Positions 1 to 58,563 of a stretch of 58,563 nucleotides of DNA are shown here, piece by piece. The stretch covers positions 1 to 58,563 of the forward strand of contig CACDIK010000005.1 of NCBI GenBank assembly GCA_902553005.1, given 5' to 3'. This stretch comes from an uncultured Alphaproteobacteria bacterium. GTDB lineage: Bacteria; Pseudomonadota; Alphaproteobacteria; HIMB59; GCA-002718135. A model generated the notes under the pieces. It was not told the DNA's origin. It was given only the letters and a program-made list of their open reading frames with translations, and did not search any database. The first letter of the stretch is position 1. Each line of letters begins with the position of its first letter. A program made the translations under genes and the position numbers.

Positions 1-417
1 TCTAGATTTATTCCAATTTTGACAGAATATACAAATCAATCAAAAATAAATTTTAAAAATTTTGAATTAAATATCATTGAAGCATCAGAACAATCTGAGA
101 GATTGTCAATTCCGACTTTAGAAAAAACAATTAAACTAGATGATTTAGTTGACAATTTTCCGTCTGATAGAGGTTTAGTATTTTGTGACGAAGGAAATGA
201 AAATTTACCAACTATTTACAATGCATTAATTAATGAAACAAAAAAATACAAAAAATGGTCTGTCATTATTGGACCTGAAGGTGGTTTTTCTGAAAAGGAA
301 CAAAGAACCATCTCTTCTTTGTCTTCATGTATATCCGTCTCTTTGGGAAAAAGAATTCTACGATCAGACACAGCAACTACAGCTGCAATTTTTTCAATTC
401 AATCGGTTATTGAATAA
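1..417 (+). CDS. rsmE: 16S rRNA m3U1498 methyltransferase RsmE, C-terminal part
   Basis: The frame is open from the first base, so this is the C-terminal ~138 residues of a gene that begins before the window. RsmE methylates N3 of U1498 in 16S rRNA using SAM. Two hallmark SPOUT-knot motifs are visible: GPEGGFSEKE near residue 90 and LGKRILRSDTA near residue 115, which build the trefoil-knot SAM site. The upstream stretch with EASEQSERL is also typical of the family. The TTG codon at 19 is internal and not a start. A gap of about 98 bases separates it from the oxidase operon, so the two are probably transcribed separately. The family call is firm; the N-terminal PUA-like domain is not visible. 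Confidence 0.95.
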   Translation, partial: SRFIPILTEYTNQSKINFKNFELNIIEASEQSERLSIPTLEKTIKLDDLVDNFPSDRGLVFCDEGNENLPTIYNALINETKKYKKWSVIIGPEGGFSEKEQRTISSLSSCISVSLGKRILRSDTATTAAIFSIQSVIE

Positions 418-515
418 ATCATAATGAGCGACAACCTGTCCTAGAATTTTGCCTCTAAATCACTGGTTAATTTACTGAATAATTTATTTATTAGTGTATA
501 CAATAACTAATTAAG

Positions 516-2925
<2,410 letters not shown>

Positions 2926-2930
2926 TTTAC

Positions 2931-3851
2931 GTGGATGCTAAATCCTTAGAAGCTGGTTATAGCAATAATTTTCTTTTAAGAAAATTTAAAGGTTATTATG
3001 AACTAATGAAACCAAGAGTTATGTCCTTGGTTATTTTTACTGCGTTTGTTGGAATGTTTTTGGCACCTGGGCAGATAACATTTCTAAATAGTTTGCTCGT
3101 AATATTTGCTATTGCGTTGGGAGCCGGTTCTTCAGCAGCAATAAATATGTGGTTCGATGAAGATATAGATAAAACTATGGAAAGAACAAAACTAAGACCA
3201 ATTCCGCTTGGAGTAGTTTCTAAAAATGAAGCCTTAGTTGTAGGGATATTAACGGGGACTATTTCTTTAATTTTGATGCAATGGTTCTCGAACTCGTTAG
3301 CAACTAGTTTACTTCTTTTTACAATTCTCTTTTATGTATTTATCTATACATTTTGGCTTAAACGAACAACTTCATTAAATATAGTTATTGGAGGAGCAGC
3401 AGGAGCAATTCCTCCAATTATTGGATGGACAGCAGTTATTCCTGAATTAAATTTCTTACCAATTAGTTTATTTGTAATTATATTTTTTTGGACCCCACCT
3501 CATTTTTGGGCTCTATCCGTATATAGATATAATGATTATAAAAATGCTAATGTGCCTATGTTACCAAATGTAAGCAGTATTGAAGATACAAAAAAACAGA
3601 TTGTTTATTATGCTGTAATATTAATTTTATCGAGTTATCTTCCATACTTAGATAGCAAAGTTGGAATAATATACTTAACTATAGTTACTATATTAAATTT
3701 ATTATTATTTAATAGTTCTTTAAAGTTAAAAAAATCTAGAGAAAAAAAATCAATACCAAATTCTGAAGGCTTAAAATTTTTTGCTATTTCAATTCTTTAT
3801 TTATTCAGTTTATTCTCAGCCTTATTGATTGATCATGTGGTACTAAGATGA
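2931..3851 (+). CDS. ctaB: Protoheme IX farnesyltransferase (heme O synthase)
   Basis: This membrane prenyltransferase adds a farnesyl group to heme b to make heme O, the precursor of heme A for subunit I. The 306-residue protein is of UbiA superfamily type with about eight or nine helices. The Asp-rich motif NMWFDEDIDKTMERT (about residues 72-86) and the second motif YRYNDYKNANVPMLP (about 199-213) are the allylic diphosphate/Mg sites. The start is a GTG five bases after the coxA stop. The ATG at 2935 is out of frame. Its stop overlaps the start of the next small ORF. No ctaA (heme A synthase) is seen in this window. Confidence 0.95.
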   Translation: MDAKSLEAGYSNNFLLRKFKGYYELMKPRVMSLVIFTAFVGMFLAPGQITFLNSLLVIFAIALGAGSSAAINMWFDEDIDKTMERTKLRPIPLGVVSKNEALVVGILTGTISLILMQWFSNSLATSLLLFTILFYVFIYTFWLKRTTSLNIVIGGAAGAIPPIIGWTAVIPELNFLPISLFVIIFFWTPPHFWALSVYRYNDYKNANVPMLPNVSSIEDTKKQIVYYAVILILSSYLPYLDSKVGIIYLTIVTILNLLLFNSSLKLKKSREKKSIPNSEGLKFFAISILYLFSLFSALLIDHVVLR

Positions 3852-3955
3852 AAAATAGAAGAAGAAAAAATATTATCACTTTAATTATTCTACTTTGTAT
3901 TGTCGCTTTCTTTTATTTGTGGACTTTATTTAAGGCTAATATTTTTGGAGTATAA
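3848..3955 (+). CDS. Small single-pass membrane protein of the cox operon
   Basis: A 35-residue ORF starts with ATG overlapping the ctaB stop (ATGA-type) and ends with TAA whose last A is the first base of the ctaG ATG. It encodes a basic N-terminus (MKNRRRKN) followed by one hydrophobic helix (about residues 9-28) and a short tail, predicting a single-pass inner-membrane protein with its N-terminus inside. Alphaproteobacterial cox operons often carry a short membrane protein at exactly this place between ctaB and ctaG (CoxF-like), whose role in oxidase assembly is poorly defined. The perfect coupling at both ends argues that it is translated. I infer the family from position and topology only. 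Confidence 0.75.
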   Translation: MKNRRRKNIITLIILLCIVAFFYLWTLFKANIFGV

Positions 3956-4470
3956 TGACAAACACTAGAACAGCTTTAGGATTATCGTTAATTGTTTTAA
4001 CAATGATAACTTTAGTTGCTTTTTCCGTACCTTTATATGACTTATTTTGTCGTGTTACTGGTTATGGTGGTAAGACAAGTACATCTGAGTTCCTTTCATC
4101 ATCAATTTTAGAAAGAGATATTAATCTTAAATTTAATGCCGATGTTAATGATAGTATAAATTGGACATTCACCGCACCAGAAAATATTAAATTTAAGGTT
4201 GGTGAAAATAAACTTGTTAACTATAAAGCTACAAATCAATCTGAAGTTGAAACAATTGGAACTGCGACATTTAATGTTTTACCAGAAAAGGTTGGTCCGT
4301 ATTTTATTAAAACACAGTGTTTTTGTTTTGAAAAGCAAGCTTTAAAACCTGGTGAAACAGTTGAAATGCCGGTTGTGTTTTATATAGACCCTTCAATTAA
4401 TGAAGATCCAACAATGAAAGATGTCGAAGAGATAACATTGTCATATACCTTTTTTAAATATATAGAATAA
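3955..4470 (+). CDS. ctaG: Cytochrome c oxidase assembly protein CtaG (Cox11 family)
   Basis: Cox11/CtaG is a copper chaperone that delivers copper to the CuB site of subunit I. The 171-residue protein has one N-terminal transmembrane helix (about residues 8-27), the family motif PLYDLFCRVTGYGG directly after it, and a periplasmic immunoglobulin-like domain. The copper-binding CFCF motif is present in KTQCFCFEKQ near residue 122, followed by the usual MPVVFYIDP strand. The start codon shares a base with the stop of the small upstream ORF, so translation is probably coupled. Length and motifs are normal. Confidence 0.96.
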   Translation: MTNTRTALGLSLIVLTMITLVAFSVPLYDLFCRVTGYGGKTSTSEFLSSSILERDINLKFNADVNDSINWTFTAPENIKFKVGENKLVNYKATNQSEVETIGTATFNVLPEKVGPYFIKTQCFCFEKQALKPGETVEMPVVFYIDPSINEDPTMKDVEEITLSYTFFKYIE

Positions 4471-4473
4471 CCA

Positions 4474-5319
4474 ATGGCTAATAAATCAACAACAGGGCAG
4501 AAACATCCATATCACTTAGTTGATCCAAGCCCACTTCCATTTTTATCATCAATAGCTGGTCTAGCAATGGCTGCCGGTCTTGTATTTTATATGCATTATG
4601 GAACTTCTTGGCTTCTTATCCTTGGCACAATTGGTTTGTTAACTATTATGTTTTTATGGTGGAGAGACGTAATTCAAGAGTCAACTTTTCAAAAGGTTCA
4701 TACACCTGTTGTGGAACTGGGACTAAGATATGGAATGGCGCTTTTTATTGCATCAGAAGTAATGTTCTTTGTTGCTTTTTTCTGGGCTTTCTTTGATGCA
4801 AGTTTAACACCTAAATTACCTATAGAAGAATTCTCTGAAACTTTTGATAGTAAGGGTGCTGTTGGAATTTGGCCGCCAGAAGGTATCAAAACATTTGATC
4901 CTCTTGATGTTCCTTTTCTAAATACATTAATATTATTAATGTCAGGTACTACTTGTACATGGGCTCACCATGCTGTTAGAGAAGGACATAGAGATCAAGC
5001 CATTCAGGCATTATGGTGTACTGTTGGTCTCGGAATTTTCTTCTCTTTTATGCAGGGTGTAGAATATTACGAAGCAGCTCATCATTATTTTAGTTTTACT
5101 GACGGAATATATCCGTCAGTATTTTATATGGCTACTGGTTTTCATGGATTTCATGTAATGGTTGGAACAGCATTTCTAGCTGTTTGTTTGTATCGTGTTT
5201 ATAAAAATCATTTTACTCCAGATAGACATTTTGGATTAGAGGCAGCAGCATGGTACTGGCACTTTGTTGACGTTGTTTGGCTATTCTTGTTTGTCTGCGT
5301 TTATGTTTGGGGTGCATAA
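4474..5319 (+). CDS. coxC: Cytochrome c oxidase subunit III
   Basis: Subunit III stabilises the oxidase during turnover and binds lipid in the membrane core. The 281-residue protein has seven hydrophobic helices. Family landmarks are visible: KHPYHLVDPSPLPF at the N-terminus, ASEVMFFVAFFWAFFDASL in helix III, and the C-terminal ATGFHGFHVMVGT and WYWHFVDVVWLFLF blocks. The start lies three bases after the ctaG stop with no clear Shine-Dalgarno, so re-initiation is likely. The gene completes the structural subunits of the aa3 oxidase. Confidence 0.97.
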   Translation: MANKSTTGQKHPYHLVDPSPLPFLSSIAGLAMAAGLVFYMHYGTSWLLILGTIGLLTIMFLWWRDVIQESTFQKVHTPVVELGLRYGMALFIASEVMFFVAFFWAFFDASLTPKLPIEEFSETFDSKGAVGIWPPEGIKTFDPLDVPFLNTLILLMSGTTCTWAHHAVREGHRDQAIQALWCTVGLGIFFSFMQGVEYYEAAHHYFSFTDGIYPSVFYMATGFHGFHVMVGTAFLAVCLYRVYKNHFTPDRHFGLEAAAWYWHFVDVVWLFLFVCVYVWGA

Positions 5320-6009
5320 ATTAAAAACTTTCCCATAAAATTTTTTTTATTTAGTTTATTTTGTATTGTGCTGACAATATTTTTAGGAATTTGGCAATTG
5401 CAAAGACTGGAATGGAAAGAAAAAATTATTGCCGAATTTAATGAACTAAAGGATCAAAAACCACTTTCACTTTCAATGGGAAAAATGAAGTATCCAAATA
5501 TTGATGAGTTTACTAAAGTTATCACTTTAGGAACTGTTGACAGAAGTAAAAAAATTTTTTTTCCTGCTAAAACATTGAATGGGATTTCTGGTGTTAGAAT
5601 AGCTAGTTTATTGTCAGATAATCATGGTAATAATTATTTAATTGATGAAGGTTGGTTTGAGCAAAGCAGATATGATTATTTTAAAGACAATAATGAAATA
5701 ATAAATGCTGAAATTCTAGGATACATCCGATACCCAACTCAAAAAAAGATGTTTACTCCCGAGAATTCTATCTCTTCAAATGAATGGTATTATTATGATT
5801 TGGAGCAAATTCAAACTTTCTTAAATGTTAAGATAAATCAGAAGTTTTTCATTAAAAATATGAGTAATTACGCAGAGAATTTCTTAATACCATCATCTCA
5901 AACTCATAATTTTTCAAATAATCATTTGCAGTATGCAATTACATGGTTTTTGATGAGTTTTTCTTTTTTGATTATTTTTATAATTTATTTATTTAGGAAG
6001 AAAAAATGA
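5320..6009 (+). CDS. surf1: SURF1 family cytochrome oxidase biogenesis protein, probable ATT start
   Basis: SURF1 proteins help insert heme a into subunit I. The frame carries an N-terminal helix with the motif FLGIWQLQRLEWKE, a central periplasmic domain, and a C-terminal helix with the typical HLQYAITWFLMSFSF block. The first conventional start (GTG at 5368) would cut the first membrane helix. The in-frame ATT at 5320, immediately after the coxC stop and seven bases after a GGGG at 5309-5312, gives a complete N-terminus (MKNFPIKFFLFSLF if ATT is read as Met) and 229 residues, close to family length. ATA at 5335 is another possibility. The family is confident; the start is inferred. Confidence 0.88.
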   Translation: MKNFPIKFFLFSLFCIVLTIFLGIWQLQRLEWKEKIIAEFNELKDQKPLSLSMGKMKYPNIDEFTKVITLGTVDRSKKIFFPAKTLNGISGVRIASLLSDNHGNNYLIDEGWFEQSRYDYFKDNNEIINAEILGYIRYPTQKKMFTPENSISSNEWYYYDLEQIQTFLNVKINQKFFIKNMSNYAENFLIPSSQTHNFSNNHLQYAITWFLMSFSFLIIFIIYLFRKKK

Positions 6010-7484
6010 AAACATATTTAAAACTTAAAGAGATCTTTAATGAAGCTTCACTGACATCAGATATTGCAGGTATTTTACACTGGGATATGTCAACAATGAT
6101 GCCGAGCAGCTCAAGAGATCAAAGATCAGATCAATTAGCCTATTTATCAAAACTTAGTCATAGTAAAATTTCATCTTCTGAAGTCGGTGATCTAATTGAA
6201 GATTCTAAGAATCTTAATCTAAGTAACAGTGATCAGAAAAACTTAAATGAAATGGATAGAGAATATAAATTAGCTTCTGCTATTCCAACGGAGCTTGTAG
6301 AAAAAATTTCAAAATCTTCAGCTAAATGTGAAGGTGTTTGGCAAGAGGCAAGGGAAAAGTCAGATTTTAATTTAGTAAAAAAGGATTTAGAAGAACTTAT
6401 AAATTTAATAAAAGAAGAAGCTAATATTCTAGGGGAAACTTTTAAAGTTTCTCCTTATGAAGCACTAATAAATAAATTTGAATCTTCTTCAGAAGAAAAT
6501 AAAATATCTGAAGTATTTGATGATTTACAAAAATTTCTAACACCACTTATTGATAAAATTATTGATAAGCAAAAAAAAGAAGAAACATTTCAATTTGAAA
6601 CAAGTATTGATGAAGAAAAGCAGAAAAATATTTCTGAATATATAATGAAACAAATAGGTTTTGATTTTACAAGAGGAAGACTTGATAAAAGTGTTCACCC
6701 TTTTTGTGGAGGATCTACAAATGATGTTAGAATTACAACTAGATATAATAATGAAAATCCATTTTCATCTTTAGATGGTGTTATGCATGAAACTGGACAT
6801 GCATTATATGAGCTAAACCTACCAAAAGATTGGATGTATCAGCCAGCAGGCAAATCTAGAGGGATGGCCATGCATGAAAGTCAATCACTATTAATTGAAA
6901 TGCAAATCACTAGATCATTAGCTTTTAAAAAATTTTTATCTAATACTTTAAATAAAAAATTTAATATTAAAGACAAAGCTACAAATCCAGACAATCTTTA
7001 CAAATTAGGTACCCGAGTAAATAAATCTTTTATAAGGGTTGAGTCGGATGAAGTAACCTATCCCTTGCATATTATTTTAAGATTTAATTTAGAAAGAAAA
7101 ATTTTTAACAATGAAATAAATATTACAGACATTCCAGATGCTTGGAATGATGAATTTAATAAATTATTTAATTTATCGATAAATAAAGACACTGATGGAT
7201 GTTTACAAGATATTCACTGGTTTGCCGGATTATTTGGATACTTTCCAACATATTCATTAGGAGCACTCACTGCTGCTCAATTTGCCTCTCAATTGAGAAC
7301 TGATCAGCAGGAATTAGATCAGGAAATAGAAAATGGTGAATTTTCAAATTTAGTAAATTGGCTTAAAAAAAATATCCATGAAAAAGCTAGTTTTTTTTCA
7401 ACTAATGAGATTTTAGAACAGGTTACAAAGTCGCCTTTAAATGCTAAATATTTCAAAGAATATATTACTAATCGCTATCTTTAA
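6006..7484 (+). CDS. M32 family metallocarboxypeptidase (Taq carboxypeptidase type)
   Basis: This is a cytoplasmic zinc carboxypeptidase that removes C-terminal residues from peptides. The 492-residue length matches the M32 family. The zinc motif HETGHALYE is visible near residue 261, with the third ligand in HESQS about 28 residues later. Other family signatures are GGSTNDVRITTRYN upstream, TYPLHIILRFNLE (about 355), and the C-terminal DIHWFAGLFGYFPTYSLGA. The N-terminal half is helical, as expected. Its ATG overlaps the surf1 stop (ATGA), so it is co-transcribed with the oxidase genes, although a functional link to respiration is not obvious. Confidence 0.95.
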   Translation: MKTYLKLKEIFNEASLTSDIAGILHWDMSTMMPSSSRDQRSDQLAYLSKLSHSKISSSEVGDLIEDSKNLNLSNSDQKNLNEMDREYKLASAIPTELVEKISKSSAKCEGVWQEAREKSDFNLVKKDLEELINLIKEEANILGETFKVSPYEALINKFESSSEENKISEVFDDLQKFLTPLIDKIIDKQKKEETFQFETSIDEEKQKNISEYIMKQIGFDFTRGRLDKSVHPFCGGSTNDVRITTRYNNENPFSSLDGVMHETGHALYELNLPKDWMYQPAGKSRGMAMHESQSLLIEMQITRSLAFKKFLSNTLNKKFNIKDKATNPDNLYKLGTRVNKSFIRVESDEVTYPLHIILRFNLERKIFNNEINITDIPDAWNDEFNKLFNLSINKDTDGCLQDIHWFAGLFGYFPTYSLGALTAAQFASQLRTDQQELDQEIENGEFSNLVNWLKKNIHEKASFFSTNEILEQVTKSPLNAKYFKEYITNRYL

Positions 7485-8860
7485 TGAAATATTTAAGCAC
7501 AAGAGATGATTCTCTAAGCAGATCATTTAACGATATACTTTATCAAGGATTATCAAGAGATGGTGGTCTGTATTTACCCCAAAGTTGGCCGAAAATAGAT
7601 TTACTGAGTTTAAAAAATAAATCATACGAAGAAGTGGCATACGAAATTATTTTTCCTTATGTAAATGAAAATATAGAAAAATTAGAATTACAAAAAATTT
7701 TAAATGAGACTTATGCAAATTTTAGTCATGAAAAAATAGCTCCATTAGTAGAATTAGAAAATAATAAATTTTTATTAGAATTAATTTATGGACCTACTTA
7801 TGCTTTTAAAGATTATGCTTTACAATTCCTTGGTAACCTATTTTCTACAAGTTTAGAGATGTCTCCAAAAAAAATTACTGTTTTAGGGGCAACTTCTGGC
7901 GATACTGGGTCAGCTGCAATTCATTCTTTTAAATCAAAAAAAGATATAAATGTGTTTATCCTACATCCTCATAATAAAGTATCACCTATTCAACAAAAAC
8001 AAATGACTACAGTAATTGATAAGAATATTTTTAATATAGCTGTAGATGGTAATTTTGATGATTGTCAAAAAATTGTCAAAGAACTATTTGTTGATAATGA
8101 AATACAAAAGTCTACTTCTTTAACTGCAGTAAACTCTATAAATTGGGCACGATTAATTGCGCAAGTTGTTTATTATTTTTGGGCTTACTTGCAAATTAAT
8201 AAGCAGCAAATTAATTTTATTGTTCCTTCGGGAAATTTTGGCAATATTTTTTCAGCCTTTGTTGCTAAACAAATGGGATTACCTATTGGTCATTTACATA
8301 TTGCAACAAATTCTAATGATATCTTAAAGTCCATAGTAGACACTGGATCAATGAAAAAAAAATCTGTTTCTCAAACTTATAGCCCTAGTATGGATATACA
8401 AGTTTCAAGTAATTTTGAGAGGCAAATTTTTGAAAGCTTCAATAGAAATAGCAAAAGAGTAAATGAAGTATTTGAAAGTTTTTCATCAAAAGGTTTTTAT
8501 CAATTTGATGACTCTGTTTTAGCTAAGTTTCAGCAAATATATAAAGCTTCTTCAATTGATGATAGTCAGACTCTGGAAACAATTAAATATGTATACGAAA
8601 AATTTAATTATATTGCTGATCCACATACTGCAACAGGACTAAAAGTATTATTAGATAAAAAAGATGATGAGGCATGGGTATCTTTGGTTTGTGCACATCC
8701 TGCAAAATTTGACAAAGCTGTGAATAAAGCAATTAATAAAGAAATTGATATACCGAAAGAATTGAGCAATCTCTTTGATAAAGAGGAAAAGATGACTATA
8801 TTACCTAATAGTACTATAGATGTAAAAAACTTCATCTTAGAAAAAATTAGCAATGCATAA
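7484..8860 (+). CDS. thrC: Threonine synthase
   Basis: Threonine synthase is a PLP enzyme converting O-phosphohomoserine to threonine. The 458-residue protein starts with the classical MKYLSTRDD...LSRDGGLYLP segment. The PLP lysine lies in GPTYAFKDYALQFLGN near residue 109. The glycine-rich ATSGDTGSAA loop (about 145) and the SINWARLIAQVVYYF block are diagnostic. Length fits the longer (class I, yeast/proteobacterial) form. The ATG overlaps the previous stop by one base. Homoserine kinase thrB, which makes its substrate, is elsewhere in this window at 53040-53990. Confidence 0.97.
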   Translation: MKYLSTRDDSLSRSFNDILYQGLSRDGGLYLPQSWPKIDLLSLKNKSYEEVAYEIIFPYVNENIEKLELQKILNETYANFSHEKIAPLVELENNKFLLELIYGPTYAFKDYALQFLGNLFSTSLEMSPKKITVLGATSGDTGSAAIHSFKSKKDINVFILHPHNKVSPIQQKQMTTVIDKNIFNIAVDGNFDDCQKIVKELFVDNEIQKSTSLTAVNSINWARLIAQVVYYFWAYLQINKQQINFIVPSGNFGNIFSAFVAKQMGLPIGHLHIATNSNDILKSIVDTGSMKKKSVSQTYSPSMDIQVSSNFERQIFESFNRNSKRVNEVFESFSSKGFYQFDDSVLAKFQQIYKASSIDDSQTLETIKYVYEKFNYIADPHTATGLKVLLDKKDDEAWVSLVCAHPAKFDKAVNKAINKEIDIPKELSNLFDKEEKMTILPNSTIDVKNFILEKISNA

Positions 8861-10106
8861 AATTACAACACTAGAAAATGGATTAAGAATAGTAACCCAG
8901 AATATGCCAGGGTTGGAAACAGTATCAATGGGTATATGGAATTTTGTTGGCGGCAGAGATGAAACAAAAGACATAAATGGTGTTGCTCACCTTTTAGAGC
9001 ATATGGCTTTTAAGGGTACATCAACGAAAAATGCTCTTCAAATAGCTGAAACAATTGAAAATGTTGGCGGAGATATAAATGCCTATACTTCAAAGGAAAT
9101 AACAGCTTATTATGTAAAGCTCTTAGCTGATGATCTGCATTTTGGAATAGATATTCTGACAGATATTTTGCAAAATTCTACATTTGCAGAAGATGAACTT
9201 AATAGAGAAAGGGGAGTCATAATTCAAGAAATTGGAATGTACCTTGATACTCCTGATGATATGATTTTTGATTATTGGCAAGAAAAAGCATACCCGGACC
9301 AGCCAATGGGACGTTCTATATTGGGTAAAACTGATATCATTAAAAATATTTCAAGAGATGAAGTTAAAGACTTTATGATGAATAATTATAATCCAAAAAA
9401 AATGATTATAAGTGCAGCTGGAAAAATTGACCATGATCAATTTGTTGAATCAATTAAAAAATCATGCACTAAGTTACCAGCCGGATTATCAACGCAAAGA
9501 GAGAAAGCAGATTATAAATCAGGAGAATACAGAGAAGATAAAAAATTAGAACAGATTCACTTACTACTTGGTTTTGAAGGTATAGATTACCACCATGATG
9601 ATTACTATTCTTTATTGGTTTACTCTTCTTTATTAGGCGGAGGTATGTCATCAAGATTGTTTCAAGAGATTAGAGAGAAACGTGGTCTTGTTTATGGTAT
9701 TTCTTCTTTCAGTTCATCTTACACTGACACTGGTGTTTTTGGTATTTATTGTGGAACAGGTGAAAATCAAATCCAAGAGCTCATACCTGTTTTATGTGAT
9801 CAACTAAATGAAAGTCCTAATTCAGTTACAGAAAAGGAAATAAATAGAGGTAAAGCTCAATTGAAAGCAAGCTTAATGATGGGGAGGGAAAGTGCATTTA
9901 GAAGATGTGAGAGTGCTGCTAGACAACTTTTGGTCTTTAATAGAATAATCGAACCCGCTGAAACTATTAAAAATATAGACAAGGTCTCTAAAGAGACTGT
10001 CCAAAAGATAGCTAATGAAATTGTAAAAGGGCCAATAACTATATCGAGTATTGGACCATTATCTAAACTTGAAAATATTGATAAAATACAAAATCGTATT
10101 AATTAA
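8853..10106 (+). CDS. M16 family zinc peptidase (processing-peptidase-like)
   Basis: The 417-residue protein is a single-unit M16B peptidase resembling the beta subunit of mitochondrial processing peptidase. The inverted zinc motif HLLEH is at about residues 47-51 in GVAHLLEHMAFKGT, and the downstream Glu lies in ELNRERGVIIQEIGMYLD. The C-terminal half contains the glycine-rich LLGGGMSSRLFQEIREKRGLVYGI segment typical of the family. The start overlaps the thrC stop by eight bases, an arrangement (thrC followed by pepM16) that I recall as common in alphaproteobacteria. Its substrate is not evident from sequence. Confidence 0.94.
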   Translation: MHKITTLENGLRIVTQNMPGLETVSMGIWNFVGGRDETKDINGVAHLLEHMAFKGTSTKNALQIAETIENVGGDINAYTSKEITAYYVKLLADDLHFGIDILTDILQNSTFAEDELNRERGVIIQEIGMYLDTPDDMIFDYWQEKAYPDQPMGRSILGKTDIIKNISRDEVKDFMMNNYNPKKMIISAAGKIDHDQFVESIKKSCTKLPAGLSTQREKADYKSGEYREDKKLEQIHLLLGFEGIDYHHDDYYSLLVYSSLLGGGMSSRLFQEIREKRGLVYGISSFSSSYTDTGVFGIYCGTGENQIQELIPVLCDQLNESPNSVTEKEINRGKAQLKASLMMGRESAFRRCESAARQLLVFNRIIEPAETIKNIDKVSKETVQKIANEIVKGPITISSIGPLSKLENIDKIQNRIN

Positions 10107-10130
10107 ATCGTTCAAAATTTAAAAAATTTT

Positions 10131-11633
10131 ATGATTAAGTTTGCAACTTTTTTTTTAATTACGATATTTCTATCAACTACTGCAATAACAAAAGAGAAAT
10201 ATCCTTTTCAAGGTGGTCAAGGATTTGATACAAAGTACTTATGGGATAAAAATTTGAATGGTAAGAAAAAATGGCTTCTACCAAAAAAGATGCTTAAGGA
10301 TCAATTTCTAGCGAAACTCTTAGCGTACGATAAAACCCAATTTTGGTTTACAATGCATGATTTTATTGCAACAGGAGATTTCAACAGAGATAGTGTTCAA
10401 GATTACGTAGTAACAGTTTTAAATCTTGATAAACAATTCAAAGCAAAATTAGACGAGGATCTAGGTATCTATGTCTGTAAAGCTAATAAAGATGCTGGTG
10501 CTTGTTTGTCAGAAAAAGGTGTTACACAACATAACTATCAAATTATTCTTGGTAAAAAAGAAACTGGAAGAGCTGAAGGAAAAGAGTCATATTGGGGTAC
10601 AGGGCTAATACAAGACAATTTACCATTCATTCAATGTGGAACTGCTCAACCACTTATTGCAGATTTCAATGGCGACGGTTGGGACGACATTTATTTGGCA
10701 GCGGCCGTTAATGATTTTGGAACAGGTTGCGGTGGTTATCATTCTTATTTCTTGTCACAGCCAGAAGGATTCTTAAAAGAGTCAAGCGAATCACATATTG
10801 GTGACGGTAAAGATTTCAATAAAAAATATAATAGAATTTGTAATTATTCACACAGAGCTGATGCAGGTGACTTTGATAAAGATGGTGATATTGACATCAT
10901 TCTTGCAAGTATTGATTGGAAAGGCAACAACGGTGAAATGATTTGTCTTATCAACGACGGTAAAGGTAATATGAAAAGTTCAACTTGTGGTAATCAATAT
11001 GCCTTTATTGTAAGACACGCAGATTTTGATGGTGATGGATACATCGATATGTTGGCTGGTGCTCATAGTTCAGATTGTTTTAAATATCATAGCAATTGGA
11101 AGGGTCATCAAAAAAGTTCTAAAAACAGACACAGTCTAAGAATTCTTTGGGGTAATGGTACTAACAAATGGAACACCAAAAACTCAAAAGAAATAAAAAA
11201 TGTAGGATATCACACAAAGACTAAAGATAATATTCCGCTATGTAATCCAGTAGGAACTATGGTTGCTGATGTTGATAACGATGGTGATATGGATTTAGTA
11301 GGCTCAACTATTGGTCTTAATTATGTTGGAGGTTATTTAATTACTTACTTGAATGACGGTAAGGGTAACTTCACAATCGGCTGGCAACAATCAATACATA
11401 GTGTAACTAAATATAACAAAGAGAATTGGCCTATGTCAGAAGTTAATCACGACGAGAATGGTTGGTACATATCATTACATCCTGCAGATATTAACTTTGA
11501 TGGTAACATAGATTTCATGGTTAACGGTCATTGGCTTAATTCCGGCAATAATGATGTTTATATAAATAATGGAGATGGAACTTTTAAAACAGTAAGTGAT
11601 TTTGACTTGAGAAAGTATGCAAAAATATTCTAG
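10131..11633 (+). CDS. Secreted FG-GAP/VCBS repeat protein
   Basis: The 500-residue product starts with a signal peptide (about residues 1-20, MIKFATFFLITIFLSTTAIT). It then contains at least six calcium-loop repeats of the D-x-N/D-x-D-G-x-x-D type, for example DFNGDGWDDIYL, DFDKDGDIDIIL, DFDGDGYIDMLA, DVDNDGDMDLVG and DINFDGNIDFMV. Such repeats fold as blades of an integrin-like beta-propeller that binds calcium. No catalytic domain is visible, so it may bind a surface ligand or polysaccharide. The GC content in the loops looks slightly higher than in the neighbours. It follows the M16 peptidase by 24 bases without a strong Shine-Dalgarno. Function unknown. Confidence 0.85.
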   Translation: MIKFATFFLITIFLSTTAITKEKYPFQGGQGFDTKYLWDKNLNGKKKWLLPKKMLKDQFLAKLLAYDKTQFWFTMHDFIATGDFNRDSVQDYVVTVLNLDKQFKAKLDEDLGIYVCKANKDAGACLSEKGVTQHNYQIILGKKETGRAEGKESYWGTGLIQDNLPFIQCGTAQPLIADFNGDGWDDIYLAAAVNDFGTGCGGYHSYFLSQPEGFLKESSESHIGDGKDFNKKYNRICNYSHRADAGDFDKDGDIDIILASIDWKGNNGEMICLINDGKGNMKSSTCGNQYAFIVRHADFDGDGYIDMLAGAHSSDCFKYHSNWKGHQKSSKNRHSLRILWGNGTNKWNTKNSKEIKNVGYHTKTKDNIPLCNPVGTMVADVDNDGDMDLVGSTIGLNYVGGYLITYLNDGKGNFTIGWQQSIHSVTKYNKENWPMSEVNHDENGWYISLHPADINFDGNIDFMVNGHWLNSGNNDVYINNGDGTFKTVSDFDLRKYAKIF

Positions 11634-11672
11634 ATAAAAATCTTAAAAATTGTTTAATTAAATTTTAAAAAG

Positions 11673-11879
11673 TTATTTTATTTTAAAGTCTTCTTTTATT
11701 GAATGATTAAGTTCTCCATCTTCAGATGATAAATTCATAGATACTTTTATGGATTCACCTATTTTGATACTTCCTTCAGTAAATTTTTTTCTTATGTATT
11801 TTTCTATTTCACGTTGAGAACTAATGCCAACTTGTTTAAGAAACTTTCTTATCTCTAGATTTAAATTATCTTCATCCAT
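11673..11879 (-). CDS. DUF6494 family small protein
   Basis: The 68-residue protein is on the minus strand, opposite to its neighbours. The N-terminal half, MDEDNLNLEIRKFLKQVGIS followed by SQREIEKYIRKKF, matches what I recall of DUF6494, a short conserved family of proteobacteria with a predicted helix-turn-helix-like N-terminal segment and a short beta hairpin. The function is unknown. It lies between convergent and divergent neighbours and is preceded by about 50 bases shared with the ogt promoter region. Confidence 0.85.
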   Translation of the reverse strand: MDEDNLNLEIRKFLKQVGISSQREIEKYIRKKFTEGSIKIGESIKVSMNLSSEDGELNHSIKEDFKIK

Positions 11880-11932
11880 AATTCACTATAAATTATTTTG
11901 ATAGATTCATTCAATAATGTTATTAATTTTAT

Positions 11933-12373
11933 GTGGAAACTGCTTCTTTTAAAACTAAACTTGGCTGGATTACAGTAAAAAAAAATAGTGGCAGCATCTT
12001 TTCACTGAGTTTTGGAAAAACAAATAAAACGATTGATTTAATTAATATTAAGAATCAGATCAATTTATATGCTTCTGGAAAACTAAAAAATTTTAAAATT
12101 AAATATTCTTTTGAAGGCTCCCCTTTGCAAAAAAAAATTTGGAAGGAATTATCTAAAATTAAATATGGTAAAGTTTCAACATATGGAGAAATAGCAAAAA
12201 AAGTTGGTACTTCACCAAGATATGTCGGTAATGTTTGTGGACAAAATAAACTTTTACTTATTATACCTTGTCACCGCGTAATTCGTAGTGACGGTAAACT
12301 CGGAGGATTTTCTGGAAGAGGGGGGATCAAACTAAAAAAAAAATTACTTAATTTAGAAAAAAATGTCTCATAA
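11933..12373 (+). CDS. ogt: Methylated-DNA--protein-cysteine methyltransferase
   Basis: This suicide repair protein transfers the alkyl group from O6-methylguanine to its own cysteine. The active site PCHRVIRSDGKLGGFSGR is near residues 112-129, and the recognition helix segment KVSTYGEIAKKVGTSPRYVGNVCGQN precedes it. The product has 146 residues, a normal size for the Ogt form without the Ada domain. The start is a GTG at 11933. The ATG at 11931 is in another frame. It overlaps the next gene by eleven bases, suggesting a two-gene unit. Confidence 0.95.
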   Translation: METASFKTKLGWITVKKNSGSIFSLSFGKTNKTIDLINIKNQINLYASGKLKNFKIKYSFEGSPLQKKIWKELSKIKYGKVSTYGEIAKKVGTSPRYVGNVCGQNKLLLIIPCHRVIRSDGKLGGFSGRGGIKLKKKLLNLEKNVS

Positions 12374-13091
12374 AATAATTATTCTTCAACATACACCCTT
12401 AGTTACACCTGGATACTTTACAAAGTTAATGAGTGAAGACTTTGTTGAAACAACAATTATTCGATTGGATGAAGGAGAAAAGATTCCTGTTAATCTTGAT
12501 ATATTTGATGGAATGATATGTTTAGGTGGACCAATGGATACTTGGATGGAAGAACAATATCCGTGGATGATTGAAGAAAAAAATAAGATAAAGGAATTTG
12601 TTCTCAATAATCAAAAACCATATCTCGGAATTTGTTTAGGATGTCAATTTTTAGGAGAAATTCTTGGTGGCAAAGTAATTAAATCTAATCCTCCAGAAAT
12701 TGGAGTTCTAAATATTAATATTTTAGATAATAAAAAAAAGGATCAACTTTTTCAAAATTTTAATAATGAGATTAAAGCATTACAATGGCATAGTTACGAA
12801 GTAAGTGAGATAAATAATTCTGATGTTACTATTTTAGGTTCTTCAGATATTACAAAATTTCAAATTTTTAAGTATAAAAAACATGCTTATGGTATTCAAT
12901 TTCATATGGAAGTAGATGAAAACACAATCATTAAATGGTCCAAAGTTCCTGAATTAAAAAATGCTTTAGAAAAATATTTAGGAAAAAACTCTATTGATGA
13001 ACTTGATAAATTGCTTAGAAATAATATTCAAGAAATGAACAATAATACTAAAAAATTATACAAAAATTTTAAAAATTTAATGACTACCTAA
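12363..13091 (+). CDS. Class I glutamine amidotransferase domain protein
   Basis: The 242-residue protein is a stand-alone GATase1 domain of the GuaA-like type. The nucleophile Cys lies in GICLGCQFLGEILGG (about residue 90), and the His/Glu pair of the triad in YGIQFHMEVDENT (about residues 178-182). The family contains gamma-glutamyl hydrolases and uncharacterised amidotransferases. It has no ATP-pyrophosphatase or GMP-synthase domain, so it is not GMP synthase. Its start overlaps ogt. The real substrate cannot be read from the sequence. Confidence 0.9.
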   Translation: MSHKIIILQHTPLVTPGYFTKLMSEDFVETTIIRLDEGEKIPVNLDIFDGMICLGGPMDTWMEEQYPWMIEEKNKIKEFVLNNQKPYLGICLGCQFLGEILGGKVIKSNPPEIGVLNINILDNKKKDQLFQNFNNEIKALQWHSYEVSEINNSDVTILGSSDITKFQIFKYKKHAYGIQFHMEVDENTIIKWSKVPELKNALEKYLGKNSIDELDKLLRNNIQEMNNNTKKLYKNFKNLMTT

Positions 13092-13125
13092 AAGTTTCAT
13101 GTTTAAATAGTTTTGGAGAAAATGT

Positions 13126-14178
13126 ATGAAAAAAATTAAAGGACCTGCAATATTTTTAGCACAGTTTATAGGAGATAAAGAACCATTTAATTCACTACCT
13201 AGTATCTGTAAATGGGTATCTGATCTTGGATATAAAGGAATTCAATTGCCAGCAGAAAATTTAGCAGTTTTTGATTTGGATAAAGCAGCTTCGAGTAAAG
13301 ATTACTGTGATGAAATAAAAGGAATAGCAAAAAATTTTAATCTTGAAATAACTGATATTGCATCTCATCTAACAGGTCAATTGGTTGCAGTTCATCCTGC
13401 TTATGATACACTCTTTGATGGTTTTGCTGCTGATGAGGTAAAGGGTAATCCAAAAGCTAGACAAGAATGGGCAGTAAAAAGGATGATGAATGTCGCTCAA
13501 GCATCAAAAAACTTAAATTTAAAAACTGCTGCTACATTTTCTGGTGCTTTATGTTGGCCCTTTCTTTATCCATTTCCTCAAAGACCTGAAGGTTTAGAAT
13601 ATGAAGCTTTTGGTGAATTAGCAAAAAGGTGGTATCCAATTTTAGATAAATTTGATGAGTGTGGAGTAGATCTTTGTTACGAAATTCACCCTAGTGAGGA
13701 TTTACACGATGGTTCAACTTTCGAAATGTTTTTAGACAGAGTAAATAATCATCAACGTTGTAATATGTTGTATGACCCAAGTCACTATGTTCTCCAATGT
13801 TTGAACTATCTTGATCACATAGATATTTACCATGAAAGAATCAAAATGTTTCATGTTAAAGATGCAGAATTTAATCCGTCTGGTAGGCAAGGAGTTTACG
13901 GAGGTTATCAATCATGGATAAACAGAGCAGGTAGATTCAGATCACTTGGTGATGGCCAGGTTGATTTTAAATCAATTTTTTCAAAACTATCTAGTTATAA
14001 TTTTGATGGATGGGCAGTTTTAGAGTGGGAATGCTGTATTAAAAGCCCTGAACAAGGTGCAGCTGAAGGAGCTCCATTTATTCAAAATCATATTATTGAA
14101 GTTACAGACAAAGCATTTGATGATTTTGCAAGTTCTGGAACCGATGAGCAAGCTAACAAAAAGATTTTAGGTATATAA
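13126..14178 (+). CDS. Sugar phosphate isomerase/epimerase-like TIM-barrel protein
   Basis: The 350-residue protein belongs to the AP-endonuclease-2/xylose-isomerase-like TIM-barrel superfamily (IolE/YcjR type). Metal-binding residues appear at the usual barrel ends: Glu in LCYEIHPSED, Asp and His in YDPSHYVL, His in MFHVKDAEF, and Glu in VLEWECCIK. A GGAG precedes the ATG. It is followed after nine bases by a Gfo/Idh oxidoreductase, and such pairs usually oxidise and then isomerise or cleave sugars, inositols or 3-keto-glycosides. The exact substrate is unknown. Confidence 0.9.
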   Translation: MKKIKGPAIFLAQFIGDKEPFNSLPSICKWVSDLGYKGIQLPAENLAVFDLDKAASSKDYCDEIKGIAKNFNLEITDIASHLTGQLVAVHPAYDTLFDGFAADEVKGNPKARQEWAVKRMMNVAQASKNLNLKTAATFSGALCWPFLYPFPQRPEGLEYEAFGELAKRWYPILDKFDECGVDLCYEIHPSEDLHDGSTFEMFLDRVNNHQRCNMLYDPSHYVLQCLNYLDHIDIYHERIKMFHVKDAEFNPSGRQGVYGGYQSWINRAGRFRSLGDGQVDFKSIFSKLSSYNFDGWAVLEWECCIKSPEQGAAEGAPFIQNHIIEVTDKAFDDFASSGTDEQANKKILGI

Positions 14179-14187
14179 GGAGTAATT

Positions 14188-15339
14188 ATGGGAAGAAGAT
14201 TAAAACTTGGGATGATAGGTGGTGGCCAAGGAGCTTTTATTGGAGCCGTGCATCGTCTATGCGCAAGGATGGATGATAAGTATGAATTTGTTGCTGGTTG
14301 TTTATCTTCAACTCCTGAAAAAGCTGCTAAGTCTGCTGAAGAAATTGGCCTTGATCCCTCAAGAAGTTACCCTGATTTTAAAACTATGGCTGAAGAAGAA
14401 TCTAAAAGAGATAACGGCATTGAAGTAGTATCCATTGTTACACCAAATCATATGCATGCTGCACCAGCAATAGAATTTCTAAGTAAAAATATTCATGTTA
14501 TTTGTGATAAACCTATGACTTCTACAATGGAAGATGCTCATAAATTAGTTGAAGCAGTCTCTAAATCTGATGCTCATTTTTTCTTAACTCATAATTATTC
14601 CGGATATCCAGTTGTTAGGGGTATGAGATCAATTATTGAAAATGGAGTGCTAGGCAAAATAAGAATTATTAAAGGATCTTATCTTCAGGGTTGGCTTGGC
14701 TCAAAAGAAGAAGACTCAGGTTCTAATAAACAAGCAGAATGGAGAACTGATCCTTCAAGAAGTGGAGCTGCAGGAAGCGTGGGTGATATAGGTAGTCATG
14801 CAATGCATTTGTTAGAATTTATAACCCAATTAAAATTACAATCAGTTAGTGCAGATCTAACTACTTTTGTTGAAGGAAGAAAATTAGATGATGATGCTTC
14901 TATAATGATCAGATTAAATAATGGTGCTAAGGGATCATTATCCATCTCTCAAGTTGCAACAGGTGAAGAAAATAATTTTAGTGTTGCTATTTATGGTGAC
15001 AAGGGTGCATTGAAATGGAGTCAAGAAAATCCAAATTATGCAACATTTAGTCAAGTAGGGGAGGCGAGTCAGATAATAACTAGAGGTGGTTCGATTAAAG
15101 TTGAAGGAAGTGAAGCTAATGTCCGAATCCCTGCAGGTCACCCAGAAGGATATCTTGAGGCATTTGCACAAATCTATTCAGATGTTGCAGATGTTATTCA
15201 AAATAAAGATAATAAGGAAGAATTATTAAAGATGCTTCCAAATATTGATGATGGTTTGCACATAATGAAATTTATTAATGCTACTGTAGATTCGAGCAAT
15301 AATAATTCTAAGTGGATAAATTTATCTGAAATAAATTGA
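14188..15339 (+). CDS. Gfo/Idh/MocA family oxidoreductase
   Basis: This is an NAD(P)-dependent sugar or polyol dehydrogenase. The 383-residue protein has an N-terminal Rossmann fold (GMIGGGQGAFIGAVH, about residues 8-22) and the family motif CDKPMTST (about residue 108), whose Lys-Pro follows the cofactor site. The C-terminal substrate domain includes the conserved GSVGDIGSHAMHLLEF helix with the catalytic-type Asp and His. AAGGAG at 14177-14182 sets the start. It forms a two-gene unit with the upstream TIM-barrel protein and ends just before the amtB leader. Confidence 0.92.
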   Translation: MGRRLKLGMIGGGQGAFIGAVHRLCARMDDKYEFVAGCLSSTPEKAAKSAEEIGLDPSRSYPDFKTMAEEESKRDNGIEVVSIVTPNHMHAAPAIEFLSKNIHVICDKPMTSTMEDAHKLVEAVSKSDAHFFLTHNYSGYPVVRGMRSIIENGVLGKIRIIKGSYLQGWLGSKEEDSGSNKQAEWRTDPSRSGAAGSVGDIGSHAMHLLEFITQLKLQSVSADLTTFVEGRKLDDDASIMIRLNNGAKGSLSISQVATGEENNFSVAIYGDKGALKWSQENPNYATFSQVGEASQIITRGGSIKVEGSEANVRIPAGHPEGYLEAFAQIYSDVADVIQNKDNKEELLKMLPNIDDGLHIMKFINATVDSSNNNSKWINLSEIN

Positions 15340-15370
15340 TATTTTAGCAGTTTTATTAGTTATTTTTATA

Positions 15371-15387
15371 TATGCAAATATTGCATA
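15371..15387. promoter_or_regulatory. 17-bp inverted repeat upstream of the amtB leader
   Basis: TATGCAA and TTGCATA flank a 3-base centre. The arms pair perfectly over 7 bp. The site is 32 bases past the Gfo/Idh stop and about 58 bases before the first riboswitch aptamer, where an operator or the amtB promoter would be expected. It could also be a weak AT-rich transcript end for the upstream gene. The spacing does not match an NtrC site. Confidence 0.35.
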
Positions 15388-15441
15388 CCAATATTCTCTT
15401 AAATATTCTTACTAAAATTTAATAATAAACTAATTCATTCA

Positions 15442-15498
15442 TTACGTTCATCACTCTTTTGGGGTGACGGAAGTAGACGAAAGTCGAAGGAACGCATG
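15442..15498 (+). ncRNA. Glutamine riboswitch (glnA RNA), first aptamer
   Basis: This is the first of two aptamers in the amtB leader. P1 pairs CGTTC (15445-15449) with GAACG (15490-15494). P2 pairs TCACTC (15451-15456) with GGGTGA-type bases up to 15467. The conserved core CGGAAGTAG is at 15468-15476. P3 is GAC-GAAA-GTC (15476-15485), followed by CGAAGGAACGC. These core blocks and the three-way junction match the glnA RNA consensus as I remember it. glnA RNAs bind L-glutamine and control nitrogen genes in cyanobacteria and in marine metagenomic sequences. The call rests on motif recall plus visible pairing, not on a covariance-model search. Confidence 0.9.
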
Positions 15499-15510
15499 CA
15501 AAGTTATAAA

Positions 15511-15563
15511 TCGTTCAATTTGCCCTTAGGCGAATCGGAAGTAGGTTAAACCGAAGGAACGCG
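15511..15563 (+). ncRNA. Glutamine riboswitch (glnA RNA), second aptamer
   Basis: A second copy of the same architecture starts 13 bases after the first. P1 pairs CGTTC (15512-15516) with GAACG (15557-15561). P2 pairs ATTTGCC (15518-15524) with GGCGAAT (15529-15535) around a CTTA loop. The core TCGGAAGTAGG spans 15535-15545. P3 is GGT-TAA-ACC (15544-15552), then CGAAGGAACGC. The P2 and P3 stem sequences differ completely from the first aptamer but still pair, while the unpaired core is identical, which is the expected pattern for two functional copies. Confidence 0.9.
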
Positions 15564-15578
15564 GATCTTAGTAATTAA

Positions 15579-15650
15579 TTTCCATAGCTAAGCATGAAAA
15601 GTAACGCATGACTCAATGTGAGCCATGTACTGTGAAATTTATAATGGAGG
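15579..15650 (+). promoter_or_regulatory. Possible expression platform sequestering the amtB ribosome binding site
   Basis: TTTCCAT (15579-15585) can pair with ATGGAGG (15644-15650), which includes the amtB Shine-Dalgarno GGAGG; two of the seven pairs would be G-U. In the intervening loop a local hairpin pairs CATGACTCA (15607-15615) with TGAGCCATG (15619-15627) with one mismatch. No hairpin followed by a T-run is seen between the aptamers and the gene, so control of translation is more likely than termination. The pairing is proposed from reading the sequence only. Confidence 0.45.
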
Positions 15651-15654
15651 ATTA

Positions 15655-16941
15655 ATGTTAAAAAAATCTATATATTTCATTAGCATTATTGCTGTCTTTA
15701 TGCTCTTTAGTTCATATGCAAGAGCAGAAGTTGATGGTGAAGTGCAATACATTTTAAATACATTCCTATTTCTTGTATCTGGGTTCTTAGTCATGTGGAT
15801 GGCAGCAGGATTTGCAATGCTTGAATCAGGACTTGTTACGTCCAAAAGTGTAGCAACAATTGCTGCAAAAAATATAGGCTTATATTCTATTGCTGGTTTA
15901 ATGTTCTGGTTAGTTGGATATAATATGGCATATGGTATTCCTGCAGGTGGATTTATAGGATCTCCAATTCCTTGGAGTGATGGTAGTGCTCTTGATACAG
16001 GTTATTCAGATGGTTCTGACTGGTTTTTTCAGATGGTATTTTGTGCAACAACATGTTCAATTGTATCTGGAACACTAGCTGAACGAATTAAAATTTGGCC
16101 ATTTTTTATTTTCTGTGCTTTATTAACCGGTTTCATTTATCCAATCGAAATGGGTTGGCAGTGGGGTGGAGGATACCTAGCGGAAGCAGGTTTCTCAGAT
16201 TTTGCTGGTTCAACTTTAGTACATAGTGCAGGAGCAGCAGCAGCACTTGCTGGTGCAATTTTGTTAGGTCCAAGATTAGGACGTTTTACTGATAGTGGTG
16301 AAGCAGCACCTATGGAACCTTTTGCAAATTCATCAATTCCTCTTGCAACTTTAGGTGTATTTATCCTATGGCTTGGATGGTTTGGATTTAACGGTGGATC
16401 ACAATTAGCTATGGGTACATTTGATGATGTAACAGCAGTAGCAACAATATATATTAATACTAACCTGGCAGCTGGTGCAGGTGTAATGGCTTGTGCAGTT
16501 ATTTCTAGATTAGTAACTGGTAAAACAGATGTAGTAATGATGCTTAATGGTGCATTGGGTGGTCTTGTAGCAATAACTGCTGAACCATTAGCCCCATCAC
16601 CAATCCTCGCAATAATCATTGGTGCAGTTGGTGGATTAATTGTCTTCTACGGTACTAGACTTTTAATATCTCTAAAAATTGACGACGTTGTTGGTGCAAT
16701 TCCTGTACATGGTTTTGCTGGAATTTTTGGAACATTAGTTGTTCCAATTTCAAACAGCGCAGCAAGTTTTGGTGCACAACTTTACGGTATAATAGCAATT
16801 AATGTTTTCGTTTTTGTTGTATCATTTATTATTTGGTACATAATGAAAATGCTCTTTGGTATTAGAATCAGTGAAGAAGCTGAAAAACTTGGTACTGATA
16901 AATCTGAAGTAGGCGTAATGGCTTATAGCATCAGAGACTAA
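15655..16941 (+). CDS. amtB: Ammonium transporter
   Basis: AmtB-type channel for ammonium uptake across the inner membrane. I chose ATG 15655, four bases after GGAGG (15646-15650), giving 428 residues. The in-frame ATG at 15625 would add ten residues inside the leader RNA. A signal peptide (about residues 1-24, ending SSYARA) is followed by eleven or so helices. Landmarks are GFAMLESGL, the twin-His positions in TLVHSAGAAAA and PVHGFAGIFGT, and LGWFGFNGGSQLA. No glnK (PII) gene follows it, unlike in most proteobacteria. Two glutamine aptamers in its leader imply repression or activation by the intracellular glutamine level. Confidence 0.97.
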   Translation: MLKKSIYFISIIAVFMLFSSYARAEVDGEVQYILNTFLFLVSGFLVMWMAAGFAMLESGLVTSKSVATIAAKNIGLYSIAGLMFWLVGYNMAYGIPAGGFIGSPIPWSDGSALDTGYSDGSDWFFQMVFCATTCSIVSGTLAERIKIWPFFIFCALLTGFIYPIEMGWQWGGGYLAEAGFSDFAGSTLVHSAGAAAALAGAILLGPRLGRFTDSGEAAPMEPFANSSIPLATLGVFILWLGWFGFNGGSQLAMGTFDDVTAVATIYINTNLAAGAGVMACAVISRLVTGKTDVVMMLNGALGGLVAITAEPLAPSPILAIIIGAVGGLIVFYGTRLLISLKIDDVVGAIPVHGFAGIFGTLVVPISNSAASFGAQLYGIIAINVFVFVVSFIIWYIMKMLFGIRISEEAEKLGTDKSEVGVMAYSIRD

Positions 16942-16947
16942 TGAATT

Positions 16948-16985
16948 TAGTGATTAGCATATCAACTCCTTATAGTTGGTCACTA
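16948..16985 (+). repeat. Nested inverted repeat after amtB
   Basis: TAGTGA (16948-16953) pairs with TCACTA (16980-16985), and inside it CAACT (16963-16967) pairs with AGTTG (16974-16978). It sits seven bases past the amtB stop and just before a second, GC-richer hairpin. Together they form a compact transcript end or a 3' stabilising structure. Confidence 0.5.
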
Positions 16986-16990
16986 AAAAT

Positions 16991-17010
16991 GGGAGAGCAT
17001 TTGCTCTCCC
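16991..17010 (+). terminator. Probable terminator hairpin after amtB
   Basis: GGGAGAGC and GCTCTCCC form a perfect 8-bp stem with an ATTT loop, the most GC-rich hairpin in this part of the window. The T-tract on the plus strand is poor; on the minus strand the stem is followed by ATTTTTAG. It probably ends the amtB transcript, perhaps together with the preceding inverted repeat. Confidence 0.6.
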
Positions 17011-17039
17011 AAGCTTGCTAAATATTAGTGAGACTTTTT

Positions 17040-17414
17040 ATGACTGAAGCAGAAATAATAAAAGAAAAAAAAAGAAACATATATTCAAGCTTTTTCTCTG
17101 AAGATTATGTCTCTAAATTTTTATTTAAATCAATTTTACACCATGTTATCTCTTTAGAAATATATGAAAATAATAAATTGAATGGAATTTCATTTGAAAC
17201 TATTTGTGGAAACATACCTAAGTCGATTGGTTCTAGATCATCCATTCAATCAATTTTAAACGAAGCTTTAGAAAAAAATATCTTTGTAAAAGAGCAAAGT
17301 AAGTCAGATAAAAGAATTAAAAATTATTATCTAAGTAATAATTTTCTTGATATGATTAATACTTGGTTAAGAAAAGAGGGTTCATTTTTTAGGAAGATGA
17401 GTTTAGAAAATTAA
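17040..17414 (+). CDS. Putative winged-helix (MarR-like) DNA-binding protein
   Basis: The product is 124 residues from the ATG at 17040; the in-frame GTG at 17028 would add four residues. It is mainly helical and charged. The C-terminal half (SIQSILNEALEKNIFVKEQS then DKRIKNYYLSNNF) reads like the recognition helix and basic wing of a MarR/PadR-type winged helix, in which the wing carries D-x-R and a following strand. No ligand domain is apparent. It stands alone after amtB and before a small basic protein, so it may regulate one of these, but nothing in the sequence proves it. Confidence 0.65.
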   Translation: MTEAEIIKEKKRNIYSSFFSEDYVSKFLFKSILHHVISLEIYENNKLNGISFETICGNIPKSIGSRSSIQSILNEALEKNIFVKEQSKSDKRIKNYYLSNNFLDMINTWLRKEGSFFRKMSLEN

Positions 17415-17466
17415 TTTTATTTTTAAAAATTAATCTAATATTATTCTTAAATTAAGGAGATAAAAT

Positions 17467-17658
17467 ATGAAAACATCATTCAATATCAGCGGAAAGAAAT
17501 ATATTTTGAAATATGAAAGAAAAATGCCTGAGAAAGAAGTAATTAAAATGAAATCATTTGTGACTAATAAAGGAACAAAACTTACAAAAACTGCAAAGTT
17601 TAAAATAAAAAAAGTTTTAGAAAAAGATAAGGAAAGGGTTTTTGAAATTGTTCTATAA
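17467..17658 (+). CDS. Small basic protein of unknown function
   Basis: A 63-residue ORF has a strong Shine-Dalgarno (AAGGAG at 17454-17459) seven bases before the ATG, which supports real expression. The product is lysine-rich, with no cysteine and no membrane segment. The pattern of alternating hydrophobic residues (FNISGKKYILKYER, then FKIKKVL, then RVFEIVL) suggests a small beta-rich or alpha/beta fold. I do not recognise a family. Its stop abuts the stop of the convergent yqgE gene with no spacer at all. Confidence 0.7.
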   Translation: MKTSFNISGKKYILKYERKMPEKEVIKMKSFVTNKGTKLTKTAKFKIKKVLEKDKERVFEIVL

Positions 17659-18210
17659 TTAACAATTTCCAGAGAATATTGATAGTTTACTTGCATCTAT
17701 TCCCAATAAATTAAATGCATCTTTCCACTTATTATTAACCTTTTCGTCAAAAATAAAATCACTATTTGTTTTTAGCGTCATCCAACTATTTGACGCTAAT
17801 TCTTTTTCGATTTGTCCTGGACCCCATCCTGCATATCCAAGAGCTAGAATACTATTCTTTGGACCATTACCTTTAGAAAGGTCTTCAAAAAATTCTGAAG
17901 TACTAGTTAACGCCACCCCTTTATCTATTGTCAGGGTTTCTTTTTGAATTACTTCGTCAGAATGTAAAACGAACCCCCTACCACTTTCAACAGGACCACC
18001 ATAGCGGATGTAAAGTTTCTTATCTTCTAAGGGCTTGTCTATACCTAGTTGTTCAAGCAAATCGGGGTAAAGGTCATAATCGATTTTTTTGTTGATTATT
18101 ATACCCATAGCCCCATCTTTAGAGTGAGCACACATATATATTACCGTTTTTTCAAACCTATCATCTTCTAACGAAGGCATTGAAATTAAGAACTGACCAG
18201 TTAAATTCAT
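17659..18210 (-). CDS. yqgE: YqgE/AlgH family protein
   Basis: The 183-residue protein opens with the family hallmark LTGQFLISMPSLEDDRFEKTVIYMCAHSKDGAMGI-type segment and retains the RYGGPVESGRGFVLH and LGYAGWGPGQIEKEL blocks. The YqgE/AlgH (DUF179) family is widespread in bacteria; its structure is known but its biochemical role is not settled. It is on the minus strand, convergent with the small basic protein and divergent from the DsbD-like gene, with 57 bases for both promoters. Confidence 0.95.
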   Translation of the reverse strand: MNLTGQFLISMPSLEDDRFEKTVIYMCAHSKDGAMGIIINKKIDYDLYPDLLEQLGIDKPLEDKKLYIRYGGPVESGRGFVLHSDEVIQKETLTIDKGVALTSTSEFFEDLSKGNGPKNSILALGYAGWGPGQIEKELASNSWMTLKTNSDFIFDEKVNNKWKDAFNLLGIDASKLSIFSGNC

Positions 18211-18267
18211 ATAGTATATATATTCGCGTTAATTTATATTTTTCAATATTGTATTGATTTATTTTAT

Positions 18268-20325
18268 ATGGACAAGATAATAAAAGTTATAAATCTGTTA
18301 AAAATTGCAATAATATTTGCGCTTGGGCTATTTAGCACAGCTGGATACTCCTTGTCTTCAGATTGGGCAATTAGTGAAAAATCAAAAGTTAGATTAATTT
18401 CACCAATGACTGCATCAAATAATAATAACCAATTAATTTTAGCCTTAGAGTATGAATTGGAAGAGGAATGGAAAACATATTGGAAATCTCCTGGAGGGGG
18501 AGGTTTTCCTCAAAAAATTATATGGAATAACTCCTCCAATGTGAAAGATATTAAAATATTATGGCCAGAGCCAATTGAATTTGAAATACTTGGTTTAAAA
18601 TCAATTGGATACAAAGATAAAGTTATCTTTCCTTTGATTGTAGATATTGAAGATAATAAAAAACAAACAGATTTAAATTTAAATATAAATTATTTAGTTT
18701 GTAGAGATGTTTGTATTCCTGGTAATGCAGATATATTTTTAAACTTACCATCTGGAGATGGAGCGTACACAGATTATTTTTTTGAAATTGAAAAAGTTTT
18801 ATCTACTACCTTAAATAATAATATTGATTTTACACCTATTTCTAATTTTTCATTTAAAGCTATTGAAAATAGTAATAATGTTATTTTTGATATAGAAATA
18901 TCAACAAATTCTTTTTTTGATAATCCAAAAATTTTTATACACACACCATTTGGACTACCTGTTGTAGAACAAATAAATAATTATTCCCTTGATTTTCAAA
19001 AACTTAACACCTCTTTATATTACAGTGCCGATCAATTTAATGAAAAAAAATTTCCAATAGAAATATTTTTTTATGACAATAATCACAGTTTTAAAGTTGA
19101 AAAAAAAGTAGAAATTGAAAATGTAGATAAAAATATTTCAATAAACAATAGTCTTATATACTTACTCTTAATTTCACTATTAGGCGGATTTATTTTGAAT
19201 CTTATGCCATGCGTATTTCCTGTATTATCGTTAAAATTATTATCTGTAATTAATTCTGAAGATAAAAAGATAAAAAGTAGTTTTTTTATAACTGTATTGG
19301 GTATTATTACTTCTTTTCTTATACTTGGTGTATTTTTTGCTTTACTGAAACAGATCAATATTTCAATTTCTTGGGGTATGCAATTTCAAGAACCATACTT
19401 TTTAATGTTCATTTTAATGATTATATCAATGTTCTTCTTGAACACACTAGGCCTTTTTCAAATAAATTTACCAAGTTTTTTACATTCATCTAATATTTTA
19501 AATTCAGGAAATAATTTTTATACAAAGAATTTTTTTAATGGTTTTTTTGCTACACTACTTGCTACTCCATGTTCTGCACCTTATTTAGGAACAGCTGTCA
19601 CAGCTGCATTTACTCAATCAACAACATATTTATTTTTAATATTCTGTTTTATGGGTATAGGGATGAGCTTACCTTATTTGTTTGTAGCTTTTTTTCCAGG
19701 CCTAATTTCCTTTTTACCTCGATCTGGAAAATGGATGATTTATTTTAAATATTTTCTATCTATTTTATTATTAATAACAATAGTTTGGCTTTTAAGTATA
19801 TTAAATAATTATTTTAATTATTTTTTTATAGTTACATTTACTGTTTTATTAATCTTAATATCAGCAATTCTAAAATTTAGAATTTACCAAATTCCCTTAA
19901 TTATTTCTTTAATAATTATTTTCTTTTTAACACCATATATAAATTCTTTTCAAAAAATTAATGAAGAAAACTATAAAAATAACAATTGGCTAGATTTTAA
20001 TGCTAAAAATATTCCTGAAATAATAGCTAATAATGAAATTGTTTTTTTAGATATAACTGCTGATTGGTGCATTACCTGTAAGTTTAATAAAATCAATGTC
20101 TTAAATTCAAAAACAATTTCAGATTTTTTTGATTCACAAGCAGTGACATTGATAAAAGCTGATTGGACACAACCAAATGAAAAAATAAATAAATTTTTAA
20201 AAAAATATAATAAATTTGGCATACCATTTAATGCCTTTTACTCTTCAAAGTTTCCTGAAGGCATAGTAATGAGTGAAATATTGACCGAGAAACAAATATT
20301 TGAAACATATAATAAAGTTAAATAA
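18268..20325 (+). CDS. DsbD-like thiol:disulfide interchange protein
   Basis: A three-part membrane protein of 685 residues that moves reducing equivalents from cytoplasmic thioredoxin to the periplasm. After a signal segment, the periplasmic DsbD-alpha/DsbC-like domain contains the cysteine pair in VCRDVCIPGNAD (about residue 150). The central membrane domain carries the paired cysteines in NLMPCVFPVLSLK and ATPCSAPYLGTAVTAAF. The C-terminal thioredoxin-like domain has DITADWCITCKFN (about residue 598). This order fits ScsB/DsbD proteins of alphaproteobacteria. A peroxiredoxin follows after five bases, which suggests a joint role in thiol redox defence. Confidence 0.93.
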   Translation: MDKIIKVINLLKIAIIFALGLFSTAGYSLSSDWAISEKSKVRLISPMTASNNNNQLILALEYELEEEWKTYWKSPGGGGFPQKIIWNNSSNVKDIKILWPEPIEFEILGLKSIGYKDKVIFPLIVDIEDNKKQTDLNLNINYLVCRDVCIPGNADIFLNLPSGDGAYTDYFFEIEKVLSTTLNNNIDFTPISNFSFKAIENSNNVIFDIEISTNSFFDNPKIFIHTPFGLPVVEQINNYSLDFQKLNTSLYYSADQFNEKKFPIEIFFYDNNHSFKVEKKVEIENVDKNISINNSLIYLLLISLLGGFILNLMPCVFPVLSLKLLSVINSEDKKIKSSFFITVLGIITSFLILGVFFALLKQINISISWGMQFQEPYFLMFILMIISMFFLNTLGLFQINLPSFLHSSNILNSGNNFYTKNFFNGFFATLLATPCSAPYLGTAVTAAFTQSTTYLFLIFCFMGIGMSLPYLFVAFFPGLISFLPRSGKWMIYFKYFLSILLLITIVWLLSILNNYFNYFFIVTFTVLLILISAILKFRIYQIPLIISLIIIFFLTPYINSFQKINEENYKNNNWLDFNAKNIPEIIANNEIVFLDITADWCITCKFNKINVLNSKTISDFFDSQAVTLIKADWTQPNEKINKFLKKYNKFGIPFNAFYSSKFPEGIVMSEILTEKQIFETYNKVK

Positions 20326-20330
20326 AAAAC

Positions 20331-20795
20331 ATGATTATTGATGATTTTAAAGTACCTATTATTAAAAAAGGTGTTTCATCAGTTTCTTCATTAAAAAATG
20401 AATTTATAAATAAAAAAATTATCCTATTTGGTGTGCCAGGAGCATTTACGCCAACTTGTTCTGAGAAACATCTTCCAGGTTATATAAAATTGTATAATTC
20501 ATTTATAAATAAAAAAATTGATGGAATTTATTGTCTCTCTGTAAACGATGAGCATGTTATGAAATCTTGGTTATTGAGTTATACAGATGGAGAAAAGATC
20601 AATGGAATTGCAGATGGAAATGCTGAGATTACAAAATATTTTAACTTGATATCTGATAAGACAAAAAATTACATGGGCTTTAGGTGCCGAAGATTTGCCA
20701 TGATAATTGAAAATAATGTAGTTATAAAAAAATTTATTGAAAATAATGGCGAATACCAAGTAAGTTCAGCTGAATATATTTTAGAAAAAATTTAA
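20331..20795 (+). CDS. Peroxiredoxin (Prx5/AhpE-like, atypical 2-Cys or 1-Cys)
   Basis: This 154-residue peroxidase reduces hydrogen peroxide and organic peroxides. The peroxidatic cysteine is in the signature GVPGAFTPTCSEKHLPGY (about residue 43), typical of the Prx5 subfamily. A second cysteine lies in MGFRCRRFAMI (about residue 121), but the usual resolving position is uncertain. It is co-directional with the DsbD-like gene with a five-base gap and converges on the ABC importer genes, leaving 18 bases between the stops. Confidence 0.93.
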   Translation: MIIDDFKVPIIKKGVSSVSSLKNEFINKKIILFGVPGAFTPTCSEKHLPGYIKLYNSFINKKIDGIYCLSVNDEHVMKSWLLSYTDGEKINGIADGNAEITKYFNLISDKTKNYMGFRCRRFAMIIENNVVIKKFIENNGEYQVSSAEYILEKI

Positions 20796-20813
20796 CTTTT
20801 TAATTTAATAACT

Positions 20814-21791
20814 TTAACTTTTTCTTCTTTGAATTAAAGCGTAAACTGTTACTGCAACAGTGATCATCAAACCATTAATAAATTTAACATAAAACCCAGA
20901 CAACCCTAAAGCAACTATTCCTGACTCTAATGAACCTATAATTAAAACACCTATGAATGTTCCAAAAATAGTACCTCTACCACCAAAAACTGAAGTTCCT
21001 CCAACAAAGACAGCTGCTAATGTTGTTAACATTAACCCCTCACCTTGTGTAGGCCAGAAATATAACATTTCATACATTGTAAAAATTCCTGCTAAAGCGG
21101 AGAAAAATCCTAATTGAACAAAAGCAATAATTTTTACATTGTCGACATTAATTCCCATCATTTGTGCGCTTGCTTTGTTATCACCTACAAAGTGGATATG
21201 ATTTCCAAATTTATGGTATCGATAAACCCATTGCATCAATCCAGTTAATACAATGAACCAAATAAATTGCATTGGAATTTTTCCAAATAATTTTTCAACA
21301 AATATCATATGATGCCAGGTGCCATCCGCTACATCGACAATTGCAATACCGCTACCTTGGGAAATTACATTAACTAATCCACGCCAAAAAAATAATGTAC
21401 CTATAGTAGCAACTATTGAAGGTATACCAATTTTAGTAACAAGTAACCCATTTACTAATCCAGCAAACATTCCAAGTGAAGTTGCCAAAATAAATGCTAT
21501 AAAGAAGTTACCATCGGTCGATGTCATTATAATTCCAAATATGAGAGATGTAATTCCAACTATAGATGGAAATGATAAATCAATTTCACCTAGTGTAACA
21601 ACAAATGTTGCTGATATAGCAATAATTCCAAAAAAAGGCATTGATTGCATAAAAGCTCTATAAATAGGAAATCTTGTAAATACATGTGGAGCGCCAAGAA
21701 AATAAATTAAGAAAAGTACTACGGCAATTATTGTAATACTAATTTCAAGTTTGTGAGTTTTTACAAAATAACTATTTAATAAATTATTCAT
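20814..21791 (-). CDS. Ribose-type sugar ABC transporter permease
   Basis: The 325-residue membrane protein belongs to the CUT2 (ribose/xylose) permease family, with about ten helices. Recognisable blocks are FVVTLGEIDLSFPSIVGITS, GLLVTKIGIPSIVATIGTLFFWRG and the C-terminal AAVFVGGTSVFGGRGTIFGTFIGVLIIGSLESGI-type region. It is the third gene of a minus-strand operon reading binding protein, ATPase, permease; the ATPase stop and its start abut. There is only one permease gene, so the transporter is presumably a homodimer. Confidence 0.93.
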   Translation of the reverse strand: MNNLLNSYFVKTHKLEISITIIAVVLFLIYFLGAPHVFTRFPIYRAFMQSMPFFGIIAISATFVVTLGEIDLSFPSIVGITSLIFGIIMTSTDGNFFIAFILATSLGMFAGLVNGLLVTKIGIPSIVATIGTLFFWRGLVNVISQGSGIAIVDVADGTWHHMIFVEKLFGKIPMQFIWFIVLTGLMQWVYRYHKFGNHIHFVGDNKASAQMMGINVDNVKIIAFVQLGFFSALAGIFTMYEMLYFWPTQGEGLMLTTLAAVFVGGTSVFGGRGTIFGTFIGVLIIGSLESGIVALGLSGFYVKFINGLMITVAVTVYALIQRRKS

Positions 21792-22559
21792 TTAATCTTC
21801 CACTTTTATTTTTCCTGATTCATGAAGTTGAATCATTCTTTGAACAAGTTCCTCTCTTGAAATATCTTCTTTATTAAATTCCCCAACAACCTCACCTCTA
21901 TCTAAAATAATAAATCTATCTGCAGCTCCATATACGTGTATAATATTATGATCGATAAATATTGCAGATTTGTTTTCATTCTTTAAACCTTTTACAAAAT
22001 TAAGAACTTTTTCTGTTTCTTGTATCGATAATCCCATTGTTGGTTCATCTAATACGATTAAATCAGAATTAAAATACAATGATCTACCGAAAGCTACACC
22101 TTGTTTTTCACCACCAGACAGTCCCATTACTTGAGAGTCAACTGTTATAGCTTTTGAAGTAAAGCCTATATAGTCGCGTAAAATTTTTTCTGCTTCTTTT
22201 CTTTGTTTTTTTATATCCAAAAAACCAATTGAATTTGTAATTTCTCTTCCTGCAAAGATATTTCTGTATAATTCTTGCTGATCACATAATGCTCTTTCTT
22301 GATATACTGCTTCAATCCCCATTTTTCTTGATTGAGCAACTGATTTAATTTGTACTTCTTTTTCTTTAAAAAAAACTTTTCCCGAGTTTGGACTATGAAC
22401 TCCAGTTATAACTTTAATAAGTGTAGATTTTCCTGCTCCGTTATCACCGATTAAAGCTACTACTTCACCTTTGTTTATTTTGATATTCACATCTTTTAAA
22501 ACTTTTACGTTTCCAAAGTTTTTGTAAATATTTTGTAATTTTAAGAGTTCTTCAGCCAT
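21792..22559 (-). CDS. Sugar ABC transporter ATP-binding protein, single domain
   Basis: ATPase of the ribose-type importer. At 255 residues it has one nucleotide-binding domain, unlike the usual tandem ~500-residue CUT2 ATPases; FrcA of rhizobial fructose importers has the same form. Walker A is GDNGAGKSTLIKV (about residues 37-49), the signature LSGGEKQGVAFGR (about 148), and Walker B LIVLDEPTMGLS (about 168) with the switch His in IFIDHNI. A strong hairpin separates it from the upstream binding-protein gene, so it may be expressed at a lower level. Confidence 0.94.
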   Translation of the reverse strand: MAEELLKLQNIYKNFGNVKVLKDVNIKINKGEVVALIGDNGAGKSTLIKVITGVHSPNSGKVFFKEKEVQIKSVAQSRKMGIEAVYQERALCDQQELYRNIFAGREITNSIGFLDIKKQRKEAEKILRDYIGFTSKAITVDSQVMGLSGGEKQGVAFGRSLYFNSDLIVLDEPTMGLSIQETEKVLNFVKGLKNENKSAIFIDHNIIHVYGAADRFIILDRGEVVGEFNKEDISREELVQRMIQLHESGKIKVED

Positions 22560-22568
22560 AAAAATAAA

Positions 22569-22591
22569 CCTGCCTTATAAAATAAGGCAGG
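22569..22591 (-). terminator. Intercistronic hairpin with T-run between binding-protein and ATPase genes
   Basis: CCTGCCTTAT and ATAAGGCAGG pair perfectly over 10 bp around a three-base loop. On the minus-strand transcript the stem lies 15 bases after the binding-protein stop and is directly followed by TTTATTTTT and then the ATPase ATG. This looks like a partial intrinsic terminator or a 3' stabilising hairpin that raises binding-protein mRNA relative to the membrane components. Confidence 0.75.
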
Positions 22592-22605
22592 CTATAATAT
22601 TTAAT

Positions 22606-23586
22606 TTATCTGATTTGTACTGCTGCTAATGGAGCAACAGCATCAACGTTATCAGCTGTAACAAATGCAGCACCAGTATCCATTGCTAATCCAGCCATTC
22701 CATATTTTGTACTTAGGAATAACTGAACAATTGGCATATATCCTTGGATAAATGGTTGTTGATCAATTACAACGTCAATGTATCCAGAATTAATTCCGTC
22801 AACAATTGGAGCTGATAAATCAAATCCAGCACCACATACTTCTTCAGTACCATGACCTGCAGCCTTCATATATGTTGGTAAACTTGCAGTTAATCCACCA
22901 TGATCTGTAATAGCCATTTTGATATCAGGATTTGCACTATAAGTAGCAACGTACATAGGAGTTCCTTGAGATGCATCTGAGTTTACATTGTCAGGAATTT
23001 CTTGATAAACTACTTCAACACCTGCTGCTTCAACACCAGCTATTGCACCTTTAGTTCTTTCTCCTCTGTTTGGCATACTTGCAAGACCCCAGATAAAAGC
23101 TTTATCTCCAGCTTGTAGACCACAAACTTCAACAGCTTTTTTACCTAGATTAAATCCAGCATCGAATAGATCTGCACCTGCATAACCAAATCCTTCAGTT
23201 TTATATTCTGATTCAAGATCAGGAAGAGGTGTATTCATAGTAGTAATTACTATACCCATTTCTCTAGCTTCTTGAATGATAGGTCTCATAGCAGCGTCTC
23301 CTGGAAAACCATAGATTGCAATTCCATCAGGCTGTAAAGCAACAGCTTCTTTAAATTGTTTAATCATGATTTCTGAGTTCCACTGTGACCAGTAGTAATC
23401 TACTTCACAACCAGTGTGTTCAGCAGCAGCTACTGCACCATTGTAAACGATAGTTCCAAATGGGCCACCTTCAGGACCACCTGGGAAAAATATAAATTTC
23501 TTATCACAGCTGTAATCATTTTTTGCTACTGCTGAAGTAGATGCAAAAGCAAAAAATAAAGCAATGACAGCAAAGATTTTTTTCAT
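22606..23586 (-). CDS. Ribose-type sugar ABC transporter substrate-binding protein
   Basis: Periplasmic binding protein of 326 residues when started at the ATG at 23586, which has GGAGG five bases upstream and opens directly with the signal peptide MKKIFAVIALFFAFASTSAVA; a start at 23610 would spoil the signal. The Peripla_BP_4 fold is seen from GTIVYNGAVAAAEHTGCEV and the later PDGIAIYGFPGDAAMRPIIQEA segment. Two or more cysteine pairs are present. It is first in the importer operon and divergent from the desaturase island 190 bases away, which raises the possibility that its ligand feeds that island. The ligand is not identifiable by eye. Confidence 0.93.
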   Translation of the reverse strand: MKKIFAVIALFFAFASTSAVAKNDYSCDKKFIFFPGGPEGGPFGTIVYNGAVAAAEHTGCEVDYYWSQWNSEIMIKQFKEAVALQPDGIAIYGFPGDAAMRPIIQEAREMGIVITTMNTPLPDLESEYKTEGFGYAGADLFDAGFNLGKKAVEVCGLQAGDKAFIWGLASMPNRGERTKGAIAGVEAAGVEVVYQEIPDNVNSDASQGTPMYVATYSANPDIKMAITDHGGLTASLPTYMKAAGHGTEEVCGAGFDLSAPIVDGINSGYIDVVIDQQPFIQGYMPIVQLFLSTKYGMAGLAMDTGAAFVTADNVDAVAPLAAVQIR

Positions 23587-23776
23587 AATTCCTCCAAATA
23601 ATTTATGCATTAATTTATAAGTAAATAAATCAATAATACAATTAAATTAAAGTATTAAAGATCTTATTACAAATTAAATCCCTCTTTCTTTTGATAGATA
23701 AAATAGTCGCACTTATTTACCAATTTAAAGCAATTTTTATATTTATAAGATTATCAAAAAGTGCTATTTTTTCATT

Positions 23777-24763
23777 ATGGATGTTGATTTAGGTAAATGG
23801 TATCGTGCAAATATAGATAAAAAAGAATTCAAGCAGTTATGCAAGAAATCTGATTGGCAGGGTTTTAAGCATATGATTATTTATTTTTCATCTCTGTTTC
23901 TCTTTGGATATCTTGCGTATGTCACTTGGGGCACTTGGTGGTCATTATTATTTTTTATAATATACGGAAATATTTGGGGATGCAGCGATGCCATATGGCA
24001 TGAAACTGGTCACAGAACTGCTTTTAAATCTAAATTCTGGAATGATTTCTTTTATTATATTGCTAGTTTCATGGATAATTTTGAACCTATCAGATGGAGA
24101 TATTCTCACTATCATCATCATACTTATACTCAATTTAATGATCCTGTAGATTTTGAAATACATGTAAAAAAACCAACTGACTTGATTGTGTTTTTCTCTC
24201 ATTACATTCCATTCTCTGGTTTTATTTTCTTTAAAAATTCTCTTCAATGGGAAACTATAAAACATGCATTTGGTGTAACTACTGATGTAATGAAAGTTTG
24301 TATTCCAAAAAATGAAAGATGGAAATGTAGATTATCTGCATGGAGTCATCTTTCTATTTGGATAATTAGTATAGCTTTTTCAGTTTACTTTCAAAGTTGG
24401 CTTCCAGTTCTATATGTTTTATTGCCTAATTTTTATGGAAAGACCCTTGTTATGCTTATGGGTCTTACTCAACACGCAGGACTTAGAGAAGATAAAAGAG
24501 ACCACAGGTATACAACTAGAACAGTATATTTAAATCCAGTTTTAAGTTTTTTATATTGGCATATGGAATATCATGTTGAGCACCATATGTTCCCTCAAGT
24601 TCCCTCACATAATTTACCTAAGCTTCATGCTATGATTAAAGATCAATTACCACCTGCCAGAAAAGGTCTTCTTGGGGCTTATAAAGAAATTATTCCAGCA
24701 CTCATAAAACAAGCAAAAAATCCTGACTATCAAATTCCATTATCTGTTCCAAGCAACGCTTAG
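23777..24763 (+). CDS. Membrane fatty-acid-desaturase-family di-iron oxygenase, copy 1
   Basis: The 328-residue integral membrane protein has the three histidine boxes that bind two irons: HETGH (about residue 75), HYHHH (about 111), and HVEHH (about 271), plus TQHAGL. Four or so helices surround them. The family includes acyl desaturases and alkane or xylene-type hydroxylases that take electrons from a ferredoxin or rubredoxin. The following genes are a ferredoxin reductase and a Rieske ferredoxin, a fitting electron supply. No Shine-Dalgarno is visible before the ATG. It is a paralogue of the gene at 27219. The substrate is unknown, so it may desaturate or hydroxylate a small molecule. Confidence 0.92.
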   Translation: MDVDLGKWYRANIDKKEFKQLCKKSDWQGFKHMIIYFSSLFLFGYLAYVTWGTWWSLLFFIIYGNIWGCSDAIWHETGHRTAFKSKFWNDFFYYIASFMDNFEPIRWRYSHYHHHTYTQFNDPVDFEIHVKKPTDLIVFFSHYIPFSGFIFFKNSLQWETIKHAFGVTTDVMKVCIPKNERWKCRLSAWSHLSIWIISIAFSVYFQSWLPVLYVLLPNFYGKTLVMLMGLTQHAGLREDKRDHRYTTRTVYLNPVLSFLYWHMEYHVEHHMFPQVPSHNLPKLHAMIKDQLPPARKGLLGAYKEIIPALIKQAKNPDYQIPLSVPSNA

Positions 24764-24768
24764 ACTGA

Positions 24769-25998
24769 GTGAAAAATAACATTATAATTTTAGGTGGTGG
24801 TCAAGCCGGAATCTATGCTGCTAGAGAGATCAGACAAAATGATCCAAAATCAAATATTAAAATTTTAGGTGAAGAAAATTTATTACCATACGAAAGACCT
24901 CCTTTATCTAAAGATTTTTTGCTAGATAAAAAAAAAGCAGAAGATCTTTATTTTCATTCTAGCGACGTACTAAAAAATGAAAATATAGAATTTGAAAATA
25001 TATCAATTAATAAAGTTGATTTTGAAAATAAAAAACTTTTTGCAAAAAATGATAATGTTTACTCTTATGATAGTTTGCTTATTTCAACAGGTTCTGAAAA
25101 TAAAAAACTTACTTTAGATAATAATTTAAAGAATGATATTTATTATCTAAGAAATTTAGAAGAAGCCAAAAAAATTAAAGAAATAGTTTCAAATAAAAAT
25201 AAAATAACAATTATTGGTGGTGGTTTCATTGGCTTAGAAATTGCCTCATCTTTATCTCAGCTTCAAAAGAAAGTAATTGTTATTGAAATTGGTAATCAAC
25301 TTATGGGAAGAATTATACCCAAACAAATTGCTGATTTAGTTCAAAACACTCATATAGAACATGGAAATGAAATAATATTAAATAAACAGATAGAAAAAAT
25401 AACTAAAAAAAATGACGATTATGAAATTTTATTAAATGATAATTCTTTAATAGAAACAGATTTTATAATTGCAGGTATAGGCTCAACCCCGACTGTAAAG
25501 TTATTTGAAAATACAAATTTAAAGCTTGATAATGGTATTGTAACTAATCAATTTTGTGAAACTTCTATTAAAGATGTTTATGCAGCAGGTGACGTATCTA
25601 ATTTTTATCATCCATTCTATGAAAGAAATATGCGACTCGAGTCTTATCAACATGCACAAAATCATGGAATATGTGCTGGAAAAAATATTGCTGGAGTAAA
25701 AACAGAATACACTTCAATTCCTTGGATGTGGTCTGATCAATTTAATTTGAATCTTCAACTGACTGGTATTTGTGATGAGTATGATGAAATCATCGAAAGG
25801 GGTAATGATATTAATAATGGTGTTATTTATTTTTTCCTAAAAAATAATAAAATAAGAGGAGCATGTGGTGTTGGAGTCATAGGAAAAGTAGGTCGTGACA
25901 TTAGAATAACTTCTAAATTAACTGAGAAAGATACCATTGTAGATAAACAAATTCTCTCAGATCAAAATCTAAAATTAAATAAACTTATACAAAAATAA
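24769..25998 (+). CDS. FAD-dependent ferredoxin reductase
   Basis: The 409-residue flavoprotein belongs to the NAD(P)H:ferredoxin/rubredoxin reductase family that includes AlkT and the reductases of Rieske dioxygenases. The FAD-binding motif GGGQAGIYAA is at about residues 8-17, the NAD-binding motif IIGGGFIGLEIASSL at about 148, and the second FAD motif DVYAAGDVSNF at about 272. The start is a GTG six bases after the desaturase stop. With the Rieske ferredoxin just downstream it most likely passes NADH electrons to one or both desaturases. Confidence 0.93.
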   Translation: MKNNIIILGGGQAGIYAAREIRQNDPKSNIKILGEENLLPYERPPLSKDFLLDKKKAEDLYFHSSDVLKNENIEFENISINKVDFENKKLFAKNDNVYSYDSLLISTGSENKKLTLDNNLKNDIYYLRNLEEAKKIKEIVSNKNKITIIGGGFIGLEIASSLSQLQKKVIVIEIGNQLMGRIIPKQIADLVQNTHIEHGNEIILNKQIEKITKKNDDYEILLNDNSLIETDFIIAGIGSTPTVKLFENTNLKLDNGIVTNQFCETSIKDVYAAGDVSNFYHPFYERNMRLESYQHAQNHGICAGKNIAGVKTEYTSIPWMWSDQFNLNLQLTGICDEYDEIIERGNDINNGVIYFFLKNNKIRGACGVGVIGKVGRDIRITSKLTEKDTIVDKQILSDQNLKLNKLIQK

Positions 25999-26050
25999 CA
26001 ATTTAATTATTTTGTATTTATTTTCATAAAATAGCTATTATATACAATCT

Positions 26051-26368
26051 ATGTCTGAAGAAAATTGGATTGAAGTAGGGTCCACAGATAGTATTGAAGA
26101 AGAGGATCTCATCAGATTTGATCATCAAGATAAAACTTTTTGTGTGTATAAGCTAACAGATGGTTTTTATGCTACTGATGGAATTTGTACACACGAGGCG
26201 GTACATCTTGAAGATGGTTTAGTTATGGATGATGAAATTGAATGTCCAATGCACCAGGGAATTTTTAATATTAAATCCGGAGAAGCTTTAAGCCCACCAG
26301 CTTGTGAGGATTTAAAAACATATCCAGTTAAAGTTGATAATGACAAAATTTTCATTAAGATAGATTAA
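26051..26368 (+). CDS. Rieske-type [2Fe-2S] ferredoxin
   Basis: The 105-residue soluble protein carries the Rieske cluster motifs CTHEAVHL (Cys-x-His) and CPMHQG (Cys-x2-His), separated by about 17 residues, as in biphenyl- or naphthalene-dioxygenase ferredoxins. The N-terminus WIEVGSTDSIEEEDL is typical of the small ferredoxin form. It should shuttle single electrons from the upstream flavoprotein reductase to the di-iron oxygenases. It sits between the reductase and the PanB-like gene. Confidence 0.95.
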   Translation: MSEENWIEVGSTDSIEEEDLIRFDHQDKTFCVYKLTDGFYATDGICTHEAVHLEDGLVMDDEIECPMHQGIFNIKSGEALSPPACEDLKTYPVKVDNDKIFIKID

Positions 26369-26387
26369 ATATTTTTTTGGAGATTTT

Positions 26388-27215
26388 ATGAGTAGAAAAA
26401 AACTTACAGTTTACGATTATTTGCAATGCAAAGGTAAAAGGCAATTAAGTGTTATGTTTGTACATAATGCTGATGAAGCTGCAGCAGCTGAAGAGGCAGG
26501 CATTGACATGATTTGTACTTCTCATGATGCTCCACAATTTGGTATTTATAATTCTTTTGATGAACTTAAAAGAATTCGTGAGGCTGCGCCAACTTGCTTT
26601 ATGCAATCTGGAGGTGCAGTAAGAGTAGCTTCTGAATATGAAGCAATGAAACTATCACATAAGTATTTAGATATTGGAGCAGATGTAATCTATGGTGGTA
26701 ATTGGAGTTATAAATGGATTAGAGCATTAAGAGATGAGTATGTTCCAATTAACAGTCATGTCGGATTAGTTCCAGGAAATGCTACTTGGATTGGCGGATT
26801 TGTTGCACAAGGTAAAACTGCTGATAAGGCTATCAGAATTTTAGAACATACGCTTGAGTTACAAGAAGCGGGAGCTATCGGAGTTGAGCTTGAAGTAGTT
26901 CCTCCAAAAGTTGCAGAAGTTATTACCAAAAAAGTTGATATCATGACTCTCTCAATGGGAAGTGGTTCTGGATGTGATGGGCAGTATTTATTTGCTAATG
27001 ATGTATTAGGCTATACCCAAGGAAAAATTCCAAGACATGCGAGAATTTATAGAGATTTTAAAAAAGAATTTGCAAAATTACAAGCTGAAAGAGTTAGCGC
27101 CTTTAAAGAGTTTCACGATGATACAGTAAACAAAAAATTTAATGATCCTAAAATCACAGTTAATATCGACGAAGGTGAATTTGAAAAATTTCTAAAACTT
27201 TCAGAAAAATTTTGA
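26388..27215 (+). CDS. Atypical PanB-like (ketopantoate hydroxymethyltransferase family) protein
   Basis: The 275-residue protein shares the PanB/phosphoenolpyruvate-mutase TIM-barrel layout: SHVGLVPGNATWIGGFVAQGK (about residues 123-143), LEVVPPKVAEVITKKVDIMTLSMG (about 166-190), and CDGQYLFANDVLGY (about 194-208). By hand alignment from memory, the PanB His of GHxGLxPQ and the Glu of LExVP are kept. The metal-binding Asp of VGDS is not (here CTSHDAPQFG), nor is the second Asp, nor the Lys/Glu of VKIEGG (here VIYGGNW). It is probably not housekeeping PanB. True PanB uses 5,10-methylene-tetrahydrofolate; here the family may act on another oxo acid, perhaps in the cleavage direction. It is embedded among oxygenase genes. 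Confidence 0.8.
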   Translation: MSRKKLTVYDYLQCKGKRQLSVMFVHNADEAAAAEEAGIDMICTSHDAPQFGIYNSFDELKRIREAAPTCFMQSGGAVRVASEYEAMKLSHKYLDIGADVIYGGNWSYKWIRALRDEYVPINSHVGLVPGNATWIGGFVAQGKTADKAIRILEHTLELQEAGAIGVELEVVPPKVAEVITKKVDIMTLSMGSGSGCDGQYLFANDVLGYTQGKIPRHARIYRDFKKEFAKLQAERVSAFKEFHDDTVNKKFNDPKITVNIDEGEFEKFLKLSEKF

Positions 27216-27218
27216 TAA

Positions 27219-28235
27219 ATGTTCGCAGGAGAAGTTGATTTAAAAAATTGGTATAAACCAAATATAGATAAGAAAACTTTAAAAGAACTATCTAAGAGAT
27301 CAGATTTAAAAGGTACAATAGATATAACCTTATTTATTGTTGCTTTAATATTAAGTGGGTATCTATGTATTATAAGTTGGGGTACTCTGTGGTCAATCCC
27401 TGCTCTTCTACTTTATGGAAATATTTTTTATTGTAAAATCATTAGTATTCAACATGAAACAAATCACGAAACATATTTTAAAAGAAGATCGTTAAATAAA
27501 TTTTTTTATCATATAACTTCTTTGCTTGGGGGGTTTGAGGCAGTAAGATGGAAGTGGAGTCATTTTCATCACCACACTTACACAATATTTACACATGAAG
27601 AAGTCTATGATTACGAAAATAATAGTCCAAAACCAACAGAACCTGTTAGATTTCTTTTAAATTTTTTACCACTTGGTCCAATAATTAATATACAAAAAAT
27701 AAGACATTTTACACATTTTGAAATTATTAAACATTCATTTGGGATAATTACTCCTGTTGTAAAAGTTACAGTGCCAGAAAAGGAAATAAAAAAAATTATT
27801 AATAGTTCAAGATTATATTTAAGTTTTTGGTTGCTTGTAATTTTATCCTCAGTTTTGTTTCAATCATGGCTACCTATAATAATGATAATTTTACCTCCAT
27901 TTTATGGTAATACTATATTAATGATTTGTGGCATGACTCAACATGCTGGACTAGCTGATAATATTAAAGATCATAGAAAAAGCACAAGAACTGTTGTTAT
28001 GAATCCCTTTTTTAGTTTTTTGTATTCAAATATGGAGTATCATATTGAGCATCACATTTTCCCAAAAATCCCATGCCATAATCTAAAAAAATTTCACAAA
28101 ATAGTTAAAAATCAAATGCCTGAACCTCATTACGGAATAATTTCTGCTTATAGATCAATAATCCCAGCAATATTTAAGCAATCCAAAGATAAAAATTATT
28201 TTATTGATGTGAAGGTTCCAGATACGACAATTTAG
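27219..28235 (+). CDS. Membrane fatty-acid-desaturase-family di-iron oxygenase, copy 2
   Basis: The 338-residue protein is a paralogue of the one at 23777. Both begin with a VDLxxWYxxNIDKK-type segment and share TQHAGL, a DHR-x-x-TRTV block, and the C-terminal GxxxAYRSIIPAI region. Its histidine boxes are HETNHET (about residue 79), HFHHH (about 113), and HIEHH (about 276), so all iron ligands appear intact. The start follows the PanB-like stop by three bases, which places it in the same transcript. Two copies within one cluster suggest two successive oxidations or two related substrates. Confidence 0.91.
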   Translation: MFAGEVDLKNWYKPNIDKKTLKELSKRSDLKGTIDITLFIVALILSGYLCIISWGTLWSIPALLLYGNIFYCKIISIQHETNHETYFKRRSLNKFFYHITSLLGGFEAVRWKWSHFHHHTYTIFTHEEVYDYENNSPKPTEPVRFLLNFLPLGPIINIQKIRHFTHFEIIKHSFGIITPVVKVTVPEKEIKKIINSSRLYLSFWLLVILSSVLFQSWLPIIMIILPPFYGNTILMICGMTQHAGLADNIKDHRKSTRTVVMNPFFSFLYSNMEYHIEHHIFPKIPCHNLKKFHKIVKNQMPEPHYGIISAYRSIIPAIFKQSKDKNYFIDVKVPDTTI

Positions 28236-28273
28236 TCTCTTTTTTTTTACTCAAAATATACTATAAACACAAT

Positions 28274-29278
28274 ATGGGTAATCGATTAAATGATAATGAT
28301 TTCGGTACAAGAGATAAAAGAGGTCATTGGAAACCTTTTGGCACAATTAGTATTAATCCACCTAAAGATATATTTTTTAATCCAATAAAATTTTTAAAGT
28401 ATTTTTTTAAATTTCCAGGAATTTTTTTTCCATGGACTTTTGTTTTTGCAGCAATAACAGTTGCTACATATCTTTTTTTGACTCCTTCCTTAGAAACAAT
28501 GAAGACTTTTGAAATAGGATGGATATCCTATATATTCTTTAGAAATGCAGTTATTATTTTGCTTTGGACAGGCTTCTTTCATTTAAGACTGAAAACACAA
28601 GGAACTTCTTTTAAATATAATCCACGACCTTTGGAAAAAAACAACTCAACATTTTTATTTAATGATCAGACTAAAGATAACTTATTCTATACTTTTTGTA
28701 GTGCTATTCCATTATGGACAGCATACGAAGTAATTACATTTTGGGCATTTGCAAATCAAATAATCCCATATGTAAGTTGGGAGGCTTATCCAATATATTG
28801 TTGTTTCATGTTCTTTCTTGTTCCATTTATAAGAGACGCACATTTTTACTTAACTCATAGATTATTGCACTGGGCACCACTTTATAAAATCGCTCATAAA
28901 GTTCATCACCGTAACACGAATACTGGTGCTTGGTCAGGTATGTCAATGCATCCAATAGAGCACATACTATATTTTTCAGGTATCTTAGTTCATTGGATCA
29001 TCCCTTCACATCCTCTTGTTGCGATGTATCATGTTTTTCATGCTGGATTAGCTCCTACACCTGGACATACTGGATATGAAAAGATGACTTTCAAAAATGG
29101 TGTATCAATACCAACGGGTGATTATATGCACTATATCCATCACAAATACTTTGAATGTAATTACTCAGGAGGAAATACTAGCTTTTTAGATAAACTAATG
29201 GGTACATTTCATGACGGATCTGAAGAAGCAACAAAAGAAGTAATGGCTCGTATTAAGGATAAAGCTCACTACCTCTAA
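28274..29278 (+). CDS. Sterol-desaturase/fatty-acid-hydroxylase family membrane protein
   Basis: A 334-residue membrane protein of the ERG3/SUR2/carotene-hydroxylase type with the second di-iron histidine architecture: HFYLTHRLLHW (about residue 193), HKVHHRNTNTGAWSGMSMHP (about 212), and HYIHHKYFECNYSGG (about 286). Four to five hydrophobic helices are visible. This superfamily is distinct from the two upstream desaturases but uses the same chemistry. A 38-base gap with an AT-rich TATACT stretch separates it from them, so it may have its own promoter. The substrate could be a lipid or a hydrophobic small molecule. Confidence 0.91.
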   Translation: MGNRLNDNDFGTRDKRGHWKPFGTISINPPKDIFFNPIKFLKYFFKFPGIFFPWTFVFAAITVATYLFLTPSLETMKTFEIGWISYIFFRNAVIILLWTGFFHLRLKTQGTSFKYNPRPLEKNNSTFLFNDQTKDNLFYTFCSAIPLWTAYEVITFWAFANQIIPYVSWEAYPIYCCFMFFLVPFIRDAHFYLTHRLLHWAPLYKIAHKVHHRNTNTGAWSGMSMHPIEHILYFSGILVHWIIPSHPLVAMYHVFHAGLAPTPGHTGYEKMTFKNGVSIPTGDYMHYIHHKYFECNYSGGNTSFLDKLMGTFHDGSEEATKEVMARIKDKAHYL

Positions 29279-29322
29279 TCCTATCTTCATAAATTCTAAA
29301 TTTTATTATATTGATCTAAAAT

Positions 29323-30198
29323 ATGAGTGAGGTCGAATTATATAAAGATGTAAAAAATAGTTTAGGAGAAGGTATTACTTGGTCTTCAATTGATCAAAGT
29401 TTACTTTGGGTAGATATTAAACCAAAATCAGTTTTATTCAAAATTAATTTAGACAATGAAAAATTAGAAACTTTTGATTTACCTGAATTTGTTACAGCGA
29501 CATCAATAATCTCTAAGAATGAAATTGCTTTAGTATCAAATTGTGGAGTAAATAAATTTAACTTTCATTCTAAAAAATATGAAAGAATAATTAATGTAGA
29601 AGATAAAATTTCATCAAATAGATCTAATGATGGTGCATCAGATGCTAAAGGCAGGCTTTGGTTTGGGACGATGCAAAATAATATTAACAACGATGGAAGT
29701 GGAAAGCCTTTAAATACTAAATCTGGAACTTTATATTGTTTATCAGAAAATAAATTAAATATTATTGAAACAAATCTTGGTATACCTAACACATTTATTT
29801 GGAGTCCTGATAACACAAAATTTTATTTTACTGACACAACTGAGGGATCATTACTAGAATACAATTTTAACCTAGATGAAGGTGTTTTATCAGATAAAAA
29901 AAATTTCTTTGATTTTGAAAGAGGTGCTCCAGATGGATCAACTATTGATAGTGATGGTTTTATTTGGAATTGTCGTTGGGGTGGATCATGTGTTGTGAAA
30001 ATTGATCCAAAAGGCAGGGTTGATCAAATTTACCAGCTACCTGTTGATAACGTAACAAATTGTGTATTTGGAGGAAGTGATCTTAAAACTTTATTTATTA
30101 CTACTGCTAATAACTTAGGTAAAAATAAATATGATGGCAGCTTATTTGCATTAAATGTTAATACTCCTGGTATTGAAGATAATAAATTTAAAATTTGA
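29323..30198 (+). CDS. SMP-30/gluconolactonase family sugar lactonase
   Basis: The 291-residue six-bladed propeller hydrolyses sugar 1,4- or 1,5-lactones to sugar acids. Metal-binding positions of the family are visible: Glu in SLGEGITWS (about residue 15), Asn in IPNTFIWSPDN (about 155-163), and Asp in GAPDGSTIDSDG (about 205). It is followed by a sugar-acid dehydratase, so it fits as the second step of an oxidative pentose pathway (AraB-like). No export signal is present; it should be cytoplasmic. Confidence 0.92.
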   Translation: MSEVELYKDVKNSLGEGITWSSIDQSLLWVDIKPKSVLFKINLDNEKLETFDLPEFVTATSIISKNEIALVSNCGVNKFNFHSKKYERIINVEDKISSNRSNDGASDAKGRLWFGTMQNNINNDGSGKPLNTKSGTLYCLSENKLNIIETNLGIPNTFIWSPDNTKFYFTDTTEGSLLEYNFNLDEGVLSDKKNFFDFERGAPDGSTIDSDGFIWNCRWGGSCVVKIDPKGRVDQIYQLPVDNVTNCVFGGSDLKTLFITTANNLGKNKYDGSLFALNVNTPGIEDNKFKI

Positions 30199-30229
30199 TT
30201 TTTTTCTTTAATTAGATAAGACTTTTTTT

Positions 30230-31963
30230 ATGAATAAAAAAAATAAATTCAGATCTTCTAATTGGTATAATTCTAAATCACATCGAAGAGATACATTTAT
30301 TCATAGAGGTTGGATGCGAAATCAAGGGCATCCCAATCACTTATTTGATGGACGACCTGTAATTGGAATTTGCAATACTTGGTCAGAACTAACGCCATGT
30401 AATGGTCATTTTAGAGAGATAGCTGAGTCTGTTAAAAAAGGTGTCTATGAAGCTGGTGGTTTTCCACTAGAATTTCCTGTTTTTTCAGCAAGTGAATCTA
30501 ATTTAAGACCAACAGCTATGTTGTTTAGAAATTTGGCAAGTATGGATGTTGAAGAAGCAATAAGGGGCAATCCTATAGACGGAGTCGTACTATTAATGGG
30601 TTGTGATAAAACAACACCTTCATTAATGATGGGTGCAGCAAGTGTTGACCTTCCAACAATAGGAGTTTCAGGTGGTCCAATGCTTAATGGTCATCATCAG
30701 GGGGAAACTATTGGTTCTGGAACGGGAGTTTGGAAACTTGATGCTGACTTAAACGCAGGTGTAATTACAGAAGAAGATTTTATCAATGCAGAAATTTCAA
30801 TGAGCAGATCAAAAGGTAATTGTATGACAATGGGTACAGCATCAACAATGGGTTCAATGGTTGAGGCATTAGGAATGTCCCTTCCTGGAAATGCAGCAAT
30901 TCCAGCAGTTGATTCAAGAAGATACGCTTTAGCTCACATGTCAGGAAAAAGAATTGTTGAAATGGTTAAAGACAATATAACTATGTCAAATATTGTAACA
31001 AAAAAATCATTTGAAAATGCAATAAAAGTTAATGGTGCAATAGGTGGTTCAACAAATGCTGTTATTCATCTAGCAGCTATTGCAGGAAGAATGGAAATAG
31101 ATCTGGATTTAGAAGATTGGAATAAGTGTGGAGAGGGAATTCCGACACTTGTTAATCTGCAGCCTTCTGGAAAATACTTAATGGAAGATTTTTATTATGC
31201 TGGTGGAGTTCCTGTTGTAATAAAAAGATTACTTGAAAAAAAATTATTAGAAGAAAATGCATTAACTGTAAATGGAAAAAGTATTGGTGAAAATAACAAA
31301 GATGCTAAATGTTGGAATAATGAAGTTATAAAAGAATTTGACAATCCATTAACAAAAAATGGAGGCATTAAAATTCTTAAAGGAAACATTGCTCCAAATG
31401 GTGCAATCATTAAACCATCTGCTGCATCACCAGAATTAATGAAACATACTGGAAAAGCAGTTGTTTTTGAAAGTGTAGAAGAATTTCATGAAAAAATTGA
31501 TGATCCAAATTTAGAAGTAGATGAAAACTCTATATTAGTCTTGAAAAATTGTGGACCAAAAGGTTATCCTGGTATGGCAGAAGTTGGAAACATGCGTCTT
31601 CCACAAAAACTTTTAAAGAAAGGTGTTAGAGACATGATTAGGATATCTGATGCTAGAATGAGTGGAACAGCATATGGAACAGTAATCCTACATACTGCCC
31701 CTGAGGCAGCTGTAAAAGGCCCGTTAGCAGCGGTTCAAAATGGTGATCTAATAGAAATAGATGTCAATAAAGGTTCTATGAACTTAAATGTTGATGAAGA
31801 AACAATTAAAAATCGTTTAAATAATTATAATCCAATTTTACCTGAAATATCTGGAGGCTATCAAAAGATGTATATAGATCATGTTATGCAAGCTGATAAA
31901 GGCGCAGATCTTGATTTTCTAATTGGCAAAAGAGGTGCAGAAGTAAAAAGACATAGTCATTAA
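30230..31963 (+). CDS. IlvD/Edd family sugar-acid dehydratase (arabonate/xylonate dehydratase-like)
   Basis: The 577-residue [2Fe-2S] dehydratase removes water from a sugar acid to give a 2-keto-3-deoxy acid. Cluster cysteines are visible in CNTWSELTPCNGH (about residue 47), LMGCDKTTPS (about 125), and SKGNCMTMGTA (about 198). The opening SKSHRRDTFIHRGWMRNQG and the 570-580 length fit the pentonate dehydratase branch rather than IlvD (shorter N-terminus) or Edd. With the lactonase before it and the DapA-type gene after, L-arabonate or D-xylonate is a reasonable substrate, but gluconate or galactonate cannot be excluded. Confidence 0.9.
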   Translation: MNKKNKFRSSNWYNSKSHRRDTFIHRGWMRNQGHPNHLFDGRPVIGICNTWSELTPCNGHFREIAESVKKGVYEAGGFPLEFPVFSASESNLRPTAMLFRNLASMDVEEAIRGNPIDGVVLLMGCDKTTPSLMMGAASVDLPTIGVSGGPMLNGHHQGETIGSGTGVWKLDADLNAGVITEEDFINAEISMSRSKGNCMTMGTASTMGSMVEALGMSLPGNAAIPAVDSRRYALAHMSGKRIVEMVKDNITMSNIVTKKSFENAIKVNGAIGGSTNAVIHLAAIAGRMEIDLDLEDWNKCGEGIPTLVNLQPSGKYLMEDFYYAGGVPVVIKRLLEKKLLEENALTVNGKSIGENNKDAKCWNNEVIKEFDNPLTKNGGIKILKGNIAPNGAIIKPSAASPELMKHTGKAVVFESVEEFHEKIDDPNLEVDENSILVLKNCGPKGYPGMAEVGNMRLPQKLLKKGVRDMIRISDARMSGTAYGTVILHTAPEAAVKGPLAAVQNGDLIEIDVNKGSMNLNVDEETIKNRLNNYNPILPEISGGYQKMYIDHVMQADKGADLDFLIGKRGAEVKRHSH

Positions 31964-31993
31964 TTTTAAAAAATTATAAAGATCAGTTGTAAA

Positions 31994-33037
31994 ATGAATA
32001 GTAATTTTAATCCGTTATCACCTGAAGAATTAGTTTCGAGAATAAATAAAATTCCAAGAATTCGTTTAGCACAACTACCAACTGCTCTTGAATATGCTCC
32101 TAATATTTCTAAAGAGTTAAATATAAATCTCTATATAAAAAGAGATGATTGTACCGCTTTAGCTTTTGGAGGGAACAAAACAAGACATCTAGAATTTATA
32201 ATGGCTAAAACTTTATCTGGAAAGTATGATTGTATTTTAACTGGAGCTGCCTCTCAATCAAATTTTTGTCGTCAAGCAGTAGCAGCTGCTAATAAATTAA
32301 ACTTAGATAGTTATCTAGTTTTGATGCATGGAGTTAAAGGTAAATTAATGCAAGGTAACTTTTTGTTATATAACATCCTAGGGGCAAATGTTGATGTAGT
32401 TGATGGAGAAAATTTAGAGAATATCCCAAAACATTTAGATAAAAAATATGACGAACTAATAAAAGAAGGTCGAAAACCTCTATTAATCTATGGTGGTTTT
32501 GGAGAAGAAGATACCACTCTTGCAGGTATTAGTTATGCAAATACTATGGCTGAAATTGATAAACAAATGAAAAATCAAAATTTTATTGCAGATCATTTAT
32601 TTGTAACAGCAGCCAACATGACACAAGCTGGTTGTGAACTTGGTGCAAGAGTACTTAATTGGTCTACTAGAATACAAGGTATTTCTCCTGTTTATTGGGA
32701 TATGAATATTAAAGAGGACATTGCCAGAATATGTAATCAGGGAGCAAAAATGCTCGATCTGAATTTAGAGTTTAATTCAAATATGATTAATCACGACAAC
32801 AATTACGTAGGTGAAAAATATGGTGTACCAACAAAAGATGGAATTGCGGCTATGAATCTTTTAGCAAAAAAAGAAGGACTATTTTTAGATCCTGTTTATA
32901 CTTCTAAAGGATTTGCTGCATTAATTGACTATGTAAAAAAAGGGATTATCAAAAAGGGAGAAAATGTAATTTTCATTTTAACTGGAGGCAGTCCTGCAGT
33001 TTTTGCATACAATGAAGAACTTTCAAAAAAAATTTAA
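31994..33037 (+). CDS. PLP-dependent D-cysteine desulfhydrase/ACC deaminase family enzyme
   Basis: The 347-residue enzyme belongs to the tryptophan-synthase-beta fold. The PLP lysine is in ALAFGGNKTRHLEFIM (about residue 61), preceded by LYIKRDDCTA, and the phosphate-binding LTGGSPAVFAY lies near the C-terminus. Members deaminate D-cysteine, 1-aminocyclopropane-1-carboxylate or related D-amino acids to oxo acids. It is in the middle of a sugar-acid operon, which is unusual. It could supply pyruvate from D-serine-type substrates. The precise substrate is not clear. Confidence 0.88.
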   Translation: MNSNFNPLSPEELVSRINKIPRIRLAQLPTALEYAPNISKELNINLYIKRDDCTALAFGGNKTRHLEFIMAKTLSGKYDCILTGAASQSNFCRQAVAAANKLNLDSYLVLMHGVKGKLMQGNFLLYNILGANVDVVDGENLENIPKHLDKKYDELIKEGRKPLLIYGGFGEEDTTLAGISYANTMAEIDKQMKNQNFIADHLFVTAANMTQAGCELGARVLNWSTRIQGISPVYWDMNIKEDIARICNQGAKMLDLNLEFNSNMINHDNNYVGEKYGVPTKDGIAAMNLLAKKEGLFLDPVYTSKGFAALIDYVKKGIIKKGENVIFILTGGSPAVFAYNEELSKKI

Positions 33038-33038
33038 A

Positions 33039-33926
33039 ATGATTAAAGGTATTATACCTATGACATATTGTTTCTTTAATAGAAACAATACAATAGATAT
33101 TAAATTAATGAGTGATCAAATATCACTAATAAAACAATTAGGATCTAATGGTATTGCTTGTCTAGGTCTTGCTACAGAAGTTAATAAATTGGAATTTTCA
33201 GAAAAAAAAAAAATAATTGAACTTGTTTCTGATATTACAAATAATTCTATACCTGTGGCTGTTACTATATCTGGAAAAAATATTAACGAATATAAAAAAT
33301 TAATAGGTGTAGCACAATTTAATAATGCTAATTGGATTGTTCTTCAACCTTTATTAAATAAAAAAACTACAGATAAAGACTGTTATAATTTTTTTGATAA
33401 GATAATTAATTTTGTAGATAAAAAAACTTTAGTTGGAATTCAGAATGCTAAAGAATATATTGGCGTTGGTCTAGAGTCACATCAAATATTAAAACTTTAT
33501 AAAAAATTTTCTAATTTTAGAGCTATCAAAGGTGAAGCTGCTGCAGTACTAATACAAAATGAGATTAGTAGGTATCCTAAAAATTTAGGTGTTTTTAATG
33601 GTAGAGGAGGACAGGAAATAATTGATAATTTTTTAGCAGGTTGTAAAGGTATAATACCTTCATTAGAGGGTACTGATATATTTATAAAAATTTACAAACT
33701 ACTAGAACAAAAAAAAATCAGTGAAGCTAGAAAGGTTTACAAAAAAATACTTCCCTCCATTGTGTTTTCAATGCAATCTATCGATTCTTTAACTTGTTAT
33801 GGAAAAAGAATATGCGCATACAGAATGGGTGTAAAAAAAATTTATGACAGAAGTCCTAGTTTAAGTCCAACTAAATTCGGTACTGATTTAGCAAAACAAT
33901 TTGCTGATGATCTAGGAAAATTTTGA
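33039..33926 (+). CDS. DapA-family 2-keto-3-deoxy-sugar-acid dehydratase/aldolase
   Basis: A TIM-barrel lyase of 295 residues from the ATG at 33039, directly after the previous stop. The ORF could begin at 33003, but this would overlap the upstream gene. The Schiff-base lysine is in FRAIKGEAAAV (about residue 166). At the place of the usual DHDPS/NAL YN motif it has GIQNAK, lacking the catalytic Tyr. As I remember it, L-2-keto-3-deoxyarabonate dehydratase (AraD of Azospirillum) also lacks that Tyr and carries QDAP there. With the lactonase and dehydratase upstream, this supports a non-phosphorylative pentose route to 2-oxoglutarate semialdehyde. Other 2-keto-3-deoxy acid aldolases remain possible. 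Confidence 0.85.
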   Translation: MIKGIIPMTYCFFNRNNTIDIKLMSDQISLIKQLGSNGIACLGLATEVNKLEFSEKKKIIELVSDITNNSIPVAVTISGKNINEYKKLIGVAQFNNANWIVLQPLLNKKTTDKDCYNFFDKIINFVDKKTLVGIQNAKEYIGVGLESHQILKLYKKFSNFRAIKGEAAAVLIQNEISRYPKNLGVFNGRGGQEIIDNFLAGCKGIIPSLEGTDIFIKIYKLLEQKKISEARKVYKKILPSIVFSMQSIDSLTCYGKRICAYRMGVKKIYDRSPSLSPTKFGTDLAKQFADDLGKF

Positions 33927-33930
33927 TTTA

Positions 33931-35118
33931 TTAAAGTTCAATATCAAAGTCTTTAAGATATTTTTGTGATAATTCTATACCGAGACCTGGTTTTTTATCA
34001 TCTAGTTCAATAAATCCATTTTTAGCTTGTGGTTCTCCATCAAAAATATACCAAAACAATTCATTACCTATTTCTACTGGCCAAAACGGAAAGTATTCAA
34101 CTATAGGAGCATTAATACTACTCATCGATATATGAAAATTGTGCACTTGTCCTGCATGAGGAATAACTGGAATTTGAAATGCCTCTGCTAAAGCGCAAAT
34201 CTTGTGTGCTTGTGTGATTCCTCCAACCCTATTTGTATCAAATTGAACTACATCTACTGCTTTTTTCTCTAAAAGTTGTCTAAATCCAAAAAGAGTATAC
34301 TCATGCTCACCTCCAGATATAGGTGTTCTGCAGGAAGCTTTTAAATCGGCATATCCATCAATATCATCAGCTATTACAGGCTCTTCTAACCATCTTAAGT
34401 TTTCATTATCAATTAATCGCATCATTCTTTTTGCATATTCAAATGTCCAGCCCATATAAACATCAGCCATCAAATCAACATTATCACCGACTACTGATCT
34501 AACTGTTTTAATTAATTCAATATTTTTGTTCATTCCTTCAGCACCATCTTTTGGTCCCCAACCAAAACGCAGTTTCATAGCTTTGAATCCTTGATCTAAA
34601 TAATCTTGCGCTTCTTTTGCTAATGTATCAAGAGGTTGGCTATACAATTTACTGGCATAGCAAGGTAATTTTTCTTTTGTTTTACCACCAAGCAGTCTGT
34701 AGACTGGTTTTTTAGTTGTTTTTCCTAGTGCATCCCATATAGCTATATCTACTGCACTAATTGCTGTCATCCCCACACCTTTTCTTCCCCAAGCTAAAGT
34801 TTGTCTATACATCTTTTGCCAAATGTGTTCATAATCCCAAACACTTTCACCAATTATTGCAGGTTTTAAGTAATTATCTACTACAGATTTACAAGGTTTT
34901 GGTGAAAGAGCTGCATTACCAAGACCAATATGTCCATCCTCAGTTTCAACTTCTACTACCAACCAACTTAAAAATTTGAAAGTTGACATTCCATCTGCAC
35001 TTATATTTTCTTTATTAAGTAAGTCTGCTGCACTAGTGCAAAAATTATCATGTATTGCTTGAATAGGACCTTTCCAAGTATAAAGTTTTGCTCTTACATC
35101 TTTAATTTTTGAGGACAT
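33931..35118 (-). CDS. Enolase-superfamily dehydratase, L-rhamnonate dehydratase-like
   Basis: The 395-residue protein belongs to the mandelate racemase/enolase superfamily. Metal ligands follow the usual order: Asp in LMADVYMGW (about residue 218), Glu in RWLEEPVIAD (about 243), and Glu in ISGGEHEYTLFGF (about 270). The general-acid/base His is in PVIPHAGQVHNFH (about 322). The GWGPKDGAEGM loop and the GGEHEYT block resemble L-rhamnonate dehydratase (RhmD/YfaW) rather than mandelate racemase. It converts a 6-deoxy-hexonate to its 2-keto-3-deoxy acid. It is transcribed towards the DapA-family gene and shares a transcript with the lactonase at 35121. Confidence 0.88.
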   Translation of the reverse strand: MSSKIKDVRAKLYTWKGPIQAIHDNFCTSAADLLNKENISADGMSTFKFLSWLVVEVETEDGHIGLGNAALSPKPCKSVVDNYLKPAIIGESVWDYEHIWQKMYRQTLAWGRKGVGMTAISAVDIAIWDALGKTTKKPVYRLLGGKTKEKLPCYASKLYSQPLDTLAKEAQDYLDQGFKAMKLRFGWGPKDGAEGMNKNIELIKTVRSVVGDNVDLMADVYMGWTFEYAKRMMRLIDNENLRWLEEPVIADDIDGYADLKASCRTPISGGEHEYTLFGFRQLLEKKAVDVVQFDTNRVGGITQAHKICALAEAFQIPVIPHAGQVHNFHISMSSINAPIVEYFPFWPVEIGNELFWYIFDGEPQAKNGFIELDDKKPGLGIELSQKYLKDFDIEL

Positions 35119-35120
35119 AA

Positions 35121-36029
35121 TTAAATTCTATAATATTTTTCGGAGTTTGATGAAAATAACATTGTTTTTTCATTTTCGGAATAATCTTTTGTAATTGTTT
35201 TAAAAGAATTCCAATAATTATCGAAAGTATTAAAAATTTTATCAACTGGAAAGTTTGATGCAAACATACATCTTTCAATTCCAAATATTTCTATAGTTTT
35301 CTCAACAAAAATCTTTGTACTATCGATTGTCCAGCTTGGGTTAAACATTCCAAGACCAGAAATTTTTGCCACCATATTTTCACAGTTTGCAATCTTTTTC
35401 ATATTAGCTTCCCAATATTGAATGTACTCTTCAGATTGATAGCATGGTTCACCAGTATGATTTAATATAAATAAGATATCAGCATTATTTTTTGCTAAAT
35501 TAAAAGAGTCATCCATCTGGTGAGGATAAACTTGGATATCAAATGATAAATTTCTGTTTTTCATATTTTTGAAATTTTCTAACCATTTTGTATTTTTCAT
35601 ATAATCTTCTGGTGCGTGTGAATATTTTGGTTCATCTGAATTAAATGATAAAATCTGTCTAATACCACGTGTATTATTAAATTCTTGATGTTGATCTAGA
35701 ATATCAGCTACATTAGATTTTGAGAAATCTGCAAATGCAACAATAGCATTTGGTAATTTTGCATTATGATTATCCGCAAGTCTTTGTAGCCATTCTGTTT
35801 CATTAACAGGACTATCATCATCGTGTTCAGCTTGTACATGAACAGATTTAATTAAATTTTGGTTTTTCGCATCATTTAAATAATCATCTAATAAATAACT
35901 TTTTCTTATAGCTCCATAATCACCAAAAAATGCTTCTCCTTCAGATACCATTAACCATGAATATTTAGTTTTTTCATTCTCTAAATCCCATAGATGGTGA
36001 TGAGCGTCTACTATTGGAATATTATCCAT
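35121..36029 (-). CDS. Amidohydrolase-type sugar lactonase (COG3618)
   Basis: The 302-residue protein is read from the ATG at 36029 (MDNIPIVDAHHHLWDLE); the longer frame would start with a TTG inside a hairpin. The N-terminal HxH motif DAHHHLWD is visible, with later metal and substrate His in VHVQAEHDD and LNHTGEPC. COG3618 proteins hydrolyse L-fuconolactone or L-rhamnonolactone. It stands between the rhamnose binding protein and the rhamnonate-type dehydratase on the same strand, the right place for the lactonase of an oxidative 6-deoxyhexose pathway. Confidence 0.9.
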   Translation of the reverse strand: MDNIPIVDAHHHLWDLENEKTKYSWLMVSEGEAFFGDYGAIRKSYLLDDYLNDAKNQNLIKSVHVQAEHDDDSPVNETEWLQRLADNHNAKLPNAIVAFADFSKSNVADILDQHQEFNNTRGIRQILSFNSDEPKYSHAPEDYMKNTKWLENFKNMKNRNLSFDIQVYPHQMDDSFNLAKNNADILFILNHTGEPCYQSEEYIQYWEANMKKIANCENMVAKISGLGMFNPSWTIDSTKIFVEKTIEIFGIERCMFASNFPVDKIFNTFDNYWNSFKTITKDYSENEKTMLFSSNSEKYYRI

Positions 36030-36047
36030 TGTTTCACTTATAATTCT

Positions 36048-36073
36048 GAAGAGCAATATTTCTATTGCTCTTC
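36048..36073 (-). terminator. Strong hairpin between rhaS and the lactonase gene
   Basis: GAAGAGCAATA and TATTGCTCTTC pair perfectly over 11 bp with a four-base loop. On the minus-strand mRNA it lies 12 bases after the rhaS stop and 19 bases before the lactonase ATG. No T-run follows, so it is more likely an mRNA-stabilising or processing hairpin than a true terminator. It resembles the hairpin at 22569-22591 in position. Confidence 0.65.
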
Positions 36074-36084
36074 AAATCATTAAT

Positions 36085-37077
36085 TTAGAAGTTAAAATTA
36101 TCGATATTGTCAGGAACAAAATCAAGCATTGGTGCTGCATAAATTAAATTATTTGCATTTATTACAACATCACCTTGATCTGGAACACTGATTGTCATAC
36201 CTTCTGATAATTTCATACCATTTTCAACCATTTGTACAGATAGATAACCTGCGATTTCTCCTTCAACAGATGGATCCCATAATTGGAATGCTTTTACACA
36301 ACCACTTTTTAGGAATGGTCTCATTTGATTTGGAGTTCCAAGTCCAGTAACTTGAACCTGATCACACTTGCCAGCAGATTCTACAACTTGTGCAGCAGCC
36401 GCAACACCAACTGTAGTTGGTGAAATAATTCCTCTTAAGTCTGGATATTTAGCAAGAAGAGCTTCAGCTTCAGTAGTACTTTTTTGTGGATCATCATCAC
36501 CATATACAACACCTAAATATTCCATATCAGAGAACATACCTTTACCAATGATATTTTCCTCCATATCTTTAATCCATGTGTTTTGATCAGGTGCATCAGT
36601 TGTTGCACTTAAAATCGCAAATTGACCTTTGTGATCAATTAATTGACCCATTAATGTCATTTGTGCAGTACCTACTGTAGAGAAATCAACTGGCATAATA
36701 GCTAAATCTCTGTGAGCTTCACTACCAGGTATATCTCCATTTACTACCATAATAATAATACCTTTTTTTCTTGCTTGATCAAAAACAGTATTAAGAGCAT
36801 CATTTGAGTTTGGCGAAATTGCAATAACGTCAACGCCTCTTTGTATTTCAGCTTTTATAAATGGTAATTGAGAAGTAGCATCCGCTGTAGCTGGAGCTAC
36901 TGTTGAAAAATTATAACCATATTTTTCTGCCCCAACTTCAAATCCTTTAATAATTGAATCAAAATATGGGTTACCAGTATTTTTTGGAATGTATACAACT
37001 TCAGTTTTTGCAAAAACACCAGTTGTTAGTAACAAACCAAGAATACTAACAGAAATAATCTTGAATAGTTTATTCAT
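36085..37077 (-). CDS. rhaS: Rhamnose-type ABC transporter substrate-binding protein RhaS
   Basis: Periplasmic binding protein of 330 residues with a clean signal peptide (about residues 1-23, ending GVFAK). It has the Peripla_BP_4 features VVYIPKNTGNPYFDSIIKGFEVG (about 28-50), GVDVIAISPNSNDALN, and the VTGLGTPNQMRPFLKSGCVKAF block that I associate with RhaS of rhizobial rhamnose importers. GGAGG precedes the ATG. It is divergent from rhaT-rhaP-rhaQ across a 122-base control region and is co-transcribed with the lactonase and dehydratase genes. L-rhamnose (or L-fucose) is the likely ligand. Confidence 0.9.
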   Translation of the reverse strand: MNKLFKIISVSILGLLLTTGVFAKTEVVYIPKNTGNPYFDSIIKGFEVGAEKYGYNFSTVAPATADATSQLPFIKAEIQRGVDVIAISPNSNDALNTVFDQARKKGIIIMVVNGDIPGSEAHRDLAIMPVDFSTVGTAQMTLMGQLIDHKGQFAILSATTDAPDQNTWIKDMEENIIGKGMFSDMEYLGVVYGDDDPQKSTTEAEALLAKYPDLRGIISPTTVGVAAAAQVVESAGKCDQVQVTGLGTPNQMRPFLKSGCVKAFQLWDPSVEGEIAGYLSVQMVENGMKLSEGMTISVPDQGDVVINANNLIYAAPMLDFVPDNIDNFNF

Positions 37078-37091
37078 TATTCCTCCTATTG

Positions 37092-37108
37092 AAATGTTAA
37101 TAACATTT
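37092..37108. promoter_or_regulatory. 17-bp palindrome between rhaS and rhaT
   Basis: AAATGTTA and TAACATTT flank a single central A, a perfect odd-length palindrome 15 bases upstream of the rhaS ATG and 91 bases before rhaT. Such a site in a divergent sugar operon is a good operator candidate for a LacI-, GntR- or DeoR-type repressor, although no regulator gene is found next to it. Confidence 0.5.
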
Positions 37109-37199
37109 TGAATAAAATCTAATTTTTATCAAGAATAATTTGAAATTTTCACTTATTATTCTAAAAAAACTATCATAGAAGTATAAATTAAACAAAAAT

Positions 37200-38684
37200 A
37201 TGCAACTTAAGACTAATAATATCGGGAAAACCTTCAGTGGTGTTAATGTTTTGAGAAATGTAGACTTTGACTTAAAACCGGGCGAAGTTCACGCTCTTGT
37301 TGGGGAAAATGGTGCCGGTAAATCTACATTCGTTAAAATATTAAGTGGTGTTTATACACCAACCGAGGGAAAAATATTTCTTGATGAAAAACAAGTAAAT
37401 ATTACATCACCAATAGTAGCTCAAAAAAATGGTGTTTCATTAATTCATCAAGAGCCACAATCTTTTTCGCACCTTTCTGTTGCAGAAAATATATTCATGG
37501 GACACATGGAAGGTAACAATTTTTCTAGAGTAAAATGGCAAGACATTAATAATAAATCAAATGAAATTTTAGAATCTATTGGATTAAAAATTGATCCAAA
37601 AATAATTATGGAAGGTTTATCTATTGCTGATCAACAAATGATAGAAATTGCTGGAGCACTCTCTAAAAATTCAAAAGTATTAATTATGGATGAACCTACA
37701 TCACCATTAACACCAAATGAAGTTGGTAAATTATTTGATATTGTAAATAAGCTTAAATCTAATGGAATGGCGATTATATTTATTAGTCATCGTTTAGAAG
37801 AAATTAGACAAATATCTGATAGAGTAACGATATTTCGAGATGGTGATTTGATTACTACAAAAAATATAAATGAAGTTTCAAATGAAGAAATAATAAAATT
37901 TATGATTGGTAGAAATATTGAAGAAATAGAAGTTAAAGAAAATCAATTTATTAAAAATGATGAATATATTTTAAATGTTAAAAACTTATCTTTATCAAAA
38001 AAATTTAATGACATTTCTTTTAATTTAAAAAAAGGAGAAATACTTGGATTTGCTGGATTAGTTGGAGCTGGGAGAACAGAAGTAGCAAAAAGTATTTTTG
38101 GAGCAGAAAAATTTGATAAAGGCGAAATAATTTACAATGGAGAAACTATTGTAAATAACTCACCTAATGAAGCAATTAATAATGGTTTTGCTTATGTACC
38201 TGAAGATAGAAAACAAATGGGAATTTTTGGACCCGTTGCTGTAGAGGATAATGTAACGTCAGCGATACCAAAAGAGATATCCAATAGCATAGGTCTTATT
38301 AATTCTAAAACTGTTTCTACAATGACAAATGATTATATAAATAAATTTAATATTATTTTAACTTCAGGAAGACAATTAATTGAAGAATTATCAGGTGGAA
38401 ACCAGCAAAAATGTATAATTTCTAAGTGGTTACTTTCAAAGCCTAAAGTATTAATTCTAGATGAGCCTACGAGAGGTGTTGATGTAGGAGTTAAATCAGA
38501 AATGTATGAAATTATTAATAAATTAGCTGAAGAAGGTACTGCAATTATTTTAATATCATCAGAATTACCTGAAATACTTTCTTTGTCACATCGCATAATT
38601 GTTATGCGAGAGGGAAAAATTACAAAAATACTAAACAATAAGGAAGCTACTCAAGAAAAAATTATGAGCTATGCAATAAATTAA
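37200..38684 (+). CDS. rhaT: Rhamnose ABC transporter ATP-binding protein RhaT (tandem NBD)
   Basis: The 494-residue protein contains two fused ATPase domains, as usual for CUT2 importers. Domain one has Walker A GENGAGKSTFVKI (about residues 38-50), the degenerate signature LSIADQQMIEIA, and Walker B VLIMDEPTSPLT. Domain two lacks a canonical Walker A (GLVGAGRTEVAKS, about 286) but has a full signature LSGGNQQKCIISKWL and Walker B LILDEPTRGVDVG. This asymmetry is normal for the RbsA family. It leads the plus-strand import and catabolic operon. Confidence 0.94.
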   Translation: MQLKTNNIGKTFSGVNVLRNVDFDLKPGEVHALVGENGAGKSTFVKILSGVYTPTEGKIFLDEKQVNITSPIVAQKNGVSLIHQEPQSFSHLSVAENIFMGHMEGNNFSRVKWQDINNKSNEILESIGLKIDPKIIMEGLSIADQQMIEIAGALSKNSKVLIMDEPTSPLTPNEVGKLFDIVNKLKSNGMAIIFISHRLEEIRQISDRVTIFRDGDLITTKNINEVSNEEIIKFMIGRNIEEIEVKENQFIKNDEYILNVKNLSLSKKFNDISFNLKKGEILGFAGLVGAGRTEVAKSIFGAEKFDKGEIIYNGETIVNNSPNEAINNGFAYVPEDRKQMGIFGPVAVEDNVTSAIPKEISNSIGLINSKTVSTMTNDYINKFNIILTSGRQLIEELSGGNQQKCIISKWLLSKPKVLILDEPTRGVDVGVKSEMYEIINKLAEEGTAIILISSELPEILSLSHRIIVMREGKITKILNNKEATQEKIMSYAIN

Positions 38685-38686
38685 GA

Positions 38687-39673
38687 ATGACATTATTTGA
38701 TAAATTTTTAAGAATTAGAGAGCTTGGAATTTTTTCTATAATTGTTGTTTTTGTCATTGTCGCTGCAATAATAGATCCAAGATTCATGACATTAGATAGT
38801 TGGAGAGCTGTGTTTTTAGCAATTCCTCTAATTTTAGTCATGGCTATGGGTCAAATGATGGTTATCATTTGTCGACATGTAGATATATCTATTGGATCTA
38901 TATTGGCATTTTCAGCTATTGTAATTGGTTTATTATATATTCAATTTCCTGGTTTATCGCTTTGGTTATCTCTAATCATCACTGCTTTTGTTGGTTTAGT
39001 GATGGGATTAATTAATGGTATTATAGTTACTAGGTTTAATGTGCATTCAATAATAGTAACATTAGGAACATTAAGTTTGTACAGAGGTTTAGTTTTTATT
39101 GTTAGTGGAGGAAGACAGATTGATAGAAATGATATTCCCGAGCATGTAGTTTCATTTTCTCAAACTTCTTTCCTTTTTTCAATTCCAGGAATTTTAATTT
39201 TTAGTGCAATAATTGTAGTAATTACTCATTTGGTAATGCGTCATTCAGTTTTAGGCCGTGAGATTTATGCTACTGGTAGTAATCCTGTTGCAGCTCATCT
39301 TAAGGGAATTAATGTAACTAAAGTTACTCTGTTTTGTTTTGGTATTTGTGGAATGTTAGCAGGAGTTGCAGGGCTATTTTATGCATCAAGATTTGGGTAT
39401 GTAAATCCTGGAGTAACAGGTGTTGGAATTGAATTTATCGTAATTGCGGGTGTAATTATTGGAGGAACAAGTATCACTGGAGGTTCTGGAAGTGTATTAG
39501 GAACATTTTTAGGAATACTTTTATTAGGTATTATAAATGTTGCACTACCTGTCTTAAATATACCTGGAGAATTTCAAAAAGCGATTTATGGTTTAATTAT
39601 TGTTGTAGCTTTAGCACTAGATCAATTAATAATTTACAGAATGAAAAAATTAAGTGGTGGTATTAATGCTTAA
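38687..39673 (+). CDS. rhaP: Rhamnose ABC transporter permease RhaP-like
   Basis: One of two permeases of the importer, 328 residues with about nine or ten helices. Family blocks ICRHVDISIGSILAFSAIV, FNVHSIIVTLGTLSLYRG and IIGGTSITGGSGSVLGTFLGILLLG are visible. It starts three bases after the rhaT stop and overlaps rhaQ. The naming follows the RhaS-T-P-Q importer arrangement, and P versus Q is assigned by order only. Confidence 0.9.
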   Translation: MTLFDKFLRIRELGIFSIIVVFVIVAAIIDPRFMTLDSWRAVFLAIPLILVMAMGQMMVIICRHVDISIGSILAFSAIVIGLLYIQFPGLSLWLSLIITAFVGLVMGLINGIIVTRFNVHSIIVTLGTLSLYRGLVFIVSGGRQIDRNDIPEHVVSFSQTSFLFSIPGILIFSAIIVVITHLVMRHSVLGREIYATGSNPVAAHLKGINVTKVTLFCFGICGMLAGVAGLFYASRFGYVNPGVTGVGIEFIVIAGVIIGGTSITGGSGSVLGTFLGILLLGIINVALPVLNIPGEFQKAIYGLIIVVALALDQLIIYRMKKLSGGINA

Positions 39674-40646
39674 AACAATTTCAATTTATTTAAATGAAAA
39701 TCCAACATTAAGATATTGGATTATAAGACCTGAATGGGTTGCTGTGATATTGTTGATTATTTCAATTATTTCATCAATACAACTATCCCCCTTCTTTGCT
39801 GATTTAGCATTTATAATGGACTCTGCTACACCTTATGTAGAGTATGGATTAATAGCAATAATACTAACTTTAATAATAATTTCTGGTGAAATAGATTTAT
39901 CTATTGCCTCAATGATTGCTCTAACTGCAGTTATCTTTGGTACTGCATATAATGCGGGTCTTGGTATGCCAATCTCTATGCTTATAGCTCTCTTTTCTGG
40001 AACACTATGTGGTTTATTTAATGGAATACTCGTTACACAATTGCAAATACCTTCAATAATACTTACAATAGGCACATTAACTTTATATCGTGGAATAGCT
40101 CAATCTCTAGCTAGTGATTTTTCTTTAGGTGGTTATCCTTCTTGGTTTATTGGAATAGATTATCGTTACATTGGTATAGTTCCGATCCCAGTTATAATAT
40201 TTACAGTTTTTGCAATTGTCGTTGGTTTTTTCTTGAGCTCAACTATTTACGGTAAGCAACTTTATTTGATAGGTACAAATCCACAAACAGCAAAATATTC
40301 TGGAATTAAAGTTGATCGTATCAAGCTATTACTTTTTACTTTATCTGGTTTAGTTTGTGGTATTGCTGGAGTTTTAACTACTTCTAGACTGGCAGTTGCA
40401 AGATTCAATATGGCAACTGGTGCAGAATTAGAAATAGTTCTTATGGTTATGTTAGGCGGAACATATATTTTTGGTGGTAGAGGAAATATTTTTGGCACCT
40501 TTATTGCTTTCTGGATCGTTGTAATTTTAAGAGCAGGTTTAAATGTTGCAAGAATAAAAATTGAATCACAATTAACCATACTAGGCGCTATGTTAATAAT
40601 TGCAATTATTTTAACCAATTACATTTATTCCAAATCACAAAAGTAA
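39666..40646 (+). CDS. rhaQ: Rhamnose ABC transporter permease RhaQ-like
   Basis: The second permease of the importer, 326 residues from the ATG at 39666; the GTG at 39654 is a longer alternative. It overlaps the first permease by eight bases. It contains IISGEIDLSIASMIALTAVIFG, LQIPSIILTIGTLTLYRGIAQS and MLGGTYIFGGRGNIFGTFIAFWIVV. Having two different permeases suggests a heterodimeric membrane domain. An AAGGAG-led SDR gene follows after ten bases. Confidence 0.9.
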   Translation: MLKTISIYLNENPTLRYWIIRPEWVAVILLIISIISSIQLSPFFADLAFIMDSATPYVEYGLIAIILTLIIISGEIDLSIASMIALTAVIFGTAYNAGLGMPISMLIALFSGTLCGLFNGILVTQLQIPSIILTIGTLTLYRGIAQSLASDFSLGGYPSWFIGIDYRYIGIVPIPVIIFTVFAIVVGFFLSSTIYGKQLYLIGTNPQTAKYSGIKVDRIKLLLFTLSGLVCGIAGVLTTSRLAVARFNMATGAELEIVLMVMLGGTYIFGGRGNIFGTFIAFWIVVILRAGLNVARIKIESQLTILGAMLIIAIILTNYIYSKSQK

Positions 40647-40656
40647 GGAGATAACA

Positions 40657-41397
40657 ATGAATCAAATAGATTTAAAAGATAAAGTTGCCATTATAACCGG
40701 AGGGGCGCAAGGTTTTGGTTATTCAATGGTTGAGAGATTTTCTAAATCTGGAGCTAAAGTTGTTATCTGGGATAAAGATGAAGAACTTTTAAAAAGTTTA
40801 ACTTTGCCTGAAAATGTAAACTATGAAATTGTTGATATTACATCTTATGATAGTGTTCAAAAATCAACAATCGCCACTTTAGATAAAAATAATAAAATTG
40901 ATATTCTTATTAATAATGCAGGAATTGCTGGACCAAGTTTTAAAACTTGGGAGTATCCAATTGATCAATGGCAGAATGTTATTGATATTGATTTAACGGG
41001 TTTGTTTTATTGTTGCAAATCTATAGTACCTCACATGATTAAGGCCAATTATGGAAGAATAGTAAATATTGCTTCTATTGCTGGCAAAGAAGGTAATCCA
41101 AATGCCATGCCATACAGTGCTGCTAAAGCAGGAGTGATTGCTCTTACAAAATCATTGGGTAAAGAATTAGCAGATAAAAATATAGCCGTAAATTGTGTTA
41201 CACCAGCAGCAGCAAAAACAAGAATATTTGATCAAATCAGTCAGGAACATATTGATTATATGTTATCAAAAATACCTCGTGGAAGATTTATCAAAGTTGA
41301 TGAACTAGCCTCTATGGTTTCATGGTTGGTTTCTGAGGAGAATTCTTATACAACTGGAGCAGTGTTTGATCTTAGTGGAGGAAGAGCTACTTACTAG
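40657..41397 (+). CDS. SDR dehydrogenase of 6-deoxyhexose catabolism
   Basis: The 246-residue short-chain dehydrogenase has the cofactor motif TGGAQGFGYSM (about residues 15-25), NNAGIAGP (about 87), and the catalytic Ser, YSAAKAG Tyr-Lys (about 151-157). An acidic residue after the second strand (VIWDKDE) suggests NAD rather than NADP. The ending FDLSGGRATY is one I associate with rhamnose/fucose clusters. It could be the L-rhamnose/L-fucose 1-dehydrogenase or the 2-keto-3-deoxy-L-rhamnonate 4-dehydrogenase. A Shine-Dalgarno AAGGAG precedes the ATG. Confidence 0.9.
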   Translation: MNQIDLKDKVAIITGGAQGFGYSMVERFSKSGAKVVIWDKDEELLKSLTLPENVNYEIVDITSYDSVQKSTIATLDKNNKIDILINNAGIAGPSFKTWEYPIDQWQNVIDIDLTGLFYCCKSIVPHMIKANYGRIVNIASIAGKEGNPNAMPYSAAKAGVIALTKSLGKELADKNIAVNCVTPAAAKTRIFDQISQEHIDYMLSKIPRGRFIKVDELASMVSWLVSEENSYTTGAVFDLSGGRATY

Positions 41398-41411
41398 AAA
41401 GGAAAAATAAT

Positions 41412-41726
41412 ATGAGTAATTATGCATGGGTTTTAGAGGTAAGACCTGGTTATGAAGATGAGTATAAAAAAAGACATGATGAAATTTGGCCAGAGATGGT
41501 TCAAATGCTTAGTGATGCTGGACTGCGAAATTATAATATTTTTCGTCATGGATTAACTTTGTTTGGTTATTTTGAGACTGATGATTTAAAAAAATCAATT
41601 GATCATATTGTAAAAAGTGAAGTTAATAAAAAGTGGGGCGAGTATATGTCTGATATTTTAAAAGCAGAAGTTGATCCAAAAACTAATTTTCCATATTTAT
41701 TACCTATTCAAATGCATTTAGATTAA
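41412..41726 (+). CDS. rhaM: L-rhamnose mutarotase
   Basis: RhaM/RhaU interconverts the alpha and beta anomers of L-rhamnose. The 104-residue length and the motif RHDEIWPEMVQML (about residues 21-33, with the catalytic His) are diagnostic. RHGLTLFGYFE (about 48-58) adds the second conserved block. Together with the importer and lactonase it is the best evidence that the operon handles a 6-deoxyhexose, since the family is specific for rhamnose or fucose. Confidence 0.94.
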   Translation: MSNYAWVLEVRPGYEDEYKKRHDEIWPEMVQMLSDAGLRNYNIFRHGLTLFGYFETDDLKKSIDHIVKSEVNKKWGEYMSDILKAEVDPKTNFPYLLPIQMHLD

Positions 41727-41727
41727 A

Positions 41728-42783
41728 ATGAATAAAGCTAGAATAGGAGTTATTGGTGCAGGCTGGTGGGCAACTGAATATCATATTCCAAATTTAAAAA
41801 AAAGGGAAGATGTTGAGCTTGTAAGTGTTTGTAAATTAGAAGAAGATCAATTGAATTTTGTAAAAGACAAATTTAATTTTCAACATGCTTCAACAGATTT
41901 TCATGAAATGTTAAGTCTTAGTCCTTTAGATGGTGTTGTAATTGCATCACCTCATTTTGCACATTACGAAAATGCAAAAGCTTCTCTAGAAAAGGGTTGT
42001 CACGTTTTAATTGAAAAACCAATGACAACAAATTCCTCAGATGCAGAAAAACTTTATAATTTAGCAAAAGAAGTAAAAAAAGAAATTTTAGTTCCAAATG
42101 GATTTAATTTTACACACTTTATGCCAAAGGCTGAAAAATATATACAGGATGGAGTCATTGGTGAAATAAAACATATAGATGCTGCTTTTTCATCCTCTTT
42201 AGTAGATTTATTTCAGGGAATACCTTTAAGTGAGTCTAATGATCATACTTTCCAACCTTTAGCATCAACTTGGTCTGATCCTAGTAAAGGGGGAGGTTAT
42301 GGATGGGGTCAATTATCACATATGTTTGGAGGAGTTTTTAAAATAACTCAATTAACAGCTGAAAAAGCTTTTTGTTTTTCAGTTCCTTCCCCAACAAATG
42401 TTGATTATACAGATGCAATTTCTGTAAAATTTTCGAATGGTGCAACTGGATCATTTTCTGGATGTGCATATGTTCCGAAAGATTTTGGAGGTACTTTTTA
42501 TATAAATGTTCACGGAACTAAAGGAACACTTTATTTAGATATGGAAATAAAGAGAGAAAGATTATTAATTAGACTCAATGATGGTAATGATATTGAGGAT
42601 CAGATTAAAGAAGGTCAAGGAACTATGGCTTATAGTACTGAGTCTCCTTTAAATACGTTTGTTGATATTTGCTTAAATAAAAATTATATTAATCATGCAA
42701 ACTCCGATATTGGTCTTAAAACAGTCAAAGTATTAGATGCGGTCTATAGATCAATTAAAAGTGAGAAAGTCGAGCAAGTATAA
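41728..42783 (+). CDS. Gfo/Idh/MocA family oxidoreductase
   Basis: The 351-residue protein has the Rossmann motif GVIGAGWWATEYH (about residues 7-19), IEKPMTTN (about 95), and the C-terminal helix QLSHMFGGVFKIT in the substrate domain. The start is two bases after the mutarotase stop. It may be the dehydrogenase that oxidises the sugar at C1 or another ring position. A role in a 3-keto intermediate cannot be excluded. It closes the plus-strand rhamnose operon and converges with the FAD-oxidase gene. Confidence 0.9.
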   Translation: MNKARIGVIGAGWWATEYHIPNLKKREDVELVSVCKLEEDQLNFVKDKFNFQHASTDFHEMLSLSPLDGVVIASPHFAHYENAKASLEKGCHVLIEKPMTTNSSDAEKLYNLAKEVKKEILVPNGFNFTHFMPKAEKYIQDGVIGEIKHIDAAFSSSLVDLFQGIPLSESNDHTFQPLASTWSDPSKGGGYGWGQLSHMFGGVFKITQLTAEKAFCFSVPSPTNVDYTDAISVKFSNGATGSFSGCAYVPKDFGGTFYINVHGTKGTLYLDMEIKRERLLIRLNDGNDIEDQIKEGQGTMAYSTESPLNTFVDICLNKNYINHANSDIGLKTVKVLDAVYRSIKSEKVEQV

Positions 42784-42786
42784 TTT

Positions 42787-44154
42787 CTAATCAAAAATTT
42801 TGCCAGGATTCATAATATTATTTGGATCAAAACTTTTTTTAATCAATTTCATCAGAGGAACATTATCTGGATGCTGTTTAAGTAGATACTCCTTTTTTTG
42901 AAGGCCGATACCATGTTCGCCAGTAATAGTTCCATCCATTTCTAGTGCTTTATCAATTAATTTATTACTAAATTCTCTTATGTATTTATATTCATTCTCT
43001 TTATTTGGATCATAGACAATAGTTACATGAAAATTTCCATCTCCTACATGACCAACCATTGGAGCTTTCAATCCGGTACCCTGAAGTTCATTTTCTGCAA
43101 ACATAATACATTCAACAATGTTGGAAATAGGAACACAAACATCTGTAGCATACACTCTCACATCATCTCCTTGTGCTTTAACTGAATAATAAACATTATG
43201 TCTTGCTTTCCATATCTTGTTTCTTTCTTCTGTGTTAGATGCCCATTTAAATTCACTACCATTGTTATTTTTAGATATCTCTTCAACAACGTCTATTGAT
43301 TCTTTATTTGAAATTTCACTACCATGAAATTCATAAAAAAGAGTTGGTAAACTTTCTAAATTTTCTAATTTTGAATATTTAATACTTATATCCATTTGAT
43401 CTTTATTTAATAGTTCAACTCTTGCAATTGGAACCCCATATTGAATTATTTCTTGAGCTGTTACAACTGCAGAGTCAAGATCTGGAAATTGACAGACAGC
43501 ACTCATTATACTCTCAGGAATTGGAGATAGTCTTAAGTGCACTTCAGTTATAATACCGAGTGTGCCCTCTGAACCAACAAATAGGTTAGTAAGATTGTAA
43601 CCCGCAGAAGTTTTTTTTGCTCGCGTACCTGTTTTAATTATATCACCATTTGCAAGAACAACTGTAAGGCCTAGTACAGCTGTTTTCATTGTCCCATATC
43701 TTACTGCCATAGTCCCCGAAGCTGAGCAAGCTGCCATACCACCTAATGCAGCATTTGCACCTGGATCAATTGGAAAAAAAACACCTTTGTCTTTTAAAGT
43801 TTCATTAAGTTGTTCACGAGAAACATTTGCTTGTACACGACAATCAAAATCCGCCTCATTAATAGAAATAATGTTGTTAAAATTTTCCATTGAAATTGTA
43901 AAACCTTCATTATTTCCAACGACATGCCCTTCCAAAGATGTGCCAGTACCATAAGCAGTTACAGGTACTTTAAATTCATCACAAATTTTTAATATTTTAG
44001 AAAGCTCATCATTATTTTTTGGGAACAAAACAGCTCTTGGTAGTACAGGATCATAAGCATCTTCTCCTTTAGCATGATTATTTCTTACACTTTCTGAAAA
44101 TGATATTCTTTCTTGCAATATCTCTTTCAAATTGTCTAATAATCCTCTATCCAT
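42787..44154 (-). CDS. FAD-linked 2-hydroxy-acid oxidase (GlcD / D-lactate dehydrogenase type)
   Basis: The 455-residue protein has the FAD_binding_4 domain (LPRAVLFPKNNDELSKIL, AYGTGTSLEGHVVGNNEG, IDPGANAALGGMAACSASG) and the C-terminal oxidase domain ending TGEHGIGLQKKEYL...FDPNNIMNPGKIFD. Such enzymes oxidise D-lactate, glycolate or related hydroxy acids and deliver electrons to the respiratory chain. It is convergent with the rhamnose operon and divergent from an Ldh2-type gene. Lactate is a product of some 6-deoxyhexose pathways, so a functional link is plausible. Confidence 0.92.
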   Translation of the reverse strand: MDRGLLDNLKEILQERISFSESVRNNHAKGEDAYDPVLPRAVLFPKNNDELSKILKICDEFKVPVTAYGTGTSLEGHVVGNNEGFTISMENFNNIISINEADFDCRVQANVSREQLNETLKDKGVFFPIDPGANAALGGMAACSASGTMAVRYGTMKTAVLGLTVVLANGDIIKTGTRAKKTSAGYNLTNLFVGSEGTLGIITEVHLRLSPIPESIMSAVCQFPDLDSAVVTAQEIIQYGVPIARVELLNKDQMDISIKYSKLENLESLPTLFYEFHGSEISNKESIDVVEEISKNNNGSEFKWASNTEERNKIWKARHNVYYSVKAQGDDVRVYATDVCVPISNIVECIMFAENELQGTGLKAPMVGHVGDGNFHVTIVYDPNKENEYKYIREFSNKLIDKALEMDGTITGEHGIGLQKKEYLLKQHPDNVPLMKLIKKSFDPNNIMNPGKIFD

Positions 44155-44187
44155 TGTTCAATAATATTAATTTTTTGATAAAAGTAA

Positions 44188-45186
44188 ATGAATACAACGT
44201 CTCTCGAATTAGAAAACATATATGATTTAGCTTATAAAGCCTTATCAAAACATGGATGTGATCATTACAATGCTGATTCTGTAGCCACTACGGTCACACA
44301 TGCTGAAAGAGATGGAAGTGTATCTCACGGATTATTTCGCATTCCTGGTTATGTAGCATCTCTGAAAAGTAAGAAAGTAAATGGAACTTCTCGACCATCG
44401 AACAACTATCTTACCCAAAATGCAATTCGTGTAGAGGGTGATTATGGTTTTGCTCCAGTCTCAATTAAAGTTGGTTTACCAGAATTAATAAAAACAACAA
44501 GTAAGCACGGAGTAGGGGTTTTAACAATAACTAATACCCATCACTTTGCTGCGTTATGGCATGAGACAGAAGAATTAGCAGAAAATAATTTAATTGGTAT
44601 CGCTTGCACTGCATATAAACCAAGTGTAGCTCCAGCTGGTGCAAAAAAACCACTATTTGGAACTAATCCAATATCATTTGCTTGGCCTAGAAAAAATAAT
44701 ACCCCCGTTGTTTATGATATGGCAACTTCAACGATGGCAATGGGTGAAGTACAAGTTGCAGCGCGTGATGGTCATAAAGTACCCTTTGGAACTGGCTTAA
44801 ATAAAGATGGTGAAAAAACTGATGATCCAAATCAAATAGCAAATGGAGGAGTGCTTTTGACTTTTGGTGATTATAAGGGTTCTGCTATAGCTATGATGAT
44901 TGAATTACTAGCTGCAGGTCTTGTTGGAGATTTATTTAGTTTTGAGGCAAAAGAAGAGGATAATAATGATGGAGGACCAGCACGAGGAGGCGAGTTTATT
45001 ATGGCTTTATCTCCTGAGCTTATTGCAGGAAAAAATTGGAATGAACATGCTGAAAAATTTTTTGAAGAAATGACATCCTTAGACGGCGTGCGTTTACCTG
45101 GTCAAAGAAGACATACTAATAGAGAAGATAAAGGTCCAAGAAATATCAATACCGAGCTCATAGAAAAAATTAAGAGTCTAATCTAA
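44188..45186 (+). CDS. Malate/L-lactate dehydrogenase family (Ldh2/YiaK)
   Basis: The 332-residue NAD(P)-dependent oxidoreductase is of the Ldh_2 family, with SHGLFRIPGYVASL (about residue 51), TITNTHHFAALWHETEELAENNLIGIACTA-type substrate and cofactor segment, and LFGTNPISFAWPRK (about 155). Members act on malate, L-lactate, ureidoglycolate, 2,3-diketo-L-gulonate or delta-1-piperideine-2-carboxylate, so the substrate is open. It is divergent from the FAD oxidase with 33 bases between the starts and leads a four-gene run with a hydrolase, a transporter and a kinase. Confidence 0.9.
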   Translation: MNTTSLELENIYDLAYKALSKHGCDHYNADSVATTVTHAERDGSVSHGLFRIPGYVASLKSKKVNGTSRPSNNYLTQNAIRVEGDYGFAPVSIKVGLPELIKTTSKHGVGVLTITNTHHFAALWHETEELAENNLIGIACTAYKPSVAPAGAKKPLFGTNPISFAWPRKNNTPVVYDMATSTMAMGEVQVAARDGHKVPFGTGLNKDGEKTDDPNQIANGGVLLTFGDYKGSAIAMMIELLAAGLVGDLFSFEAKEEDNNDGGPARGGEFIMALSPELIAGKNWNEHAEKFFEEMTSLDGVRLPGQRRHTNREDKGPRNINTELIEKIKSLI

Positions 45187-45193
45187 TCCATTT

Positions 45194-46387
45194 ATGGATA
45201 ACATCAGATTAGATTTTCAAAAACATATTGATGCTGGAAGATGTATTGGTGCTGAGTGGATAATAAATCACAAAAATAATACTTATCATGAGGTAATTGG
45301 ATATAATGATCTAGTTAAAAATAATAAACTTAATAAAAATTCATATTACAGAATTTGGTCAATGACTAAACCAATTGTTGGTTTTGCGGCGATGCAATTA
45401 ATAGAAAAAAATTTTCTATCTCTTGATGATACTATAGATAAATATTTACCAAATTTTAAAAACCTAAAAAAACTAAAATCATTAACTAGTAAATTAGACG
45501 ATACTATTAAAATAGATAAAACTCCTACAGTAAGACAACTTTTGCAACATACAGCAGGTTTTACCTACAATAGTAGTAATAATTTTTTAGCTGAAGGTTA
45601 TGAAGAAAAGAAGTTATTTCACTCATCTTCTAGAAGCTTAGAAGAGGAAATTGAAAGTATTTCTGAGTTGCCACTACTTTATGAACCAGGATCAGAATGG
45701 CATTATTCTATTTCTATAGATATTTTAGCTAGAATTCTAGAAGTTGTAACAAAAGATAAGTTATTAAATATTTTAAAAGAAAATATATTTTATCCATTAG
45801 AAATGAATGAAACAAATTTTTTTATTAGCGAAGATAAAAATAAAAATTTAATTGAAACCTTTGAATATAATAGCGTTAAATCAAAATTAACTGACTTAAC
45901 TTTGGGTACAAGAAAACTAATTTTATATGGATATCCTGCAAATAATGAAAATTACTGTAGAGGTGGACATGGTTTATTTTCAACTGCAACAGATTATATT
46001 AAATTTGCCACCATGCTTATTAATGGCAAAAATAAGAATGCTAAAACACTAATAAATAAGGAAACTCTTCAATCTATGCGTCATAATTCATTAGATACAA
46101 ACTTATTACCTATCGAAATAACATCAACAAATACAATTAAAGATCAAAATTATGAAAATGATTTAGATGGTTATGGTTGGGGTCTTGGATTTAGAGTTTT
46201 GATGAATAATACATCTCAAAATAAATTTGGTGTTATTGGAGAATTTGGTTGGTCAGGTTATGCAGCTACGTATTTCTTAGTTGATCCAATGAACGATTTA
46301 TCAGCAGTTGTAATGATGCAAATTTTAGATGCAGATAAAAATATTAAAAAAGACTTCTATAATAATATTTTCAAAAATCTTAAATGA
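45194..46387 (+). CDS. Serine hydrolase of the beta-lactamase/esterase (class C-like) family
   Basis: The 397-residue protein has the S-x-x-K nucleophile motif SMTKP at about residues 56-60 and a Y-x-S/N equivalent HYSISID near residue 165. Members are esterases, lactonases or D-amino-acid peptidases more often than true beta-lactamases. No signal peptide is visible, so it is probably cytoplasmic, which argues against antibiotic resistance. In this setting a lactonase or sugar-esterase role is conceivable. The stop overlaps the next start by four bases. Confidence 0.88.
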   Translation: MDNIRLDFQKHIDAGRCIGAEWIINHKNNTYHEVIGYNDLVKNNKLNKNSYYRIWSMTKPIVGFAAMQLIEKNFLSLDDTIDKYLPNFKNLKKLKSLTSKLDDTIKIDKTPTVRQLLQHTAGFTYNSSNNFLAEGYEEKKLFHSSSRSLEEEIESISELPLLYEPGSEWHYSISIDILARILEVVTKDKLLNILKENIFYPLEMNETNFFISEDKNKNLIETFEYNSVKSKLTDLTLGTRKLILYGYPANNENYCRGGHGLFSTATDYIKFATMLINGKNKNAKTLINKETLQSMRHNSLDTNLLPIEITSTNTIKDQNYENDLDGYGWGLGFRVLMNNTSQNKFGVIGEFGWSGYAATYFLVDPMNDLSAVVMMQILDADKNIKKDFYNNIFKNLK

Positions 46388-47244
46388 ATAATAAATCAAA
46401 CCCATATACTTATGGAATTATTTTAATACTTTTAACTTATTTATCTTTTGGCATCTTAGATACTATTCAAAAAACAGCAGTTCAGTATCATTCAGTATTT
46501 GTACTATTATTTGTTAAGTATACTTTTTGCTTAATCTTTTCTTTTTTTATTGCAAAAAAAAATAATGTTAAAAATTATTATCTATCAAATAATTATAAAA
46601 TACAAATTACTAGATGTGTCCTATCTGTTTGTGAGGCTTGTTTTTTTGTATTATCATTTAGGTATTTAGCTCTTGCAGATGCACACACAATTGGATCTTT
46701 ATCACCAGTTTTAGTTGTTTTTTTTTCTTATTTAATTCTAAGAGAAAAAATAAACTTAGCTACTTGGGTAGCAATTGGTATTAGTTTTTTTGGTGTTATT
46801 CTTATTATGCGCCCTGGCTTAACAATATTTAATCCTTACCTTGTCATTCCTTTACTCGCTGCTTTTTTTTATTCACTGTTTCAAATAGCAACAAGATTAA
46901 ATGCTCAGTACGATGATAATGAAACTATGTTATTCTACAATGGTCTTATAGGTGTCATAATAACTTCAATATTATCAATATTTTTTTGGCAACCTCTTCA
47001 TTCATTTTCTTTTATATTCTTTATATTTTTAGGTTTCTTTTTTTGCGCGGGCTTATTTTTACAAATTAAAGCATTAAGTATTACTCCTGCAAGTGTATTA
47101 GCACCTTATAATTATACAATAATAGTTTGGGCAATACTTTTTGGTTTTGTTGTATATAAAGAAATACCAGATATATTTACAATTATTGGAGCAATTATTA
47201 TTGTCGCATCTGGTGTATTTATATTTAGGTATTCTTATAAGTGA
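46384..47244 (+). CDS. EamA (DMT) family transporter
   Basis: The 286-residue protein has ten hydrophobic helices in two EamA repeats, with the recognisable first-repeat ending LADAHTIGSLSPVLVVFFSYLILREKI and second-repeat ending LAPYNYTIIVWAILFGFVVYKEIPD. It is a drug/metabolite-type carrier of unknown substrate, possibly exporting or importing a small hydrophilic metabolite. The ATG overlaps the serine hydrolase stop, so the two are translationally coupled. Confidence 0.9.
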   Translation: MNNKSNPYTYGIILILLTYLSFGILDTIQKTAVQYHSVFVLLFVKYTFCLIFSFFIAKKNNVKNYYLSNNYKIQITRCVLSVCEACFFVLSFRYLALADAHTIGSLSPVLVVFFSYLILREKINLATWVAIGISFFGVILIMRPGLTIFNPYLVIPLLAAFFYSLFQIATRLNAQYDDNETMLFYNGLIGVIITSILSIFFWQPLHSFSFIFFIFLGFFFCAGLFLQIKALSITPASVLAPYNYTIIVWAILFGFVVYKEIPDIFTIIGAIIIVASGVFIFRYSYK

Positions 47245-47293
47245 TCCTAATTTTCTTTGTATGATTTAAAATATTAATGTTATAAATTTCATC

Positions 47294-48778
47294 ATGTTTA
47301 TTGGAATAGATCTTGGCACTTCTTCAATTAAAATGATTTTAATTGATCAAAACCAAAAAATTCTTGCCACAGCTACTTCAAGTCTCACAATACAATCTCT
47401 AAATGATGGTTTTAGTGAGCAAAACCCACAAGAATGGATTGACTCAACTATGGAATGTTTTGAAGCTTTGAAGCTAAAAAAACCAAAAGAGTTTTCACAA
47501 ACCGTTTCTCTTGGCATATCAGGACATATGCATGGAGCTACTTTAATAGATAAGGATGGAAATGTTATTAGACCATGTATTCTTTGGAATGATACTAGAT
47601 CACATCAAGAGTGTGAAGAATTTGAAAAACAAAACTTTGATGTACGATCAATCTCAGGAAATATCACTATGCCTGGTTTTACTGCTCCAAAAATAAATTG
47701 GATTAAAAACAATGAAATAGATAATTTTCGAAAAATTTTCAAAGTTTTATTACCAAAAGATTATTTAAGATTTATTCTTACCGGTGAATTTTTTTCTGAA
47801 ATGTCAGATGCATCTGGCACATTATGGTTAGACATAAAACATAGAAAATGGTCTAATAAACTTTTATCATGTTCGTTTTTAGAAGAAAAACATATGCCCA
47901 ATCTTGTGGAAGGCAATGAGCTGACTGGTTATTTAAAAAAAGAGTTAAAAGACAAATTTAATTTTAATAATAATGTGAAAGTTGTTGGTGGAGCAGGTGA
48001 TAATGCAGCTGCAGCAACTGGTATGGGCATAACAAATAAAAATCAGTCATTCATATCTCTTGGTACTTCAGGAGTTTTTTTTACTCCTACTGAAAGTTTT
48101 TTAAGTAATACCGCGGACGCAGTACATTCATTTTGTCATTGTTTACCAAATAAATGGCACTTGATGTCAGTTATGTTAAGTGCAAGTAATTGTTTGGATT
48201 GGATCTGTGCTGTTACAAACACTTCAATTGCAGAAACATTTAATAATCTAGAAAAATTTTATACAGATGAAGATGCTATAAATAAATCTTCTTATTTTTT
48301 ACCTTATCTTTCTGGAGAAAGGACTCCTCATAATGATCCACATATTAGAGGCTCATTTCACTCTATAAAAACATCAACAAATGCAACAGATTTACAGTAT
48401 GCAGTAATTGAAGGTGTTAGTTTTGGTATATTAGATGGCGTAAATTCTATTTTAAAAGTTAACAATAACTTTGATACCATATACATGGTTGGGGGAGGTT
48501 CAAAAAGTTTATTCTGGATTGAATTGATTGCATCACTATTAAATAGAAAATTAAGTGTTTGTGACCAAAGTGAATTTAGTGCGGCACTTGGTGTTGCAAG
48601 ATTAGCAATGTTTCAGGATGATACAATCAATAATAAAGAAAAAATTGTTAGTGAAATAAAAATAAGTAAAATTTATGAACCAAAGAAACATATTATGGAT
48701 AGTTTGTTACGAAGGTATGCTATTTGGAAAGATTTATACAACAGTAATAAAAAAATTGCTCAAAATTTGAATTTTTAA
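47294..48778 (+). CDS. xylB: Xylulokinase (FGGY family)
   Basis: The 494-residue sugar kinase phosphorylates D-xylulose to xylulose-5-phosphate for the pentose phosphate pathway. The ATP and sugar motifs are visible: GIDLGTSSIKM (about residues 4-14), GISGHMHGATL (about 76), LWNDTRSHQE (about 98), SLGTSGVFFTP (about 255), and GGGSKSLFWIELIASLLN (about 396). The GHMHG block is characteristic of XylB. It is convergent with polyol dehydrogenase genes that would produce xylulose from xylitol or arabitol, supporting this substrate. Confidence 0.94.
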   Translation: MFIGIDLGTSSIKMILIDQNQKILATATSSLTIQSLNDGFSEQNPQEWIDSTMECFEALKLKKPKEFSQTVSLGISGHMHGATLIDKDGNVIRPCILWNDTRSHQECEEFEKQNFDVRSISGNITMPGFTAPKINWIKNNEIDNFRKIFKVLLPKDYLRFILTGEFFSEMSDASGTLWLDIKHRKWSNKLLSCSFLEEKHMPNLVEGNELTGYLKKELKDKFNFNNNVKVVGGAGDNAAAATGMGITNKNQSFISLGTSGVFFTPTESFLSNTADAVHSFCHCLPNKWHLMSVMLSASNCLDWICAVTNTSIAETFNNLEKFYTDEDAINKSSYFLPYLSGERTPHNDPHIRGSFHSIKTSTNATDLQYAVIEGVSFGILDGVNSILKVNNNFDTIYMVGGGSKSLFWIELIASLLNRKLSVCDQSEFSAALGVARLAMFQDDTINNKEKIVSEIKISKIYEPKKHIMDSLLRRYAIWKDLYNSNKKIAQNLNF

Positions 48779-50181
48779 TAAATACTTTTTAAAAAATTTA
48801 TTTTTTTTTCTAAAATTTCAGAAAATGAAGAAAATTGTTTTGGTGTGTTGCCCCATAGTTCTACACAATTTGTAAATTCAACAATTTTATTTTCTTCTAG
48901 AAAATATTTGATCCATTCCCAACTTGGTTCATAATATTCAAAACTTAATTTTTTATCTTTAATTTTCAACATAAATACATACCAACTTGCAATTGCATCA
49001 ATACAATTTTCAGGAATAATATTTTTTTCAAAACAATTATGTATAGTTGGTAATATAAATATAGGAAATTTACCTACACCATCCATTGCAATTCTCTCTA
49101 ATTTATCAGCAATATTTTTATTTTTAAATCTTTCATAAATTGTGATCATATATTCTTCTAAATCAAAGGGTTTATGAACAAGCGCTGGTAATATTTCCTT
49201 TTGTTGAATTTCAAAGAAAAAATGTTCTAAATTTTTATCTGATATTGCCTCATCATAAGTTGTATAACCTTTTAATGCTCCAAAATAACTTAATGCTAAG
49301 TGAGCTCCATTTAGAATTCTAATTTTAGCTTCTTCATAAGGAAACACATCCTTCACAAACTGCACACCAACATCTTCAAGCTTTGGTCTTTCATTTATGA
49401 AGTTATCCTCTACTATCCATTGAATAAAGGGTTCAGCTATCACACCGCAATTTTCCTTTAAATTAAATTTTTCCATTATATCAGACTTTAAAAATTCTGG
49501 TGTTCTAGGAGTAATTCGATCAACAACACAAGATGGAAAACTAACATTTTCTTCTATCCATTCTAAAAGTTCGTATTCTTTAGATGCTGATAAATATTCT
49601 TTTAAACAGTCTTGTAACATTTTTCCATTTTCTCTAATATTATCACAGCATAGCAATGTGATTTTTTGATTTATAGATAGCATTCTTTTTTTTAAAGCTG
49701 CCATAAGAAAAGAGTAAATTATATTGTTTTCTTTTCCTTGAATATTATTCTTAATAAGTTCTAAATTTAGATTTAGTTTATTTTTTTCATTTATATAGTA
49801 ACCGCTTTCGGTAATTGTCATTGTAACTAATTTTATATCTGGATTTGAAAGAATAGCCTCAGCTTCATCTTTTTTCTTACTCCAGTCTATTAATTTTATA
49901 ATTGAATTGATGTCTTTATATTTTTCATCTCCAGATGTAGAAATTGTTTTCAGAATATATTTCCCTTTTCTTAATTTTAGATTTTCAAAATTTTTGCTAT
50001 CTTCTTTTCTTAAATTAATTCCACATATTCCCCAATTCAAATTATTAGTTGTATTAAGATATTCATCTATATAGCTTGCTTGATGAGCTCTATGAAAATT
50101 TCCTACACCAAGATGAACAATACCTGTTTTACAATTTTCTCTATTAAAAAATGAAATAGCTAGTTCACCTCTATTCATCAA
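48775..50181 (-). CDS. Mannitol/arabitol 2-dehydrogenase family (long-chain polyol dehydrogenase)
   Basis: The 468-residue NAD-dependent dehydrogenase has the N-terminal GIVHLGVGNFHRAHQASYIDEY motif (about residues 19-40), the ITESGYY segment (about 124), the VDRITPRTPE block (about 220), and NGAHLALSYFGALKGY (about 288). Family members oxidise mannitol, D-arabitol or fructuronate. Next to a xylitol-type dehydrogenase and xylulokinase, D-arabitol to D-xylulose is the best guess. It overlaps the upstream zinc dehydrogenase gene by eleven bases and the convergent xylB by four. Confidence 0.93.
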   Translation of the reverse strand: MMNRGELAISFFNRENCKTGIVHLGVGNFHRAHQASYIDEYLNTTNNLNWGICGINLRKEDSKNFENLKLRKGKYILKTISTSGDEKYKDINSIIKLIDWSKKKDEAEAILSNPDIKLVTMTITESGYYINEKNKLNLNLELIKNNIQGKENNIIYSFLMAALKKRMLSINQKITLLCCDNIRENGKMLQDCLKEYLSASKEYELLEWIEENVSFPSCVVDRITPRTPEFLKSDIMEKFNLKENCGVIAEPFIQWIVEDNFINERPKLEDVGVQFVKDVFPYEEAKIRILNGAHLALSYFGALKGYTTYDEAISDKNLEHFFFEIQQKEILPALVHKPFDLEEYMITIYERFKNKNIADKLERIAMDGVGKFPIFILPTIHNCFEKNIIPENCIDAIASWYVFMLKIKDKKLSFEYYEPSWEWIKYFLEENKIVEFTNCVELWGNTPKQFSSFSEILEKKINFLKSIY

Positions 50182-51208
50182 TTTTTATTTGAAGCTTTAC
50201 ATCTGTGGGCCTATGTTCTGCTGCTCTTAAAAATGCTTCAACACTTTCTTCAAATTTAAAGGTATGTGTAATCATTGGCTTAACATCAATTTTTCCTCGT
50301 TCAAGTAGTCTTATTGATGGTTCATATTGATGTGAATACCTATGCACAGTTTGAAACTCAAGACCTTTAGAAAATAGTATAGCCCAATTCATTGGTACTG
50401 GTTCAGCATTATTTCCAATTAAGACAACATGTGCTCCAGGTGAACAGCAAGTAAAAATAGCTTCATATGCTTTTACTGCTCCGCTACATTCAAAAAACCT
50501 ATCAACTCCCCATCCATTGGTTTCATCCATAATTTTGGTTTCTAAATTTTCTTTAGATATATCTATGGGAATAAGATCAGGATAATAATCACACATTTTT
50601 AATTTTTCACTTAAAATGTCAGCAATATAAACTTTTGCACATCCTCCAGCTAAAGCAGCAAGGGCTGTAACCAATCCAATTGGCCCACATCCCATTACTA
50701 ATCCAATTTGACCAGGTTTTATTTTTGCTTTAGTTACTCCTTGCATACCTACTGCTAAAGGCTCAACCATTGCTCCTTCAGCATAAGAGAGATTGTCTGG
50801 TATTTTAAAAACCATATCACTTGGAAACACAACCTCAGGTGTTAAACAACCATGAATAGGTGGTGTAGCCCAAAATTTTACTTTTTGATCATAATTGTAA
50901 ATACCAAGTTTATATTCTTTTGTACTTTTACTAACAATCTGAGGTTCAACACAAACTCTGTCACCCACTTTTAAATTTTTTACATTTGTACCTACTTCGA
51001 TGATTGTTCCTGAGCCTTCGTGTCCCAAAACCATTGGTGCATTAACATGCCATTGCCCAATTTTTCCATGTTTGTAATAGTGAATATCTGAACCACATAT
51101 ACCAACAGTATGCATTTTGATCTTTACATCATTTGAATCAACCTTGCTTGGTAAATCTATATCTCTTAAATTCAATTCGAGTTTTTTTTCTAAAACTAAT
51201 GCTTTCAT
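50171..51208 (-). CDS. Zinc-type polyol dehydrogenase (xylitol/sorbitol dehydrogenase-like)
   Basis: The 345-residue MDR enzyme oxidises a polyol at C2 with NAD. Catalytic zinc ligands are visible: Cys in GICGSDIHYYKHG (about residue 38), His-Glu in VLGHEGSGTI (about 63), and a Glu later in the active site. The Rossmann motif VMGCGPIGLVTALAAL is near residue 168. The structural zinc lobe, which normally has four cysteines, reads VEPQIVSKSTKEYKLGIYNYD here with no cysteine, as in some animal sorbitol dehydrogenases. Its stop overlaps the mannitol-type gene. Confidence 0.93.
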   Translation of the reverse strand: MKALVLEKKLELNLRDIDLPSKVDSNDVKIKMHTVGICGSDIHYYKHGKIGQWHVNAPMVLGHEGSGTIIEVGTNVKNLKVGDRVCVEPQIVSKSTKEYKLGIYNYDQKVKFWATPPIHGCLTPEVVFPSDMVFKIPDNLSYAEGAMVEPLAVGMQGVTKAKIKPGQIGLVMGCGPIGLVTALAALAGGCAKVYIADILSEKLKMCDYYPDLIPIDISKENLETKIMDETNGWGVDRFFECSGAVKAYEAIFTCCSPGAHVVLIGNNAEPVPMNWAILFSKGLEFQTVHRYSHQYEPSIRLLERGKIDVKPMITHTFKFEESVEAFLRAAEHRPTDVKLQIKIDE

Positions 51209-51272
51209 GTTTGTTAATAAATAGCATATTTTTAAATATAAATTATTATATTTTTTAATGAAATTTCTACAT

Positions 51273-51280
51273 TGTTAACA
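51273..51280. promoter_or_regulatory. Short palindrome in the polyol divergent region
   Basis: TGTTAACA lies between the divergent polyol dehydrogenase and SDR genes. It resembles the half-sites of the palindrome at 37092-37108 (ATGTTA...TAACAT), which hints at related regulators for the two sugar blocks. Eight bases are too few to be certain. Confidence 0.25.
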
Positions 51281-51294
51281 TATTGTATATATTG

Positions 51295-52059
51295 ATGATA
51301 TTTGATCATTTTAAATTAACTAATAAAGTTGCTATTGTAACAGGTGGAACAAGAGGAATTGGTCTATCTATTGCACATGCTCTTGGAGAGGCTGGTGCAA
51401 AGTTAATTGTCACAAGTAGAACAGATAAATACTCTGGTCTAAAAAGTCTTAAAGATGCAAATCATGATGTTTCTTTTGTTCAAGGTGATATTACTAATCC
51501 TAATGAGCCTCAAAAAATAATAAATTTTGTTTTAGAAAAATATAATTCAATTGATATCTTAGTTAATAATGCTGGTGTTGCTCAACATGGTACTATGGAA
51601 GAGTTTGATGATAAATTATTAGATAAAATTATGAATACAAATGTTGATTCTGTTTTTAGAATGTGTCGTTCTGTTTTACCACAAATGAAAAAACAAGGTG
51701 AAGGAGTGATTTTAAATATAGGTTCAATATCTGGATTAGTATCAAATATTCCTCAACCTCAAGTGGCTTATAATGCATCAAAAGCTGCAGTACATATGTT
51801 AACAAAAAGTTTAGCAAGTGATTTTGCTGAAAATAATATCCGTGTGAACGCTATTGCACCTGGTTATATTGATACAGAAATGACTAAGTTAACTAAAGAA
51901 AACGAACATTGGTATGAAACTTGGAATAGCATGACACCTCTCAAAAGAATGGGTAAGCCAAGTGAAATTGCATCTGCAGCACTTTTTTTATGTAGCCCTG
52001 CTTCTAGTTATATTACAGGTGAAGTATTAGTTATAGATGGAGGATATACGCTTAGATAG
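51295..52059 (+). CDS. SDR family dehydrogenase of the polyol block
   Basis: The 254-residue protein (from ATG 51295; the TTG at 51283 would add four residues) has TGGTRGIGLSIAHAL (about residues 16-30), NNAGVAQHG (about 90), Ser in NIGSISG, and YNASKAAVHM (about 159). The C-terminus ITGEVLVIDGGYTLR is classical. It is divergent from the polyol dehydrogenases, so D-arabitol, xylitol or a related sugar alcohol is a plausible substrate. A gluconate-5-dehydrogenase type function is another option. Confidence 0.9.
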   Translation: MIFDHFKLTNKVAIVTGGTRGIGLSIAHALGEAGAKLIVTSRTDKYSGLKSLKDANHDVSFVQGDITNPNEPQKIINFVLEKYNSIDILVNNAGVAQHGTMEEFDDKLLDKIMNTNVDSVFRMCRSVLPQMKKQGEGVILNIGSISGLVSNIPQPQVAYNASKAAVHMLTKSLASDFAENNIRVNAIAPGYIDTEMTKLTKENEHWYETWNSMTPLKRMGKPSEIASAALFLCSPASSYITGEVLVIDGGYTLR

Positions 52060-52064
52060 ACTAA

Positions 52065-52628
52065 CTATTCTTTGAAGAGAAAAATATTTGCTTTTATGGT
52101 TATTTCATCTTTAAGAATTGATGTATTTTTCCAATTACCTGTACCAATATTAAACTCATTCCTAGAAAAAAATATTTCACTTTTTACCTGAACCAAATCA
52201 CTAGCCAATTTTATAATCTCAACATCAATAGGAATATTTTGACTTTTACCTTTAATTGTTAATTCACCTATTAATAGAATTTTATTTTCTCCGTAATTAA
52301 ATTTAAAATTATTTGTATCAATAAGGCCTAAGGGAAATTTTTTAGCATCAAAGAAAACCTCACTGAGTACTAAATCCTTATATCGTTTATAATTTAACTC
52401 TAAACTATCAATACCAACATTTATAAGTGCTTTATTATTACTTTGATTAGATAAATCTAAGGAAACGAAACCATCAAATGTATTAAATTTACCAGTAACA
52501 TTTTTTGCAAACAAAACTGGAACTTCAAATTCTATACTAGAAATATTCTTGTCTATAGTCCATAAATCATTTGCAACACTCTGTTTACAATATAGAAAAA
52601 TAAAAAATAAACTAAATATTATTTTCAA
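52065..52628 (-). CDS. YceI family periplasmic lipid-binding protein
   Basis: The 187-residue protein has a signal peptide (about residues 1-19) and the YceI beta-barrel pattern: WTIDKNISSIEFEVPVLFAKNVTGKFNTFDG at the start of the mature protein, SEVFFDAKKFPLGLI in the middle and FNIGTGNWKNTSILKDEITIKANI-type end. YceI proteins form a lipocalin-like barrel that binds isoprenoid chains such as ubiquinone precursors. Its ATG overlaps the end of rnhA by 17 bases, so the genes are co-transcribed. Confidence 0.93.
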   Translation of the reverse strand: MKIIFSLFFIFLYCKQSVANDLWTIDKNISSIEFEVPVLFAKNVTGKFNTFDGFVSLDLSNQSNNKALINVGIDSLELNYKRYKDLVLSEVFFDAKKFPLGLIDTNNFKFNYGENKILLIGELTIKGKSQNIPIDVEIIKLASDLVQVKSEIFFSRNEFNIGTGNWKNTSILKDEITIKANIFLFKE

Positions 52629-53040
52629 TATATTTCCTTGCTAGTTCATCAGCTTTCTCATTAAACTCGAAACCTGCGTGACCCTTAACCCACTTCCAAG
52701 TTACATTATGTTTATTTATTAGATTATCTAATTGCATCCATAATTCTTTATTTTTCACTATTTTTTTGGTTGATGTCTTCCATCCATTTTTTTTCCAATT
52801 TGTAATCCAGGATTCAATTCCATCCTTAACATATTTGCTGTCTGTATAAATGATTAAATCTTTTTTTATCTTAAAATATTCTAGTGCTTTTATTGCTGCT
52901 GTAAGTTCCATTTTATTATTCGTTGTAAGTTGATCTCCACCATTTAATAATATCTCATTGTTATTATCTAAAATTACAACTCCCCATCCACCTTTACCGG
53001 GATTGCCAGAACATGCACCATCAGTGTAAATATTAATCAT
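52612..53040 (-). CDS. rnhA: Ribonuclease HI
   Basis: RNase HI cuts the RNA strand of RNA-DNA hybrids. I chose the ATG at 53040 (MINIYTDGACSGNPG), giving 142 residues; the longer frame to 53070 adds ten residues that precede the first strand. The four catalytic carboxylates are all visible: Asp in IYTDGACSGNPGKGGWG, Glu in NNKMELTAAIKAL, Asp in IYTDSKYVKDG, and Asp in NEKADELARKY. The start overlaps the thrB stop by one base. Confidence 0.96.
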   Translation of the reverse strand: MINIYTDGACSGNPGKGGWGVVILDNNNEILLNGGDQLTTNNKMELTAAIKALEYFKIKKDLIIYTDSKYVKDGIESWITNWKKNGWKTSTKKIVKNKELWMQLDNLINKHNVTWKWVKGHAGFEFNEKADELARKYIENNI

Positions 53041-53990
53041 TATTGAAAAATACCATTTTGTTGATGCCATTTTAAAATATTAAAATATTCAAATGGATCT
53101 TTTTTAACAACGATTGCATTAGGTGGATGAAAAATATAGTCATGTACTCTTGTAGATAATATTCTAACAGCTGCAGCTCTTAATAAAATATTTAATGATT
53201 CCTTTTCAAGGGCACTCAATTTTCTCAATTTTTGATATTCCTCAAGAATTGTAAGGCAGTTTTGTTTGTGAAAATTTTTTCCATTTTCACTAAAGCACCA
53301 ATCATTAATAACAATAGCTATATCGTACACATAAAAATAATAACAAGAAAAATAGAAATCTATTACTCCTGAAATTTTTTCATTTTTAAAAAAAATATTA
53401 TCTCTAAACAAATCAGCATGAATAACACCACAGGGAATATTGCTTGGCCAATGATTTTCTAAATAATCTATTTCGTTTTTTAACAAATACATTATTTCAT
53501 TATATTCTTCAGATTTCTTATTAAGACACTTTTTGTAAATATTTTTCCAATCCTTTAAGTCTAAACTGTTAGGTCTTTTTTCATCAAAATTTACAGTAAG
53601 ATTGTGTAAATTAGCAACCATCTTCCCAACTTCTCCACACATTTCAGAATTAGCTTTTTCAATACTTTTACCTTCTAGAAAAGAAATAATAACAGCAGTT
53701 TTATTTTTTATTTTTTTTAATGTTTTTCCATTTTTATCTACGATAGCTTTAGGGCATTTAAAATTATTTTTATTTAAAAAGTTTTTTAAATTTATAAAAA
53801 ATGGTAATTCTTCTTCAGTCACTCTTTTTTCAAAAATTGTTAAAATATATGGTTTATTGTTACAAAAAATTTTAAAATTTGAGTTCTCTATACCATCTAC
53901 AATTTCTTCAAATCTTTCTAGATTTCCAATTGCGTAATCAGAGATAAAGTTTTCGATATCTTCCTTAAGTAATTTAGTAAAGACCGCCAT
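53040..53990 (-). CDS. thrB: Homoserine kinase (ThrB, APH-fold type II)
   Basis: The 316-residue kinase phosphorylates homoserine, the step before threonine synthase. It is of the aminoglycoside-phosphotransferase fold used by alphaproteobacteria rather than the GHMP fold. The catalytic loop GVIHADLFRDNIFF is near residue 188 and the metal-binding GVIDFYFSCYY near 208. The opening MAVFTKLLKEDIENFI is characteristic. It is placed between ispH and rnhA, an order I recall from other alphaproteobacteria, and is far from thrC at 7484. Confidence 0.94.
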   Translation of the reverse strand: MAVFTKLLKEDIENFISDYAIGNLERFEEIVDGIENSNFKIFCNNKPYILTIFEKRVTEEELPFFINLKNFLNKNNFKCPKAIVDKNGKTLKKIKNKTAVIISFLEGKSIEKANSEMCGEVGKMVANLHNLTVNFDEKRPNSLDLKDWKNIYKKCLNKKSEEYNEIMYLLKNEIDYLENHWPSNIPCGVIHADLFRDNIFFKNEKISGVIDFYFSCYYFYVYDIAIVINDWCFSENGKNFHKQNCLTILEEYQKLRKLSALEKESLNILLRAAAVRILSTRVHDYIFHPPNAIVVKKDPFEYFNILKWHQQNGIFQ

Positions 53991-53991
53991 T

Positions 53992-54933
53992 TTATACGTT
54001 TAGCTTTTGTGGAACTTTAAAAAATACATCTTCTTTTTGATAATGCCCTTCATTTACTTGAACTTCAAAATTTTTTTTCAAATTATCAAGAAGTTTTCTT
54101 ACAAGTATTTCCGGTGATGATGCACTTGCTGTTATTCCTATATTTTCAGATTCTTGAAATATATTTAAATTTAAGGAATCAACATCTTCCACTAAAATAG
54201 CTTTTTTTGAACCATAATTTTTTGCTACTTCAACTAATCTTAAAGAATTTGATGAGTTGCTTGCGCCAATTACTAAAAAATAATCACATTGATCAGCTAT
54301 TTTTTTTACAGCTTCTTGTCTATTTGTTGTAGCATAACAAATATCATTTTTTTTCGGTTCTATAACATTCTTAAAATGTGATTTTATCTCTTTTATTATA
54401 TCTTTCGTATCGTCTACTGATAGAGTTGTCTGAGTTACATATGCAATCTTATCATTTTGTTCAAAGGGTAACTTTTTTACATCTTCAACTTTTTCTACCA
54501 AATAAATTTCTTTATTAGTTTGACCCATAGTTCCAATAACTTCAGGATGATTCCTATGACCAATTAAAATTACGGGGAGATTTTTTTTATCAAAATTTTC
54601 TACCTCCTTATGAATTTTGCTAACAAGTGGACATGTGGCATCATAATATATTAAATTTAAACTTAACGCTTCCTCGGGTACAGCTTTTGGAACACCATGT
54701 GCAGAAAAGATAACTGGCCTGCTTTTATCTTCAATCTCATTTAATTCTTCTACAAAAATAGCTCCCTGTGATTTGAGATTTTCAACAACAAATTTATTAT
54801 GAACTATTTCATGACGAACATATACTGGCGCCCCATATTTTTTTAGAGCACCCTTAACCATTTCAATCGCCCTATCTACTCCTGCACAAAAACCTCGAGG
54901 TCCTGCAAGAAAGATATTAAGTTTTTTAGTCAT
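53992..54933 (-). CDS. ispH: 4-hydroxy-3-methylbut-2-enyl diphosphate reductase
   Basis: IspH performs the last step of the MEP isoprenoid pathway, giving IPP and DMAPP, with a [4Fe-4S] cluster. Cluster cysteines are visible in GPRGFCAGVDRAIEMV (about residue 16), DATCPLVSKIHKEV (about 100), and NDICYATTNRQ (about 197). The 313-residue length is normal. It is followed after one base by thrB. The presence of ispH shows the organism uses the MEP route for isoprenoids. Confidence 0.97.
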   Translation of the reverse strand: MTKKLNIFLAGPRGFCAGVDRAIEMVKGALKKYGAPVYVRHEIVHNKFVVENLKSQGAIFVEELNEIEDKSRPVIFSAHGVPKAVPEEALSLNLIYYDATCPLVSKIHKEVENFDKKNLPVILIGHRNHPEVIGTMGQTNKEIYLVEKVEDVKKLPFEQNDKIAYVTQTTLSVDDTKDIIKEIKSHFKNVIEPKKNDICYATTNRQEAVKKIADQCDYFLVIGASNSSNSLRLVEVAKNYGSKKAILVEDVDSLNLNIFQESENIGITASASSPEILVRKLLDNLKKNFEVQVNEGHYQKEDVFFKVPQKLNV

Positions 54934-55045
54934 TTAAATTTGCTAATTTTAATTTCAGTTAATTAATAATACTATAGATTTTGCAAATCCTTTAATATTA
55001 ATTTCTTATTATTATACTCAATTATTTAGACTGATTAATCTACTT

Positions 55046-55531
55046 TTAATTCTTTAAAACAGAGTTAAATTCAGTAATAGATTCTTCAATTAAAGCAGAC
55101 TTTTTATCTTTATTGAGATTTTGTATTAGAATATTTTTCGTAGCCTCTATTGCAATACTTGAAATATAATTTTTTATAGAGTTATTGGTATCTCTCACTA
55201 ATTGTTCAATCTTATTTTCAGCTAATATTTTTCTTTTTTCAATTTGGTCAGTTAGTTTAGAAGTAGATATATTTTTCAGTTCAGCTATTCTTTTTTCAGA
55301 TTCCAATTTTAGATTTTGTATTTCTTCTTCTACCTTAGTTTCTCTATCTTTTAATTCATCCAAAGCTTTTTGAGCCTCATTTTTTATATTCTCAACTTCA
55401 TCTATTTTATTTTTTATATCTTTTATTTGAGCATCTAAACTAGATGTAAGAATTTTTCGTACTGGATTAAAAATAGCTGCAATAAATAGAATAAAAGATA
55501 CTGCAACCCAAAATTGTGGATCAGAAAACAT
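55046..55531 (-). CDS. atpF: ATP synthase F0 subunit b
   Basis: The 161-residue peripheral stalk subunit has one N-terminal helix (FWVAVSFILFIAAIF, about residues 7-21) followed by a long charged coiled coil (KIDEVENIKNEAQKALDEL and onwards). It pairs with b' to link F0 to F1. Its ATG shares a base with the b' stop. It is the last gene of the F0 operon; the F1 genes are not in the window, as is usual for alphaproteobacteria. Confidence 0.93.
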   Translation of the reverse strand: MFSDPQFWVAVSFILFIAAIFNPVRKILTSSLDAQIKDIKNKIDEVENIKNEAQKALDELKDRETKVEEEIQNLKLESEKRIAELKNISTSKLTDQIEKRKILAENKIEQLVRDTNNSIKNYISSIAIEATKNILIQNLNKDKKSALIEESITEFNSVLKN

Positions 55532-56022
55532 TAATTAAAACTACCTTTATGTATTTCAATAACTTTATTAATTTCATTGTCTGACACTTCTATATCTGTG
55601 ATTTTTCCAACAGTCAGTTTTGTAATATTAGCTATTTCATTGTTAATATTTTTAATTTGATCATCTTTACTTTTTAAAATTTCTTTTTCTGCATCAGAAA
55701 CTTTTTTTTCTAAGTCTTTATCAAGTGAAGAAAGTTGAGAAGAAACATCTTCTTGTAAAGCATTGATTGTTTCTTTAATTTTTTCATCTGTTTCTACTTT
55801 AGCCTTATTGATTTGATCATTAATTTTTTTTTCAATTTCCATTGCCTGTTCTTGAAGCTCTTTTGCTGAAGATAAATTCTCATCTATTTTATTTTGTCTT
55901 TTCTCTAAAACTGTAGCTATTCTTGGAAGAGATACCCTCCATAAAAACACAAATAGAAAGGTAAAGAATACAGCTAACCAAAAGAGCTGTGAAACAAAAA
56001 ACTCTGGATTTAATTGAGGCAT
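55531..56022 (-). CDS. atpG: ATP synthase F0 subunit b'
   Basis: The 163-residue second stalk subunit has an N-terminal helix (FWLAVFFTFLFVFLW, about residues 14-28), the typical LPRIATVLEKRQNKIDENL turn, and a long coiled coil. Having both b and b' is a feature of alphaproteobacteria and phototrophs. It follows atpE by 17 bases and precedes atpF with a one-base overlap. Confidence 0.93.
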   Translation of the reverse strand: MPQLNPEFFVSQLFWLAVFFTFLFVFLWRVSLPRIATVLEKRQNKIDENLSSAKELQEQAMEIEKKINDQINKAKVETDEKIKETINALQEDVSSQLSSLDKDLEKKVSDAEKEILKSKDDQIKNINNEIANITKLTVGKITDIEVSDNEINKVIEIHKGSFN

Positions 56023-56039
56023 TAATTAATTATTGTGTT

Positions 56040-56264
56040 CTATCCAAACAAAATAACTAACGCAATAACTAACGCGAAAAGTGCAATCGCTTCAACTAAT
56101 GCGAAACCTAACATTGTCATTGTAAAAACTTCACCTCTTGCTGCTGGATTTCTTCCAACTGCTTGAATAAAAGATGAGAAAATATTCCCAATTCCAATAC
56201 CTGATCCAATAACACCGATAACGGCTAGACCCGCTCCGATTACTTTTGCTGCTTCAATTTCCAT
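56040..56264 (-). CDS. atpE: ATP synthase F0 subunit c
   Basis: The 74-residue proteolipid forms the proton-driven ring. Two helices flank the polar loop GRNPAARGE. The first helix has the glycine-rich GAGLAVIGVIGSGIGIGNIF pattern, and the second carries the proton-binding Glu in ALVEAIALFALVIAL (about residue 58). A Glu with no sodium-ligand set suggests a proton-type ring. GGAGG lies a few bases upstream of the ATG, consistent with strong translation. Confidence 0.97.
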   Translation of the reverse strand: MEIEAAKVIGAGLAVIGVIGSGIGIGNIFSSFIQAVGRNPAARGEVFTMTMLGFALVEAIALFALVIALVILFG

Positions 56265-56282
56265 AAGTCCTCCTATTTTAAA

Positions 56283-57017
56283 TTAATGTAAATGATAAGC
56301 ATCGTTAATATATAAACATGTCAGTATTGCAAACACATATGCTTGCAAAAAAGCAATTAAAATTTCTAATCCTGTTAAAGCTACAATGAAAGCTAAAGGA
56401 AAAACTCCTGTAAAAAATGGCATGGAAACAACAAAGCCCGCAAATACTTTTAGTAGTGTGTGACCAGCCAGCATGTTTGCAAATAATCTAACTGATAAAC
56501 TTATAGGTCTTGATAAATAAGATATTACCTCAATAGGAATAAGCAGTGGATGCATGTAAAATGGTACACCCGGTATATAAAAGAATGTAAAAAATTTAAT
56601 GCCATGGTTAATAAATCCAAGAATAGTTACACCAATAAATACAACTGCAGCTAACGCAAATGTAACAATAATATGACTCGTGAATGTAAATTGGTATGGT
56701 ATCATACCTACCATGTTGCCAATTAACACAAACATGAATAAAGAGAAAACAAATGGGAAATACCTTTTTCCATTATCTCCAACTGTATCAGAGAGAAGCT
56801 GAGCTATAAAATTATACATCAATTCTGAGATAAGCTGCATCCTAGAAGGGATGATTGATCTTGTATTCACTGTTAAAGTTAAAAAAAGAGTAATTACTAA
56901 AACAGTAATCAGCATAGCAAAAGATGAATTTGTAAATGAAATATTATAGCCACCAAGTTCAATATTGGATATTGGATCTATTTCGAACTGTTTTAGGGGA
57001 CTGTCTTTTGCGGCCAT
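56283..57017 (-). CDS. atpB: ATP synthase F0 subunit a
   Basis: The 244-residue subunit a forms the proton half-channels against the c ring. Five or six helices are visible. The essential Arg lies in SLSVRLFANMLAGHTLL (about residue 175), and the QAYVFAILTCLYINDA segment is near the C-terminus. The N-terminus LKQFEIDPISNIELGGYNISFTNSS is typical of alphaproteobacteria. It is separated by 21 bases from atpI and 18 from atpE. Confidence 0.96.
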   Translation of the reverse strand: MAAKDSPLKQFEIDPISNIELGGYNISFTNSSFAMLITVLVITLFLTLTVNTRSIIPSRMQLISELMYNFIAQLLSDTVGDNGKRYFPFVFSLFMFVLIGNMVGMIPYQFTFTSHIIVTFALAAVVFIGVTILGFINHGIKFFTFFYIPGVPFYMHPLLIPIEVISYLSRPISLSVRLFANMLAGHTLLKVFAGFVVSMPFFTGVFPLAFIVALTGLEILIAFLQAYVFAILTCLYINDAYHLH

Positions 57018-57038
57018 AATAGTTATTGAATATTAAAA

Positions 57039-57326
57039 TTACCTTTGCTTTTCAATGCGACGCATTACACGATAAACGTTCAAAAATCCAGCTAATGCGC
57101 CAAATATGAAGAAAATAATTAACCCTATTGGTTTAGTATTAAAGTAATTATCCACAATAAGCCCAATTCCAACTCCAACCACTAGTGCAGCGATAATTTC
57201 TGTACTAATTTTAAAACCAAATCCAGCACCACTTTCTTTTTTTTTAATATTAGGTTCTTTATTTTGACTATCTAAATTATCAATTTTCTTACCTAATTCT
57301 TCTAAATTTTTATTTTTATAATTCAT
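57039..57326 (-). CDS. atpI: AtpZ/AtpI family F0 assembly protein
   Basis: The 95-residue protein has an N-terminal charged region with helical character and two transmembrane helices (GFGFKISTEIIAALVVGVGIG and PIGLIIFFIFGALAGFLNVYRVM). These proteins help c-ring assembly or Mg uptake for the ATP synthase. It is first in the F0 operon. Its start overlaps the end of smc by eleven bases, so the operon may be read from smc. Confidence 0.92.
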   Translation of the reverse strand: MNYKNKNLEELGKKIDNLDSQNKEPNIKKKESGAGFGFKISTEIIAALVVGVGIGLIVDNYFNTKPIGLIIFFIFGALAGFLNVYRVMRRIEKQR

Positions 57327-58563
57327 TTGAAGTATCTTGCTCTTTTATCTCGATTGCTTTTTCAAGATCAACAGAAACTAGTTGTGATATACCTTTCTCA
57401 GGCATCGTAACACCAAATAATCTATTTACTCTTGCCATTGTCATTCTATGATGAGTTATAACTAAGAATTTTGTTGAAGAAGTTTTAGCTATTTCCTCTA
57501 CTAATGAACAAAATCTATCAACATTAGTATCATCTAATGGAGCATCAACCTCATCGAGTACACAAATTGGAGCTGGGTTTGATAAAAATACAGCAAATAA
57601 TAATGATAATGCTGTTAGAGCTTGCTCACCACCAGAAAGTAAATTTAGATTTTGTAATTTTTTTCCAGGAGGACTAGCAAATATTTCTAAACCAGCTTGA
57701 AGAGGATCTGATTCATCTGTAAATTTAAGATAAGCCTTGCCACCACCAAACAACCTAGTAAATAATTTTTGAAAATTTTCATTAACTATTCCATATGCAG
57801 CAAGTAAACGTTGTCTACCCTCTGTATTAAGTGAGTCAATTGCTTCTCTTAGTTTTGCAATTGCACTCAAAAGGTCACTTTGATCTTTCTTTATCGTATT
57901 TACTTTTTCTTCTAAATCTTTGGATTCTTGTTCTGCAAGAAGATTAACACCACCTAGACGTTCTTGCTCAGCAATTAGTCTTTCTAATTTCTTTTCTAAA
58001 TCACTTGTCTCACCTAAAACTTTATTTGGATTGATTTCTCCAATATTGTAAAGTTCTTCTAATTCTACACTCAGTCGTTCTTTTACTTGAGTAGCTAATA
58101 ATTTAATTGCTTCATTAATAGTATTGATTTGACCTTCAGTCCTAATTCTTTCTTCTCTTAGTTCATTTAATTTAATTTCTTCTAGTTTTAATTTCTTATT
58201 GATCTCATTAGAGTTTTGTTCAGTTTGACGAAGCTGCTCAGCTATTTGCTCATAAGAAGTCTTATTTTCATCAATCAACTTTTGTATTTTTAATTTTTCA
58301 CTTGATACATCTTCGGGAACGGATTGGAGATTAGATAATTCACTAATCAATGTATTTTGCCTTGAATTTAGTTCTTCTATTCTTTGATTTGCTTTTGAAG
58401 AAATATCATTCCATTGTTTTTCCTCTGCACTTAATTGTTTTATTCGTCTATTTTTTAATTGCTCCAATATTGCTTTAGTAGAATTATTTTGTTTACCTTT
58501 GGATACATAGCCATCCCATCTCCAAATTTCTCCTAGTTTGCTGACTAATATTTGTCCTGGCTT
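57316..58563 (-). CDS. smc: Chromosome segregation protein SMC, C-terminal part
   Basis: The reading frame is open to the window edge, so only the C-terminal ~415 residues are visible; the Walker A head and N-terminal coiled coil lie outside. The first residues (KLGEIWRWDGYV) follow the hinge. A long coiled coil runs to about residue 265. The C-terminal head has the LNLLSGGEQALTALSLLFAV signature and the CVLDEVDAPLDDTNVDRF Walker B/D-loop, plus FLVITHHRMTMARVNRLFGVTM. SMC compacts and segregates DNA. The stop overlaps the atpI start. Confidence 0.96.
   Translation of the reverse strand, partial: KPGQILVSKLGEIWRWDGYVSKGKQNNSTKAILEQLKNRRIKQLSAEEKQWNDISSKANQRIEELNSRQNTLISELSNLQSVPEDVSSEKLKIQKLIDENKTSYEQIAEQLRQTEQNSNEINKKLKLEEIKLNELREERIRTEGQINTINEAIKLLATQVKERLSVELEELYNIGEINPNKVLGETSDLEKKLERLIAEQERLGGVNLLAEQESKDLEEKVNTIKKDQSDLLSAIAKLREAIDSLNTEGRQRLLAAYGIVNENFQKLFTRLFGGGKAYLKFTDESDPLQAGLEIFASPPGKKLQNLNLLSGGEQALTALSLLFAVFLSNPAPICVLDEVDAPLDDTNVDRFCSLVEEIAKTSSTKFLVITHHRMTMARVNRLFGVTMPEKGISQLVSVDLEKAIEIKEQDTSNEL

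Follow-up and report, generated by a model that had tools for sequence, protein, structure and literature searches.

A tandem glutamine riboswitch with a candidate shared switch element precedes amtB in an uncultured alphaproteobacterial genus

INTRODUCTION

The GlnD-PII-GlnE/NtrBC system, a protein modification cascade, reads glutamine and sets ammonium uptake and glutamine synthetase. We examined a 58,563-base stretch of DNA (the window), contig 5 of a 1.03-Mb genome that is 57% complete, in which two adjacent RNA aptamers stand in front of an ammonium transporter gene. A preliminary description of this sequence had proposed that the pair binds glutamine and replaces the usual PII/Ntr logic. 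The locus raises two questions: do the two aptamers work as one switch or as two, and has RNA taken over glutamine sensing from protein in this organism?

In kind, such an arrangement is known. The glnA RNAs are described as targeting ammonium transporters, glutamine synthetase, and PII, and tandem copies have been noted (PMC2864571). The published account of tandem glutamine riboswitches gives 157 doublets and 4 triplets (PMC9481103), and phage glutamine riboswitches have also been described (PMC9004378). Since both the doubling of the aptamer and its association with ammonium transporters have been published (PMC2864571 and PMC9481103), the basic finding is not new, and we focus here on what connects the two aptamers and on the genus in which they occur.

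RESULTS

Two glutamine aptamers precede amtB

The only matches in the window to reach the gathering threshold of any Rfam family were two copies of the glutamine riboswitch (RF01739; curated gathering score, 35 bits). Aptamer 1 occupies positions 15443-15498 of the + strand (62.1 bits, E 2.3e-11), with its P1 helix at 15445-15449/15490-15494, and aptamer 2 occupies 15510-15565 of the same strand (57.0 bits, E 5.8e-10), with P1 at 15512-15516/15557-15561. Both copies thus score well over the threshold in the covariance-model search that the preliminary description had proposed as a check. The extent given there, 15442-15563, ends within two bases of the model at either side, but the element as we define it below runs on to about 15597. 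Downstream lies a gene for a 428-residue ammonium transporter (15655-16941, +; PF00909, 327.7 bits), so that the proposed tandem of glnA-type aptamers in an alphaproteobacterial amtB leader holds. The gene most plausibly starts at the ATG at 15655, behind a GGAGG Shine-Dalgarno sequence read at 15646-15650 (+), rather than at the mechanically listed ATG at 15625.

Both copies share the core segments CGTTCA, CGGAAGTA, and GAAGGAACGC, and both carry the RF01739 consensus at the core positions of P1 and the junction. The G and C of the linchpin pair can be read directly in the window; the segments that contain them, CGGAAGTA and GAAGGAACGC, were invariant in 39 aligned leaders, in a set whose search pattern largely demanded both. 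The P2 and P3 sequences are unlike between the two copies, with pairing kept in each. When we aligned 26 homologous leaders, 98.2% of the cells of the whole structure were paired, compared to 23.6 to 37.2% with the partners slid. P1 was paired in 100% of cells in both aptamers, and P2 and P3 in 91.0 to 100% with changes on both sides. Such both-side changes were found at 15 pairs among the 26 leaders, every one in P2 or P3. One of five measures, the number of further pair types, did not go beyond shuffles (58 of 500 shuffles were as high for the 26 leaders). The earlier observation of an identical core with different but paired P2 and P3 is therefore confirmed by direct reading and by covariation, and the homologous leaders keep the structure. 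The window carries a genuine tandem glutamine riboswitch of a known kind, with glutamine as the probable ligand judging from the aptamer sequence.

The leader offers few other control signals

Both + strand terminator-like sites that we found lie within amtB and none lies in the leader, and for this reason intrinsic termination was dropped as a mechanism. A search of 15330-17030 for sigma-70-like promoters gave none, against an average of 7.5 in shuffled sequences, and inspection by eye gave no second start site between the aptamers. The expression platforms seen therefore amount to one box and start region, with no + strand terminator-like site, although a hidden platform could remain.

Further upstream, the window has a palindrome, TATGCA-N5-TGCATA (15371-15387, no strand assigned), which recurs in other leaders. 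The exact form TATGCN7GCATA stands within 125 nucleotides 5' of aptamer 1 in 16 of 35 amtB leaders and 18 of 19 ATP-grasp leaders, but in none of the 29 glnA leaders and none of the 5 single-aptamer leaders, always at 56 to 59 nucleotides from P1 of aptamer 1. Near-matches were seen by eye in several other amtB leaders. Exact sites number 2 to 4 per genome in 10 genomes, and both sister-family genomes searched have one site 5' of an amt gene. The palindrome is likely the operator of some regulator, judging from its recurrence and position. Since it also lies upstream of amt in the sister family, transcriptional control may be older than the riboswitch and may act alongside it. Three genus genomes have an additional site, in front of what appears by eye to be a glycosyltransferase-like gene.

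On the other side of amtB, the preliminary description was right that no glnK follows: the window has no PII gene 3' of amtB, and the next open reading frame, scanned as 17043-17414, has no Pfam match. In its longer form (17028-17414, 128 residues), this frame has the look of a small winged-helix regulator by eye. A similar frame precedes a second riboswitch-controlled amtB in some related genomes.

The linker and a distal box form one conserved element

The linker that joins the aptamers has its complement in a conserved box past aptamer 2 (all positions on the + strand). In helix H1, linker strand CATGC (15495-15499) pairs with GCATG (15592-15596), and the five pairs are standard in 26 of 26 leaders. 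In helix H2, linker strand AGTTAT (15502-15507) pairs with ATARCT (15584-15589). The box, ATAGCTAAGCATG (15584-15596), provides the 3' strands of both helices and is kept across the amtB, glnA, and ATP-grasp leaders. Linkers in the genus read GCATGC-A(n)-AGTTAT with few exceptions, and in all three target classes a box like ATA(A/G)CTA-n-GCATG follows 14 to 21 nucleotides past the last core base of aptamer 2, while the sequence from aptamer 2 to the box varies among the classes. We collected 145 such composites, 146 to 161 nucleotides in length, from the window, from the stretches fetched around riboswitch places in the relatives, and from 80 of 119 listed genome-contig loci. Because many genomes are present in both sets, duplicates occur, and 116 composites are unique.

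Neither part was seen without the other. Among the 128 tandem places in the matches listed (119 genome-contig loci), our pattern found linker and box together in 90, neither in 38, and one alone in none. The same pattern found no composite at 111 tandem places in 119 viral loci. In 26 representatives from amtB, ATP-grasp, and SAR116 leaders, the linker-box helix was 99.3% paired. Of its 11 pairs, however, 7 never vary, 3 vary on one side (e.g., U-G to U-A), 1 shows losses only, and none changes on both sides. The helix is conserved rather than covarying, and with almost no covariation in H1 and H2, conservation for some other reason is possible.

The complementarity itself is strong. Mean linker-box duplex energies were -11.4 kcal/mol in 52 amtB, -10.9 in 42 glnA, and -10.5 in 22 ATP-grasp leaders, compared to -3.1 to -3.4 kcal/mol for shuffled boxes, and the mean fraction of shuffles as good was 0.001 to 0.002. 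The internal loop changes length jointly on both sides (AAA/AGA in glnA versus AA/AA in amtB leaders); in ATP-grasp leaders it is an asymmetric 1x2 loop. A composite covariance model was trained on 26 amtB, ATP-grasp, and SAR116 leaders and scored on 69 loci, of which L039, L130, and L180 were in the model. It gave 95 to 123 bits for 33 glnA-type leaders outside the training set, compared to 50 to 80 bits for tandems lacking the box and 31 to 51 bits for single aptamers. Across 398 phylum-wide genomes (strict filters), it matched only the window's own genome. We conclude that the linker and the box beyond aptamer 2 belong to one element of 146 to 161 nucleotides, which looks new.

The element precedes three gene sets in the genus

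A second tandem pair in the window's genome (C8:45066-45186, -) lies between the PII gene (C8:45249-45569) and glnA, which encodes a 476-residue protein (PF00120 and PF03951). Among 61 relatives, 36 had RF01739 matches; these were 36 of the 37 genomes of the same genus (all but G015) and none of the 24 of the sister family. We fetched 80 stretches around riboswitch places among the matches listed, and together with the window these contain 88 such places, 83 tandem and 5 single. By their downstream sequence, 35 tandems belong to amtB, 29 to glnA, and 19 to the ATP-grasp gene, again among the matches listed. One single (L090) is what remains of a pair at the end of a contig; the other four are true singles.

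In the genus loci that were read, the riboswitch precedes amtB, glnA (behind the PII gene), or an ATP-grasp/Alpha-E/transglutaminase operon. The last of these encodes CP_ATPgrasp_2, Alpha-E, and transglutaminase-core proteins at the one locus scanned (L040). This genus riboswitch regulon looks new. Inspection by eye of the ATP-grasp leaders (L040 about 985-1049, and similar ones) showed a short, poorly conserved upstream reading frame running from the tandem to the ATP-grasp start; its end at that start suggests translational coupling. One genus genome (G034) has a 706-residue ammonium transporter that carries a long additional C-terminal region (L397:563-2683, -).

PII is kept, and GlnD and GlnE are not found

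As first worded, the proposal that the tandem replaces PII/Ntr logic is not supported with respect to PII; it is supported once amended to the partners of PII that sense glutamine and modify enzymes. PII itself is retained: 30 of the 37 genus genomes, including that of the window, have one PII gene each, compared to 23 of 24 sister-family genomes, 18 of them with two. In 28 of these 30 genomes, a listed riboswitch follows immediately 3' of the PII gene; of the two exceptions, G034 lacks this arrangement, and for the gene of G035 there is no partner among the matches listed. GlnD, on the other hand, was found in 0 of 37 genus genomes versus 24 of 24 in the sister family (23 over the cut-off and one just under), and GlnE in 0 of 37 versus 22 of 24. 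The genus genomes are 55 to 89% complete, and it is not plausible that incompleteness alone accounts for misses in all 37, although a very divergent homologue could be missed.

The picture for NtrC is less direct. Its cut-off was passed by none of the 61 genomes, yet by just 1 of 14 control genomes. Long matches to the NtrC model occur in 25 of 37 genus genomes (174 to 216 bits, open frames of 444 to 463 residues), while scores in the 24 sister genomes do not exceed 81 bits. All three full-length genus proteins scanned fit NtrX best (398 to 414 bits against a cut-off of 600, versus 190 to 222 for NtrC). We considered NtrX as a possible factor acting on the upstream palindrome.

With GlnD and GlnE not found in the genus, much of its glutamine sensing may fall to RNA. 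Loss of GlnD is not bound to riboswitches everywhere: 10 of 20 genomes reached via other riboswitch loci have GlnD, among them one of two SAR116 genomes. In all three sister-family loci inspected, amtB has a PII gene immediately upstream. Our tentative reading, to which we give a little less than an even chance, is that the genus replaced GlnD and GlnE by a composite riboswitch regulon (amtB, glnA, and a peptide-ligase-like ATP-grasp operon) of OFF type with C15495 as its single switch base, that PII would be kept without its modifying enzyme, and that the amtB riboswitch would stand where the sister family has a glnK-amtB pair.

Related leaders occur in other lineages

Among the matches listed, most named contigs that carry such tandem leaders bear the label of uncultured Alphaproteobacteria. 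In the family of one SAR116-labelled locus (L130), three of five genomes have the tandem, all three with linker and box before a PF00909 gene. An AmtB tree of 16 rows, with long branches, joined the SAR116 and genus proteins in a group of 11 rows (98/99) that does not include the glnK-linked AmtB of the sister family; the motif filter left four of the 18 input loci, all type-B amt, without a row. Shared ancestry or transfer of these amtB genes may be weakly inferred from the sequences.

Some gammaproteobacterial contigs, several of them SAR86-labelled, have another linker and carry the tandem before glutamine synthetase. Such tandems were noted at L156, L195, and L205, the latter two Pfam confirmed (PF00120 matches downstream of 59.0 and 66.9 bits, respectively). 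Triplet aptamers were seen at L140, L149, and L198, which are labelled SAR86, Gammaproteobacteria, or Pseudomonadota, and triplets and tandems with these labels often have a conserved linker hairpin.

Among 385 alphaproteobacterial genomes (strict filters), RF01739 occurred in six, two of the genus and four of another family (f10). The latter have single copies directly before a reading frame of the ATP-grasp kind (four loci). As a side observation, five f10 loci (L119, L120, L121, L122, and L404) have a single riboswitch before a circularly permuted ATP-grasp gene. The full ATP-grasp, Alpha-E, and transglutaminase set lies downstream at the one f10 locus scanned (L404).

In viruses, 119 IMG/VR contigs (L249-L367) match the tandem glutamine-riboswitch pattern. 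In many of them, the 3' flank of the last aptamer and the Shine-Dalgarno sequence form a short hairpin that seems by eye to covary (CATCT/AGATG and CAATCT/AGATTG).

Folding supports a proposed competition for the box

The 5' edge of the box overlaps a further segment, TTAATTTCCAT (15575-15585, +), which is complementary to the Shine-Dalgarno and start region of amtB; the predicted duplex between the box region and the start region in the window is -9.3 kcal/mol. Because of this overlap, linker-box and box-start pairing should compete, and we propose one shared translational switch. In this model, the linker (15495-15507) would pair with the box (15584-15596) in a helix closed around aptamer 2 and leave the start site free (ON), while box-start pairing would close it (OFF).

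To explore the model, we folded 116 leaders (52 amtB, 42 glnA, and 22 ATP-grasp) from aptamer 1 to the start codon. Unconstrained, the linker-box helix was in the best fold of 41/52 amtB, 3/42 glnA, and 20/22 ATP-grasp leaders. Since unconstrained folds mis-fold the aptamers, the aptamer helices were enforced in later runs, and the helix was then present in 51/52, 2/42, and 22/22, respectively. Blocking the linker raised the mean box-start probability from 0.12 to 0.78 in amtB and from 0.14 to 0.84 in ATP-grasp leaders; the openness of the Shine-Dalgarno sequence fell from 0.58 to 0.19 in amtB leaders and that of the AUG from 0.56 to 0.09 in ATP-grasp leaders. The glnA leaders prefer box-start pairing even with the aptamers formed, and the box covers their start codon by default (AUG openness, 0.03).

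Box-start pairing is less well supported than the linker-box helix, and in these calculations it beats shuffled start regions modestly: the mean fraction of shuffles as good was 0.055 for glnA, 0.17 for amtB, and 0.40 for ATP-grasp leaders. It is weak in some leaders (-4.2 kcal/mol at L045 and -4.9 at L130), and ATP-grasp boxes pair better with amtB start regions (-7.9 kcal/mol) than with their own (-7.1).

What might move the box from one partner to the other? A short helix below P1 reportedly melts upon ligand binding (Ren et al., 2015). In the solved aptamer, binding is described as inserting G23 into P1, where it pairs with C60 as the linchpin (PMC11477058), and C60 is the C directly after P1 in the printed construct (PMC5393176). 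By position in that construct, C15495 corresponds to C60 (PMC5393176), and it is also the first base of H1. When the equivalent of C15495 alone was left unpaired, the fraction with linker-box pairing dropped from 0.90 to 0.42 in amtB and from 0.88 to 0.29 in ATP-grasp leaders. Glutamine bound at aptamer 1 would draw C15495 into the G-C linchpin pair and may in this way loosen the linker-box helix; the freed box would then close the start, turning amtB off when glutamine is plentiful.

Two other structures were set aside. An extended P1 of aptamer 1 was considered as the structure that hides the linker; the 5' flank is not conserved. RNAalifold, run on 75 unique composites, returned a strand-swapped fold: the P1 strands, which are identical in the two aptamers, trade partners. 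We did not take this fold as native but keep it as a possible ligand-free state in the ON alternative discussed below.

DISCUSSION

Direction of control and alternative explanations

We consider it somewhat more probable than its alternatives combined that the two aptamers and one box form a composite glutamine riboswitch that controls amtB translation and is turned off by glutamine. That glutamine turns amtB off rather than on is the direction we favour. In Pseudomonas putida, the homologous ATP-grasp gene PP_2688 is described as up on nitrate versus ammonium, with a promoter that responds to nitrogen limitation (PMC8050072), which fits OFF control by glutamine.

The same composite could work in reverse: glutamine would stabilize both native P1 helices and leave the linker free to take the box, so that amtB is turned on. 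This is the strongest competitor, though we think it unlikely. Published glutamine riboswitches of both types, cyanobacterial ones among them, are said to activate on glutamine (PMC6316151), and the energy model also leans this way: in amtB leaders the strand-swapped fold averages -50.7 versus -47.1 kcal/mol for the native fold and closes the start site (mean Shine-Dalgarno openness, 0.20 versus 0.58), in a comparison that is not like for like, with 5 pairs enforced in the swap versus all aptamer pairs in the native fold, no ligand term, and no tertiary contacts. However, it would be physiologically odd for abundant glutamine to switch on glutamine synthetase and the uptake of ammonium, and the response of PP_2688 to nitrogen limitation (PMC8050072) points the other way.

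Considerably less probable is a pair of ordinary, independent riboswitches whose linker-box complementarity has no switching role. Tandem glutamine riboswitches have been called pseudo-cooperative (PMC9481103), and the linker-box helix does not covary. Against this, linker and box are either both present or both absent across the three targets and SAR116, their complementarity is far above that of shuffles, and the leader has neither a + strand terminator-like site nor, by eye, a start site between the aptamers. Two aptamers may give a steeper response, as the preliminary description suggested; an anatomy of one shared box and one start site differs from that of two independent switches. Finally, riboswitch variants whose cores stay close to the consensus are a known phenomenon, but a ligand other than glutamine is very improbable here: both copies carry the conserved RF01739 positions in P1 and the junction, and amtB and glnA are nitrogen-assimilation genes. 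The ATP-grasp gene, in turn, has the nitrogen-responsive homologue (PMC8050072).

Relation to known systems

The tandem glycine riboswitch has two aptamers, one ligand, one expression platform, and a structured linker, which pairs with the leader 5' of aptamer 1. The composite glutamine element resembles it in that two aptamers for one ligand would feed one platform; it differs in its aptamer and in a linker that pairs downstream of aptamer 2. With the type 1 glutamine riboswitch, or glnA RNA (RF01739), it shares the aptamers, core sequence, P1-P3 fold, and nitrogen targets, whereas the shared linker-box helix past aptamer 2, the alphaproteobacterial host, and the proposed OFF direction set it apart from the reported activating examples. 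The published tandems likewise have two adjacent aptamers and associations with ammonium transporter, glutamine synthetase, and PII (PMC9481103 and PMC2864571). They are described as pseudo-cooperative, apparently with multiple expression platforms, whereas here one box and start region seem shared, and neither a linker-box helix nor the present hosts are among the features described in the accessible text of those reports. Compared to the GlnD-PII-GlnE/NtrBC cascade, the genus keeps PII, and GlnD and GlnE were not found in its 37 genomes.

In the open-access literature, judged by titles and abstract openings among the matches listed, no paper appears to concern this composite or the loss of GlnD with it. 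A term search of the main text of the AEGEAN-169 paper (PMC10308909) found neither "riboswitch" nor "PII." The shared linker-box platform, set in a genus without detectable GlnD or GlnE, is the new and testable part of this work.

Implications

Glutamine-riboswitch associations are now placed in an uncultured alphaproteobacterial genus, in SAR116 (amtB), and, for glutamine synthetase, in gammaproteobacterial contigs of which some carry a SAR86 label. A link to glutamine emerges for the ATP-grasp/Alpha-E/transglutaminase operon, and a second alphaproteobacterial family shows the same link with one aptamer only. The linker-box element offers a concrete design in which two aptamers serve one switch. 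Should the proposed mechanism be true, this would be a glutamine riboswitch of natural OFF type in which one base, C15495, is the shared switch. With neither GlnD nor GlnE detected in the genus, whether RNA replaces the standard protein cascade for glutamine sensing in a streamlined cell becomes directly testable, and in this genus RNA may have taken over that role.
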